A stretch of 45,025 nt of DNA, taken from a virus. Numbering within the stretch: the first letter of the stretch is position 1; each line of letters opens with the position of its first letter. A program made the position numbers and the translations under genes. The DNA lies in IMG/VR virus record IMGVR_UViG_3300035698_029279, positions 1 through 45,025 of that record; one strand, given 5' to 3'. Under the pieces are notes generated by a model, which made no database searches, had not been told where the DNA came from, and was given only the letters and a program-made list of their open reading frames with translations. Shown here one piece after another: positions 1 to 45,025 of the stretch.

Positions 1-1224
1 ATCACATAATGAAAAGCCTTCGTTTGGAATAATTTCTACCCACATCGCTCCATCATATTCATAAATATAATCTGTTGTATAAACCCCCCCACCAGCATTA
101 TCAATATATCTATTTCCAGTTACAGCTGCAGGTCCTCCAGGTCCTCCAACATTCATATCAATAAAACTTATAACAGCTTCCTGCCAATCAAGTTGATTAA
201 TTAATCTAGTATATATATCTTCTATAGCTTCTTGAACATCATCAGCATCTATTAATGGAGTAGAGGTATTATCATAGTATACTTGAGAAGCAGGCTGGTC
301 GTTTATTGAAGTAATAGTTCCAGTAAGCGCTTCAACATAGCTAAAGGTACTTAAATTTAAAGTTCCTATAGTAGAATTAATAGTATGTATTCTGGAAGAA
401 ACAGCATTTACAGTAGTTCCTACTAATAAAACAAATGTAATAGCAGCTAGTTGTTGGGTGTTTGCATAATAAATACTTGAAGTTCCTCCGGGAGTTATCG
501 CTCCTACAGTAGATCCATCACCAATAGCTGAGTTCCAAATATTAGCTATAGTCTTATCTCCAAGAGTTAAATTAAATAATATTATATCTGAAGCATAAAA
601 TGAAGAAGTGTTTACTGCACCTCCAGTATGAGCTAAAACAACATTTAATAATTGAGTATAATTAACTGCCACAAGTCTGACAGTAATATCACTTGAAGAA
701 TCTAAGGAAATCATTTTACCCGCAGCAGAAAGAGGTAAAACACATTTATCCAAAATAGTTAATGGAACATCATCTATTATAACATTATCTGTAAATTGAA
801 GATTCCTAAAAGTTATAGATGTTCCTCCAGAAACTGTAGAAACTCCAGAAATAATAACTGAGTCTCGGGCACTTCCCATTCCTTCAATTGTTAAAGAAGC
901 TATTCCAGTTACTGTGTATATATCAGAATAAGTTCCTGGAAAAAGATAAATTACAACATTTGTTTGAGCTGTTGCAACAGCGTTAGTAATAGCTTGTTGT
1001 ATAGAAGCTAAAGGTTGACTGTAAGATCCAGTATAAGAATCGTTACCTAATGTAGAAATATAATACACCATTTCAGCGCCAGCAGGAGTAGAGAGAAACA
1101 CACTACTAAGAAAACCTGCAGCATCCGTTTTGATTAGTTTATTCGCATTGTTAGACATGGGAAGAACTGGTCTGACAATCGTATCATCATGGCCTATAGC
1201 GCCTGTATTATTGGGAAAACCCAT
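1..1224 (-). CDS. Tail fibre/spike protein with right-handed beta-helix (C-terminus beyond window)
   Basis: The start ATG at 1224 follows AAGGAG with 5 bases of spacing; 408 codons are open and the reading frame leaves the window at base 1, so the C-terminus is missing. Residues about 50-170 look like a pectate-lyase-type parallel beta-helix: a 'YYISTLGNDSYTGSYSQPL' opening, then 'IQQAI', 'VVIYLFPGTYSD', 'LTIEGMG' and repeated short strands. This is the common fold of phage tail spikes and appendages. Near the visible end 'YEYDGAMWVEIIPNEG' resembles the module that often precedes a fibre tip or chaperone domain. It is last in a run of four appendage-type genes, consistent with a host-binding or surface-polysaccharide-binding role. 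Enzymatic activity cannot be judged; no catalytic residues are recognised. Confidence 0.7.
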   Translation of the reverse strand, partial: MGFPNNTGAIGHDDTIVRPVLPMSNNANKLIKTDAAGFLSSVFLSTPAGAEMVYYISTLGNDSYTGSYSQPLASIQQAITNAVATAQTNVVIYLFPGTYSDIYTVTGIASLTIEGMGSARDSVIISGVSTVSGGTSITFRNLQFTDNVIIDDVPLTILDKCVLPLSAAGKMISLDSSSDITVRLVAVNYTQLLNVVLAHTGGAVNTSSFYASDIILFNLTLGDKTIANIWNSAIGDGSTVGAITPGGTSSIYYANTQQLAAITFVLLVGTTVNAVSSRIHTINSTIGTLNLSTFSYVEALTGTITSINDQPASQVYYDNTSTPLIDADDVQEAIEDIYTRLINQLDWQEAVISFIDMNVGGPGGPAAVTGNRYIDNAGGGVYTTDYIYEYDGAMWVEIIPNEGFSLCD

Positions 1225-1233
1225 TGTAGCTCC

Positions 1234-1611
1234 TTAGGAGGAAAAAGTTTCTGATTCTAAACCTTCACTAGCATCCAGCCAAATTTGGTAATCTTCTGCT
1301 AACTCACCAATCCGTAACTCAATTCTAGTTGCAGCTGTTTCTCTATCAGTAGTGCTTGTAAATTCAAGTTCTACTTCATCAAGTCTAAAAAAAGTATCGA
1401 GAGGAGTAGTTGATGGATATTCTGCCATGAGAGCTGGAGTAGCTACTGTATAAAAGTAGTCGTTAGAATCTGAAGGATCTCTCTCAAACATAAAAATATT
1501 ATCATCAATATTTGTAGTGGCTGTAACTTCGTATTTCAAAGTATAAGTAGCAATACCATCTACCGATATTGAATGTCCCTTTGTTGTATTTGTAGTTATT
1601 GTTACGGACAT
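1234..1611 (-). CDS. Small beta-rich tail-appendage-associated protein, unknown
   Basis: 125 residues, rich in Thr, Ser, Glu and Asp, with alternating hydrophobic and polar residues suggesting a beta-sandwich. No cysteine, membrane segment or known motif. It lies 10 bases after one fibre gene and its stop precedes the Shine-Dalgarno of the next by a few bases, so it is translated within the fibre cluster. Its size and position suit a fibre accessory, connector or fibre-assembly protein, but that is inference from context only. Confidence 0.6.
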   Translation of the reverse strand: MSVTITTNTTKGHSISVDGIATYTLKYEVTATTNIDDNIFMFERDPSDSNDYFYTVATPALMAEYPSTTPLDTFFRLDEVELEFTSTTDRETAATRIELRIGELAEDYQIWLDASEGLESETFSS

Positions 1612-1620
1612 ATAATTCTC

Positions 1621-3504
1621 TTAAAAAGTAATTTTGTATCTCATATCCATAATACCAATATCATCGGTATAAGTTTCAGCAGCATAATTCCATCTTTTTA
1701 CAGTAAAATAAAACATTTGTCCAGCTTTAGGACCCTTAGTGGCATCTTGGGAAAAAGAATGGGAAGCTGTAAAAACTCGGTTTACAAGTTTAGTTTCGTC
1801 GAATTTTATCTTAAAATCATCCGTGTTGATAGTTTTAACTTTTACTTGATTTCCTGTTTCCAAAATATAATAATAAAATCTTAAATCTGCAGTAGTTGCT
1901 GCTGCTGCCACTCCTGACCCAGCAGAAAAACCAAATACATCTAAAGAAAAAGTAACAACTCCAGTAGCTGATAAATCAGGAGGCACCCATAATGCTCCAG
2001 AAAAAGATGGTGAAGCTGCTGGTGTACTATCATTACCATACATCCTCCATACTTTTCCAGGATATAAATCCGTAGGGTCGAAAATTGCCCAGTCTAAAAA
2101 CATTTCAGTCATCGTATCATAATACTCTGATAGATCAATTCTTCCAGTAATTTCAGATACCCCAGTAGTACTAACAGTAGCTACTCCACCTACTATTGCA
2201 ACTTGAGTGTTAGCTCCAGCAGTAACATTACTTATTACGTCTCCAGTTTGAATAGTTAGCGCACCAGTTGCAGAATTAACAGTAAGACTTTTAACTACAG
2301 TATTACCACTTACACCAGTAGTACTATCTATTGTTGGGATAATTTTAATACCTAAGTTACCTACTCCTGAAGTTGAAGGGAGTCCTGTATTTAAATCAAT
2401 TATTGTAGCATTAGAATATATAGATGTAAGCATTTCTACATCGCTAGTATTCATGGATTCTGGAAGAGTATAATATAATTCATTAACATAATTCCAAACC
2501 ATAGGGCAACGAGATGCAGCAGAAACTAAAAGTCCATCATTAGTTATAGTATAATCCGTAGTATAAGTTTGCATAACTCCGTTTTGTATCATAATTGCAG
2601 ACTGAACTGGAACTGGAGGAAATGGAGCTAACCCTAAGGTATGCCTATAAAGCCATGGACCCACAGCTACTTCTAAAGTAGTCGCAACTAAAGCAGGATT
2701 TGTAAGACCTGCATATCCAGATTCTAAAGTAAGATCAAGATCATTTGTTATATACGCTATCTTATTCCAAGTATCTGTAATCGGATCTCTAATAACATCT
2801 CCAGCAGATAAAGAAGTAAAAGTCGTCCCTGTTCCTATAACCGATACATTTCCTGCAACAAAAGCAATAGTTCCCGCTAATAGAGGAGTAGCGGCTGGAC
2901 CAGTATCTTCCCAACTACCTACACCTAAAGTAAATTTATAATGTTTATGGTCATAACGTAAATTTGATAAACTTGGATTAAAATAAAAAACATTCCCAAC
3001 AAACATCCCACAAAACACACTTATATAAGGTTCTGTAGTTGTCATCTTTCCTGCATATGCTGAATTATTAGTAAGAAAAACTGGACTTCCATTAATAATA
3101 CTTGTTCCAGTTTCTACCATATTAGCTGTAGCTACTCCCGGAATTTTTCCACTTAAACAAATATCTCCTGTCCTATTTCCTAAAGCACCTACAACATTTA
3201 AAGCTACCCCTACAATATAAGTACTTACTGTAGGAACATAAGCTGTCCCTACTAACGTAGCGTCTCCTATTGCAAGATCATATTTATTTACTGTAGTATC
3301 AAAATAAACTAAATTGTAGTTACTCACTGAGTTAGTAAAATTAACTCCAGTTATAGTTACCTTTTCATAATTAACTATAGCAGCATCAACCAGAGATTTT
3401 AAAAAGTCAGTCCTATCTTCTAATTGTTGTAAACTGAGACCTACATTTCCTGGGTTTATTTTAGAGCCTAATATCGGTTTATCTATATTAACAGGATAAG
3501 CCAT
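1621..3504 (-). CDS. Putative tail fibre/appendage protein, 627 aa
   Basis: The N-terminal about 45 residues ('NVGLSLQQLEDRTDFLKSLV') form a short helical stretch like the attachment region of phage fibres. The rest is Gly/Thr/Val/Asn-rich beta repeats ('TGTTFTSLSAGDVIRDPITDTW', 'VKSLTVNSATGALTIQTGD'), with a C-terminal beta domain from about residue 480. Such composition is typical of fibre shafts and knobs. The start ATG lies 2 bases beyond the stop of the upstream fibre gene, and its ribosome-binding site is weak, so translational coupling is likely. No enzymatic motif is visible. The role as host-contacting appendage is inferred from composition and from its position downstream of all baseplate genes. 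Confidence 0.6.
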   Translation of the reverse strand: MAYPVNIDKPILGSKINPGNVGLSLQQLEDRTDFLKSLVDAAIVNYEKVTITGVNFTNSVSNYNLVYFDTTVNKYDLAIGDATLVGTAYVPTVSTYIVGVALNVVGALGNRTGDICLSGKIPGVATANMVETGTSIINGSPVFLTNNSAYAGKMTTTEPYISVFCGMFVGNVFYFNPSLSNLRYDHKHYKFTLGVGSWEDTGPAATPLLAGTIAFVAGNVSVIGTGTTFTSLSAGDVIRDPITDTWNKIAYITNDLDLTLESGYAGLTNPALVATTLEVAVGPWLYRHTLGLAPFPPVPVQSAIMIQNGVMQTYTTDYTITNDGLLVSAASRCPMVWNYVNELYYTLPESMNTSDVEMLTSIYSNATIIDLNTGLPSTSGVGNLGIKIIPTIDSTTGVSGNTVVKSLTVNSATGALTIQTGDVISNVTAGANTQVAIVGGVATVSTTGVSEITGRIDLSEYYDTMTEMFLDWAIFDPTDLYPGKVWRMYGNDSTPAASPSFSGALWVPPDLSATGVVTFSLDVFGFSAGSGVAAAATTADLRFYYYILETGNQVKVKTINTDDFKIKFDETKLVNRVFTASHSFSQDATKGPKAGQMFYFTVKRWNYAAETYTDDIGIMDMRYKITF

Positions 3505-3505
3505 C

Positions 3506-4708
3506 TTATAGTTTGCCTAATAAAATTGAAAAATTATAAAGTCTAGCTGTAGCGTCATTAAATTCTATTGCAACATAAAGAACCTCTGCTGTTGAGAGAG
3601 TGAGAGTTGCTGAAATATTAAACCAATCATTATTTGCTAAGTCACTATAATCTATTTGATAACCATTTGCTTTTATTGTAGCAAAAGCTGCTGCATCTTT
3701 CCATATATAAAATGAAAAGTCAGCCTCCCCACTTACTCTCATAGCTGCATAATTATAATTTCCTACAATAGTAGGGACAGTAACTTTAAATACTATATGT
3801 TCTCCAGAACCAGAGGAGATCCTTGCTGTTTCATCTATTACAACATCAGTAGACTGACTATCCAAAGTTAAAATATTGTTTAAATATTCTGGTTTAGACG
3901 CTTCATCAAAGCAATAACCCCAAGTTGTAGTAACTAAAGGTTTTGCTACATAAAATGCTTCAACACCTATATCAAAACCATTCATTAATACTCTACACCA
4001 TTGGTCTTGATTACTAAAAAAAGTATCTGTAGCTAATTGGTGATCACCCTTATGAAATTTATCAAAGTTAGTGACAATTTCTTTAAAGGTATTTCCAGTA
4101 GTTAAAAAATAAGTATTTGTATAATTAAAACTAGCAGTTAGACGAGCATCTTCACCATTAGCTCCAGTTATAGTTCCTAATTTTTTAGCAATATTATTTA
4201 TATAAGTTCCATTTCCAGTAACATCAATATGTACACCAGATAATATAGTACTTACAACTGCTAAACTAGTATCTAAAGTTCCTAATGCTACATGATGAGA
4301 ACTTCCATTAGTCAAATAATTATTGGATGTGTAATCTATCATAGGAGTTGTTTTGGGAGAACCACCTATATTTGTAGCTATAATATTTATAGTATTGTCA
4401 TTAGCTAAAAACTTTTTATCCAGAGTAATAAACGCATTTAAAAAACTTGAAGCTGTTGTTAATATATAAGGATCATTACTATAAGAAGGGAGTGTTGAAG
4501 TTGTAGAAGAGATTCCTAATTTAGTAGCAAAATTATTAATAGAAATAATATTTGTATCCATCAAAGCTTTTGTATATTCCAGACCACTCCAGAGAGGTAT
4601 AAAAAACGAATCATTTAAACTCTCATTAAAATAAGTAGACCCATTTACAACCAGATTTACTGGATAAATTGGATAAGAACTTCCTGTAGGATTGAATGTT
4701 GAAGACAT
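3506..4708 (-). CDS. Putative tail fibre/appendage protein, 400 aa
   Basis: The start follows AAGGA with good spacing. The protein is Asn/Thr/Ser-rich. Residues about 45-210 contain three similar helix-plus-strand units with the pattern 'xxLxxAFxTLDxxFxANxxTIN', as in 'FLNAFITLDKKFLANDNTIN' and the 'EIVTNFDKFHKGDHQLATDT' segment, suggesting an internally repeated trimeric shaft. The C-terminal 150 residues look like a beta-sandwich of carbohydrate-binding type ('GSGEHIVFKVTVPT', 'YVAIEFNDATARLYNFSILLG'). It sits between a short baseplate-edge protein and the 627-residue fibre. Fibre identity is inferred. Confidence 0.6.
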   Translation of the reverse strand: MSSTFNPTGSSYPIYPVNLVVNGSTYFNESLNDSFFIPLWSGLEYTKALMDTNIISINNFATKLGISSTTSTLPSYSNDPYILTTASSFLNAFITLDKKFLANDNTINIIATNIGGSPKTTPMIDYTSNNYLTNGSSHHVALGTLDTSLAVVSTILSGVHIDVTGNGTYINNIAKKLGTITGANGEDARLTASFNYTNTYFLTTGNTFKEIVTNFDKFHKGDHQLATDTFFSNQDQWCRVLMNGFDIGVEAFYVAKPLVTTTWGYCFDEASKPEYLNNILTLDSQSTDVVIDETARISSGSGEHIVFKVTVPTIVGNYNYAAMRVSGEADFSFYIWKDAAAFATIKANGYQIDYSDLANNDWFNISATLTLSTAEVLYVAIEFNDATARLYNFSILLGKL

Positions 4709-4717
4709 TTATTTTCC

Positions 4718-5248
4718 TTATAATGCGGTTATAGACCATATAATAACAATTTCATGTCCGGCTAATTTAGTTATACCAGTAAAGTATTGGTGTGCTACCA
4801 AATACTCCATTGAGTTATATCTCATTATTAACCCTGCTCCACCAAAAACTTTTGTATCTAAAGCAGAATCAGAAATAGAAGCATAAAAACTAACTACATT
4901 ATCTGAATAATTATTGTTAGTTCTTTGAAAAGAATTATGAAGGATAGGTTCCTCAGCACCTGTAGTAAGTTTTCCGGGAGCATTTCTCATAGTACTTACA
5001 GTATCTATCTTTGTAGCAGTTCCTACTAAAACACCAGCAACAAAATCAGTTCCGTATTCACCATAAATATGAGTAATTCCCCAATGTGGGATATTGGCTA
5101 AAGATTTTACTAATACTTCAGTACCTTCGTAGGTAATAATATTCGGTTTATCTACTATTATAGTGTTTTTCCCAGTAGCTATTTCTTTAGAAAAAACTCG
5201 GATGTGTCCTTTATATAAAGGTCTTTCAATAATTTCTAAATTAGACAT
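4718..5248 (-). CDS. Tail/baseplate-associated protein, 176 aa
   Basis: I chose the ATG at 5248 ('MSNLEIIERPLY'), which has AAGGA seven bases upstream and overlaps the end of the preceding gene; an in-frame extension to 5338 would start with a Leu-rich stretch lying entirely inside that gene and has no ribosome-binding site. The product looks all-beta, with no cysteine or membrane segment. A region about residues 40-110 ('ITYEGTEVLVKSLANIP ... ITHIYGEYG') is reminiscent of small phage fibre-connector proteins, but I cannot assign a family. Context: between a 512-residue baseplate protein and the fibres, which suits a wedge-to-fibre adaptor. Confidence 0.65.
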   Translation of the reverse strand: MSNLEIIERPLYKGHIRVFSKEIATGKNTIIVDKPNIITYEGTEVLVKSLANIPHWGITHIYGEYGTDFVAGVLVGTATKIDTVSTMRNAPGKLTTGAEEPILHNSFQRTNNNYSDNVVSFYASISDSALDTKVFGGAGLIMRYNSMEYLVAHQYFTGITKLAGHEIVIIWSITAL

Positions 5249-6779
5249 TAAAGTGTCCTTTAGTTTTGTATCGACTGGTAACCTGAGGAGAACTATCCAT
5301 AGCAAAAGAAGAAGTCTCGTGTCCATGATACCCTTCAATAAGAGTAACTGTAGAGCTTACAGAATCACTGATAGCTTTTCCATGCTTAGGAACCACTGTA
5401 GTTGTACATCCAGTCAAATTATATTCATCTTCTATTTCGTAATTCAATTCACCCAGTAAATATACATTAGCTGGGATAGCAGAATTTATTAGTTCTAACG
5501 TTTTAGAAGTTATACCAAATGATTCCAACCCTGTCAAGTCAATTTCCATATAAATTAAATTATATTTATAAAATATATCCATTAAAGTATTCAATGCTTG
5601 GACATAGAATGTAGAAGTCCCAGCAACAAATCCTGGAAGTCCGGCTATTAGAGGAATTTGCTTCCATTTTAATTCCTGTTCTTCTGTCATATTTGCTTCT
5701 ACATTAAATTCAAAAGTATACCCTGCAATATTAGTTATTTCAACCATCTCTTTAGAAATTTTTAAATCTGAAGAATATGTCTCATTTAATAAAGATATAG
5801 GGATAGTTAGGAATTCCCTATTTTGCCACCACTGTTTATTTGACATGTAGTCTTTATATTTCACAATATTAGATAGCGGTTGATATAATGATAGAGCCAA
5901 CCCTTCCGTAATGCTTGAAGATAATTTTCCCAACCCTACTTCATAAATATTATAGTCAGTAATTATAGAAGTGGTAGTTAAGGTATTACTTATTTCAGTA
6001 ACAACCTCTCCATCTACTAAAGCTACAGGTTGTTGAAGTAATAAATTAATAATACTAACTAATATTTGTACTCTTGGGCCTTTCATAAATAAATCCCAAA
6101 AAGCATTTAAAATAATTTTATAATTTTCAGAACTTTTAAAATAAAGATCAACTATACTACCATACTCTTTCCAAAGATATTCATAATCCTCTTTAGAATT
6201 AAGAATCCATAAAGCTATTTCTTCATCTTCATAAGCTCCAGTATCTGATAAGATGTATCTCTTTGAGAAATATGCATTATTAAAAATATTATCTTTAAAA
6301 CATATTACACCATTTTTAACTATAAAGTCCGTTCCTTTTATTAAAACTTCATCCGGAGCTATAACTTTATTAGTAATATAACAATCTATATCAGTCATGC
6401 TTTCAGGTAATGAGTAACATCCATAAAATCCTTCAATCCCAGATCCATAAAGAATTTCATACCCACTTCCAAATTCAGAACTTGTTTCTTGAGGACCATA
6501 TACAATATCGTCTCCATAACTAAATAGCCCATCATCATTTAACTCATTCTTTTTAATAGTAAGTAGAGTCCACTTACTTTTATGAAAAATAGGAATATCC
6601 TCTACAGACTTTTTCATTATCGTTTCTAAAAAATTAAAATATTCTTGAGACAGAAGTTCATCCATCCCTTCAACATAATTTTTTATAAGTAAATTATCTT
6701 TGAAGATAACTGACCAAAAAGTACCAATACTTTTTAGAAAATCTGAACCTTGAGTATGCCCATAGGGCTTCTTATCCAT
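5241..6779 (-). CDS. Putative baseplate/tail protein, 512 aa
   Basis: The ATG at 6779 overlaps the stop of a 57-codon gene (TAATG). The N-terminal about 70 residues are helical ('NYVEGMDELLSQEYFNFLETI'), followed by a Tyr/Gly-rich segment (85-120), a mixed region with 'FWDLFMKGPRVQILVSIINLLLQQP' around 220-250, and a C-terminal part ending in Thr/Ser-rich sequence. The 'KGPR...I..G...LL..P' arrangement resembles structural proteins that follow baseplate J in other large myoviruses. I do not recognise a catalytic motif. It lies just after baseplate J and before the fibres, so a wedge or wedge-periphery role is likely. A promoter-like TTGACA-17-TATAAC lies inside the gene at 5509-5537. Confidence 0.55.
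   Translation of the reverse strand: MDKKPYGHTQGSDFLKSIGTFWSVIFKDNLLIKNYVEGMDELLSQEYFNFLETIMKKSVEDIPIFHKSKWTLLTIKKNELNDDGLFSYGDDIVYGPQETSSEFGSGYEILYGSGIEGFYGCYSLPESMTDIDCYITNKVIAPDEVLIKGTDFIVKNGVICFKDNIFNNAYFSKRYILSDTGAYEDEEIALWILNSKEDYEYLWKEYGSIVDLYFKSSENYKIILNAFWDLFMKGPRVQILVSIINLLLQQPVALVDGEVVTEISNTLTTTSIITDYNIYEVGLGKLSSSITEGLALSLYQPLSNIVKYKDYMSNKQWWQNREFLTIPISLLNETYSSDLKISKEMVEITNIAGYTFEFNVEANMTEEQELKWKQIPLIAGLPGFVAGTSTFYVQALNTLMDIFYKYNLIYMEIDLTGLESFGITSKTLELINSAIPANVYLLGELNYEIEDEYNLTGCTTTVVPKHGKAISDSVSSTVTLIEGYHGHETSSFAMDSSPQVTSRYKTKGHFNV
5509..5537 (-). promoter_or_regulatory. Promoter-like sequence inside a baseplate gene
   Basis: TTGACA at 5537-5532, a 17-base spacer and TATAAC at 5514-5509. 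It would fire towards the appendage genes, about 260 bases upstream of the start at 5248. The -35 matches the bacterial consensus exactly and the -10 matches five of six. It lies within codons, so chance is possible in AT-rich DNA. Confidence 0.35.
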
Positions 6780-6952
6780 TACTTTTCCTCTTCAAGTAAA
6801 TGATTCTGTTTAACAAAATCAAGTATCATTTCTTCAAATTTTAAATAAAACTCATCCGTAATGTTTTTTACACTATCATTATAAATTTTTTTAGTTGGAA
6901 CTATAAAACTAAACTTTACATTTTTACCTTCAATTTCATATCCATTTTCCAT
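6779..6952 (-). CDS. Small gene between baseplate J and the next baseplate gene (57 aa)
   Basis: A 57-codon reading frame, ATG at 6952 and TAA at 6779-6781, fills the gap between two larger genes exactly. GGAG eight bases upstream of the ATG overlaps the end of the baseplate J gene, and the stop overlaps the next ATG as TAATG. The product starts MENGYEIEGKNVKFSF, has beta-like residues 5-20, then a charged helix ending LLEEEK. Tight packing at both ends argues it is real. Function unknown; its position suggests a small wedge component or assembly factor. Confidence 0.65.
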   Translation of the reverse strand: MENGYEIEGKNVKFSFIVPTKKIYNDSVKNITDEFYLKFEEMILDFVKQNHLLEEEK

Positions 6953-6955
6953 TTA

Positions 6956-8488
6956 CTAAACTCCTATTACTACATCTGAAGAAAAAATTTGAAAACAAGT
7001 ATTTTTTTCACTAAAACCATACTCAAATGAATCTGGAATTTCTAAAACAGCATTATCCGAAAGAGTTACTCCAAAAACATTATTAAAGAAAATTGTTCCT
7101 CCTAAAACTATATCTTGTTCAGTTAAAGAATACCCTGTATAAGATTCTAAAATTGTAATAATTCCTGCTTTAGTTAATTTACTTCCTGGAGGAAGTTGAT
7201 TAATATAATTATAAACTCCTAACGTTACAGTAGGTACTTCTGTATACCCAGTAACTACAGTAGGAGTAATTGTACAAGTAACAAAACAAGGAACCATCTC
7301 TTTTATAAGTATATCATAAGAAGATGGCCTATTAGTATCTGAATTACAAAAATCTTGAATGTCACTAATAAACGGAGCGTAAGACAAAGTAACTATTACA
7401 TCTAATCCTCTAAAATCATACCCATTATCATCCAGAGTAACCGTTACTTTTTCATATTTAGTAAATCTAGCATTTATATATTCATTTTTTAAATCATTAG
7501 TGGATACTTCATAACTAAAATCATAACCATAATTAGAAGCCACTACTCCAGGATTACTTGCTAAAACAATAGATTCAACTCTATAAAAAGGTATTCCACT
7601 ATTTGTTAAAGTCAACTCTAATTCATGACTGGTATTTACAGCTATGGCAATATTTTTTGTAAGGGGGGACTCTGTTGTTTTGCAATAAACATCCAAATAA
7701 TTACCATGAACAGTTCCAAAATAATTATTTGTAGCTCTATGCAGTTCTCTATCCCCTAAACCTATAGGGACTACTTGAGATAAAGTAACATATTCTTCTT
7801 CTAATGTAGAAATGATACCTCTCTTAGTAGTTAAATCCCTTTTGCTTACTGCTGAATCAAGCCGGGTCATTACGCTAGCTACTGATTCTAAATCAGATCC
7901 TCCAGAAAAATCATCATAAGCAAGTGTAACATCATATCTACATACAAATGTAGAATCTTTTTCTATATTATAGGCAGACCCAACTTCTTCTGCTGTTACA
8001 GGAACAATACAATAACTGGTGTACTCTGTTCCAGAATAAACAAATAATTGTAATTCATTATCATTATCCCCTAAAGTTGTTCCAACAGAATAATCTGTAG
8101 TGGGGTAAAATATATAATCTGTATCATAAACAAAGGCGGTATCAGTCACTATAGAAAAATTAGCTAAAGTAGCGTCTGTAAAATATAGTATAATATGTCC
8201 CGTAGCTTCTACTCCTGGAATTCGTGTGAGTTTCCAATTGCTTAATAAAGAATCTATTAAACTCGTGTCCTCTAATGTTGCTAAATTTTGAGTTATTTCA
8301 TACAAAGATTGTGAATCTGATAGAATATCGAATTGTTCTTTAATAGCAGCATAGCCTAAAGCGGCCAAATTCACAATAAGCTGAGAAGCCGGACTTCCTT
8401 TAGCCAGAGAAATCTCAGGATAAGATTCTCGGATAGCTTGTTCTATTAAATTTTTTGCTTCTGTAATATCTGTTTCTGATATAGACAT
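6956..8488 (-). CDS. Baseplate J-like (gp6-type) wedge protein
   Basis: 510 residues. Hallmarks of the baseplate J / T4 gp6 family are visible: an N-terminal helix bundle with 'SPASQLIVNLAALGY', then 'VTAEEVGSAYNI' (cf. A.. .G..gN), followed by 'FSGGSDLESVASVMTRL' near residues 190-210, the conserved SGGxDxES..xxxxR segment, and 'TTKRGIISTLEEEYVTLSQV'. The C-terminal half is beta-rich with 'LPPGSKLTKAGIITILESYTG', typical of the region binding neighbouring wedge subunits. It forms the inner baseplate ring that couples receptor sensing to sheath contraction. The preceding gene is a gp25/gpW-like protein, the usual partner in this order. AAGGA lies just upstream of the ATG. Confidence 0.88.
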   Translation of the reverse strand: MSISETDITEAKNLIEQAIRESYPEISLAKGSPASQLIVNLAALGYAAIKEQFDILSDSQSLYEITQNLATLEDTSLIDSLLSNWKLTRIPGVEATGHIILYFTDATLANFSIVTDTAFVYDTDYIFYPTTDYSVGTTLGDNDNELQLFVYSGTEYTSYCIVPVTAEEVGSAYNIEKDSTFVCRYDVTLAYDDFSGGSDLESVASVMTRLDSAVSKRDLTTKRGIISTLEEEYVTLSQVVPIGLGDRELHRATNNYFGTVHGNYLDVYCKTTESPLTKNIAIAVNTSHELELTLTNSGIPFYRVESIVLASNPGVVASNYGYDFSYEVSTNDLKNEYINARFTKYEKVTVTLDDNGYDFRGLDVIVTLSYAPFISDIQDFCNSDTNRPSSYDILIKEMVPCFVTCTITPTVVTGYTEVPTVTLGVYNYINQLPPGSKLTKAGIITILESYTGYSLTEQDIVLGGTIFFNNVFGVTLSDNAVLEIPDSFEYGFSEKNTCFQIFSSDVVIGV

Positions 8489-8498
8489 AATCTTATCC

Positions 8499-8921
8499 TT
8501 AACTTATTGGTATGGACACTGATTCTGAAGTATTAGCTTCAGTTAAAATAGTTATTTCCACATAAACTTGGTCCACTATTACTCTAATAGATTTAATCTC
8601 TGCTGTTTTTAATTTTTCTTCATCTTCATAAATTATACCGCTATCCTGTTGATCTTGTATATCTGCTCTCATTTGCTCAACAGTATCTAAATTTGCTAAA
8701 TTTAATACATGAAAAATACTATTGGACACAGAGGATCTATTAACTTTATCATACAGAAAAGAAGTTCCTAACCCACTATCCATATAGATAGAATCAAGTT
8801 CTGTACAAAAAATAATAGCGTATTTTTGAGCAACAGCTTTTCTTCCAGTATACACTTCTAAAGGATCAGAAGTTCCGTCAGATGTTAAAAAAAAATTTAA
8901 AAGACCTAAATCTTTATACAT
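8499..8921 (-). CDS. gp25/gpW-like baseplate wedge protein
   Basis: 140 residues with a short N-terminal strand ('LLNFFLTSDG'), then a helix 'GRKAVAQKYAIIFCTEL', a 'DSGLGTSFLYD' turn resembling the PE(F/Y)G.xL segment of the gp25 family, helices, and a closing beta-pair ('IKSIRVIVDQVYVEITILTEA'). Length and order immediately before baseplate J match the family, which forms the wedge core and contacts the first sheath ring. Similarity is weak at residue level, so this is partly a synteny call. The ATG overlaps the previous stop (TAATG), with GGAG eight bases upstream. Confidence 0.55.
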   Translation of the reverse strand: MYKDLGLLNFFLTSDGTSDPLEVYTGRKAVAQKYAIIFCTELDSIYMDSGLGTSFLYDKVNRSSVSNSIFHVLNLANLDTVEQMRADIQDQQDSGIIYEDEEKLKTAEIKSIRVIVDQVYVEITILTEANTSESVSIPIS

Positions 8922-9268
8922 TAAGATACTCCAGCTTTATTTTTTAATTCAGCAGTAATACTAGCAGTTAAATCTCCTAAGAGCGATTTTTCACATCCTG
9001 CTCTCAAAACACATTCTGCCCGGATCATTACTCTCTTTTTTAAAATTCTTTGTCTAGCAATAGTTTTATCTAAAAGCATTTTTCCAGGGACATTTTGTAA
9101 ACCTCCCAAAAATACAACAAGAGAATCTAGAGCAGTTAAATCAGTTAAAGGAACTGTAGTAGAAGAGGGGGCACCTAAACTATTACCTAAGTAAGCTAAT
9201 GCTTGCGCATTAAACTGACTTTGAACTTCTACATCATATTTGTCTAATTCAGCTTTTAAATCTGACAT
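8921..9268 (-). CDS. Small tail/baseplate protein, unknown, 115 aa
   Basis: Starts inside the last codons of the sigma-factor gene (20-base overlap) and ends on the ATG of the gp25-like gene. Helical: an acidic N-terminal helix, a Ser/Thr linker, then a basic helix with two cysteines ('RAECVLRAGCEKSLLG') and a C-terminal helix. No family recognised. The overlaps on both sides suggest translational coupling of the sigma factor to the baseplate wedge genes. Baseplate assembly factor or minor wedge protein would fit, as would a partner of the sigma factor, but neither is shown by the sequence. Confidence 0.6.
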   Translation of the reverse strand: MSDLKAELDKYDVEVQSQFNAQALAYLGNSLGAPSSTTVPLTDLTALDSLVVFLGGLQNVPGKMLLDKTIARQRILKKRVMIRAECVLRAGCEKSLLGDLTASITAELKNKAGVS

Positions 9269-9950
9269 TATTACTAAGCCCTTCTTTTAATTTTTTAGCC
9301 ATAGCTAAAGATTTATTACTTATTGAAGCCGGAGACATTTTTAATTTTTTTGCAATATTAGCTTTAGTACTTATGGGACTTCCTCCATATCCAGTAGTTT
9401 GCTCAAAAATATATTTATCATCTTTATTCAAATCATGGTAAACATAATCCATAAACTCTCTAAACTTATCTGAACCCAAAACTCCCGGGTCGAATTCTAA
9501 AAGACCTGTAGAAACTTCTTTTCTTGTTTGTTCTCGCATACGTTTAACTCTAGGTAGATCCCATCCTAAATGCTCCCCTAATTCTTCTAAAGAAGGTTCT
9601 CTTTTAAAATTCTCTGTCAGCTTTTGTTTTGCTTCTTGAAATCTCCCGACTTTTTGTTGTAAAGCTTCCGACATTCTCATTGCTTGTTGTGAAGAATAAT
9701 TTAATCTATTTAATTGTTTTAAATTATTTACAATATGAGTAGATAAAGCTCCTTTATTTGGATCATAATTTTTAATAGCTTGGGCTAAATATACTTTAGC
9801 ATAACTTTTAAGACTATTATCAGCAATAGTACCTTTATATAATCCCATCTGTTGGAAGACTAATCTCTTATACTGAGCCATAACGTTAGCTAAATTTTTA
9901 GCGGAAGGTTCTGCTTTCCATACGTCGTATTCTACTGGATATTTAGCCAT
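9249..9950 (-). CDS. Sigma-70-family RNA polymerase sigma factor
   Basis: I place the start at ATG 9950 (MAKYPVEYD), with GGAG six to seven bases upstream; a longer frame to 10055 lies inside the upstream gene. In the 233-residue product, residues 46-84 match region 2 ('LAQAIKNYDPNKGALSTHI' against the AVEKFDxxRGxxFSTYA type). Residues 97-147 match region 3, with 'FKREPSLEELGEHLGW' (cf. GREPTxEElAexLG). Residues 172-224 match region 4, ending in a helix-turn-helix 'TKANIAKKLKMSPASISNKS'. Region 1.1 is absent, as in group 3 sigmas. The region 2.4 aromatic pattern differs from housekeeping sigma, so promoter preference is unknown. Its partner could be the phage polymerase encoded at 34-41 kb or the host core. 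Location between the hub and wedge genes is unusual. Confidence 0.88.
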   Translation of the reverse strand: MAKYPVEYDVWKAEPSAKNLANVMAQYKRLVFQQMGLYKGTIADNSLKSYAKVYLAQAIKNYDPNKGALSTHIVNNLKQLNRLNYSSQQAMRMSEALQQKVGRFQEAKQKLTENFKREPSLEELGEHLGWDLPRVKRMREQTRKEVSTGLLEFDPGVLGSDKFREFMDYVYHDLNKDDKYIFEQTTGYGGSPISTKANIAKKLKMSPASISNKSLAMAKKLKEGLSNNVRFKS

Positions 9951-9951
9951 T

Positions 9952-11511
9952 TTAATCTCCTCCCCAAAACGTTCCAAACCCACCACTACCAATAACTTGA
10001 AGAACATTGGAATAATTAAAAGTAGGATACAATGGGTTGCCCCTTTCGTCACCACTAAATTGATTAGGATAATTAATAAAATTAAATGCTACATTAGTAG
10101 AAGCAGACGAAGAACTAAAATTATGGGAAACAGAATTAATAAATCCGTAAACATTACTCATTTTAAAAGGGTCTTCAAAAGAGGCAGTTAATCCTGGAAC
10201 TACATCTAACCTTAATCTTAAATTTGCAGATCCAGTTTTTTGTTTACATTGTTCTTTCATTAAAACATATTTAGCATACATGTCAAGTAATTTTTGGGTT
10301 TTTTCTGCAGGTATTTTTTCAAGAACTGGAGGGTTGGTTCCTTTAGATTGAGAACCTTGAGGATTTTTTCTTTTTTTATCTATTACACGTAACCATTCAA
10401 ACAAATTTATAGGATTAACAAAGTGAGCCTTAACACCTGTTAATTTTTCTTGAGGAGTCATCCTAGTATATGAAGGATAACATCCCATAAATGGAAAGGC
10501 TTCTTCCTTATCTCCTTTTTTACTAAGTACTTTAACAGTGGAAGTTGAAGCAACAACACATCTGGTAGGAGCATAAAATGGAGAGTCTGCAATATTTATA
10601 GCAATTATATCCTCTTCAGTAAATATATTATTAGGGGAGTAATTATAAGGGTCCGCTAAAGTAGCTTTTACAGTAATAAATGTTTTGTCCCATATAGTAA
10701 CCATTACCAACCCATAAGCATCTAAAATTTGTAAGAAAAATTTATAAAAAGTTAAAGTAGGATTACTAAATGCCTGAATCGCTAAGGATGTTGCGAAACT
10801 CGACTTATGATCTTCCCAATCTAAAAAATTATCAATCCCAGGAACAAGAACAAGATCATCTATTTCTTTATTAATAACAGAAGATTTACCTTTTACAAGA
10901 CCATATGACTTTAAAGCCATAGTATTTATTTTTCCAATAATAGAATTAGATGATTTTATAGACTCTTCATAAAAATCTACAAAACGATTATACATGTGCA
11001 CTACATTTTTAGAGGTAATTAAAGTTAAACGCAATTTTTCAGCAGCATCTTTGTATTCTTTAGCTCCAGTTGAATACTTTACACTATAATGAATAGAAGG
11101 TCCAGGAATATTATAAGCAGGAGATCCTATAAAAATCCTATCAGATCTAAACATTCCACCAGAACATTGTAAAGAGTAAGAAACACCCCCTACACTTTTA
11201 ATTTGCTGGAAACCTACTAAAAACCCTTTAAAAATAGTTCCAGCATTAATATATCCAAAACGTCCCCCATCTTTTATAGATACTTCGACTTCAGCATAAC
11301 TAGCAGAAGTTGTCATTCCTTGAGGAAATAAAGATTTAAGATACGATAATCCTCGTTCAGTTCTATATACAATCCCTATAGTAGCACGAGACAAACTATT
11401 TATACTAAAACTTACGGAACAAGCACTTATAACACAACCATGGGAGGTTATATCACTTCCTTTTATTTTTACTGATAAATCTATTTTATCTAAAGTAAAT
11501 TTACTAGACAT
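9952..11511 (-). CDS. Putative baseplate hub protein (gp27/gpD-like)
   Basis: 519 residues. The N-terminal 130 residues are beta-rich with 'VSFSINSLSRATIGIVY' and 'GTIFKGFLVGFQQIKSVGGVSYSLQC', the pattern of the tail-tip hub barrel domains seen in gp27/gpD-type proteins (I..G..V.....g.....L.c). A helical insertion (about 160-215) and a C-terminal domain with 'VVPGLTASFEDPFKMSNVYGFINSVSH' (about 440-480) follow, as in hub proteins where a final OB-like module closes the ring. It lies downstream of the tape measure and upstream of the wedge genes, as expected for the hub. The start overlaps the previous stop. A promoter-like sequence lies inside at 10259-10286. Confidence 0.6.
   Translation of the reverse strand: MSSKFTLDKIDLSVKIKGSDITSHGCVISACSVSFSINSLSRATIGIVYRTERGLSYLKSLFPQGMTTSASYAEVEVSIKDGGRFGYINAGTIFKGFLVGFQQIKSVGGVSYSLQCSGGMFRSDRIFIGSPAYNIPGPSIHYSVKYSTGAKEYKDAAEKLRLTLITSKNVVHMYNRFVDFYEESIKSSNSIIGKINTMALKSYGLVKGKSSVINKEIDDLVLVPGIDNFLDWEDHKSSFATSLAIQAFSNPTLTFYKFFLQILDAYGLVMVTIWDKTFITVKATLADPYNYSPNNIFTEEDIIAINIADSPFYAPTRCVVASTSTVKVLSKKGDKEEAFPFMGCYPSYTRMTPQEKLTGVKAHFVNPINLFEWLRVIDKKRKNPQGSQSKGTNPPVLEKIPAEKTQKLLDMYAKYVLMKEQCKQKTGSANLRLRLDVVPGLTASFEDPFKMSNVYGFINSVSHNFSSSSASTNVAFNFINYPNQFSGDERGNPLYPTFNYSNVLQVIGSGGFGTFWGGD
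10259..10286 (-). promoter_or_regulatory. Promoter-like sequence inside the hub gene, upstream of sigma
   Basis: TTGACA at 10286-10281, 16 bases, TTTAAT at 10264-10259. It lies about 310 bases before the sigma-factor start and could give the sigma gene its own transcript. Same hexamers as the promoter ahead of the head genes at 27389-27417. It is in codons and could be chance. Confidence 0.3.
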
Positions 11512-11989
11512 AAATGTTCTCTTTTACTAATAATAATACTACAAGAATAGCTGCAAGTTTATCTATTATAATGGATTCTGAAATTATTTGTTTTAAAGGT
11601 GTCATATAATTATCAGAAATAAGGAGGGAAGCTGCGGTTAATAACTCATTTAATGCTTTTCCTTGTTCAAGACTTTCTACAATCTGATATAAATCTACAG
11701 AGTAACTTGAATTTGCATACTTTTGATTATTAACATCATAAGAATAAGGATTACTAGAAGATAAGTAGCTGGACACTTTAGAATTATAAACTGCTTTAAT
11801 ATAATTATCAACCAAATACCTTTTAAAATTTAAAATTGTAGTATTTTTAAATAATATGTTCTCTACGTTAGTAATATAACTAGGATAATTTACTACTTTA
11901 AATGAAGAATCAATATACTCCGAAAACTCATCAGAAGGCTGAGTGCTTGAAGAAATATTCAGTAATAAATTTCTATAAAAATTCAACAT
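11504..11989 (-). CDS. Tail protein of unknown function, 161 aa
   Basis: Begins MLNFYRNLLLNISSS; Tyr/Asn/Ser-rich and helical, with a very hydrophobic C-terminal stretch ('SIIIDKLAAILVVLLLV', about residues 138-156) that could be a membrane segment or a buried helix. Its ATG overlaps the previous stop (TAATG) and its end overlaps the hub start, so the three genes are translationally coupled. Position between a tube-like protein and the hub suggests a baseplate or tail-tip component. A C-terminal membrane helix would be odd for a structural protein. No family recognised. Confidence 0.6.
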   Translation of the reverse strand: MLNFYRNLLLNISSSTQPSDEFSEYIDSSFKVVNYPSYITNVENILFKNTTILNFKRYLVDNYIKAVYNSKVSSYLSSSNPYSYDVNNQKYANSSYSVDLYQIVESLEQGKALNELLTAASLLISDNYMTPLKQIISESIIIDKLAAILVVLLLVKENIYV

Positions 11990-12480
11990 TACACACCTAA
12001 CATAGTAGCGGGCGGGGACCCTATAAAAGAAACAATTATTAAATTTAAACTAAAATTAATAGTACTATAAGAATCACCAGTTAATCCGAAATTTGTTCCT
12101 TGGGCAATAGCTTTCATTGCGCAATTCCCCGGACCAGAAATTTTTAAAAGCGTACCACTAGAAGCGGCAGAATAAGCTCTTACTCTCTCATATAAATCTA
12201 AGTAATTTGCTTTAAATCCTGGAAAAACAAATTCAGCATCTTGGTTGCCTATAATTCCGGATATAGAAGCATTTCCTGCATTTTTACCAAAAGCATAAAT
12301 ATGTATATGCTCCCCAAAAGCAGAAACTACTTGGATTTTCTCTGAAAAATTAGCGCTAAAATTAGTAAAAATAACTGGGAATACAATATCTTCCCCACCA
12401 GCAGATACTGAAATTACTCCTGTATCTTTTCCAGGTACTTGTAAAACAGCTTTATAACTATTTTCATATACATCAACCAT
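11989..12480 (-). CDS. Tube-like/baseplate protein after the tape measure, 163 aa
   Basis: ATG at 12480 (MVDVYENSY) has GGAG seven bases upstream; the TTG one codon earlier is too close to it. Beta-rich product with 'VFPVIFTNFSANFSEKIQVVSAFGEHIHIYAFGKN' folded over residues 35-70 and 'FSLNLIIVSFIG' near the C-terminus, a strand-turn-strand pattern similar to tail-tube-fold initiator proteins (T4 gp48/gp54 role, gp53-like). The gene directly follows the tape measure, where tube initiators and LysM-type baseplate proteins are usual. No LysM motif is visible. Assignment is by fold impression and order. Confidence 0.5.
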   Translation of the reverse strand: MVDVYENSYKAVLQVPGKDTGVISVSAGGEDIVFPVIFTNFSANFSEKIQVVSAFGEHIHIYAFGKNAGNASISGIIGNQDAEFVFPGFKANYLDLYERVRAYSAASSGTLLKISGPGNCAMKAIAQGTNFGLTGDSYSTINFSLNLIIVSFIGSPPATMLGV

Positions 12481-12638
12481 CAATCGTCTCCATCTTTAAC
12501 TTCTGTAACCTCGTTATCCAAATTATTCTTAACCTGAGTATATAACTCAGGCATACTAGTGTCATGAGAATTAATAATTTTATTTATTAATAAACCTAAA
12601 AAACCTTTTGATGTACTCGGTATAAAATATTTTTTCAT
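12480..12638 (-). CDS. Small gene after the tape measure (52 aa)
   Basis: A 52-codon frame with ATG at 12638 and TGA at 12480-12482, filling the gap after the tape-measure gene. AGGA lies seven bases upstream, and its stop shares a base with the next ATG (TGATG). The product begins MKKYFIPSTSKGFLGLLINK and ends with an acidic tail EVTEVKDGDD. It might be a small tail assembly protein; no family recognised. Both junctions are as tight as those of the larger genes, which supports it. Confidence 0.65.
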   Translation of the reverse strand: MKKYFIPSTSKGFLGLLINKIINSHDTSMPELYTQVKNNLDNEVTEVKDGDD

Positions 12639-12639
12639 T

Positions 12640-14541
12640 TTAGTATCCTGTTAAATTAGGGTTATATTCTACATCACGACCTGTTATTTTATCCATAGTT
12701 TTAAAATGATCTATTTCTGCTTTCCCTTTTGCTATCTTTACCCTACGTTTAGACATAACACCCTCTTCATTACCTATCACAGTATTTCTTATATCCTCAA
12801 CAAAACCAAAGAGCTTCTTAAAAAGTTCTCCAATGTTAAAATCAAACCCAAATTCTTTTATTAATTTTTGTAATACGGGTTCTATATCTTTAAACTGATT
12901 ATTTGCTAATGCATCTTGTTCACCTTGCATAAGTTTTTTAGTTTCATCAGTTAGTTGATTATATATATCATTAAGTTCTGTTTGTTGTTTTTTTCTAGAT
13001 TTATCTCTACCACGGAAACCTCCTTGTAACATATCAGTATACTCACCTGCTAATTGCATCTGTCTTTCACTTAACCCCATACCACCATACATCGCACCAT
13101 AAGCTTTAGTTCTCATATCTCTATTTTTTATATTTTTAAAATCTTCAGATGCTTCAGAAGACATAGATGATATTGACATATTAAGTACATCTCTAGGATC
13201 CATACTACTAAGCATATCCCCTACTGCCATTCCTCCATAATTACTTCCAATTGATCCAGCTATTTGTCTAGAGGTTATATAATCTAACTTGCCCCTGGAT
13301 TCTTTCTGAATTTTCCGTGCTTTAGCTTCTATAGCGGCATTATAATGAGAAGAATTCATAGTCCCTGAAGCAATTATATCTTTAGAAACAGTCCCCTCAC
13401 CTAAAGCTACTGCTGCATGCCTCATATATGAACTTCCAAGATTAACTCCCATAACTCCCATTAACGTTTGAGTAGCGGCAGCGTGCCCTCCAACTCCTGC
13501 AATAGCTTTCTGCATTACAGCATCATTTTTTTGACTATTTAAAAAAATCGTAGTTACAATAGGTAATACTGCTCCAAAGTCTACTAAATCACCCCCTACA
13601 AGCCCAGCATTCATAAGAAGAGGTTTCATTTGTTGAACACTTTCAATAATTTCAGGTATAGATTTTTTTAATCCTGTAGCTAATGCTCCTATACTTTTTA
13701 AAGTTGAAGTTATTTTTTCTGGGTCACTAAATTCAATAGTTCCCTGAGTAAGTTCTTTTAAAGCACTAATAGTTTGTGGTAGATCTTTTGTTCCAAGAAC
13801 TTTTCTCCCCATTCCTAAAGCAGTCATTACTCCCTTTTGGTGGGAAAGAATTCCTTCACTACTAGAATCTTGATTAGATGTATTTAATCCATAACGTAAA
13901 TATAGTCTTTGAAAATTTTCATGATCCGCACCACCAATACCTAAATATTTATTTTCTTTTTCTGATGCCCAATTAGCTAATTTATTAACCCTACTAAAAA
14001 CTCCCCATTCATCCCCTTCTTTATCTAAACTAACTATATTTCCAGATTTATCAAATTTATGTTGCCCTCCATAACCAAACTGAAGTCTTCCTCTTTTATT
14101 CCTTAACAAAAATCTCTCTGATTCATCTAAAGACGCTCTTGTTGCTACATTTCTGTCTTCTCTATCTGTAAGACTATTAAGTATAAAATCTCTACCCTGT
14201 CCAGCCCAACCTCCCATATCAAGAAACTGTTTTTGAGTTCTAGACATTTTTATATCTTGCATTTTATATTGTTCATATATGGGCACTTGTGAAAAAATCT
14301 TTTTCCAAGTATCTGAATATTGTACTTTTTGTAAACTTGATTGTTGTGCATGAGCTAAAGAAGTGGAACTAATCTTAGTTTGCCCACCTAGTAAACTATG
14401 AACCATTCCCGGAGGTGCTGGAGCTTGTCTCATCCATAAAGGAGCGTCTTGACTAGCGCCCATATATGAAGAACCACCTTGTCCTCCAGAAGCAAGTCCT
14501 AACATCTGCATAATCTGCATCAATAAATTTGATTGATCCAT
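12640..14541 (-). CDS. Putative tape measure protein, 633 aa
   Basis: Directly downstream of the two-frame chaperone pair, where tape measures are almost always encoded. Met/Gln/Gly-rich N-terminus, then long helical stretches with many Gln, Lys and Ser, a hydrophobic Ala/Gly-rich segment around residues 300-385 ('AVLPIVTTIFLNS', 'MQKAIAGVGGHAAATQTLMGVMGV'), and a C-terminal basic region. Tape measures typically combine coiled coil and a membrane-active segment. At 633 residues it is short for a long contractile tail; the usual rule of about 0.15 nm per residue would give roughly 95 nm. No peptidase or lysozyme domain is visible. Alternative: another tail-internal protein. Confidence 0.55.
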   Translation of the reverse strand: MDQSNLLMQIMQMLGLASGGQGGSSYMGASQDAPLWMRQAPAPPGMVHSLLGGQTKISSTSLAHAQQSSLQKVQYSDTWKKIFSQVPIYEQYKMQDIKMSRTQKQFLDMGGWAGQGRDFILNSLTDREDRNVATRASLDESERFLLRNKRGRLQFGYGGQHKFDKSGNIVSLDKEGDEWGVFSRVNKLANWASEKENKYLGIGGADHENFQRLYLRYGLNTSNQDSSSEGILSHQKGVMTALGMGRKVLGTKDLPQTISALKELTQGTIEFSDPEKITSTLKSIGALATGLKKSIPEIIESVQQMKPLLMNAGLVGGDLVDFGAVLPIVTTIFLNSQKNDAVMQKAIAGVGGHAAATQTLMGVMGVNLGSSYMRHAAVALGEGTVSKDIIASGTMNSSHYNAAIEAKARKIQKESRGKLDYITSRQIAGSIGSNYGGMAVGDMLSSMDPRDVLNMSISSMSSEASEDFKNIKNRDMRTKAYGAMYGGMGLSERQMQLAGEYTDMLQGGFRGRDKSRKKQQTELNDIYNQLTDETKKLMQGEQDALANNQFKDIEPVLQKLIKEFGFDFNIGELFKKLFGFVEDIRNTVIGNEEGVMSKRRVKIAKGKAEIDHFKTMDKITGRDVEYNPNLTGY

Positions 14542-14545
14542 CTAT

Positions 14546-14938
14546 TTACTTCTTCTTTCTTTTTTGTTCATTCTCTTTTATCATTTTTTTATACTCTATA
14601 GCTGCTTCTTCTCTAGAAGGGAGGGGTTTTAATCCACTATTTAAGTTAAAAGACTTCTTACTAGTGGGTAGGAGAGAATTTTTTTTAGGCTTTTCTAACC
14701 AAGGAAAAGAATTTGACATTAAATTATCAATTATATTTTTATGTAACTTAAAACCTATCTCTTCTGAATAGGATGTAGACACTACTGCCATTACTGAATT
14801 AACATTAGTATTTCTTTTTCTTTCTAACTCATCAAAAATTAATCTTCTTTTTAACATAGAATCTTTTTCAGATATAACTCCCGATACAAACCCCTCAATC
14901 ATTAGTGATCTGTACCGATCTTCCAAAAATCCGGGCAA
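14546..14938 (-). CDS. Tail assembly chaperone, second frame (made by -1 frameshift)
   Basis: 130 codons open in the -1 frame relative to the upstream chaperone gene and overlapping its last 37 bases. In this frame a TAA lies just upstream, so the shift window is only about 14 codons long. No ATG starts the frame: the first candidate is TTG at 14938 with no ribosome-binding site, and an ATG at 14902 overlaps the upstream stop but also lacks a clear site. This layout, a short frame following a first chaperone and preceding the tape measure, is that of lambda gpG/gpGT. The expected fusion spans 15462 to 14546 (about 305 residues). The C-terminus is very basic (EQKRKKK). Confidence 0.7.
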   Translation of the reverse strand: MPGFLEDRYRSLMIEGFVSGVISEKDSMLKRRLIFDELERKRNTNVNSVMAVVSTSYSEEIGFKLHKNIIDNLMSNSFPWLEKPKKNSLLPTSKKSFNLNSGLKPLPSREEAAIEYKKMIKENEQKRKKK

Positions 14939-15462
14939 TCTGCTTTATAAGACAGATAAGAGACTAATCTATTAAACTTATCCACTTGTTGAAAAACAAT
15001 ATCTAATAATTGTTCTGGAATTTTACTTTTTAACATATCCATTCTAGCATCTAAAGGATAAGAAGTTAAAATTATTTTTTGTCCTGTAAATTCTACTGAG
15101 TTAAGCATTAACATTAACTCTTTTTTAGCTACTAAAATCATTTCTTCTGGACCAACTAATACCCCCGCTTTAACTTTTTGAAGATTCTCATCTCTTAACA
15201 ACTCCAATCTCTCTTCCTCGAGAAGGGTTTTAAATTCCACTTTTATTTTTCCATCAAACAATTCTATTGTATGAGTAAACGGAGTATTAAATAAAATACT
15301 TTCCAAAAAAGCATTCTTTTCTATATCAGTAACTTTTACGTCTTCAAAATATTTTTCTACTTCTGTACTTTCGTTTCCTTTTATAATAGATACAACCTCT
15401 TTTTCCTTAGGAATTGAAAATTCAGTCATCCCTTTTTGTTTAGCTTGTTCTTTTTTGTTCAT
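14902..15462 (-). CDS. Tail assembly chaperone, first frame (gpG-like)
   Basis: 186 residues, helical and charged: N-terminal lysine-rich leader, acidic middle, then 'KTLLEEERLELLRDENLQKVKAGVLVGPEE' over residues about 80-110 and a helical C-terminal domain ending DCPDFWKIGTDH. Ends at 14902, in a region overlapping the second chaperone frame. GGAGG sits close upstream of the ATG. Family members keep the tape measure unfolded and recruit tube subunits. The assignment rests on the overlapping two-frame layout ahead of the tape measure and is better supported than residue similarity. Confidence 0.65.
   Translation of the reverse strand: MNKKEQAKQKGMTEFSIPKEKEVVSIIKGNESTEVEKYFEDVKVTDIEKNAFLESILFNTPFTHTIELFDGKIKVEFKTLLEEERLELLRDENLQKVKAGVLVGPEEMILVAKKELMLMLNSVEFTGQKIILTSYPLDARMDMLKSKIPEQLLDIVFQQVDKFNRLVSYLSYKADCPDFWKIGTDH
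14924..14932 (-). promoter_or_regulatory. Probable -1 programmed ribosomal frameshift site
   Basis: On the coding strand the chaperone reads GAT TTT TGG; a -1 slip on the U run gives TTT TTG GAA, joining DCPDF to LEDRYRSLMIEG. It is not a perfect X-XXY-YYZ heptamer (U UUU UGG), so slip efficiency may be low or involve only the P site. A -1 slip must lie between the TAA in the new frame (about 14950) and the zero-frame stop at 14902, and this is the best candidate there. Confidence 0.5.
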
Positions 15463-15474
15463 AAAATCCTCCGA

Positions 15475-18153
15475 TTAAATAACTGGCTTAGTTCTAAAAT
15501 TTTGATCTTTAAGTTTTATTTTATCATATTCTCCTCCTGCATTAACAGTAGTCCCATCCGTTACTACAGTATATCTATCTATATCAAAACCTGGGAAAGG
15601 GTAGGTATCATATGTTACAGAAGGTCCTGTTACATAAATTTCTGAAGTAATAGAGGTTTTTCCATATTTAGTAAGTTCCCATGAAGCTGCTTTAGTAAGT
15701 ACTTTTTGCCACGCCCCATCTATAGTATATTTACATATAAAATCTGCTTGATACATAAATGCAAATAATCCCAATTCTGGGTAAGGAGGTTCACATTCTA
15801 TTTCAAGAGCGGTAACACTTTCAAAATAACCAGGCGCTGCATAAGTAGTTGCTGGTGGAGCTATCTGAGGTATATTACCTAAAATTAAAGTAGTTAACGG
15901 AAGTTCTAAAGTTTTAGGGGCAGAGTATACATTCTCAGGGTTTAAACTAACAAAAGAACCATCCCCAGCTCCTTCAGAAGAAAAAGCTACTTGTAACGCA
16001 TAATTAGAATATATATACCCATAATGAAAATGATTAGCTCTAGAGTAGGGAGTGAAATACCCGTAGTCTACTGTCCTGTCTTGAACCACTGATATTGTTC
16101 CTTTAACACAAGTCCAGGCATCTAAAGTAAATATATTATTAGGATAATCTGAAATTCCAAAAATTGGATCTTGAACAGGATCCCAATATTTAATCCCACT
16201 ATCATTTCCTTCATATTGAAGACAAACATTTCCTGTAGCAGAAGGCGCTCCAGCAACTGGGGTTGGATTTAATTTAGCCGCTTGTAAAAATATATTTCCA
16301 GCTAAAACCTTAAAATCTTTTAACTCTCCTGTATCAGTATCTTCACAAATCATACAGAAATCACCTTCTGCTCCAGAAGCATACACCATCTTACAAGAAT
16401 CTATACCTACAAAACTATCATCACCTTTAGCTCTAATTACTACTCCGTGAGATATTTGACTTTCCCCATCCCAAACTTTATTTATTGCAGAAGCTCCAAA
16501 ACCTCCATGAGTAGAAACACTTCCTGAAGCTCCAGAACCTATATTATCTGCCTTACTCTCAAGTAAAATCCCAGCATCTTCTGCTAACATAAGAATATCT
16601 CTTTTAGCATGGATTTTTACACCATACGTATCTGCTGTTAAATTCACATTTCCTTTTGCCCTATTACTTATATCATTGCCAGCTACAGCAGTAATATTAT
16701 TTCCTGCTTCCATTTCAATATTATTAGATGCTTTAATACGAATATTTCCATTAACCATTTCTATAGAGGAACCCCATTTATCTTCAAGATAAATAGAACC
16801 ATCTTTTCTTAAATGTAATTTCTGTGTTTTAATATTCTCTTTAAGATCTTCGGGATTAATTTTCCACTTTTCAGGTTGCTGTTTATATCTTTCCATTGAT
16901 TTAGAAGAATGAAGATAAGTAGAATACTTAGCAGAATTTAATCCTTCTCCTGCAACCTTTACCCCCAATACTTTAGCTTCAGAAGGGACCCAGTCAGCTA
17001 CTGTATCATAATTTTTTTTATCGTCTTCAAAATAATTTTTTAATTTAATAGGGGGATTAATTTTTTCAGACTTCTCAAAAAGAAGTTCTTCAGTAGATCT
17101 AACATTTATCCCACCATCAGTATCTATACTAATTTCAGCTACACCTTCAAAAGGTTTTGTTAAAACAGACATCTCTTCAGATGCTCTTTTAGTAACCCAC
17201 AATTTAAATTGCCCTGCTATATATCCATAATGAACTATTAAATTTGAATTTATAACTGGAATTTTTGTTAACTCAGCAAAATAAGAATCATCACCTACCT
17301 TTGGTGTACTAAATTTTATAGTGGATTGTAATTCTTCTCCACTAAGAAGATTATAATTTTCTTGTATTTCAGCAGCAATAGGTATTTTAAGATCATTTAA
17401 ATTGGGGTATAAAGGTATAAGAGAAAAATCAGAGTTACCAGTTTTACCAAAACCCCCACCTAATGTATCTAACCATATAGAAGAAATCTCAATAATACCA
17501 CTAGTTCTTCCTTCATCATTAAAATTAAGATGTTGTCCTGTTGCATTATAATGTTCATAGGTATTACTACTTATACGAACTAAATCATCTATAGACATAC
17601 ATTCCACACTACAAAAAGAAGAAGCGAAAATAGAAACTAATCCCCCTCTTAATACTGATAAACCTACACCATCATCATTAACAATATATTTATCTCCAGG
17701 ATACAAATCTAATGGTCTACCATCGTCCGCAATTTTTCCAACTTTATCTTCATCATAAGCTTGATAAGTTTTAAAATTATTTAAATTAAATTCCGGACCA
17801 TAAGACCAATGATAGGATAAAGCTTCAGAATTAAAAAAAGGAAGAGCGCCTATAATATAAGTAACTCCTGTTTCATTTGTAACAAATAATACAGCAGAAC
17901 CTTCTACAGGTACTGTAGTATTAAAAAGCCCATAAGCAGCATTGTGAGTTGTAGCTGACCATGAAGCATAGTATACTGCCCCACTAAAAAAACAAGAAAT
18001 AATAACTATACCAGTATTGGGTTTAACCTCAAGTATTACTCCTTGTCTTATAGTTCCTGAAAACTCCATAGCTTTAGAAGCTACATGCAGAATATCAGTG
18101 GTCATTATTTTTGTAGGATCTGCTCCCAAATATCCATGTCGTAAATCAACCAT
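15475..18153 (-). CDS. Baseplate spike/needle protein (gp5/VgrG-like)
   Basis: 892 residues. Residues about 33-107 form an OB-like module ('GVILEVKPNTGIVIISCFFSG', then 'PVEGSAVLFVT'), as at the head of gp5/VgrG proteins. Residues 446-535 show the regular short-strand repeats of a triple beta-helix needle: 'DGSIYLEDKWGSSIEM', 'NGNIRIKASNNIEMEAGNN', 'GNVNLTADTYGVKIHAKRD'. The C-terminal 330 residues are a beta-rich extension, possibly a decorating or tip domain. It would puncture the envelope when the sheath contracts. It is unusually placed between tube and chaperone rather than after the hub. No lysozyme motif is seen. Confidence 0.7.
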   Translation of the reverse strand: MVDLRHGYLGADPTKIMTTDILHVASKAMEFSGTIRQGVILEVKPNTGIVIISCFFSGAVYYASWSATTHNAAYGLFNTTVPVEGSAVLFVTNETGVTYIIGALPFFNSEALSYHWSYGPEFNLNNFKTYQAYDEDKVGKIADDGRPLDLYPGDKYIVNDDGVGLSVLRGGLVSIFASSFCSVECMSIDDLVRISSNTYEHYNATGQHLNFNDEGRTSGIIEISSIWLDTLGGGFGKTGNSDFSLIPLYPNLNDLKIPIAAEIQENYNLLSGEELQSTIKFSTPKVGDDSYFAELTKIPVINSNLIVHYGYIAGQFKLWVTKRASEEMSVLTKPFEGVAEISIDTDGGINVRSTEELLFEKSEKINPPIKLKNYFEDDKKNYDTVADWVPSEAKVLGVKVAGEGLNSAKYSTYLHSSKSMERYKQQPEKWKINPEDLKENIKTQKLHLRKDGSIYLEDKWGSSIEMVNGNIRIKASNNIEMEAGNNITAVAGNDISNRAKGNVNLTADTYGVKIHAKRDILMLAEDAGILLESKADNIGSGASGSVSTHGGFGASAINKVWDGESQISHGVVIRAKGDDSFVGIDSCKMVYASGAEGDFCMICEDTDTGELKDFKVLAGNIFLQAAKLNPTPVAGAPSATGNVCLQYEGNDSGIKYWDPVQDPIFGISDYPNNIFTLDAWTCVKGTISVVQDRTVDYGYFTPYSRANHFHYGYIYSNYALQVAFSSEGAGDGSFVSLNPENVYSAPKTLELPLTTLILGNIPQIAPPATTYAAPGYFESVTALEIECEPPYPELGLFAFMYQADFICKYTIDGAWQKVLTKAASWELTKYGKTSITSEIYVTGPSVTYDTYPFPGFDIDRYTVVTDGTTVNAGGEYDKIKLKDQNFRTKPVI

Positions 18154-18171
18154 GTTTTTGAAAACCCTTCA

Positions 18172-18702
18172 TTATTCAGTAATAGCATCATCAATCTCAA
18201 GTCCTGCAAATTGAATAGAAATATTTTCCTGCATAAGCAATCCTTGGGCATTAGTGCTAACACCATAGTTCTCAATTACACATCCAGTTAACTTAAAACT
18301 TAGAGTACTGGTTTCTCCGGAAACACCATCTTTAATTTTTCTAAAAAACAAGAGGGTTCTCTCCCCAGAAGTAGTAGCTACTCCAGAAGAATTTACATTA
18401 GCTGTAGTCCATATACCTGCACCAGTAACTCCAAGTAAAGATTTAATACTTTTAGCTCCAACAATTCTTCCAATGCTACAACTACCTACAGGTCTAGTAG
18501 GGGAAAAATAAGTATTTCCACTACCTACTTCATTTACCCTATTAACTGGTTGACTATATTGTATTTGAACGTTTTGAACTAACGATTCAACAGCAATACC
18601 TGCAGACCCTCTTTGTCTTGGTAAAATTAGAGTCATTTGATCTGCAGTTACCATATCAGTATTTGAACTCTCTTGGTTCTTACCAAATATATCTCTTGCC
18701 AT
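18172..18702 (-). CDS. Tail tube protein
   Basis: 176 residues encoded 10 bases after the tail sheath. All-beta look: 'LVQNVQIQYSQPVNRVNEVGSGNTYF' across residues 40-68 is the strand-loop-strand found in phage tube proteins (Q.V.I.....v.......). 'GSCSIGRIVGAKS' and C-terminal 'LMQENISIQFAGLEI' complete the barrel. Many copies stack as hexamer rings to form the inner tube through which DNA and ejected proteins pass. AGGAGA precedes the ATG. The sheath-tube order is the standard myovirus one, which is strong support. Confidence 0.82.
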   Translation of the reverse strand: MARDIFGKNQESSNTDMVTADQMTLILPRQRGSAGIAVESLVQNVQIQYSQPVNRVNEVGSGNTYFSPTRPVGSCSIGRIVGAKSIKSLLGVTGAGIWTTANVNSSGVATTSGERTLLFFRKIKDGVSGETSTLSFKLTGCVIENYGVSTNAQGLLMQENISIQFAGLEIDDAITE

Positions 18703-18712
18703 TTATCTTCTC

Positions 18713-21700
18713 CTATATAGTAATGGTTAATTTAGTTACATTCCATGGAGTAGGGACGTCTACAGAAATTTTACAATCTACCTCATCTTGAATAGTAGCA
18801 TTCCTACCTAAACTTATAATAGTATAATCAATTACCTGAGAACCAATACCTTTATATGCATTGTATTTTTCCCCTTTTAAATCTTCTAATCCTCCTGTAA
18901 GTTCTGCAAACAATTCTGATAAAGCCTCTACTATAATATTTTTAGATACTATATACGTATCAATAATATCTCGAAGGTAATAAGCAATATTATGAGCATT
19001 TGAAATAATACTATCTTCTTTAAGATTAGTAGTACTCATATCTGTAGTTAACTGGTGTCTTGTATAACAAGCTGTTCCAGTACCATCTTGAGTTACTATC
19101 CATGTCCCACCTTCAGCTATAGTATTAAGCTGAGTATCAGTGAAATATGTTCTACTTCGTGAAGCATCTGTAAATCCAGAGATAGTATATTTTGTTAATG
19201 GAAGATGGGGAGGAACAGATGCTCTTTGAGCAGCAAGACAAGCTGCTAAATAATACCCTGGATAACTATCAATAACATCCGGCCAAATATTTCTAACCAG
19301 ATGATTATCTAAAGAAGAACTATAAGTAGCAAGATAAGTAGCTTGTTCATCTAAAGAAAACGGAATATAAAGTTCAAACTTCTGAGCAACTACTACAGCT
19401 GCTCCCAGATCTTCTACTATCACTAAAACTTTAGCAGAAGTAACTGAAGAAACCGTGTATGAATCATAAGTAACTTCTCCATTTAAATCAAACGCATAAT
19501 TAGTTCTAATTACATCATTAGCTGTTACTCCGTCTGTAACAAAATCTACTGGATCAGAAGCTGAAGCAGTTACTAAACTGAAGGCCCCTGTTCCATCATC
19601 TGTTATAGTACAAGTATAATTAGTCGCTACACCATACGTAGTATACAAACCTACTGAAGTAATTAAGTCTTTACAAATAAATACAGTCTTCCACTTTTTA
19701 ACTGAACCTGAACTCATAGTTGTAACATAAGTAGAAAAATCACTATGTATTAAAACATTATAAGTAAGGGGAGCTAAATAAGCAATACCTTGTTCTTTTG
19801 TAATAGCTTCTCTAGCTGTAGTATATCCTGCTCGATTATCTGTAGCAAGAGAACATATTTTAAAAGTATTTCCTCCTATAGCATTATATACTTTTGTAGC
19901 TGCATAACCTAGAGGATTATATGTAGCATTAGAATCACCACAATAAGTGGCAATATCCGCAACACTAGTAATAGTAGATACTGCTGAAGAATTTGAAGGA
20001 TTAAGCGCTCTATATTGAATATGCGCCGTACCAACAATCACTGGAATGTTAATAGTCCATGAAGAGTCAGCTACATAAATTGCATCATTTAAAGTAATCT
20101 GAGTAGCTGTAGTAGTCCACGCAGTATCTGCTGGGTTATCTACTCTATACTCAGTTATAAGTTTATCATTTTGAACTAATCTTAAATTACAATTTAAATT
20201 AGGAGTTCCGGAAATTAAATCTGCATCTAAATCTTCACTAAGAAGTAGTGTTTTATAAGCTCCTAATTTTGCACTTGTAGCTGCAACAGTCCATTTACTT
20301 CCTGCAATAAGACCAGCTTGAGCAGCAGCAGTAAATGATATAGTAGCTCCATAACTTCCAATAGCAGTAGCGGCACCTGAAGCAGTAACTATAATTGGGA
20401 TCCCACAACCTGGGTCTAAACCATTAGTTAAATCAGTAGCAGTGAATTGAGCTGTACCCCATACCCCACCAGTAGTAACTTCAATTTCATAAGTAGTATC
20501 ATAATCTCCAATATAAGTTCCTGCTGAAGTTCCTACTTCTGCTGTTACGGCTGCTTCTGTCGTATATGTCCAATAATCTGCTGCAGTCATTACAGGACTA
20601 AGTAAATAGGCTGCTGTATAAGTAATAGTAGAACCTAAAACTCCCATATTCATAGCAATCCCAAATCCTGGAAATCTAGTTGTGCTAGTATCCACACCAG
20701 AATCGGTAGCAGCTGTAATATAAGCTTCAGAGGCTTCTACAGAGAACTGCCATATAGCAGTCACAGCAAGGGGTTGATTAAAAATAATCTCAAGACCATC
20801 TGTCCCAATAGCTGTAGCTGTTCCAGCAACACTGGTAGTAACATCTCCACTAGTTCCACCGTTTGTTGCAACCCAATGAATAATTGCAACTCCAGGATTA
20901 CCTAAAGTAGTACAAGTAATCGTATAAATATCACCTATAGTTCCAGAATAACCACTTGTAGCATTGAAACCAAATTCCATTCCAAGTTTACCACCAAGAA
21001 CATCAGTTGTAGACATAATTCTAATATTTCTAGAGTCACCTTCTCCATAAATTAAACTCCATGAATTACCTATAACTAAAACAGAACCTACTGCAAATCT
21101 AATTTCCAAACCTTCTAAAGTAGCATCTACTACATTCCAGCCTCCAGTATACCCACCAGCTCCAGCTAAAACAACAGTCCCAGATATACTTCCATCACTA
21201 TTTGTATAAGTCATAGTGATAGCATCAGTTCCTACAGTATTTGTTCCAGCAGAAATAGTTACAGCGAAAGTGATTTCTTCATATTGAGGAGCACCTACAT
21301 AAATTGCAGGATTATTAATCCTGAACTCAATATTATCACAAGCTCCAGGAGTACCAATTTGTCCGGAAAAGGGAGTCGTAGCTGTAGTTTGATTACCAAA
21401 ACATGGAGGAAGACCTGTCGTGTCTATAGTAACTGTATAAGTATCATCTACTGCATCACTTCCACCCGCAAGAATTATAGGATAACTCCCGGGATAAGTT
21501 CCTGTAGCAGAAGTACCTGTAATATTTGCATTAATATTTGTCCCGCCAGCAGAAGCAGCAGCTACTGTAGTTCCTTGGGTTGTGTGATTGCTTGCATTTG
21601 CAGCAGCAGCTAATGTAACAGCTGCTATAGTATCATTAACAAACCCTGTAACTTTAGCTACAGTTTCTTGCAATGTTCCTACAGTTGCATAAACATAAGC

Positions 21701-22138
21701 ATAATCACCAATTTGAACATCTCTTGTTCCAAAAATAGCAGCTCGTGGATATGAAGTTCCTGAAGCGTTTGTATAGGATTTAAAAATTAATTGTGTGCCA
21801 TCAGTAGTTACTTTATTAGCATTCCCTATTCCAGCAACTGCTTTAAACTCATAAGTTCCAACACCTGTAGCTTTAGCAAAATACCTAGCTTGTAAATCAT
21901 CAAAATACACAGTTACTCCATCTTGATCCACAACATTCCCTACTGCTAATCCAGGATATGAATACGCTGTATCTATTGAATTGTCGTATGCTCCTAAAGA
22001 AATAGTAGATTTATCTGTAGTATACAAATAAAAATCATATCTTGGACCTATTATACATGCATATAAATCAGGTGGTGATAAAGATATAGTTTCAGTATAT
22101 TGTAAATAAGCTTCTGTTCCCGGTTTTGTATAAGACAT
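18713..22138 (-). CDS. Tail sheath protein with three extra beta-repeat domains
   Basis: 1141 residues, about twice the usual sheath size. The N-terminus 'KPGTEAYLQYTETI' and 'ACIIGPRYDFYLY' match the sheath handshake strand region. The C-terminal 300 residues hold the conserved core: 'KYTISGFTDASRSRTYFTD', then 'QLNTIAEGGTWIVTQDGTG', helix 'VEALSELFAELTGGLEDLKG', and a terminal 'DVPTPWNVTKLTITI' strand. Residues about 215-625 contain repeated beta domains, each ending with a GLEIxF...W-type motif (near 343-362, 447-467, 596-617). The protein contracts to drive the tube. The insert domains probably decorate the sheath surface. Promoter-like sequence lies 41-69 bases upstream of the ATG. Confidence 0.88.
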   Translation of the reverse strand: MSYTKPGTEAYLQYTETISLSPPDLYACIIGPRYDFYLYTTDKSTISLGAYDNSIDTAYSYPGLAVGNVVDQDGVTVYFDDLQARYFAKATGVGTYEFKAVAGIGNANKVTTDGTQLIFKSYTNASGTSYPRAAIFGTRDVQIGDYAYVYATVGTLQETVAKVTGFVNDTIAAVTLAAAANASNHTTQGTTVAAASAGGTNINANITGTSATGTYPGSYPIILAGGSDAVDDTYTVTIDTTGLPPCFGNQTTATTPFSGQIGTPGACDNIEFRINNPAIYVGAPQYEEITFAVTISAGTNTVGTDAITMTYTNSDGSISGTVVLAGAGGYTGGWNVVDATLEGLEIRFAVGSVLVIGNSWSLIYGEGDSRNIRIMSTTDVLGGKLGMEFGFNATSGYSGTIGDIYTITCTTLGNPGVAIIHWVATNGGTSGDVTTSVAGTATAIGTDGLEIIFNQPLAVTAIWQFSVEASEAYITAATDSGVDTSTTRFPGFGIAMNMGVLGSTITYTAAYLLSPVMTAADYWTYTTEAAVTAEVGTSAGTYIGDYDTTYEIEVTTGGVWGTAQFTATDLTNGLDPGCGIPIIVTASGAATAIGSYGATISFTAAAQAGLIAGSKWTVAATSAKLGAYKTLLLSEDLDADLISGTPNLNCNLRLVQNDKLITEYRVDNPADTAWTTTATQITLNDAIYVADSSWTINIPVIVGTAHIQYRALNPSNSSAVSTITSVADIATYCGDSNATYNPLGYAATKVYNAIGGNTFKICSLATDNRAGYTTAREAITKEQGIAYLAPLTYNVLIHSDFSTYVTTMSSGSVKKWKTVFICKDLITSVGLYTTYGVATNYTCTITDDGTGAFSLVTASASDPVDFVTDGVTANDVIRTNYAFDLNGEVTYDSYTVSSVTSAKVLVIVEDLGAAVVVAQKFELYIPFSLDEQATYLATYSSSLDNHLVRNIWPDVIDSYPGYYLAACLAAQRASVPPHLPLTKYTISGFTDASRSRTYFTDTQLNTIAEGGTWIVTQDGTGTACYTRHQLTTDMSTTNLKEDSIISNAHNIAYYLRDIIDTYIVSKNIIVEALSELFAELTGGLEDLKGEKYNAYKGIGSQVIDYTIISLGRNATIQDEVDCKISVDVPTPWNVTKLTITI

Positions 22139-22178
22139 TCAGGTTCTCCCAAGTAAAATTTAAATATTATTTATAAAC

Positions 22179-22207
22179 ATACTACTTTATAACATTTCTA
22201 TTGTCAA
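22179..22207 (-). promoter_or_regulatory. Sigma-70-type promoter ahead of the tail sheath
   Basis: TTGACA at 22207-22202, a 17-base spacer and TAGTAT at 22184-22179, in the 73-base gap before the sheath gene. The -35 is perfect; the -10 matches four of six, keeping the key T, A and final A-T bases. Sheath protein is needed in large amounts, so its own promoter is sensible. It could be read by host polymerase or by the phage sigma. Confidence 0.6.
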
Positions 22208-22211
22208 GTCT

Positions 22212-22892
22212 TTATTCAGAAATTGTTAATATATTTGCTCTAACAGCATGAATAGGTAATTGTTTTTCACTAGTTGTCCATTTTTCTTCAAAATTAAAGT
22301 TAGTAGTTACTGGTATAGAAAAAGATTCTTTAGCTTCTTGCAAAATCCCAATTTCCCCAATAGAAACTACTTCAAAAGATAAAAAATTAAAATCTTCTTG
22401 TATACATTTTTTAAATGCAATTAAAACATTAGATACTTTTTCAGCAAGTAACTCTACCTGACCTGCTGTTTCACAAATACAAACACTAGATACTGAACCT
22501 CCAGAGTGAATTACATATTTTATGTTATCAGTTCCTCTTTCTATTTGATCTCCCATAACAATTTTATTATAACTAATATTATGTCTCTTCACAACAATAG
22601 CTGGACGTTTTTGTATATTTTCAAATGATGTGGAAAATGAAGGAATAATACTTATTTCTGTTTTATCAGGATCTGGATCCCAATAAAAAGAATCTTCTAT
22701 AACATCTGAACAAATTCTGCTAGAAGGGTTTCCAGTTACAAGAGTACCTACTCCAGTAACCCCTCCAGAAGGAATTATTTTTGCTGGAGTATTAAGAGCG
22801 AATTCTGCTTTCAGGATCTCTAGAAATATACCTGTTATCACCAACGGAGTCTTCCGAATTTGTTTGCAAAGGTTTATGGTAGTTTCTGTCAT
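22212..22892 (-). CDS. Neck/tail-completion protein, 226 aa
   Basis: ATG at 22892 has GAGG six bases upstream, inside a small overlapping frame. Mixed alpha/beta with 'LCKQIRKTPLVITGIFLEILKAEF' at the N-terminus, then beta segments with 'EISIIPSFSTSFENIQKRPAIVVKRH' and 'KQLPIHAVRANILT' at the end. Position between the neck protein and the sheath is where tail-terminator or tail-completion proteins are encoded. No family motif is certain. It closes the neck group, and the sheath promoter follows its stop immediately. Confidence 0.6.
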   Translation of the reverse strand: MTETTINLCKQIRKTPLVITGIFLEILKAEFALNTPAKIIPSGGVTGVGTLVTGNPSSRICSDVIEDSFYWDPDPDKTEISIIPSFSTSFENIQKRPAIVVKRHNISYNKIVMGDQIERGTDNIKYVIHSGGSVSSVCICETAGQVELLAEKVSNVLIAFKKCIQEDFNFLSFEVVSIGEIGILQEAKESFSIPVTTNFNFEEKWTTSEKQLPIHAVRANILTISE

Positions 22893-22968
22893 TCACTGCC
22901 TCATCTCGTAAATCAGTTTTAAAATTTAAATAATATTTAGGAAATAAAAAATATTTTTTAGCAATCAT
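22792..22968 (-). CDS. Possible small gene overlapping the neck gene (58 aa)
   Basis: A 58-codon frame from ATG 22968 to TAA 22792. Its ATG overlaps the stop of the upstream gene as ATGA and GGAG lies eight bases upstream, a normal coupled start. It runs 101 bases into the next gene in another frame. Residues begin MIAKKYFLFPKYYLNFK, then become charged and Arg/Asp-rich over the overlap, where codon choice is set by the other gene. It may be a true leader peptide that delivers ribosomes to the 22892 start, or a short real product; it may equally be a translation filler. Confidence 0.35.
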   Translation of the reverse strand: MIAKKYFLFPKYYLNFKTDLRDEAVNDRNYHKPLQTNSEDSVGDNRYISRDPESRIRS

Positions 22969-23726
22969 AAGCAGTACTCCGGTGCTGTTTTAGATAATTG
23001 ATTAACTCCCATTATTTGTATAACTGGAGAAGTTCTTACATAAATGTATTGGATACTATCCACTACATATCTCCTATTATCTTCAATAGTTTTAATAATA
23101 TCCCATTTATGCATCAACGGATATGCAATAGATCTAACTACTGATTGACAATTTTCTTGAAGTCCTAATTCTGTTAAAGATGAAGATACATCTTTATCTT
23201 CTAATAAAGCATATAATCTTACAGGAGAACAATACCCTCCTTCTACACCAGTTCCATAACAATTACTACAATTAGCTTTTAATCTCTGTCCTGTAACTTC
23301 ATCTATGCAAACTGTACAAGATCCTCCTAATGTTTTTCTTCTATAAAAATCAATTTCTATGCCAACTTTTTTAGTATATAAAAGAGTTTCTTTTTCTTGA
23401 ATTCTTTTAAATATCATGTAATCTTTACTTCCTAAAGTTCTATATAAATTTTTAGACTCAGAAATAAAATTAACTCCATCCGGATCTTCTCCTAAAATTC
23501 TATAATATACCTTAGATTCTTTAGAAGTATAATAATAAATATCCTCATAATATAAAATATTAGTTAAAGAAGTTATTGTTTCCCAAGGACCTTCTACAGA
23601 CTCTCCTCGTTGAATAGTAAATTGATAATTTCCCGGCAAGATAGGATCTTCTATCTCCCAATCTAGACGAAAAGAAAATGGATAATTAGGATGAATATAA
23701 ATGTATTTAAACGCAGATACTGGCAT
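22965..23726 (-). CDS. Neck/connector protein with zinc-ribbon
   Basis: I take ATG 23726 (MPVSAFKYI), with GGAG seven bases upstream; the longer frame to 23759 begins inside the previous gene. 253 residues. The N-terminal half is a beta-sandwich of fibronectin-like look ('YQFTIQRGESVEGPWETITS', 'YYRILGEDPDG'). At residues about 135-165 four cysteines occur as CTVC and CSNC, followed by YGTGVEGGY, a CxxC...CxxC knuckle like that of DnaJ. Proteins with this CxxC/CYGTG module are found among structural proteins of other large phages. The rest is mixed. Likely a neck protein joining connector and tail; function inferred from position. Confidence 0.6.
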   Translation of the reverse strand: MPVSAFKYIYIHPNYPFSFRLDWEIEDPILPGNYQFTIQRGESVEGPWETITSLTNILYYEDIYYYTSKESKVYYRILGEDPDGVNFISESKNLYRTLGSKDYMIFKRIQEKETLLYTKKVGIEIDFYRRKTLGGSCTVCIDEVTGQRLKANCSNCYGTGVEGGYCSPVRLYALLEDKDVSSSLTELGLQENCQSVVRSIAYPLMHKWDIIKTIEDNRRYVVDSIQYIYVRTSPVIQIMGVNQLSKTAPEYCL

Positions 23727-23728
23727 TA

Positions 23729-24142
23729 TTAAACTCCAACATAAGAGGAAGAACCCCAACCATTATCTAAATTTACAGCGTTTTTTTGAGCACGTTTTTT
23801 TATTTCATACATCTCATCATAACGAGCTGCTAGTGCTTGAAAATCAGGACCCTTACCATCATCATTAACAGTTAATCCACCAGCTGAATACTGAAGTTGA
23901 TTTCTTACATCTAAATTAGCTGCTGAATAAAGTAATTGAGCTGCTGTTCCAAGTTTAAGAGTATTTATAAACGGAAAAGATTCTCTTGAAAGTGCAGTAA
24001 AAGGGGGGGTTTCATTAAAATCTGCAACTACAAAATCTATAGCAGAATCAATATCATCATCTGAAAACTGAACTGCATCTAAAAGAACATTTAACTCTTT
24101 TTTATCATTTAAAAATTTTCTCATATCAGATGTAGTTAACAT
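23729..24142 (-). CDS. Head-tail connector/adaptor protein
   Basis: 137 residues, predominantly helical: 'LTTSDMRKFLND', 'DDDIDSAIDFVVADFNETPPF', then 'NTLKLGTAAQLLYSAANLDVRNQLQYSAGGLTVNDDGKGP'. This is the pattern of gp6-type adaptors (helical bundle with a loop beneath the portal), including the 'Y.aGG..v.d.g' turn. It is the first gene after the capsid terminator, so head-completion is the likely role. AAGGA precedes the ATG. It ends ...YVGV and overlaps the ribosome-binding site of the following gene. Confidence 0.55.
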   Translation of the reverse strand: MLTTSDMRKFLNDKKELNVLLDAVQFSDDDIDSAIDFVVADFNETPPFTALSRESFPFINTLKLGTAAQLLYSAANLDVRNQLQYSAGGLTVNDDGKGPDFQALAARYDEMYEIKKRAQKNAVNLDNGWGSSSYVGV

Positions 24143-24160
24143 ATTTCATCCTTAGTTTCT

Positions 24161-24189
24161 AAAAAAGGGGACATACAAACTGTCCCCTT
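24161..24189 (-). terminator. Intrinsic terminator after the major capsid gene
   Basis: On the coding strand AAGGGGACA pairs perfectly with TGTCCCCTT (24181-24189 and 24165-24173) around a 7-base loop, followed by a run of six T (24166-24161). A GC-rich stem followed by a U tract is the classic rho-independent signal. It separates head genes from neck and tail genes and is likely leaky, since no good promoter follows before 24142. Confidence 0.85.
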
Positions 24190-24215
24190 AATATGCACAA
24201 ATAAATTAATACTCA

Positions 24216-25148
24216 TTACGCAACGAAATTAACTTTACAAATTGAACCAAAATCAGCAATACCAAGACCTAAAGTCATATATGTATCAAAAGAAATAATG
24301 TCTCTTCGATGTTCAATATAAACAGTCGGTTTCTGAAGGACGAAATATTTACCAAGAAAATCTTCTGTCGGGAAAAGATATAAAGTATCATCAGGAACAA
24401 TATCCCTTTTGATAGTAATAAGAATCTTTACCCCATTAAACTCAGTAATTGTAAGTCCTTTATGGAAAAAATCTCCTGCAAGAACATCACCAACGTCATC
24501 AGCTCTGAACTTCAAGAAGTTTTTAGCTGTAATTGCATTCATTAAAATACAACCATTAGGTTTGGGTTTATCAAGACCAGGAAGAAGTTTAAGAGCTTCT
24601 ACCATACCTGATTTTGAAAAACCACCAGCAATATCAACCCAATTTGCACCTACTGTAAAACCAACAGGTCCGCCAGGATACGCAGCATCCATATAAGCAT
24701 CAATAGAATCAATAAACGTCTTATCAATAGTTTTTTCCATTTCTTTCGCAGCATTATCTGAAATAATTTTACGAAGATCATTCTGGTAAGTCATTAACTC
24801 GTTAATATTTTTTGTATATGTCGGAGTAGTCACTTTTCCAAAATAGATAGCATATTTACCACCTTCAAAAATTTCAGTATTCGGAGTTCCATAAAAAGGA
24901 ATATGCGAAGCTCGTGCTCCACGTTCTTTTTCTACAATAACCATTGGGGAGTCGGTAGTTAAACTGGGGTGTAATTCATCTCTACCAATATCTTGCGGTG
25001 TAATAATTTTATCGGTAAAAGAATTTTCTCTTAACTGGTCTCTAATAAATGAAGAAACAGAAACCTCAGCTTCTTTAACCATGCCGTCTTCAATTTTACG
25101 AATAAAGCTTTCATTTATAAACCTTGAATTTAAGTCATTTTTATTCAT
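24216..25148 (-). CDS. Major capsid protein (HK97-like)
   Basis: 310 residues. N-terminal arm of about 60 residues with 'MVKEAEVSVSS' (23-33), then the E-loop-like 'IPFYGTPNTEIFEGGKYAIYFG', a helix 'NDLRKIISDNAAKEMEKTID' (spine), and an A-domain with 'NGCILMNAITAKNFLKFRADDVGD'. The C-terminal strands are 'GKYFVLQKPTVYIEHRRDI' and 'YMTLGLGIADFGSICKVNFVA'. The length and order match HK97-type shell proteins of large myoviruses, and the maturation protease is upstream. GGAGG precedes the start. The N-terminal arm may be cut during maturation; the MVKEA motif resembles that in other head-side proteins. Confidence 0.85.
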   Translation of the reverse strand: MNKNDLNSRFINESFIRKIEDGMVKEAEVSVSSFIRDQLRENSFTDKIITPQDIGRDELHPSLTTDSPMVIVEKERGARASHIPFYGTPNTEIFEGGKYAIYFGKVTTPTYTKNINELMTYQNDLRKIISDNAAKEMEKTIDKTFIDSIDAYMDAAYPGGPVGFTVGANWVDIAGGFSKSGMVEALKLLPGLDKPKPNGCILMNAITAKNFLKFRADDVGDVLAGDFFHKGLTITEFNGVKILITIKRDIVPDDTLYLFPTEDFLGKYFVLQKPTVYIEHRRDIISFDTYMTLGLGIADFGSICKVNFVA

Positions 25149-25194
25149 CAGTATTTTCCTCCAAATGAATTTAATCTATATAAAAATTTGGTTA

Positions 25195-25692
25195 TTAACC
25201 AATATAAACTTCACCACAAGGAAGAACCTTGATAATTCTATGACAAGCGATCGAAACACTGCCTTTTTCAAATGTATCTTTACCATCATAATACCCAACA
25301 CATGGTTGGTAAGCATGAGCTGCAAAAGTACCCGTACCTTCCATAAGGTTACCTGCAAGTGCTGTAGAAGGAACCATAACATCACCAAAAGCATAAGAAA
25401 CACTAACATCTACTTTATCAGTTTGAAAAATACCGTTGCCAATAAGAACAGTCATACTACCTGCTGAATCAACATCAAAAGCTGACTGATTTCTTTCTGC
25501 TATAATAGTAGGAATATGTTCATCTCCAGCAGCAGGAGTTAAAGGTGTTGGGTAATCAAAAATAACCAGATTACCTGTAACAGGATCTTTCTTACAAACT
25601 TGTCCAGCAACAACACCTTCATCAGCTGTAAGCTCAACAACATCAATTAACGCGACAGGATACGGCCCGCCTCCTTGTATAAGATTATACAT
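25195..25692 (-). CDS. Putative head decoration protein
   Basis: I take the second of two ATGs (25692, MYNLIQGG), five bases after GGAGG; TTG at 25704 and ATG at 25695 are alternatives. 165 residues, beta-rich, Gly/Val/Thr-rich, with 'GQVCKKDPVTGNLVIF' and 'GNGIFQTDKVDVSVSYAFGD', a small beta-barrel look like capsid decoration proteins with a 'g..v......g.l....' core. The gene is immediately before the major capsid gene, where decoration and head-stabilising proteins often lie. The product has two C-terminal cysteines (ACHRIIKVLPCGE). Identification is by context. Confidence 0.5.
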   Translation of the reverse strand: MYNLIQGGGPYPVALIDVVELTADEGVVAGQVCKKDPVTGNLVIFDYPTPLTPAAGDEHIPTIIAERNQSAFDVDSAGSMTVLIGNGIFQTDKVDVSVSYAFGDVMVPSTALAGNLMEGTGTFAAHAYQPCVGYYDGKDTFEKGSVSIACHRIIKVLPCGEVYIG

Positions 25693-25708
25693 CATAGCCT
25701 CCAATTTT

Positions 25709-26032
25709 TTATTCTAAACAAAATTTAGTAATCGCATCCTGATCATCTACAGATGCTTGATCATCAGATGAAAACCCTAAGGAATCCGGACCAACTTTGC
25801 TTGCTAATTTAATAACAAGATTAGCCATCTTTTCTGGTCCTATATAAAGTTCTTTAGAAACTTCAAATTTATCTTCATCAGCAATAAGTCCTCTTGAAAG
25901 AAGAGTATCTACTACCGCAGCTATTTTTTCTTGATAAGATACAAGAACTTTTTCATAAGCTGCTCCCTTTTCAAGAAGCGGCTCGGTAGTTTTGATATAT
26001 TCTACCATTGCAATTTCTGCTTGTTTTTCCAT
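25709..26032 (-). CDS. Small head-side protein, 107 aa
   Basis: Starts MEKQAEIAMVEYIK; two helices, then acidic Ser/Asp-rich tail with 'SSDDQASVDDQDAI'. GAGG precedes the ATG and overlaps the end of the previous gene. The first five residues fit the [LIM]-x-K-x-A motif shared by head-side proteins in this window. Lies between a 173-residue helical protein and the decoration-like protein. Could be a scaffold fragment, protease substrate or capsid assembly factor; no family recognised. Confidence 0.6.
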   Translation of the reverse strand: MEKQAEIAMVEYIKTTEPLLEKGAAYEKVLVSYQEKIAAVVDTLLSRGLIADEDKFEVSKELYIGPEKMANLVIKLASKVGPDSLGFSSDDQASVDDQDAITKFCLE

Positions 26033-26034
26033 AA

Positions 26035-26556
26035 TTAAACCTCACTTCCAGCCAATTCTTTAATAGCGTAAGCTAAAATAGCTCTTTCTAATTTTTTATC
26101 CGCAGCTGAAGTAATTTTACTATCTTCAATATCAGAGGCTGCAATCGGTTCTGATTCTTGAACTAGAGCACTAGAAAGAGTATTTTTATACACTGGCTGC
26201 ATAGACTCAATAGGTTCTGCTCTTTGAGCAGCTGGTTGAGTAACTAATACACTTAAAGCCAATCTTACTGCTTCTTTATTTGCTACATACTCAGTAGCTC
26301 TTTCAATGGTCTCTACAGTAGTCTCTGAAGAAGATGATAAATAATCTAGAATATCCTTCTGTTCAGTATCACTAATCATCTGTTTAGCTCTCAAATCCTG
26401 AAGTATACCTCTGGATATTTGAGTATCTGCTGCATATTTAATATTATCTTTCGCTATCTTAGTAAGAAGCGAATGAAGAATATCCGGATCTAATCCTGCA
26501 TACGCAGCATGTTTTAACATTGTATTATAATGATCTTCTACAGAAACCGATTCCAC
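26035..26556 (-). CDS. Helical head-side protein with GTG start, 173 aa
   Basis: Starts with GTG at 26556 after AGGA; no in-frame ATG is better placed. Helical and Ala/Glu/Ser-rich: 'YNTMLKHAAYAGLDPDILHSLLTKIA' (10-35), then 'VETIERATEYVANKEAVRLALSVLV'. Contains the LKHA head-side motif at 13-17. A linker rich in Glu, Ser, Pro and Ala precedes a C-terminal helix 'ADKKLERAILAYAIKELAGS'. Scaffold or internal capsid protein is plausible given helical content and position before the capsid gene, but nothing specific identifies it. Confidence 0.6.
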   Translation of the reverse strand: MESVSVEDHYNTMLKHAAYAGLDPDILHSLLTKIAKDNIKYAADTQISRGILQDLRAKQMISDTEQKDILDYLSSSSETTVETIERATEYVANKEAVRLALSVLVTQPAAQRAEPIESMQPVYKNTLSSALVQESEPIAASDIEDSKITSAADKKLERAILAYAIKELAGSEV

Positions 26557-26567
26557 TTTATTATTTC

Positions 26568-27338
26568 CTACCTTTTTTTTTTACTTGCTACTTTCAACAT
26601 TGATTTTATAAGCTTCGCTGCTTTTTGTCTACCTATACGATTAGAATAATCTTTATCTTGTGCTTGTTTTTGATGAACTAGAGAAGTAATCTGCTCTTCT
26701 GCTAATTTAGCGCCTGCTTGTTTACTAAGTTCAAATTCCATTCCTTGAACTTTATTAAAATAAGCTTGCTTTTTTAATTCCTGAATAAACAATTGGGCAG
26801 CTTTTTCACCAGCTTTTTCAGAAACAATTTCTTCTACATCTTCTGCTGCTTCAATAGCTTCAGTAGCTTCCGTTTCAACATCTTCAGCTTCTTCAACAGC
26901 TTTTTCTGCTAAAATTGCTTCCTCAATTGCTCTTTTTAAAAGAGTAAAATCTGCATTCTTATTTTGATAACCAGTCTTAATCGAATTAAGTACTCGTTGA
27001 GCTAACCTAGAAGCTTTAACTGATTCTTCCTGTACAGAAGTAGAGGCTGTAGTACCATGACTAACAAAACTTCCAGGAATTAAATATTCCTGAGGATTAG
27101 TTCCTGTAACTGCAACATTTTGTTCTGGGATAGGATCATTTTCATCAATACCATTTACCAATGCTCCCTGATCAATTTTACCTTCACCTTGAACTGGAAG
27201 AGTACCACTATTGGGATCAGTATTTGCATCATTAACTTGCCCACCAGCAGTAGTAGCTATTTTTGTTAAATTCTGCACCTCACTCGCAGTAAGAAAAACA
27301 TCTAAATCTTTCATAACACTTTCAAATAATTCTGCCAT
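26568..27338 (-). CDS. Scaffold-like head protein, 256 aa
   Basis: The ATG at 27338 (MAELFES) is seven bases from AGGAG; two upstream start codons are too close to it. Asn/Gly/Thr-rich loop region (30-90), then a long helical part: 'SRLAQRVLNSIKTGYQNK', 'EEAILAEKAVEEAEDVETEATEAIEAAEDVEEI' spread over residues 135-170, and Lys/Gln-rich helices to a basic tail KVASKKKR. The charged coiled-coil with basic C-terminus is what internal scaffolds look like, often cut by the maturation protease. Motif LTKIA at 24-28 and further K-x-A sites within. First gene after the promoter at 27389-27417. Confidence 0.6.
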   Translation of the reverse strand: MAELFESVMKDLDVFLTASEVQNLTKIATTAGGQVNDANTDPNSGTLPVQGEGKIDQGALVNGIDENDPIPEQNVAVTGTNPQEYLIPGSFVSHGTTASTSVQEESVKASRLAQRVLNSIKTGYQNKNADFTLLKRAIEEAILAEKAVEEAEDVETEATEAIEAAEDVEEIVSEKAGEKAAQLFIQELKKQAYFNKVQGMEFELSKQAGAKLAEEQITSLVHQKQAQDKDYSNRIGRQKAAKLIKSMLKVASKKKR

Positions 27339-27388
27339 CATCAAACTCCTACATAAAATATTAAGTTGTTTTTATTTATTAAAAAAAT

Positions 27389-27417
27389 ATTAAAACATAA
27401 TTTTTAGCTTATGTCAA
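27389..27417 (-). promoter_or_regulatory. Sigma-70-type promoter ahead of the head genes
   Basis: TTGACA (27417-27412), a 17-base spacer and TTTAAT (27394-27389), in the 87-base gap before the scaffold-like gene. Both hexamers are near-consensus. With the terminator at 24161-24189 this bounds a head transcription unit containing the scaffold-like, two small, decoration-like and capsid genes. Confidence 0.65.
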
Positions 27418-27425
27418 GCCTAAAA

Positions 27426-28844
27426 TTAAAAATTTTTAAAATTATGAGCAACAACCGCTAATTTAAAAAAATTATCATTATTAGAATACTTCTCTAAAAT
27501 ATCTAATTTGTACTTTCCATACAAATTTTTTAAATCTTTTACCAAACTTTTTTCTGCCTTTTTCATAATCTTCGCACCGCCTGAAGAAGAACTGATTGCC
27601 ACCCCCCCAGGAAATTTTTTCATCTTTGTATTTGGTGTCATTTTAATACTTATACTTATTCCTCGAGGACCTCCTGGAGAACTCTTAAGAGACTTATTTC
27701 CAATTAATTCTAAAGGTAATTTTATCTTTTTAAACGGATCATCAAACCCAAAAAGATCTTCTCCTAAATCAAAATTACCTTCTCCTTCAGACATATCAGA
27801 AAAAATAGAAGATAAATCAGAGCCTCCTATTTCATTAAGTAACCCTTCCGGAATATTATCACCTAAAAATTTAGAAACAAAATCTTTAAAATTTAACATA
27901 ATTCCTTCCCCCCCTAAATTATTAGCAATACATGGGAAATCAATATTTTTATCTTTCACAAATTTTTGTAATTCTTCCAATTCATACGGGGTTATAGAAT
28001 TAAATACTACATCATATTTTGTGTCCCTATTCGGAACAGCTCCTGCATCAGAACCTAAAGAAACTATCTCTTTTTCTATATCTGCAAGTTTATCTAATAG
28101 CGCTCTCTTATTTGAAGACATTTTTTCAAACCTATATTCATTATCTACAAAACCTTCTTGTTCTGCAAGTAATGCTGAACTTATACACTCTGAAGAATTT
28201 GAAGCTACTTTTTCCAAAACATAAGCTATTCTATCTGCAGGTCTCCATACAAAAGAAATATCAAAAAAGGTTGGGTTTGGATTTATAGCATATATTTGTT
28301 TTCCATCCGGTAAGATGTCTCCCATATTATGTTTTAAATGATCACAATAGTCCTTAGTGTTTCTAGCCTTATTATGACAAATAGAACAAATATCAAATTT
28401 TAAACGACAGCTCATAGAGACCGGGACTTCCTGACCGTTTTTAACCTTAGCTACTATATCTGGACATTCAGAATCTATAATCTTTATTACAAGCTCTACA
28501 CGCTTCATGTCTTCATTATAATGAGAAAAAGCTACACTACCATAACTCTTGTCTGTACTCTTATTTTTATGATGTTTAAAGACTTTACCATGAGATACAA
28601 AAGTATGATGATTATTCCGCAAATCCTCTTCCATAAAGTAATCTCCATTTTTATTCGCAGAGTAAAACTCCCCAGCACCCATAGCTAAAAGAAGAAGATA
28701 AGTATACCCTTTTTCTGGAGTTACACCCTTAATGAACAATCTTGTCTTACTAGAAGCAGACTTAATTAACGGAACATCCGTATCAAATAATACTTGAATA
28801 CTTTGTTCCCCAAAATCAAATGAATTAGAAAGTATTTTATACAA
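27426..28844 (-). CDS. Prohead maturation protease
   Basis: I start at TTG 28844: AAGGAG lies seven bases upstream, across the stop of the previous gene, whereas the ATG at 28883 has no such site and lies inside that gene. 472 residues. In this numbering 'HGKVFKHHKNK' (85-95) supplies the candidate catalytic His, and 'VPVSMSCRLKFD' (141-152) the candidate catalytic Ser, as in the herpesvirus-assemblin-like phage proteases. A zinc-type knuckle follows (C153, C156, C167, H169), then 'NPTFFDISFVWRPADRIAYV', a segment common to this type of large-phage protein. The C-terminal 220 residues are Gly/Ser-rich and likely removable. It would process capsid, scaffold and internal proteins. Confidence 0.7.
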   Translation of the reverse strand: MYKILSNSFDFGEQSIQVLFDTDVPLIKSASSKTRLFIKGVTPEKGYTYLLLLAMGAGEFYSANKNGDYFMEEDLRNNHHTFVSHGKVFKHHKNKSTDKSYGSVAFSHYNEDMKRVELVIKIIDSECPDIVAKVKNGQEVPVSMSCRLKFDICSICHNKARNTKDYCDHLKHNMGDILPDGKQIYAINPNPTFFDISFVWRPADRIAYVLEKVASNSSECISSALLAEQEGFVDNEYRFEKMSSNKRALLDKLADIEKEIVSLGSDAGAVPNRDTKYDVVFNSITPYELEELQKFVKDKNIDFPCIANNLGGEGIMLNFKDFVSKFLGDNIPEGLLNEIGGSDLSSIFSDMSEGEGNFDLGEDLFGFDDPFKKIKLPLELIGNKSLKSSPGGPRGISISIKMTPNTKMKKFPGGVAISSSSGGAKIMKKAEKSLVKDLKNLYGKYKLDILEKYSNNDNFFKLAVVAHNFKNF

Positions 28845-28848
28845 AATA

Positions 28849-29646
28849 TTACTCCTTTTTATGTTTATATACAGACTTAACAAATTGTTCAGGGTTCATT
28901 TTTCCTAAAACTTTCCATGTATCATTATCTATCCCATACTTTTTACCCCTACCCTCCATACCTTTAACTACATAATTACGTAAATGAAGTAAAAAATTTT
29001 GATACATTTCTGGGGTTGCAAATTTAGAAGAAAGAGTTTTAAACTTTTCACCATCCTTAAGGTATTCTACAATCCCACCCCTAGCTAAAGAATTTGAAAT
29101 ATCTATATTTCCAGGAGTTAAATTAAACCACTTTTTAACAGCTTCTGGTTCAGATAGTAAACTCCCGCCACCTTGACTAGCTAACTGTTGCCAATCTTCA
29201 TCTAAATTCCCTTTATATTTATTTCGTAATTCTTCAAAGTCGCGAATTGAAGAATCATTTTTAAGCCCACCTATACCTCCAAAAACAGTCGGTCCAAGCA
29301 ATGCTCCTCCAGCAGCCCCTGCTAAAGTAGGTCCTCCAATTCTCCATAAAATATCTTGAGTACTTAATTCATCCCAAGGATCTTTTTCTCTTAAAAGCTC
29401 ATACGCTCCAGAACCTAAAAGACCCACACCTCCGCCAACTAACCCACCTTTACTATACTCAGACAAGTCACCCCACCAAGAATTAGTTTCTTCTTTAGCA
29501 AATTTTTTCAACCTGGCTCGTTTAATTAACTGATGTACTAAAAGATTACGTTGAGATTCAGCAGCTTCTTTAGTTAAACCACTTCTAATCAAACATAAAT
29601 CTAAATCATGTATTTTTTTAAGGAAAGCTTTTTTATCTATTTTCAT
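28849..29646 (-). CDS. Head-side membrane-like protein, 265 aa
   Basis: N-terminus helical and basic (MKIDKKAFLKKIHDL), with LTKEA at 24-28 and later 'LIKRARLKKFAKE'. Residues about 75-130 hold two glycine-rich hydrophobic stretches ('GGLVGGGVGLLGSGAYELL' and 'GGPTLAGAAGGALLGPTVF') like glycine-zipper membrane helices; a soluble helical C-terminal domain follows. GAAGGG precedes the ATG. Immediately upstream of the protease. Function unknown; could be a head-internal protein ejected with the DNA and inserted in the host membrane. No family recognised. Confidence 0.55.
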   Translation of the reverse strand: MKIDKKAFLKKIHDLDLCLIRSGLTKEAAESQRNLLVHQLIKRARLKKFAKEETNSWWGDLSEYSKGGLVGGGVGLLGSGAYELLREKDPWDELSTQDILWRIGGPTLAGAAGGALLGPTVFGGIGGLKNDSSIRDFEELRNKYKGNLDEDWQQLASQGGGSLLSEPEAVKKWFNLTPGNIDISNSLARGGIVEYLKDGEKFKTLSSKFATPEMYQNFLLHLRNYVVKGMEGRGKKYGIDNDTWKVLGKMNPEQFVKSVYKHKKE

Positions 29647-29649
29647 AAA

Positions 29650-31143
29650 CTACCCTTCACTTTTAAAATCTAAAGCTTCAATTTGTCCCAATTTCTTTTC
29701 AATATCAACAAGAGCTTCTATAACTGAAATACCTTGTAAACCTGATTCTAAAGTATTCCTAACTGTTGCAGTAGCTAACCCTTTATTTCTAGCAACTCTT
29801 GGAGTTAACTCTATCATTTGATTGTATAACTCAACAATTTGCTTAGGATCATGGTCTTGTAAAATTTCATCTTTAAACATTTCTTCTAAATTTTCTTTAT
29901 ATCTTAAATTCTCTACAAACTTTTTAGTTTTCTTTATACTTTCTTTTTGTTTTTTTCCTTTTGACTTTTGATCTAAAATAGATGCTACCAAATCTTTTTG
30001 AAATAAAGGATTTATTTTTTCTTTTAATTTTCCTGATACTCCACTTACCTCAGTAAGCCCTTTTAAAGGAGATAAAACTTTTTTAACCCCTCCCCATCCT
30101 TTTTTTCCAACTTCTTTAGATCCTTTTAATTTTTTACTTATAAATTTTAGGGCCTCACCCTTACCCTTACTCTTGTTTCTTATTTTAGCATCTAATTTAT
30201 CTTTACGTTTTTTTTCTTTTTTTCTTGTCTTTTCTTTTTCTATATCAAACTCTAATCTTGTTTTTTTACCGCTTTGTTTAATTATATTATCACTGTTTTT
30301 TTTTTTTATACGGGACATAACCTCAGTATCTACAATAGCCATAGATTGTTTTAAAAAAGAAGCTTTTTTAATTGCTTCTTTATATTTAAAAGAATCTGCT
30401 ACAAGACTTAAAAAAGTAGTATATACAGAATTTGTTTGATAAGCTTTTTTAATAAAATTAGCTGTTTTAGAAGAACGTTTTAAATTAACGGAAGCATGTT
30501 TAACTATACAATCAAGTAAATAATCTCCTGCAGTTCCTACAGCCCCCCTAACTTGTTCTTCAAACTCTGAAAAACTACTGTTATTAAGATAATTAGAAAA
30601 ATGTCTCGCAACTTTTATAAACTTATGCCCTATATCATCTTTTAATACAGCAGCTTTCATAAAATAATCTTCTCCCATATCGTTTACGTTTTTCCTATTA
30701 GAAAAATATTTATCCATAACAAAATTTCCATTTACATGTCTAGATTCTTCTGGATGTTTTAATAACAATGAAGAAGCAGATTTGATCAATTGTCTCTCAT
30801 ATACATTTTTATTATAATCTGGAATATCCAAATCTATATATGAATCATCTATCTGAGCTTCTTTTTGTAAATTATTTTTTTGTTTTTTAATCTGTTGCAA
30901 AGACTGGATAATAATTTTTGAGTTTCCTAAAGGAAATTCAGCTAATTTATCTTCAGCTTTTTTTATAACTTGAAGTTGATGAACATTATTGACTCCCTCA
31001 GTTACCCGCCTAATGGTGTCCATATTCAAATCAAATTCTAAAGCTGCTTGTTTAATCGCATCATTAATTTCTGCACCTGCTTCAAAATTTTTAATTGATT
31101 CTTTAATAGCTTTTTTTATAAGAGTAGTTATACTATTCTCCAT
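29650..31143 (-). CDS. Large Lys-rich head-side protein, 497 aa
   Basis: Helical throughout, very Lys- and Ser-rich. MENSITTLIKKAIKES begins with motif LIKKA at 8-12; further motif-like sites occur along the chain (e.g. LQKEAQ, LIKSAS, FIKKAY, IKKASF), about seven in all. Residues about 290-340 are strongly basic (KEKTRKKEKKRKDKL). Central linker 'KGWGGVKKVLSPLKGLTEVSG'. GGAG precedes the ATG. The composition suggests a DNA-contacting internal head protein, or a substrate that is cut into several pieces by the protease. No family recognised. Confidence 0.55.
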   Translation of the reverse strand: MENSITTLIKKAIKESIKNFEAGAEINDAIKQAALEFDLNMDTIRRVTEGVNNVHQLQVIKKAEDKLAEFPLGNSKIIIQSLQQIKKQKNNLQKEAQIDDSYIDLDIPDYNKNVYERQLIKSASSLLLKHPEESRHVNGNFVMDKYFSNRKNVNDMGEDYFMKAAVLKDDIGHKFIKVARHFSNYLNNSSFSEFEEQVRGAVGTAGDYLLDCIVKHASVNLKRSSKTANFIKKAYQTNSVYTTFLSLVADSFKYKEAIKKASFLKQSMAIVDTEVMSRIKKKNSDNIIKQSGKKTRLEFDIEKEKTRKKEKKRKDKLDAKIRNKSKGKGEALKFISKKLKGSKEVGKKGWGGVKKVLSPLKGLTEVSGVSGKLKEKINPLFQKDLVASILDQKSKGKKQKESIKKTKKFVENLRYKENLEEMFKDEILQDHDPKQIVELYNQMIELTPRVARNKGLATATVRNTLESGLQGISVIEALVDIEKKLGQIEALDFKSEG

Positions 31144-31157
31144 TATTCTAATTCTCC

Positions 31158-31892
31158 TTAACTATTCAATTCCCCAGCAATATTATTTCTTAAATTAGTA
31201 ACCTGTCCTGATTTAGGAGGTAAAGCTATGTTATCACCACAAACATGTTGAACAAGTATTTTTAAATCCTCAGAAGTATCCTGTTCTGATTTATTAAACC
31301 CACCTTTAAATTTAATAAATGTCTTAATTAATTCCAAGTAAGTTTTCACTTTATCAAAAGCCTCAATTTCTGAACTATCAATTTCAACAGCTCTAATCAA
31401 CAGAGCATCTCCAACTTTTGAAATTAACTCTACTCTTTTTTGTTCATCTAAAGAATCTGTTAATCCCAATTTCCATTTTAGATACTCTTCCCCAAACCGG
31501 ATACCCATCTCACGATATTCTTTAACTTCTATAGGAATGAGCTTTTCCTCTACTAATTTTAAAAAAGAACCCCTACCAGTCAATGGTTCTATATCAAAAA
31601 AAAGTTTAGTATAATATATTAAAGATTCATAACTTAAATCAAAAAAATTTCCTATTTCTTTTATAGAAACTCCAGAAATTATTAACCCTTCAATCCTGGC
31701 CCTATACCATGTATCTTTAAAAATTTCAAAAGCCATAGAAACAAAATCCGAGGGATTTCTTCCTATAAAATATTTCATAGCTTCTTTAATATATACATCC
31801 GATTCATCATCAGGATCTATTTTTTTTTCAACTAGCTCTCTAGCCTTTAAAATTCTTCTATCTGTTTTGTAAGCAAGAGTTACTTTTTCCAT
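31158..31892 (-). CDS. Helix-turn-helix protein, 244 aa
   Basis: The ATG overlaps the stop of the preceding gene (TAATG). The first half is helical, and residues 68-102 form a helix-turn-helix: 'ARIEGLIISGVSIKEIGNFF' then 'DLSYESLIYYTKLFFDI'. This is an Sx-EIG-type tri-helix as found in sigma region 4-like and terminase-small-subunit-like proteins. The C-terminal half is helical, with no cysteine pair. The gene sits among head-side genes, downstream of the 724-residue protein. It could bind DNA at a packaging site, regulate the late genes, or pair with the polymerase; the sequence does not decide. Confidence 0.6.
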   Translation of the reverse strand: MEKVTLAYKTDRRILKARELVEKKIDPDDESDVYIKEAMKYFIGRNPSDFVSMAFEIFKDTWYRARIEGLIISGVSIKEIGNFFDLSYESLIYYTKLFFDIEPLTGRGSFLKLVEEKLIPIEVKEYREMGIRFGEEYLKWKLGLTDSLDEQKRVELISKVGDALLIRAVEIDSSEIEAFDKVKTYLELIKTFIKFKGGFNKSEQDTSEDLKILVQHVCGDNIALPPKSGQVTNLRNNIAGELNS

Positions 31893-34066
31893 TAAACACC
31901 TTTAACAATTCGTTTTTTCATTTTTAGTACTAAATCCCCAAGTTGCTTAAAATTATTTTTAACTTCTTCTTCAAAAGTTAAAATTTTATCTAACCCAAAA
32001 TATTCTTTAAATTCATCATTTCTCCACCACACCAAAAATAATAACCTTCCAAGTCTATCAACTGCTAATTGAATATCTGGAATATATTTATCTATAAGAG
32101 GAGTTACATCCATAGTTATTGCAAGACTTCCTAACAACCCATGATCAAATACTGTTTGTTGACCGGATGTTTCAGCAAGAGATAAAATATCCTGTAAAGT
32201 ATCTGGATTTAATTCAGGATCCCCACCTTTTAATTGTTGCAACCCAGAAGGATAATTACCCTTAAGATCCTCTTCTGCTTTTTCAGGAAATTGTATACTA
32301 TGATCCCCCCTTCCAAAAAGTTCTAAACCTGATGAAACACTTACTGCCTGTTTAACAAACTTTCTAACAGTTCTATAATGATTGCTCTCAGCTTCTTTAC
32401 TGAGATCTATAGCATCTTGAGCACCTATGTTATAAATTTTAGTTAATGTTTCTAAAACAGCTTTTTTAGAAGTTGTTGTTTTAAATTCAGTTTTCTTTCC
32501 AGCAGGAGTATACGCTACTTCATATTCACTTCCATCTGCTTTAATAGCTACTTCATCAATGCCTTTTTCCAATAAGAGATATTGAACATCAGCTTGAGTT
32601 CCTAATTTAAATTCTTTATTATAATTAATAGGAACTAATTTATAAGATTGAGGAACCATAAGGTCACCATTAAGAGTCTTTGGAGTCCCTTCTTTTTTAG
32701 TAGATATAACTATTTTCATAGTAAAATCTCCAAGATCATTTCCAGCAGAAAAAGAGTTGTACCTTTCAGTTTCTAAATTTTGATCTGCTGCATGACCGTT
32801 TACTTTATCATTAATATTAGGACTGTCGTCCTTATTACCATACAAAGGTATGTGAGATCCTATAGTTCCAGGATACTTTTTATCAGTATAAGTAAGAACT
32901 GGTTCTATAGAATAACTTAAAATTCCAGAAGAATCCGAAGTTCTTTGAATAATTTTAAACGGCATAGAAGTACTTAATTTATGATCAATAAGAATATATA
33001 CTCCACCAATATCTCCATCATTAATATCTTTTACTTGTAATTGCTCAAACATTTTAGAATAATCATCTATTGTTTGTATATTACGCACCCAAACTTCATT
33101 TTCAGGAGCAACTACCATTTCATTAGTTTGAAGTCTAATAACTACTGACCAATGGTCTGCATACATTTCAGTAAAAGATTTAGGTTTTGTTGCTATAAAA
33201 CATTCTTCTAAATGACCTGTGTGTGTAATAGTAGAATAAACTCCCGGACCTAGAGGATTTTGAATAACAGTACTTGTTTCTGTATCATAAACAGTAGCTT
33301 TTTCATCCTTAGTTCTCTTATCTAAAACTACTAACTCTCCTTGATAAATTTTTTCTTTAGCTGAAGATTCTAACTGTTTAACAGTCTGGGGATGGTCTTC
33401 TAAATCTTCTGGAGCAATAACCTCTACTTTTATTTTTTCTTCCGCTTGTTTTTTAAAATTATCGTGAGAAACATAAACAGCCTTTTTAACCTCATCCCAA
33501 GAGTAATTATCCATTAAACAATTTACAAACTCCTCGCTAGATTTCATAAACTTTACTACACTAGTTTTGAACAGTGGAGGAGACTCTCTAATAAATTTTA
33601 AAGCGTTATTAGTTTTTAATCTCATATTATTTTTTAACAGGGAAACTTCTTCCGAAGCTCTTTTTGTTAAAGATGCAGCAACAGTTAACCCTGGAGATGT
33701 TGTAAAAGATCTGAGATCAGGTGATTGTATAAATCTAGTCTCTTTTTCATCAACTCCCTCACCTAAAGTAACGGGTTTTTGTTTTAATAAATAAGATACC
33801 CATTCATCAGAAAAAGGTATAAAAATATCTTTGCTTTTAAAATATAACAATTCAAGCGATTTTACATCTCCAGTTATAAAAAAAACTGGCGCATATAAAA
33901 ATTCATCTGAAATTTTAAACGCAAACATACCAAGAGCTTTGGTCCCTTCATCATTACTTTCGACCACCTCAAACCCTATTAAACAAGATGATAATTTAGT
34001 ATTCTTATCTTGCAATTTTAAATACGCAATATTACTAAATTGAGTTTCAAAATCTGTAGTGGACAT
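31892..34066 (-). CDS. Conserved-looking 724-aa head-side protein, unknown
   Basis: Three sections: residues 1-130 mixed alpha/beta with 'FVVESNDEGTKALGMFAFKISD'-like strands and 'APVFFITGDVKSLELLY' near 60; 130-330 helical with LTKRASEE and 'FKKQAEEKI'; 330-724 beta-rich then helical, ending 'RRLLFLVWWRNDEFKEYFGL' like a conserved C-terminus. K-x-A motif sites recur ('LTKRA', 'FVKQA'). It is neither portal nor terminase by what I can see. Its own promoter lies upstream (34104-34131). Its position right after the beta' gene suggests a head-internal or polymerase-associated role. Confidence 0.6.
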   Translation of the reverse strand: MSTTDFETQFSNIAYLKLQDKNTKLSSCLIGFEVVESNDEGTKALGMFAFKISDEFLYAPVFFITGDVKSLELLYFKSKDIFIPFSDEWVSYLLKQKPVTLGEGVDEKETRFIQSPDLRSFTTSPGLTVAASLTKRASEEVSLLKNNMRLKTNNALKFIRESPPLFKTSVVKFMKSSEEFVNCLMDNYSWDEVKKAVYVSHDNFKKQAEEKIKVEVIAPEDLEDHPQTVKQLESSAKEKIYQGELVVLDKRTKDEKATVYDTETSTVIQNPLGPGVYSTITHTGHLEECFIATKPKSFTEMYADHWSVVIRLQTNEMVVAPENEVWVRNIQTIDDYSKMFEQLQVKDINDGDIGGVYILIDHKLSTSMPFKIIQRTSDSSGILSYSIEPVLTYTDKKYPGTIGSHIPLYGNKDDSPNINDKVNGHAADQNLETERYNSFSAGNDLGDFTMKIVISTKKEGTPKTLNGDLMVPQSYKLVPINYNKEFKLGTQADVQYLLLEKGIDEVAIKADGSEYEVAYTPAGKKTEFKTTTSKKAVLETLTKIYNIGAQDAIDLSKEAESNHYRTVRKFVKQAVSVSSGLELFGRGDHSIQFPEKAEEDLKGNYPSGLQQLKGGDPELNPDTLQDILSLAETSGQQTVFDHGLLGSLAITMDVTPLIDKYIPDIQLAVDRLGRLLFLVWWRNDEFKEYFGLDKILTFEEEVKNNFKQLGDLVLKMKKRIVKGV

Positions 34067-34103
34067 TATATACTCCTGCTATAAAAAATTATAATTCATT
34101 AAA

Positions 34104-34131
34104 ATTATAAAAATAAATTTGTATTTGTAAA
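34104..34131 (-). promoter_or_regulatory. Sigma-70-type promoter after the beta' gene
   Basis: TTTACA (34131-34126), 16-base spacer and a perfect TATAAT (34109-34104), in the 76-base gap upstream of the 724-residue gene, whose ATG lies 38 bases beyond the -10. Only one -35 base differs from consensus. Good placement for an independent transcript. Confidence 0.6.
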
Positions 34132-34155
34132 GAGAAAAAAAATTATTTTTTCTCT
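34131..34155 (-). terminator. Possible weak terminator hairpin at the end of the beta' gene
   Basis: AGAGAAAAAA (34155-34146) can pair with TTTTTTCTCT (34140-34131) around a 5-base loop, overlapping the beta' stop codon. The stem is mostly A-U and no long U run follows, so termination would be weak; it might act in either direction or be chance from AT-rich sequence. Confidence 0.3.
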
Positions 34156-35969
34156 TCTCCAAATCCTGTAGCCCTAGCATACGGATGAACGAACGAAGTT
34201 CCTCGATATGGGGACGATTCAGCTCTATGTGTACTTTCTGTAATATTTTCTAATAAATGAGAAGAATACAATTTATGCATCCAATCATCTTTCTGTCTAG
34301 GAACATCTGGAAGTCTTATCATTACTGGTTTAAAAGAAGGGGCTTTATTAGTTACCTTAATTTCTTTTATTCCATTGTCTTTTAATTCTTTTTTTACAAA
34401 ACTACTAATTTTAGTACCTGCTGTAAAATAAAGCTCTGGTTCAACTAAAAATCCATTTGCTTTTTTTGTTTCAATTATTTCTACATTATTAGGCTTGTAT
34501 GAGCCTTTAACATTTTGATACTCAACCACATCTCCAGTAACATAATTATCAAATTCATCTATACTTTGTATTTCAACATGATTTATTAATCCTCTGGCAA
34601 TTGTATCAAACACTCTCTTATTCCTATGTTGTCCTTCACCTTTATAAATATCTCTAAAATGATCAGACAATATTTTTCTACCCTGCCCTAACCCTTTATA
34701 TTCAACAATTTCTTTAGGATTTAAAATTCCTTCATTGGAAATTTGATCTCCCAATTCTAAAACTTGATCTTTCTTAACTTTAACACTATACACAGAAGGG
34801 AGATAATGAGGAGTATCTTCAACATCTACATAAGTTCCCCCTTGAGGAGCATTTCTAATATCAGTTACTTTTCCTTCTTTTTCAGATAATACAGCTGCTC
34901 CTGGAAACACTTTAGGGACAAAAGTTATTCTTTTTAATAAATCTAAACCTTTTGCTTTTGTCTTGCCTCCAGCAACCCCTCCTGTATGTTTTACATTCAT
35001 AGCCATTTGAGTTATAGGTTCTGTAATAGATGAAGACATTATAAGTCCAGCATTATCATTTAAATTAAAATTTTCTCCAGAACTATTTTTACCAATACAT
35101 TTCTTACAAATACCTTTAGAAGATTGACAAGTTAACGGGGATCTTACAATTATTTTTTTAATTCCTTTTCGTTTTAAAGAATTAATAATCTCTGGAGTAA
35201 TTAGACTTCCCTTTTCAATACCACCTACTGAAATTGATAAATAACCTCCAATATTATCTTTATCATCTATATCCTCAGGAGTACCTGTAGTTGTCCTGCA
35301 ATCATCTTCAGATATTAATAAATCTGAAACACCCATAGAAATAAGCTTAGTTAAATAACCTGGAACTCTAGTAGCTTCTACTGTTGCTACTAACCCTTGT
35401 CTAGTCCCATGACTTGCAGACCAATATTCAGAAGGTTTAAGTCCTGCAGAATAAGAATTTTTTATAGGGTTTAATATAGGTCTACCTTTAATATCTGTAA
35501 CAATAACAGGAGCGCCAATAGTGGAATTAACTGCTGTAGGTTTTCCTCTAGCCCCTGCTACTACCATCTTCGCAAACATATTGTCTTGTTTAAGACCCTC
35601 TGACACTACCTTATCTTGAAAAGTAGTAGCTAAGTTAGAGTATATACTAGCTACTTGCTCATCTAATTTAGTGCTATCTCCTACTTTTCTTTTTAGAGCT
35701 TTAATAGCATTATCCGCTTTATCAAAATAAGATTTTACGTCAAAAGGAGCTTTAAAATCATTTAATTTAAAAGACATACCTTTTTCATAAGCAAATTTAT
35801 CTCCTAAATTTTTTAGATCTTGAGCTACTTCAGCATACTCTGAAGAATTATTTAATGCTATATCTGTTAATATATTTCCTAATTTAGATTTAGTCATTTC
35901 TATATTAGATTCTCGATACTTTTCGGGAAGTATATCATTCACCAATAATTTACCAACAGTAGTTCTCAA
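34143..35969 (-). CDS. RNA polymerase beta' subunit, C-terminal part
   Basis: Starts with TTG at 35969, seven bases after AGGA. 608 residues beginning TTVGKLLVNDILP, which aligns with the TTVGR segment that follows the catalytic part of bacterial beta'. Trigger-loop region at 184-212 ('SASHGTRQGLVATVEATR', 'GYLTKL'), preceded by 'MVVAGARGKPTAVN' bridge-helix-side sequence. Second zinc site: C224 (SEDDC), C281, C288, C291, all four present. 'SSSITEPITQMAMNVKHTGG' (312-331) matches the conserved GEPGTQLTMRTFHTGG. The C-terminal third is divergent. It should assemble with the beta-beta'N chain encoded upstream to complete the catalytic core. No alpha or omega gene is in the window. Confidence 0.93.
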   Translation of the reverse strand: MRTTVGKLLVNDILPEKYRESNIEMTKSKLGNILTDIALNNSSEYAEVAQDLKNLGDKFAYEKGMSFKLNDFKAPFDVKSYFDKADNAIKALKRKVGDSTKLDEQVASIYSNLATTFQDKVVSEGLKQDNMFAKMVVAGARGKPTAVNSTIGAPVIVTDIKGRPILNPIKNSYSAGLKPSEYWSASHGTRQGLVATVEATRVPGYLTKLISMGVSDLLISEDDCRTTTGTPEDIDDKDNIGGYLSISVGGIEKGSLITPEIINSLKRKGIKKIIVRSPLTCQSSKGICKKCIGKNSSGENFNLNDNAGLIMSSSITEPITQMAMNVKHTGGVAGGKTKAKGLDLLKRITFVPKVFPGAAVLSEKEGKVTDIRNAPQGGTYVDVEDTPHYLPSVYSVKVKKDQVLELGDQISNEGILNPKEIVEYKGLGQGRKILSDHFRDIYKGEGQHRNKRVFDTIARGLINHVEIQSIDEFDNYVTGDVVEYQNVKGSYKPNNVEIIETKKANGFLVEPELYFTAGTKISSFVKKELKDNGIKEIKVTNKAPSFKPVMIRLPDVPRQKDDWMHKLYSSHLLENITESTHRAESSPYRGTSFVHPYARATGFGEEKK

Positions 35970-35978
35970 AGTATATTC

Positions 35979-36716
35979 CTACATTCTTGAAATTAATTTT
36001 GAAGCATAATTTTTAAGAGCAGCTGCATCAATCATTTCCTGAAAACTAGCATCTTTTCTTAGTTCCTCAAATAAAAGCTCTGAATCAATACCTTCTGCAG
36101 ACGCTTCTTTTAAAATTGATTCCAACGACCCTACCATAGCACTTTTAGGACCTAACATATCAGTTAATAAATCAACTTTTTGAGCCATTACAGTTAACTT
36201 TTCATTTAAAACACCTAGCTCTTTATATACATCATTTTTTGAGCCGCTTGCTCCACTTGCTGCAGAAGGAGCTTCTACTGGAGCTGCAGGAGCTGCAGGG
36301 GCTGCAGGAGCAGTTTCAGAGGGTAGAGGAAGGGCTGGAGCGGCTGTTTCTATAGGAAGCTGAACCATTCCTTGTTGCACTAACATATCAATTTGCTGAA
36401 TTACTTCAGCTGGAGCGCCTTGAGCTTGAAGCTCTTGTTTAATCTTATCTATTGTTAATCCTGAATCAAGCATTCTCTGAATCATCTGAATAGGGTCTTG
36501 TGCTTCACCCGGTGCTGGAGGTGCTCCACCCATTGCAGGATCCATTGGAGGAGGGGGCATTCCACCTGCCATTGCAGGATCCATTGGAGGAGGAGGCATT
36601 CCACCTGCCATTGCAGGATCCATTGGAGGGACTGCTCCTGGCGCTCCTGATGGGGGAACAAAAGCTTGTTTTCTTAAATCTCTTAAAATTGAATCTGCTT
36701 GGTCAAGAATGTTCAT
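35979..36716 (-). CDS. Pro/Ala-rich protein between the two beta' parts, 245 aa
   Basis: Starts MNILDQADSILRDLRKQAF, with head-side motif LRKQA at 14-18. Residues 25-70 hold about three 13-residue tandem repeats, GGMPPPPMDPAMA. A second low-complexity part has APAAPAAP. The C-terminal 110 residues look folded and helical ('LGVLNEKLTVMAQKVDLLTDML', then 'LESILKEASAEGIDSELLFEELRKDASFQEMIDAAALKNYASKL'). AGGAG precedes the ATG. It separates two parts of one enzyme, so it may be a linker or polymerase partner, a tether to the capsid wall, or an unrelated virion protein that was inserted. No family recognised. Confidence 0.6.
   Translation of the reverse strand: MNILDQADSILRDLRKQAFVPPSGAPGAVPPMDPAMAGGMPPPPMDPAMAGGMPPPPMDPAMGGAPPAPGEAQDPIQMIQRMLDSGLTIDKIKQELQAQGAPAEVIQQIDMLVQQGMVQLPIETAAPALPLPSETAPAAPAAPAAPVEAPSAASGASGSKNDVYKELGVLNEKLTVMAQKVDLLTDMLGPKSAMVGSLESILKEASAEGIDSELLFEELRKDASFQEMIDAAALKNYASKLISRM
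36522..36634 (-). repeat. In-frame 39-bp tandem repeats encoding GGMPPPPMDPAMA
   Basis: About three near-identical 39-base units (13 codons) within the Pro/Ala-rich gene. Copies share almost all bases, so the array is probably young or still variable in copy number. Encoded proline-rich units are likely flexible and extended. Confidence 0.8.
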
Positions 36717-36734
36717 TATAAACTCCTATAATTA

Positions 36735-39700
36735 CTAAATTTCAATCGAATCATTTAAATCAATTTCACCTCTATGATAGGCTGCAATAGCTTCTTCTTT
36801 ATTTTTAAATTTTTTAACTTTTCCTTTTCCTTGTTTAGTAGCTTCAAATAACCCATACACAGCTTCATGCGAAGGTTTATGAACTACTGAAGATCTCCCA
36901 ATATGCATTAAATTTTGAGAAGGCAATAATTTTTCTATTGACTCTTTTCTTGCTGCTTCAGTAACTGGAGTATACACACTCACTGAATCACCATCATAAT
37001 CCATATTAAATCCTTCTTCAATAAGAGGAGGAACTTTAATAGTGTTCCCTTTAGTCCTCATAGGAAACAAAGCTAACATATTAAATTTATGAAGAGTAGG
37101 GGACCTATTAATTATAGACGGCCTTTGGGACATTTCTGTATCTAACATTCTTTCCGCTACTTGGTCCCTATCTTCAATCATTTCACTAGCCTTTAAAGCA
37201 GGGTACCCTGCCATAACTAATTTTCTCATTACAAAAGGTTTGTATAATTTCCATGCCATATCTTCTGGCATTCCTATAGTATCCATAGGAATAGTAGGAT
37301 CAGGAATTACAATCCCTCTACCAGATAAATCTTGAGTTTTCCCAATTACTTTAGCATGAAAAACACCTGTCTTTGGAGAAGTTCCAGCTACTTTAGCCAA
37401 AAATCCTTTTAACCCTTTTTGCTTAAATTTATAATTAACAGGCTCACCTAACCCAACTACTGCCTTAGCAGAATTATATAAATTAGCCCGTTCTTCTTCT
37501 AACTCTTCTCCAGGTAATTCTTTTTTAAGAAGTCTAAAACTATCATTAGCCTGTATAACATCTTTATATAAATTATTGGCATCATCAACTAGAGAAGTAT
37601 TTCCTTCAATTACAGTAATGGGGCGATATATAGGAGGAAGGACTGGAAGTTTAGTTAATATTAAATCCTTAGGTTTAATATCATTTTTCTTTAATGCTTT
37701 CAAGTATCCTAAAGTTTTAATAGCTTTATCTTTTACTGACTTATTACCTTCTTTTATTATTTTCTTTTGAGCAACTATCTCTTCCTCTACATTTATTTTT
37801 GATAATTGCTTTTTAATAAACGACCCTCCCTTTTCTCTTAGAGTAGCTTCAAAAGTTTTTTGATTCATTCCCAACATAAACTTTATAGGAGTCTCCATTA
37901 CAGGATTAGGTATAGGTTCTTCTAAATTTATATGCGTCCATTTTTTTCCTTGTGCCCCACCAGTCCTAACTGAGTCAAATAACCCATGCCTCTCTGGTTT
38001 CAAATCTCTAGATTTAAGCATTTTTGAATTTTCTATCACTCCATTAGACATTTTATTAATTTCATAATCAGTTAATGGCATAAGATTAACCCCTTGATTA
38101 TCTTTAACTACATTAATACCTGAAGCTTGAAGCATATCCATAAATTTAGCATAAATAAAATTATCATCTGGTGTAGGTAATGGAAGCCCTAACTTCATAG
38201 CCTTCCAATACTCATCATTTTTATTACCTTTTAAATTTGAAATTTCTCTTAAATTATGAACTGCCCCATGACTTAAAAGAGCATTCAACTGAAGATTAGA
38301 AATTCTCTTAGCAGCTCCAGTAGATCCTCTTGCAGGTTTTAACTCCGCAGTATATTCTTCTCCTGGACCAGCTGATCTAGCGCTAAATCCTGATTCCGCT
38401 GTTTTAAATAATTTATTAAATCTTTGTCTTCCTACCATTACATTAGGAATAGTTTTTCCTGTAGTAGGATCTATTAAATCCTCAGTGTCTTTCACTCCAT
38501 ATTTTTTTAATTCTTTTTCTGTATACTCTATCATACTATCATCAGAAAATAGAGGAGCTTTATACACAGTATTATTTTTATGAGCTATCTTTCCAAGTAA
38601 AGTTTCTGTTATTTGAGCAGGATTAATTCTAGAAGGAACTCCAGCAGGAGTTAAAAGGATTTCCAGGTGTTCTCCTGTCTCTTTTACTTTTGGCATTTGA
38701 TCATCTGGAACTATTAAAGAGACTACTCCTTTTCCTCCATACCTATTACTATTTCCGGAAAAGTAACACTTACCGTTTCTTTTTACATACAGTATATGAG
38801 AAGATACTTCACAACTATAAATTTTATCATTATAATCTACCCATTCCTCTTTATGAATTATACAGCAAAGGTGAGGAGTAAAACCTTCAGAAGGATCTTC
38901 ACCTCCAGTTAAAAAGCTTCTAAGAGCACCAAATAATGAAGTGGACGTTTCAAACTCAAATTTAATACTGTCCGGTTTAGCTACATAATGTTTATGGTTA
39001 GGAGTAACTAATATATCAATCTTCTGATTTTTTAAACAATACATCTTCCCATCATAATCATAAGAATAAATATTAGTAGGTTTTTCATACTCCAGACTAT
39101 TAGTTACAGAATTTAAAGAGGCCACCCTATCCTCATAAGATAAATCTTTAAAAAATTTCCATCCCTCTTCAGTTAAAATTTCTGTTTCTTTATCAAAACA
39201 TAATTTATCCGCTATCACCATTGGCTTCTGAGTTCTAACATTTACCTTAATTCCAGAATTAGTCTTTTGAACATCTATAACTTCACCTTCATAAGCCTCT
39301 TCCCAAGTAGTGGCATCTTCCATATAAGGTTCTTTTAATATAGAATGTAATTTACCAAACTGAACATCCGTAGTAGAAAATTCTCTTATCTTAGAATTAA
39401 GAATAATTGGATCATTAGGCTTTAAAATAGTCCCTGGTTTTATAACTCCGTCAGAATCAATATTTTCTAACTGGGCTTTATTAAAAACCCCTGGAAATAA
39501 ACTAATGTGCTTATTCTTATTTATGCTACTCTGTTTATTTTTTTCTTTTTCTATAGAATACATGTGGTCAGAAACTAATTTTTTAGCGGCAGACTCACTT
39601 ATAACAATACCATCTTCGTGATTATACCCCTTAAAAGGAAGATACCCTACATGTAAATCCCTACCTAAAGCTAAAACCCCTTTATCATCAGTATAATTAC

Positions 39701-41492
39701 TTGTAGCTAAAATTTCCCCAACTTTTATTTTATCACCTTTTATAACTTGAACCTTATTATCAAAATAAGTTTTACGATTAAACGGGAAATTATTATATAA
39801 ATCGTATTTTTTTAATCCGTCTTTCCCTTTAACAACAATAAAATCTTTTGTTACTTTAGTAACTTCTCCAGAATCTTTTGCCTTAATTACTCCAGTACGT
39901 TCTCCTGCCATTTCCTCAAATGATTTACCATTTTCACTAGCACTCTGAATTAAAGGGGCTTCAGGATTTACTAATGGAAAAGCTTGTCCTAACATTTTAC
40001 TCCCCATTAACAACCTATTTCCTTGGACACTTCCAATCATAGGAACTAAATTACTCATACTATCAAACATCTCAGAAGGGTTTTTAATTTTATACTCTAC
40101 TTTGGAATTATGGACTTCTCCCATTTTATTACCTTTATCGGAAGCCATTACCATTCTACCTTTTTCTCCAGGAAACATTACGACAGCTTTATCAAATTGT
40201 TCTGGAGTTATCCACTTTTCTTTATTAGCTTTATCTACAACTTTAGTAAATAGATTATTATTCGCATCCCGTTTTACTCCTGAAGCTAAATGTAAATCTA
40301 CCCCAGCAGCGCTTGATTCTGGACTACGAATAGGGTCTACAAAACCAAATTGAGAAGCATGTACTTGTCTAGTTTCATCTGGAACAGAAGAAGAAGACCC
40401 AATACCTCCTTCACCTAAAGAAGTCACTTTATTAAAATGTTCATAAATTTGAAGAGGGTTATTCTGTTCTATTGGTCTAGACCTACTGTCTTGAGTAATT
40501 AATGAATCAATAGGTCTAGTAAAATATCCAGATTTAAGACTTCGTAAAGAACCATCATATGTAGCTTTATTTAATAATCTCTTTTGAAGATTCCCAGAAT
40601 CCTTTAAAATTCTCTCTTCTACAAAATCTTCTATACTATGAATACTTCTAAATTTTAATGAATCTCTATCATCAAAATCTTCCTCTCCTTTATACACTTT
40701 TAAAAGTTTTTTTGAAGCATCCATAATAGCATCTATATTTGCTTCTTTATATGGTTTTCCAAGAGTAACTTTTGTAACTTCGGGATCTAATTTACCAAGA
40801 CTAAATTTAGCAAATATAGCTTTAGCTTTTTCTCCAGCGCTTAAATCTTGATTAGCATTTCGTTTATGGAGTTTAGAATATATATCTGTTACTTCACGAA
40901 TACCTCTATAAGCATCTTTATTAGCCTGAAGTAATTCTTTTCCCCATTTTTGCTCTAAAGTAGCGTCCCCTATTCCTGCATGTTTTAAAAGAGGATATAA
41001 ATTCTTTTTAGACTGCCCTATATTTAATTTAAAAAGACCTGATTCTGATTCCATAAAAACTCTAAAACTAGGAGATTCAGAAGCGCTATCAACATTAAAA
41101 TGAGATTCTAATAATTCATTAGATTTTTGTCTGGTATAAACTCCAGGTTTTAGACGAAACTGATTAATAGTAGAATATTCATTTCCTTTTGAAATAAATG
41201 TTCCTCTCTCAGTCATATAAGGAAGTTGGGCTAACGTAGTATCTACTTTATCTACTACGTTTCCACTTTTATCTTTCATAGTAACTGTACCCTTCAAAGG
41301 AAGAGTAAGCTTGAGGTTTTTTAACAAATGTTCTTTCTGCTCTTTTTTTCCAAATTTTCTTTCTGGAACTTTAAGATTACTAAATTCAATATCATACTTC
41401 GTTCCTTCAAGAGTTCCTACTTTTTTAAAGGCCTTTTTAGCTTTTTCAAATATTAAATTTCTTCTAAATTCAGTGTCGGAAAAATCATACAT
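36735..41492 (-). CDS. RNA polymerase beta fused to beta' N-terminal part, with intein
   Basis: Start ATG 41492 (MYDFSDTEF), nine bases after GGAG; an ATG at 41501 is too close. 1585 residues. Beta part, about 1-1130: 'TERGTFISKGNEYSTINQF' (94-112), rifampicin-region-like 'IEQNNPLQIYEHF' (341-353), 'DPIRSPESSAAGVDL' (386-400), 'GYNHEDGIVIS' (622-632). Intein at 765-914, then 'SNRYGGKGVVS', 'GVPSRINPAQITETLLG' and C-terminal 'GFSARSAGPG'. Beta' part: 'KPERHGLF' (1165-1172), 'LPVLPPIYRP' (1282-1291), 'INRSPTLHKFNMLALFP' (1461-1477), catalytic NMDYDGD (1496-1502). It ends about 80 residues later, where beta' continues in the gene at 34143-35969. The beta' N-terminal zinc domain is missing; clamp-helix sequence (about 1305-1350), the usual sigma dock, is present. 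Confidence 0.95.
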   Translation of the reverse strand: MYDFSDTEFRRNLIFEKAKKAFKKVGTLEGTKYDIEFSNLKVPERKFGKKEQKEHLLKNLKLTLPLKGTVTMKDKSGNVVDKVDTTLAQLPYMTERGTFISKGNEYSTINQFRLKPGVYTRQKSNELLESHFNVDSASESPSFRVFMESESGLFKLNIGQSKKNLYPLLKHAGIGDATLEQKWGKELLQANKDAYRGIREVTDIYSKLHKRNANQDLSAGEKAKAIFAKFSLGKLDPEVTKVTLGKPYKEANIDAIMDASKKLLKVYKGEEDFDDRDSLKFRSIHSIEDFVEERILKDSGNLQKRLLNKATYDGSLRSLKSGYFTRPIDSLITQDSRSRPIEQNNPLQIYEHFNKVTSLGEGGIGSSSSVPDETRQVHASQFGFVDPIRSPESSAAGVDLHLASGVKRDANNNLFTKVVDKANKEKWITPEQFDKAVVMFPGEKGRMVMASDKGNKMGEVHNSKVEYKIKNPSEMFDSMSNLVPMIGSVQGNRLLMGSKMLGQAFPLVNPEAPLIQSASENGKSFEEMAGERTGVIKAKDSGEVTKVTKDFIVVKGKDGLKKYDLYNNFPFNRKTYFDNKVQVIKGDKIKVGEILATSNYTDDKGVLALGRDLHVGYLPFKGYNHEDGIVISESAAKKLVSDHMYSIEKEKNKQSSINKNKHISLFPGVFNKAQLENIDSDGVIKPGTILKPNDPIILNSKIREFSTTDVQFGKLHSILKEPYMEDATTWEEAYEGEVIDVQKTNSGIKVNVRTQKPMVIADKLCFDKETEILTEEGWKFFKDLSYEDRVASLNSVTNSLEYEKPTNIYSYDYDGKMYCLKNQKIDILVTPNHKHYVAKPDSIKFEFETSTSLFGALRSFLTGGEDPSEGFTPHLCCIIHKEEWVDYNDKIYSCEVSSHILYVKRNGKCYFSGNSNRYGGKGVVSLIVPDDQMPKVKETGEHLEILLTPAGVPSRINPAQITETLLGKIAHKNNTVYKAPLFSDDSMIEYTEKELKKYGVKDTEDLIDPTTGKTIPNVMVGRQRFNKLFKTAESGFSARSAGPGEEYTAELKPARGSTGAAKRISNLQLNALLSHGAVHNLREISNLKGNKNDEYWKAMKLGLPLPTPDDNFIYAKFMDMLQASGINVVKDNQGVNLMPLTDYEINKMSNGVIENSKMLKSRDLKPERHGLFDSVRTGGAQGKKWTHINLEEPIPNPVMETPIKFMLGMNQKTFEATLREKGGSFIKKQLSKINVEEEIVAQKKIIKEGNKSVKDKAIKTLGYLKALKKNDIKPKDLILTKLPVLPPIYRPITVIEGNTSLVDDANNLYKDVIQANDSFRLLKKELPGEELEEERANLYNSAKAVVGLGEPVNYKFKQKGLKGFLAKVAGTSPKTGVFHAKVIGKTQDLSGRGIVIPDPTIPMDTIGMPEDMAWKLYKPFVMRKLVMAGYPALKASEMIEDRDQVAERMLDTEMSQRPSIINRSPTLHKFNMLALFPMRTKGNTIKVPPLIEEGFNMDYDGDSVSVYTPVTEAARKESIEKLLPSQNLMHIGRSSVVHKPSHEAVYGLFEATKQGKGKVKKFKNKEEAIAAYHRGEIDLNDSIEI
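38751..39200 (-). other. Mini-intein (150 aa) in the beta active-site segment
   Basis: Splits DKL from SNRYGGKG, which aligns with bacterial DKMAGRHGNKG, that is between two active-site lysines (E. coli beta K1065 and K1073). N-terminal splice block starts with Cys ('CFDKETEILTEEGWKFF'); block B has 'ILVTPNHKHYV' with the TxxH pair; the C-terminal blocks read 'KIYSCEVSSHILYVKRNG' and end SGN, followed by Ser as +1 nucleophile. The penultimate residue is Gly rather than the usual His. No LAGLIDADG or HNH homing endonuclease is present. Splicing would leave a normal DKLSNRYGGKG. Visible nucleophiles C, N and S suggest it is active. Confidence 0.92.
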
Positions 41493-41823
41493 CAATAACA
41501 TCTCCGTAATCTATTGTTCCACGAGATATAGCTCTAGCTCCTGCATCTAATAAAAGTTTTCTCATTACGGGTCTTTTTAATTTAGAAATTAAATCTTTTG
41601 GAATTTCTACATTTACGCTTTTAAGATGTTTATAAATTTCATGAACACTCATCTTGTTTATTCTGGACATAATTTTCTTTTTATAATCCAATTGTCTTTG
41701 ATTAACTTCTTCTTTATTAAGTCTGGAAGAAATTGAATTACTTATAAGTTCTTCAATGGATTTTTGATCTTTCTTTTTAAAAACATCAGAAGCTTCACTT
41801 AATGCTGCTAATCCACCTATCAT
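41485..41823 (-). CDS. Small helical basic protein upstream of the polymerase, 112 aa
   Basis: MIGGLAALSEASDVFKKK start, then Lys/Arg-rich helices with 'DYKKKIMSRINKMSVHEIY' and 'KLKRPVMRKLLLDAGARAIS'. AAGGA precedes the ATG. Its last codons overlap the start of the polymerase gene (ATG inside GATGTATGA), so the two are translationally coupled. It may be a head-side or polymerase-associated protein; the head-side K-x-A motif is absent. No known family. Confidence 0.6.
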   Translation of the reverse strand: MIGGLAALSEASDVFKKKDQKSIEELISNSISSRLNKEEVNQRQLDYKKKIMSRINKMSVHEIYKHLKSVNVEIPKDLISKLKRPVMRKLLLDAGARAISRGTIDYGDVIDV

Positions 41824-41837
41824 TTTTATTTCCTTAT

Positions 41838-42617
41838 TTAGAGACTGTACTTAGGTTTTTGTGGGGAATAGGGGTGTTGGTACCCTCCTTGAGAATTTCC
41901 TTGTCCTCTTCCCATAAGAAGAGCCATTAAAGCTAACATACCTCCTCCTGCTATTCCTGCAAAAGGGGCTACTTTTTTTACTGAAGTTCCAACCTGATCT
42001 ATAGCTCCCGTAACAAGATTTTTTCCTGCCTGTTCTGTTAATCCTGGCAATTGATTTTTATAACCTTCTATTACAGTTTTTAATCGTGCCACTTCATCAC
42101 TCACAGTTTCTTGCACGATAGGTTGCACAGTTTTTGTTGCACTCCTTGATATATCATTCGTAATTGGTTTTATCCAATCAGAGAGCTTTTTTTGTACGCC
42201 TGTTAATTTTTTTGGTGCTGATGCTACAGGAGGTTTATTTCCTGATTTACCAGGAATGGGTTTTGGTGCTGATTTACCAGGAATGGGTTTTGGTAGTGGT
42301 TTTCCAGTTACTATACTTTTTGCTTCAATAATTCCTCCAGTAACCGCATCTGCTCCTGCCTGAGAAGAAATCTCAGGTAATCTTTTTTCGACACCTTTAA
42401 GTTTTTCTTTAATATCTTCAACTCTCGTATCAAATTTTTTAAATGGTTCTTTAGTAACTTCATCCCCAACCCAATTAAGAGCCTTACCTAACCCCTTCTT
42501 ACCTACCTCTAACACCTTCTTACCTATATGATAACCCGGAGACATTGCAACTCCTAGATAATCTGTCCATCCAGCCTCCTTCTCCAAAACTTCTAAAAAC
42601 GGATGTTTATATTTCAT
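41838..42617 (-). CDS. Head-side protein with proline-repeat linker and hydrophobic tail segment, 259 aa
   Basis: MKYKHPFLEVLEKEAGW carries LEKEA at 11-15. Amphipathic helices follow, then a linker with near-repeats 'PKPIPGKSAPKPIPGKS' (about residues 105-125), a second amphipathic section ending in 'LPGLTEQAGKNLVTGAIDQV', and a hydrophobic Gly/Met segment 'FAGIAGGGMLALMALLMG' near 220-238 before a Gly/Gln/Pro/Tyr tail. GGGGAG precedes the ATG. The paired 'ADAVTGGI' and 'KNLVTGAI' halves suggest an internal duplication. Unknown function; membrane-active ejection protein is one option. Confidence 0.6.
   Translation of the reverse strand: MKYKHPFLEVLEKEAGWTDYLGVAMSPGYHIGKKVLEVGKKGLGKALNWVGDEVTKEPFKKFDTRVEDIKEKLKGVEKRLPEISSQAGADAVTGGIIEAKSIVTGKPLPKPIPGKSAPKPIPGKSGNKPPVASAPKKLTGVQKKLSDWIKPITNDISRSATKTVQPIVQETVSDEVARLKTVIEGYKNQLPGLTEQAGKNLVTGAIDQVGTSVKKVAPFAGIAGGGMLALMALLMGRGQGNSQGGYQHPYSPQKPKYSL
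42243..42300 (-). repeat. In-frame 27-bp repeat encoding PKPIPGKSA
   Basis: Two nearly identical 27-base units inside the gene at 41838-42617, encoding a proline linker. Recent duplication. Confidence 0.7.
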
Positions 42618-42619
42618 AA

Positions 42620-43489
42620 TTACTCCCCATACTCATAGACGATTTGTGGATTAACAGAAGAAAAATCTTCTTCTTCATCTTCTCTTCCCAAATATTCTTT
42701 TAATGCAAAATAACCTAAAAGAGTTCCAAGTCCTGCTGCCCCACCTAACAACCCTGTATATCCTGAAATTGCTGGGGCAGAAATATTTTTATACTCTCCA
42801 CTACCTATATAATCAGAAACTCCTTTATAAGCATCCTCTACTCCTCCAAATATAGTTCCTACTGCATCTACTCCTCCAGAACCAAAATCAGAAATCAAGT
42901 TCGTTAGTTTCCCTAATCCTGTGTTAGGAGCACCTACCGAAGCCCAACCTTCAGCCCAATTAGAATCTTTTTCCATCTCTTCAATTTCTTCAGGATTTTT
43001 TAACTCTCTAACAAGTTTATTAATTTTATTTCTCTTTTGTCTTTTAGCAAAAGTTTCAATTAATTTATATACTCCATAAGCCCCTAAAGGAAGTCCTAAA
43101 CCCATTAAAGCAGTAGTTCCTACAGGTCCTGTAAATGAATTAGGACTACTTCCTGGTTTTGGAACATTACTTCCTGCTTCATAATCAACTCTTTCTGCTT
43201 TTTTTAAAAGATTCCCCATAAATGAAATTTCATTCTCTACGTTAATTTCTCTCTCCAAATTATAAGCGCTTGATTTTTCTGTTTTTGGAATTTTTACAGT
43301 TATTTTATCTAAATCTTTTAAATCATCAGACTCTTCAAGATAATCCACATCAAACATATCTGATAATAAAAACAAACCTCCTAACCCAGCAAGCCCTCCT
43401 CCAGCTAAAGAAAGGGGGTTTTTATTTTCTTCAATCCATTTAATAATTTCATTCACTGCTTGTTTTTCTATATTATCTTTAATAGACAT
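42620..43489 (-). CDS. Head-side membrane-like protein, 289 aa
   Basis: I use ATG 43489 (MSIKDNIEKQAV), seven to eight bases after GAGG; an ATG at 43543 lies inside the previous gene. Carries IEKQA at 7-11 and LLKKA further on. Three glycine-rich hydrophobic stretches: 'LSLAGGGLAGLGGLFLLSD', 'GTTALMGLGLPLGAYGVYKL', 'TGLLGGAAGLGTLLGYFALK', each long enough to cross a membrane. Cytoplasm-like charged loops lie between. Acidic C-terminal tail EDEEEDFSSVNP. Function unknown; see the findings on the glycine-zipper group. Confidence 0.6.
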   Translation of the reverse strand: MSIKDNIEKQAVNEIIKWIEENKNPLSLAGGGLAGLGGLFLLSDMFDVDYLEESDDLKDLDKITVKIPKTEKSSAYNLEREINVENEISFMGNLLKKAERVDYEAGSNVPKPGSSPNSFTGPVGTTALMGLGLPLGAYGVYKLIETFAKRQKRNKINKLVRELKNPEEIEEMEKDSNWAEGWASVGAPNTGLGKLTNLISDFGSGGVDAVGTIFGGVEDAYKGVSDYIGSGEYKNISAPAISGYTGLLGGAAGLGTLLGYFALKEYLGREDEEEDFSSVNPQIVYEYGE

Positions 43490-43502
43490 CTTAATCCTCA
43501 AT

Positions 43503-43814
43503 TTAAATTTCAGATTTATCAATTTTTTCTTTATAGGGTTCACCCCACGTTAATAAATGATGACATCGTTCTCCATCTTTAGTCCAGGATTCTGATTCAG
43601 AATATTGTAAATACTCCCCCTTATAAATAATAGTTTTTATCTCTTCATACAAAGCAATATCTTCAGGACTTTCAAATTTAAAAACCTTAACTTTAATTTT
43701 ATACAAAATTCTAAAAGTATCTCCTGTTTCTGGATCATGTGTTATATCTGAATTAATACTATCTTTCATAGCTAATTCATACTCATCTATTCTAAATCCC
43801 ATTCTAAATCCCAT
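43503..43814 (-). CDS. Small protein with duplicated N-terminus, 103 aa
   Basis: Begins MGFRMGFRIDEYELAMKD: the first four codons are tandemly duplicated (12-bp unit attctaaatccc, three copies at 43789-43822, last partial). The first ATG is six bases after GAGGAG, so initiation is there. The rest is mixed alpha/beta with no lysine-alanine motif, Cys or membrane segment, and ends WTKDGERCHHLLTWGEPYKEKI. Lies between two glycine-rich proteins. No family recognised. Confidence 0.6.
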   Translation of the reverse strand: MGFRMGFRIDEYELAMKDSINSDITHDPETGDTFRILYKIKVKVFKFESPEDIALYEEIKTIIYKGEYLQYSESESWTKDGERCHHLLTWGEPYKEKIDKSEI

Positions 43815-43822
43815 TCTAAACT
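43789..43822 (-). repeat. 12-bp tandem repeat at a start codon
   Basis: Three copies (last partial) of attctaaatccc, giving two alternative ATG codons, MGFR MGFR. Copy number could shift the start relative to the ribosome-binding site. Confidence 0.7.
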
Positions 43823-43829
43823 CCTCTCA

Positions 43830-44174
43830 CTATGTTGAAGCTTCTTCCAACAATTCCTTATATCTTTCCTGTTGTTCTTTATGTTTCTGAAGTATTTTTA
43901 TCTGCTTATTTTCAGTTTTTAATGCTTCTTTATATTCTCTAGCTAATAGAGCGCCCAAACCTCCAACACCTGCCCCTACTCCTAAAGTAAGAATAGGAGC
44001 ATCTTTAACGGCTTGTAATCCTTCGCTAAGAATCGTTGATAAACTCCCACCAGCTAATTCAATACTTTCCCCAGCTACGCTACCAACAATTCCTTCTCCA
44101 GGAACTGTTACAGCACTTTTTACCATTCCTAAAAACTCATTATTACTTTCAATCATTTTATCTAAAATGCTCAT
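43830..44174 (-). CDS. Small glycine-rich head-side protein, 114 aa
   Basis: MSILDKMIESNNEFLGMVKSAV holds MVKSA at 17-21. One hydrophobic Gly/Ala segment 'PILTLGVGAGVGGLGALLA' near residues 66-86 looks like a membrane helix; a basic coiled tail follows ('YKEALKTENKQIKILQKHKEQQERYKELL', residues about 86-112). GGAG precedes the ATG. Same architecture as its neighbours: motif, linker, glycine-zipper, charged helix. Function unknown. Confidence 0.6.
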   Translation of the reverse strand: MSILDKMIESNNEFLGMVKSAVTVPGEGIVGSVAGESIELAGGSLSTILSEGLQAVKDAPILTLGVGAGVGGLGALLAREYKEALKTENKQIKILQKHKEQQERYKELLEEAST

Positions 44175-44678
44175 TTATAAACTCCATTCATCAGATTCTT
44201 CAGGTATAGGTGTATTATTATTAGGTAAAGACGCTCCTAAAAGCCCCCCACTTAAAGCGCCAGAACTTAACATAGCTAAAGCCCTTAAATCCTCACTATC
44301 TTTCCCAGGTCTAGTTTTTAAATAATTGTTTAATAAGTGCATAGCAGCTGCTCCTAATCCTGCTCCCAAAAGAATATTTACAGTATTATGCCCTGCTATG
44401 GGAGTTATAGGTCTTCTCTTTATCGCATTTAATAATTTAGATCTAGAACTTTGAGACAATCGGGGATCCTCTTGAATTTTCTTTAAAATTTCTTGAGCAA
44501 TTAAAGCGGAGGATGCTGGAAGAGACGGGGCTGTAATCATAGTATAATCAGTCCCTGGATGCCCATCATAATCCATTTTTGAAGACTCTTTAAGTTTAGT
44601 AAAAGAATTGGAAAAAAAAGCACTTGCCTTCTTTTCCAGATTCTTCATAAATGATTTATAGAATATTTCTAAATTCAT
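44175..44678 (-). CDS. Small head-side membrane-like protein, 167 aa
   Basis: I use ATG 44678 (MNLEIFYKSF), whose upstream neighbour ends at 44683; a frame to 44705 overlaps that gene. LEKKA at 14-18. Hydrophilic Ser/Lys region, then 'ILLGAGLGAAAMHLLNNYL' and 'LAMLSSGALSGGLLGASLP' as two Gly/Ala hydrophobic stretches near the C-terminus. Acidic end 'PEESDEWSL'. Function unknown; similar layout to its neighbours. Confidence 0.6.
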   Translation of the reverse strand: MNLEIFYKSFMKNLEKKASAFFSNSFTKLKESSKMDYDGHPGTDYTMITAPSLPASSALIAQEILKKIQEDPRLSQSSRSKLLNAIKRRPITPIAGHNTVNILLGAGLGAAAMHLLNNYLKTRPGKDSEDLRALAMLSSGALSGGLLGASLPNNNTPIPEESDEWSL

Positions 44679-44682
44679 AAAA

Positions 44683-45025
44683 TTATTCTTCCATAAGGTT
44701 ATCAATTCTATCTGTAATAACTTTCAATGCTGACTTACGACAGTCACTACCTTTAGCTTTTTCCAATTTTTCAAGTTCTTCCAAAGCAGAAATATGCACA
44801 ATATCTTCTATTGCATTTTTAATTTTAGCAACAGAAAGTAAAATGATTTCTCCAAGATTATAATCATATTCTTTTACAATGTCAAGAACTTCTTCAACTT
44901 TTTCTTCAATTTCTTCAACTTCTTCAATTTCTTCAACTTCTTCAATTTCTTCAACTTCTTCAATTTCTTCAACTTCTTCAATTTCTTCAACTTCTTCAAT
45001 TTCTTCAACTTCTTCAATTTCTTCA
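44683..45025 (-). CDS. Acidic-repeat protein, C-terminal part (starts beyond window)
   Basis: The frame enters from beyond the window and ends with TAA at 44683-44685. First about 40 visible residues are (EEVEEI)n repeats encoded by an 18-bp tandem repeat; then about 75 residues look helical: 'KVEEVLDIVKEYDYNLGEI', 'LLSVAKIKNAIEDIVHISAL' and 'GSDCRKSALKVITDRIDNL'. A highly acidic coiled segment may act as DNA mimic or extended linker. Inside it is a perfect TTGACA-17-TATAAT sequence. Product unknown. Confidence 0.75.
   Translation of the reverse strand, partial: EEIEEVEEIEEVEEIEEVEEIEEVEEIEEVEEIEEVEEIEEKVEEVLDIVKEYDYNLGEIILLSVAKIKNAIEDIVHISALEELEKLEKAKGSDCRKSALKVITDRIDNLMEE
44857..44885 (-). 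promoter_or_regulatory. Perfect sigma-70 consensus promoter within the acidic-repeat gene
   Basis: TTGACA (44885-44880), exactly 17 bases, TATAAT (44862-44857), on the coding strand and about 180 bases before the start at 44678. Both hexamers are perfect. It could drive the six small genes and the polymerase locus. It lies in codons, so a chance match cannot be excluded. Confidence 0.55.
44906..45025 (-). repeat. 18-bp tandem repeat (EEVEEI coding)
   Basis: At least six and a half copies of an 18-base unit (ttcttcaacttcttcaat on the plus strand), continuing past the window edge. Nearly perfect copies; encodes Glu-Glu-Val-Glu-Glu-Ile. Confidence 0.9.

Follow-up and report, generated by a model that had tools for sequence, protein, structure and literature searches.

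The polymerase locus

The window, which is the whole of a virus record of 45,025 bases, carries tailed-phage genes together with genes for a multisubunit RNA polymerase. The ORF list, profile searches and alignment identify the minus-strand ORF at 36735-41501 as encoding, with no interruption of the frame, a precursor of 1588 amino acids made up of RNA polymerase beta and the N-terminal part of beta', with a mini-intein inside. By alignment, the N-extein (39201-41501, minus strand) has 767 amino acids and ends in MVIADKL, while the C-extein (36735-38750, minus strand; 671 amino acids) begins with SNRYGGKG and has near its end DYDGD, the metal-binding motif, in the beta' N-part of the fusion. 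The C-terminal part of beta' was recognised by profile searches as an ORF of its own (34143-35969, minus strand). Over the minus-strand region 34143-41501, then, beta' is broken after the DYDGD domain and its N-part is joined to beta; the break is apparently where, according to a review (PMC7598289), the polymerases of jumbo phages and cyanobacteria are split. An earlier note on this DNA had called the extein around the insert canonical, a description that does not hold for it as a whole, given the fusion of beta to the beta' N-part, the separate beta' C-part and the presence of ADK in place of GDK.

The minus strand of the window also encodes a protein with a likeness to a phage sigma factor (9249-10055; phrog_351, E 1e-10) and two low-complexity proteins, one with a PPPMDPAMAGG repeat (35979-36716) and one with an EEVEEIEE repeat (44683-45024).

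Junctions and conserved residues of the insert

The mini-intein (38751-39200, minus strand) forms residues 768-917 of the precursor, in frame, and has 150 amino acids with a computed mass of 17.45 kDa; profile, alignment and model all support its assignment. Its first residue, Cys1 (39198-39200, minus strand, as for all of the features below), is the first splicing nucleophile and is conserved in all 31 aligned alleles. Block B, T66-P67-N68-H69 (38994-39005), contains a His found in all 31 alleles and a Thr found in 29. A short linker of approximately residues 77-117 (38850-38972) takes the place of some 200 extra residues in the full-length alleles, among them, in many cases, a LAGLIDADG endonuclease. 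Block F reads IYSCEVSSH (38796-38822). On the allele alignment and with the position nomenclature of PMC4031507, Ser129 occupies F:4, a position with Gly or Cys in the alleles; Cys130 comes next, and His135 is treated as F:13. The insert ends, after Ser148, in Gly149-Asn150 (38751-38756; each residue present in 30/31 alleles) and is followed by Ser+1 (38748-38750), the C-extein nucleophile, a position at which filled sites have only S, C or T. The earlier note had proposed a mini-intein here, with Cys1, a TxxH block and a C-terminal SGN/Ser between DKL and SNRYGGKG; its coordinates and residues prove exact, and profile, tblastn, empty homologues and model agree with it. The splice nucleophiles, which it had judged intact, are to be seen in the sequence as Cys1, Asn150 and Ser+1.

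Profile evidence on the insert alone is close to threshold: the NCBIfam profile intein_Nterm gives E 5e-5 and 24.2 bits, slightly below its cut-off of 24.5, and Pfam Intein_splicing gives only E 0.033, the insert not being picked up when the window record was searched with this latter profile. In tblastn, the insert matches inteins of other phage proteins, the best at E 1e-18 (Lak phage). Profile searches gave no LAGLIDADG match in the window's insert, while alleles have PF14528; at 150 amino acids and with no such match, the insert bears out the earlier statement that an endonuclease domain is absent.

By these residues the insert, having Cys1 and lacking the WCT motif, is a class 1 intein. 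Class 3 was considered since the nearest solved fold belongs to it. Class 3 inteins have Trp two positions beyond the His of block B, Cys at F:4 and Thr at G:5, with no Cys or Ser at position 1 (PMC7664689); the window's insert begins with Cys1 and has His71, Ser129 and Ser148 at the WCT positions, which rules this class out.

The insert is predicted to adopt a Hint fold. An AlphaFold2 model, computed from an alignment with the 31 alleles, has a mean pLDDT of 94 and a pTM of 0.87, and Foldseek against the PDB returns as its best match 6zgq, the AceL NrdHF intein (TM 0.88), together with many other inteins, a hedgehog Hint domain and BIL domains. This nearest solved fold shares only 15% identity with the insert and differs from it in kind: AceL NrdHF is a split intein of class 3, with WCT and a block F Cys, whereas the window's intein has Cys1 and is contiguous.

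Empty homologues and the catalytic lysines

When the flanks of the insert are joined in silico, they align without a gap at the junction to uninterrupted homologues from L001, Vibrio phage D69, Salmonella phage Arash and L062. The empty site reads VGDKI-AGRAGNKG in L001 and SDKI-ANRFGGKG in L062, the nearest empty homologue (44% identity). Among isolated phages, 88 records have similarity to the polymerase, including 4 close fusion relatives, and the site is empty in all three that were checked (D69, D181 and Arash).

When the joined loop is compared with polymerases of solved structure, the equivalences being derived from phmmer aligned ranges, K766 of the N-extein (39204-39206) falls at E. 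coli beta K1065, which is T. thermophilus 838, and a Lys of the C-extein (38730-38732) at E. coli beta K1073, or T. thermophilus 846. The insert thus stands between two conserved active-site lysines, one on either side, as the earlier note had it.

Full-length and short inteins at the identical junction

The earlier note had suggested, as a check, an alignment with inteins at the same site in other phages; searches found 34 distinct full-length inteins and a second mini-intein at the identical junction. The full-length inteins, of 325-363 amino acids, lie in viral or phage-like contigs (those of L139 and L224, for example, have 352 and 336 amino acids); each follows DKx or SKx, begins with Cys and ends in Asn (Gln in L186), after which comes the Ser, Cys or Thr of the loop. 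Pfam LAGLIDADG_3 scored above its cut-off in four of eight tested alleles (L114, L093, L158 and L246) and was not found by Pfam in the other four (L100, L112, L136 and L153). Three filled loci (L245-L247) lie on MAG contigs; all are beta/beta' fusions, and their DNA is therefore probably phage DNA. The full-length alleles, such as L114, L093, L158 and L091, have in common with the window's intein the junction DKx|C...GN|S, Cys1, the block B His, the Gly-Asn end and a GW motif in block A, but they are far longer, many have LAGLIDADG_3 and they share at most 47% identity with it over the splicing blocks. It should be said that the first viral scan, with a polymerase query, gave empty sites only, because uninterrupted matches rank higher in it; the alleles came to light with one C-extein query and two junction queries.

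The second mini-intein (L285:2650-3090) has 147 amino acids. In the tree it groups with L278 and L255 (support 98/92), and the window's intein groups weakly with L114 and L252 (90/17); no bootstrap tree unites the two short forms. Since the groupings differ and no bootstrap tree joins them, short forms seem to have had two or more origins at this junction, that of L285 being separate.

Among 122 distinct extein sequences, 31 have the site filled and 91 have it empty, a filled share that is inflated by the deliberate search for filled sites. On a FastTree tree of the exteins there are at least 19 changes between the filled and empty states, 14 of which are forced by well-supported branches. The +1 residue at filled sites is Ser in 29 cases, Cys in one and Thr in one; at empty sites it is Ala in 35, Ser in 31 and Thr in 19, with others besides. 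Such a pattern is what a mobile element that requires a +1 nucleophile should show. On this sequence evidence the site is an intein hotspot, and the window's element, because many full-length inteins occupy the same site, represents a single stage in a cycle of homing.

The penultimate residue and block F

A penultimate His is usual in inteins but it is not universal and hence not defining. The window's intein has Gly149 instead, and the suggestion that this Gly would slow cleavage finds no support: Gly is the rule at this position, in 30/31 alleles and in 46/46 non-allelic phage inteins, a set gathered with a motif that allowed either a small residue or His there. Several inteins with no penultimate His do splice (PMC7664689, PMC5050341). 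In the mycobacteriophage Bethlehem RDF intein, replacement of the native Gly by His dramatically slowed splicing, and a block F His can substitute for the role of the penultimate residue (PMC5050341). By analogy, His135 is taken to be the block F His able to take over that role. The Bethlehem intein resembles the window's in being a class 1 phage intein with a penultimate Gly, and its splicing has been shown experimentally; it differs in its host protein and in carrying an endonuclease.

Block F itself is unusual, with Ser129-Cys130 at positions where alleles mostly carry Gly or Cys and then a hydrophobic one. Residue 147 is Phe, where all 31 aligned alleles have Trp (Phe occurs in 3/46 of the non-allelic phage inteins). 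To judge from their positions, Ser129, Cys130 and Phe147 may alter the rate of splicing, in a direction that sequence does not predict.

Origin of the mini-intein

The mini-intein most likely descended from a full-length homing intein by loss of its LAGLIDADG endonuclease, and loss from a full-length allele of this very site would be the simplest route. The nearest allele, L114, has 47% identity over the splicing blocks, as does L252, and has a matching SNRFGGKG flank. The splicing domain of the window's intein is slightly closer to the non-allelic L176 (55%) than to any allele, in a comparison whose non-allelic inteins were picked by their likeness to it and which is so biased toward a non-allelic origin. 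A topology that unites the window's intein with the alleles in one clade survives the AU test (p-AU 0.68), and the tree, of 109 columns, is compatible with either allelic or other-gene ancestry.

Probable splicing and alternative explanations

Taken together, the evidence very probably describes a class 1 mini-intein that splices to yield the catalytic loop and that is most likely a former homing intein minus its LAGLIDADG endonuclease. After translation, Cys1 would attack the Leu-Cys bond and the N-extein would be transferred to Ser+1; cyclisation of Asn150 would then allow the exteins to be ligated into the loop DKL-SNRYGGKG, with both catalytic lysines, and the 17.45 kDa intein to be released. 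Calculated masses are 178.2 kDa for the precursor and 160.8 kDa for the ligated chain. We infer both the splicing and the inactivity of the unspliced enzyme. The mini-intein would persist for two reasons: a deletion that was not exact would wreck an essential loop, and a chain left unspliced should be dead. A selfish element retained through selection that acts on the host protein is a simpler reading than splicing as a timing switch, and nothing in the sequence demands that polymerase activation be timed by splicing.

We consider it unlikely that slow or condition-dependent splicing keeps the polymerase inactive until a cue that comes late or after entry. Such a conditional intein would be well placed in the catalytic loop, where the unspliced enzyme is almost surely dead; the unusual block F, with Cys130 beside F:4, could in principle respond to redox state, and it has been argued that phages may tune the splicing rate via such residues (PMC5050341). 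Yet selfish spread without regulation explains the full-length homing alleles and the patchy distribution, and the block F residues concerned are missing from most alleles. The related proposal that the mini-intein was retained after endonuclease loss as a splicing gate on the polymerase, the block F Cys acting as a sensor and activation coming only at a defined point of the infection or upon a redox change, appears a little less likely still. The substitutions S129, C130 and F147, at block F and G positions that are otherwise conserved, might instead mark a decayed intein that cleaves only, or does not splice and remains as a structured insertion; with the nucleophiles and block B intact, the frame open, the model confident over the full length and a catalytic loop so interrupted that a non-splicing allele would mean a dead polymerase, this is improbable. 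It is more improbable again that the insert is a BIL or a hedgehog-type Hint domain that cleaves instead of splicing: Foldseek does retrieve both, but an intein is favoured by the exact insertion in a conserved motif, by homologues with the site empty, by Ser+1 and Asn150, and by the allelic inteins that share the junction. An assembly chimera merits equally little credence. The window is a single metagenomic contig for which a second, near-identical contig was not found, but both junctions are in frame, the same junction occurs on independent contigs, and the composition of the insert (GC 30%, GC3 19%) is near that of its flanks (31-33% and 16-18%).

Relation to known systems

Inteins favour conserved sites in host proteins. 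Goodwin et al. (2006; PMC1635734) described eukaryotic and giant-virus inteins in RPB2, RPA2, RPC2 and RPO, placed at conserved positions about the active centre. Like the window's intein, these lie in the homologous subunit near the active centre, and several end in Gly-Asn; they differ in their eukaryotic or giant-virus hosts and in length, the complete ones having 354-488 amino acids. The review of jumbo-phage polymerases (PMC7598289) makes no mention of inteins, and we found no earlier report, in the open-licence literature searched, of an intein at this phage polymerase site. Inteins in homologous subunits were thus known, and what is new is a hotspot at a phage site with inteins at differing stages of endonuclease loss. 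This one site shows all stages of the homing cycle, namely empty, LAGLIDADG-bearing, full-length with no recognised endonuclease and at least two separate mini-inteins, and offers a natural series for studying the loss of intein mobility and whether the retention of a mini-intein has a reason.

Other insertions in these polymerases

Two further loci have inteins in this catalytic loop, displaced downstream from the window's site by a few residues. One follows GNK (L171:4082 onward), its +1 Ser replacing the Gly of GNKG, and another follows GNKGIIT (L233:4076 onward), with a +1 Cys where relatives have Lys; the ligated motifs therefore differ from the canonical one. L175 has two inteins in one polymerase gene, at the window's site and in the beta' part (GKTTPK|C...GN|S). 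L030 has an intein at a different site in beta (DPIRTPE|C...WSGN|S), and L094 has an intein-like insertion in beta at another conserved point (PAKGGKTG|CFPSTQKILT...). In Vibrio phage D181, about 950 bases with a homing endonuclease gene (L007:4441-5389) split the polymerase gene between MVPFFNS and its downstream part. This interruption is perhaps an intron; the polymerase gene of Vibrio phage D69 is uninterrupted at that point.
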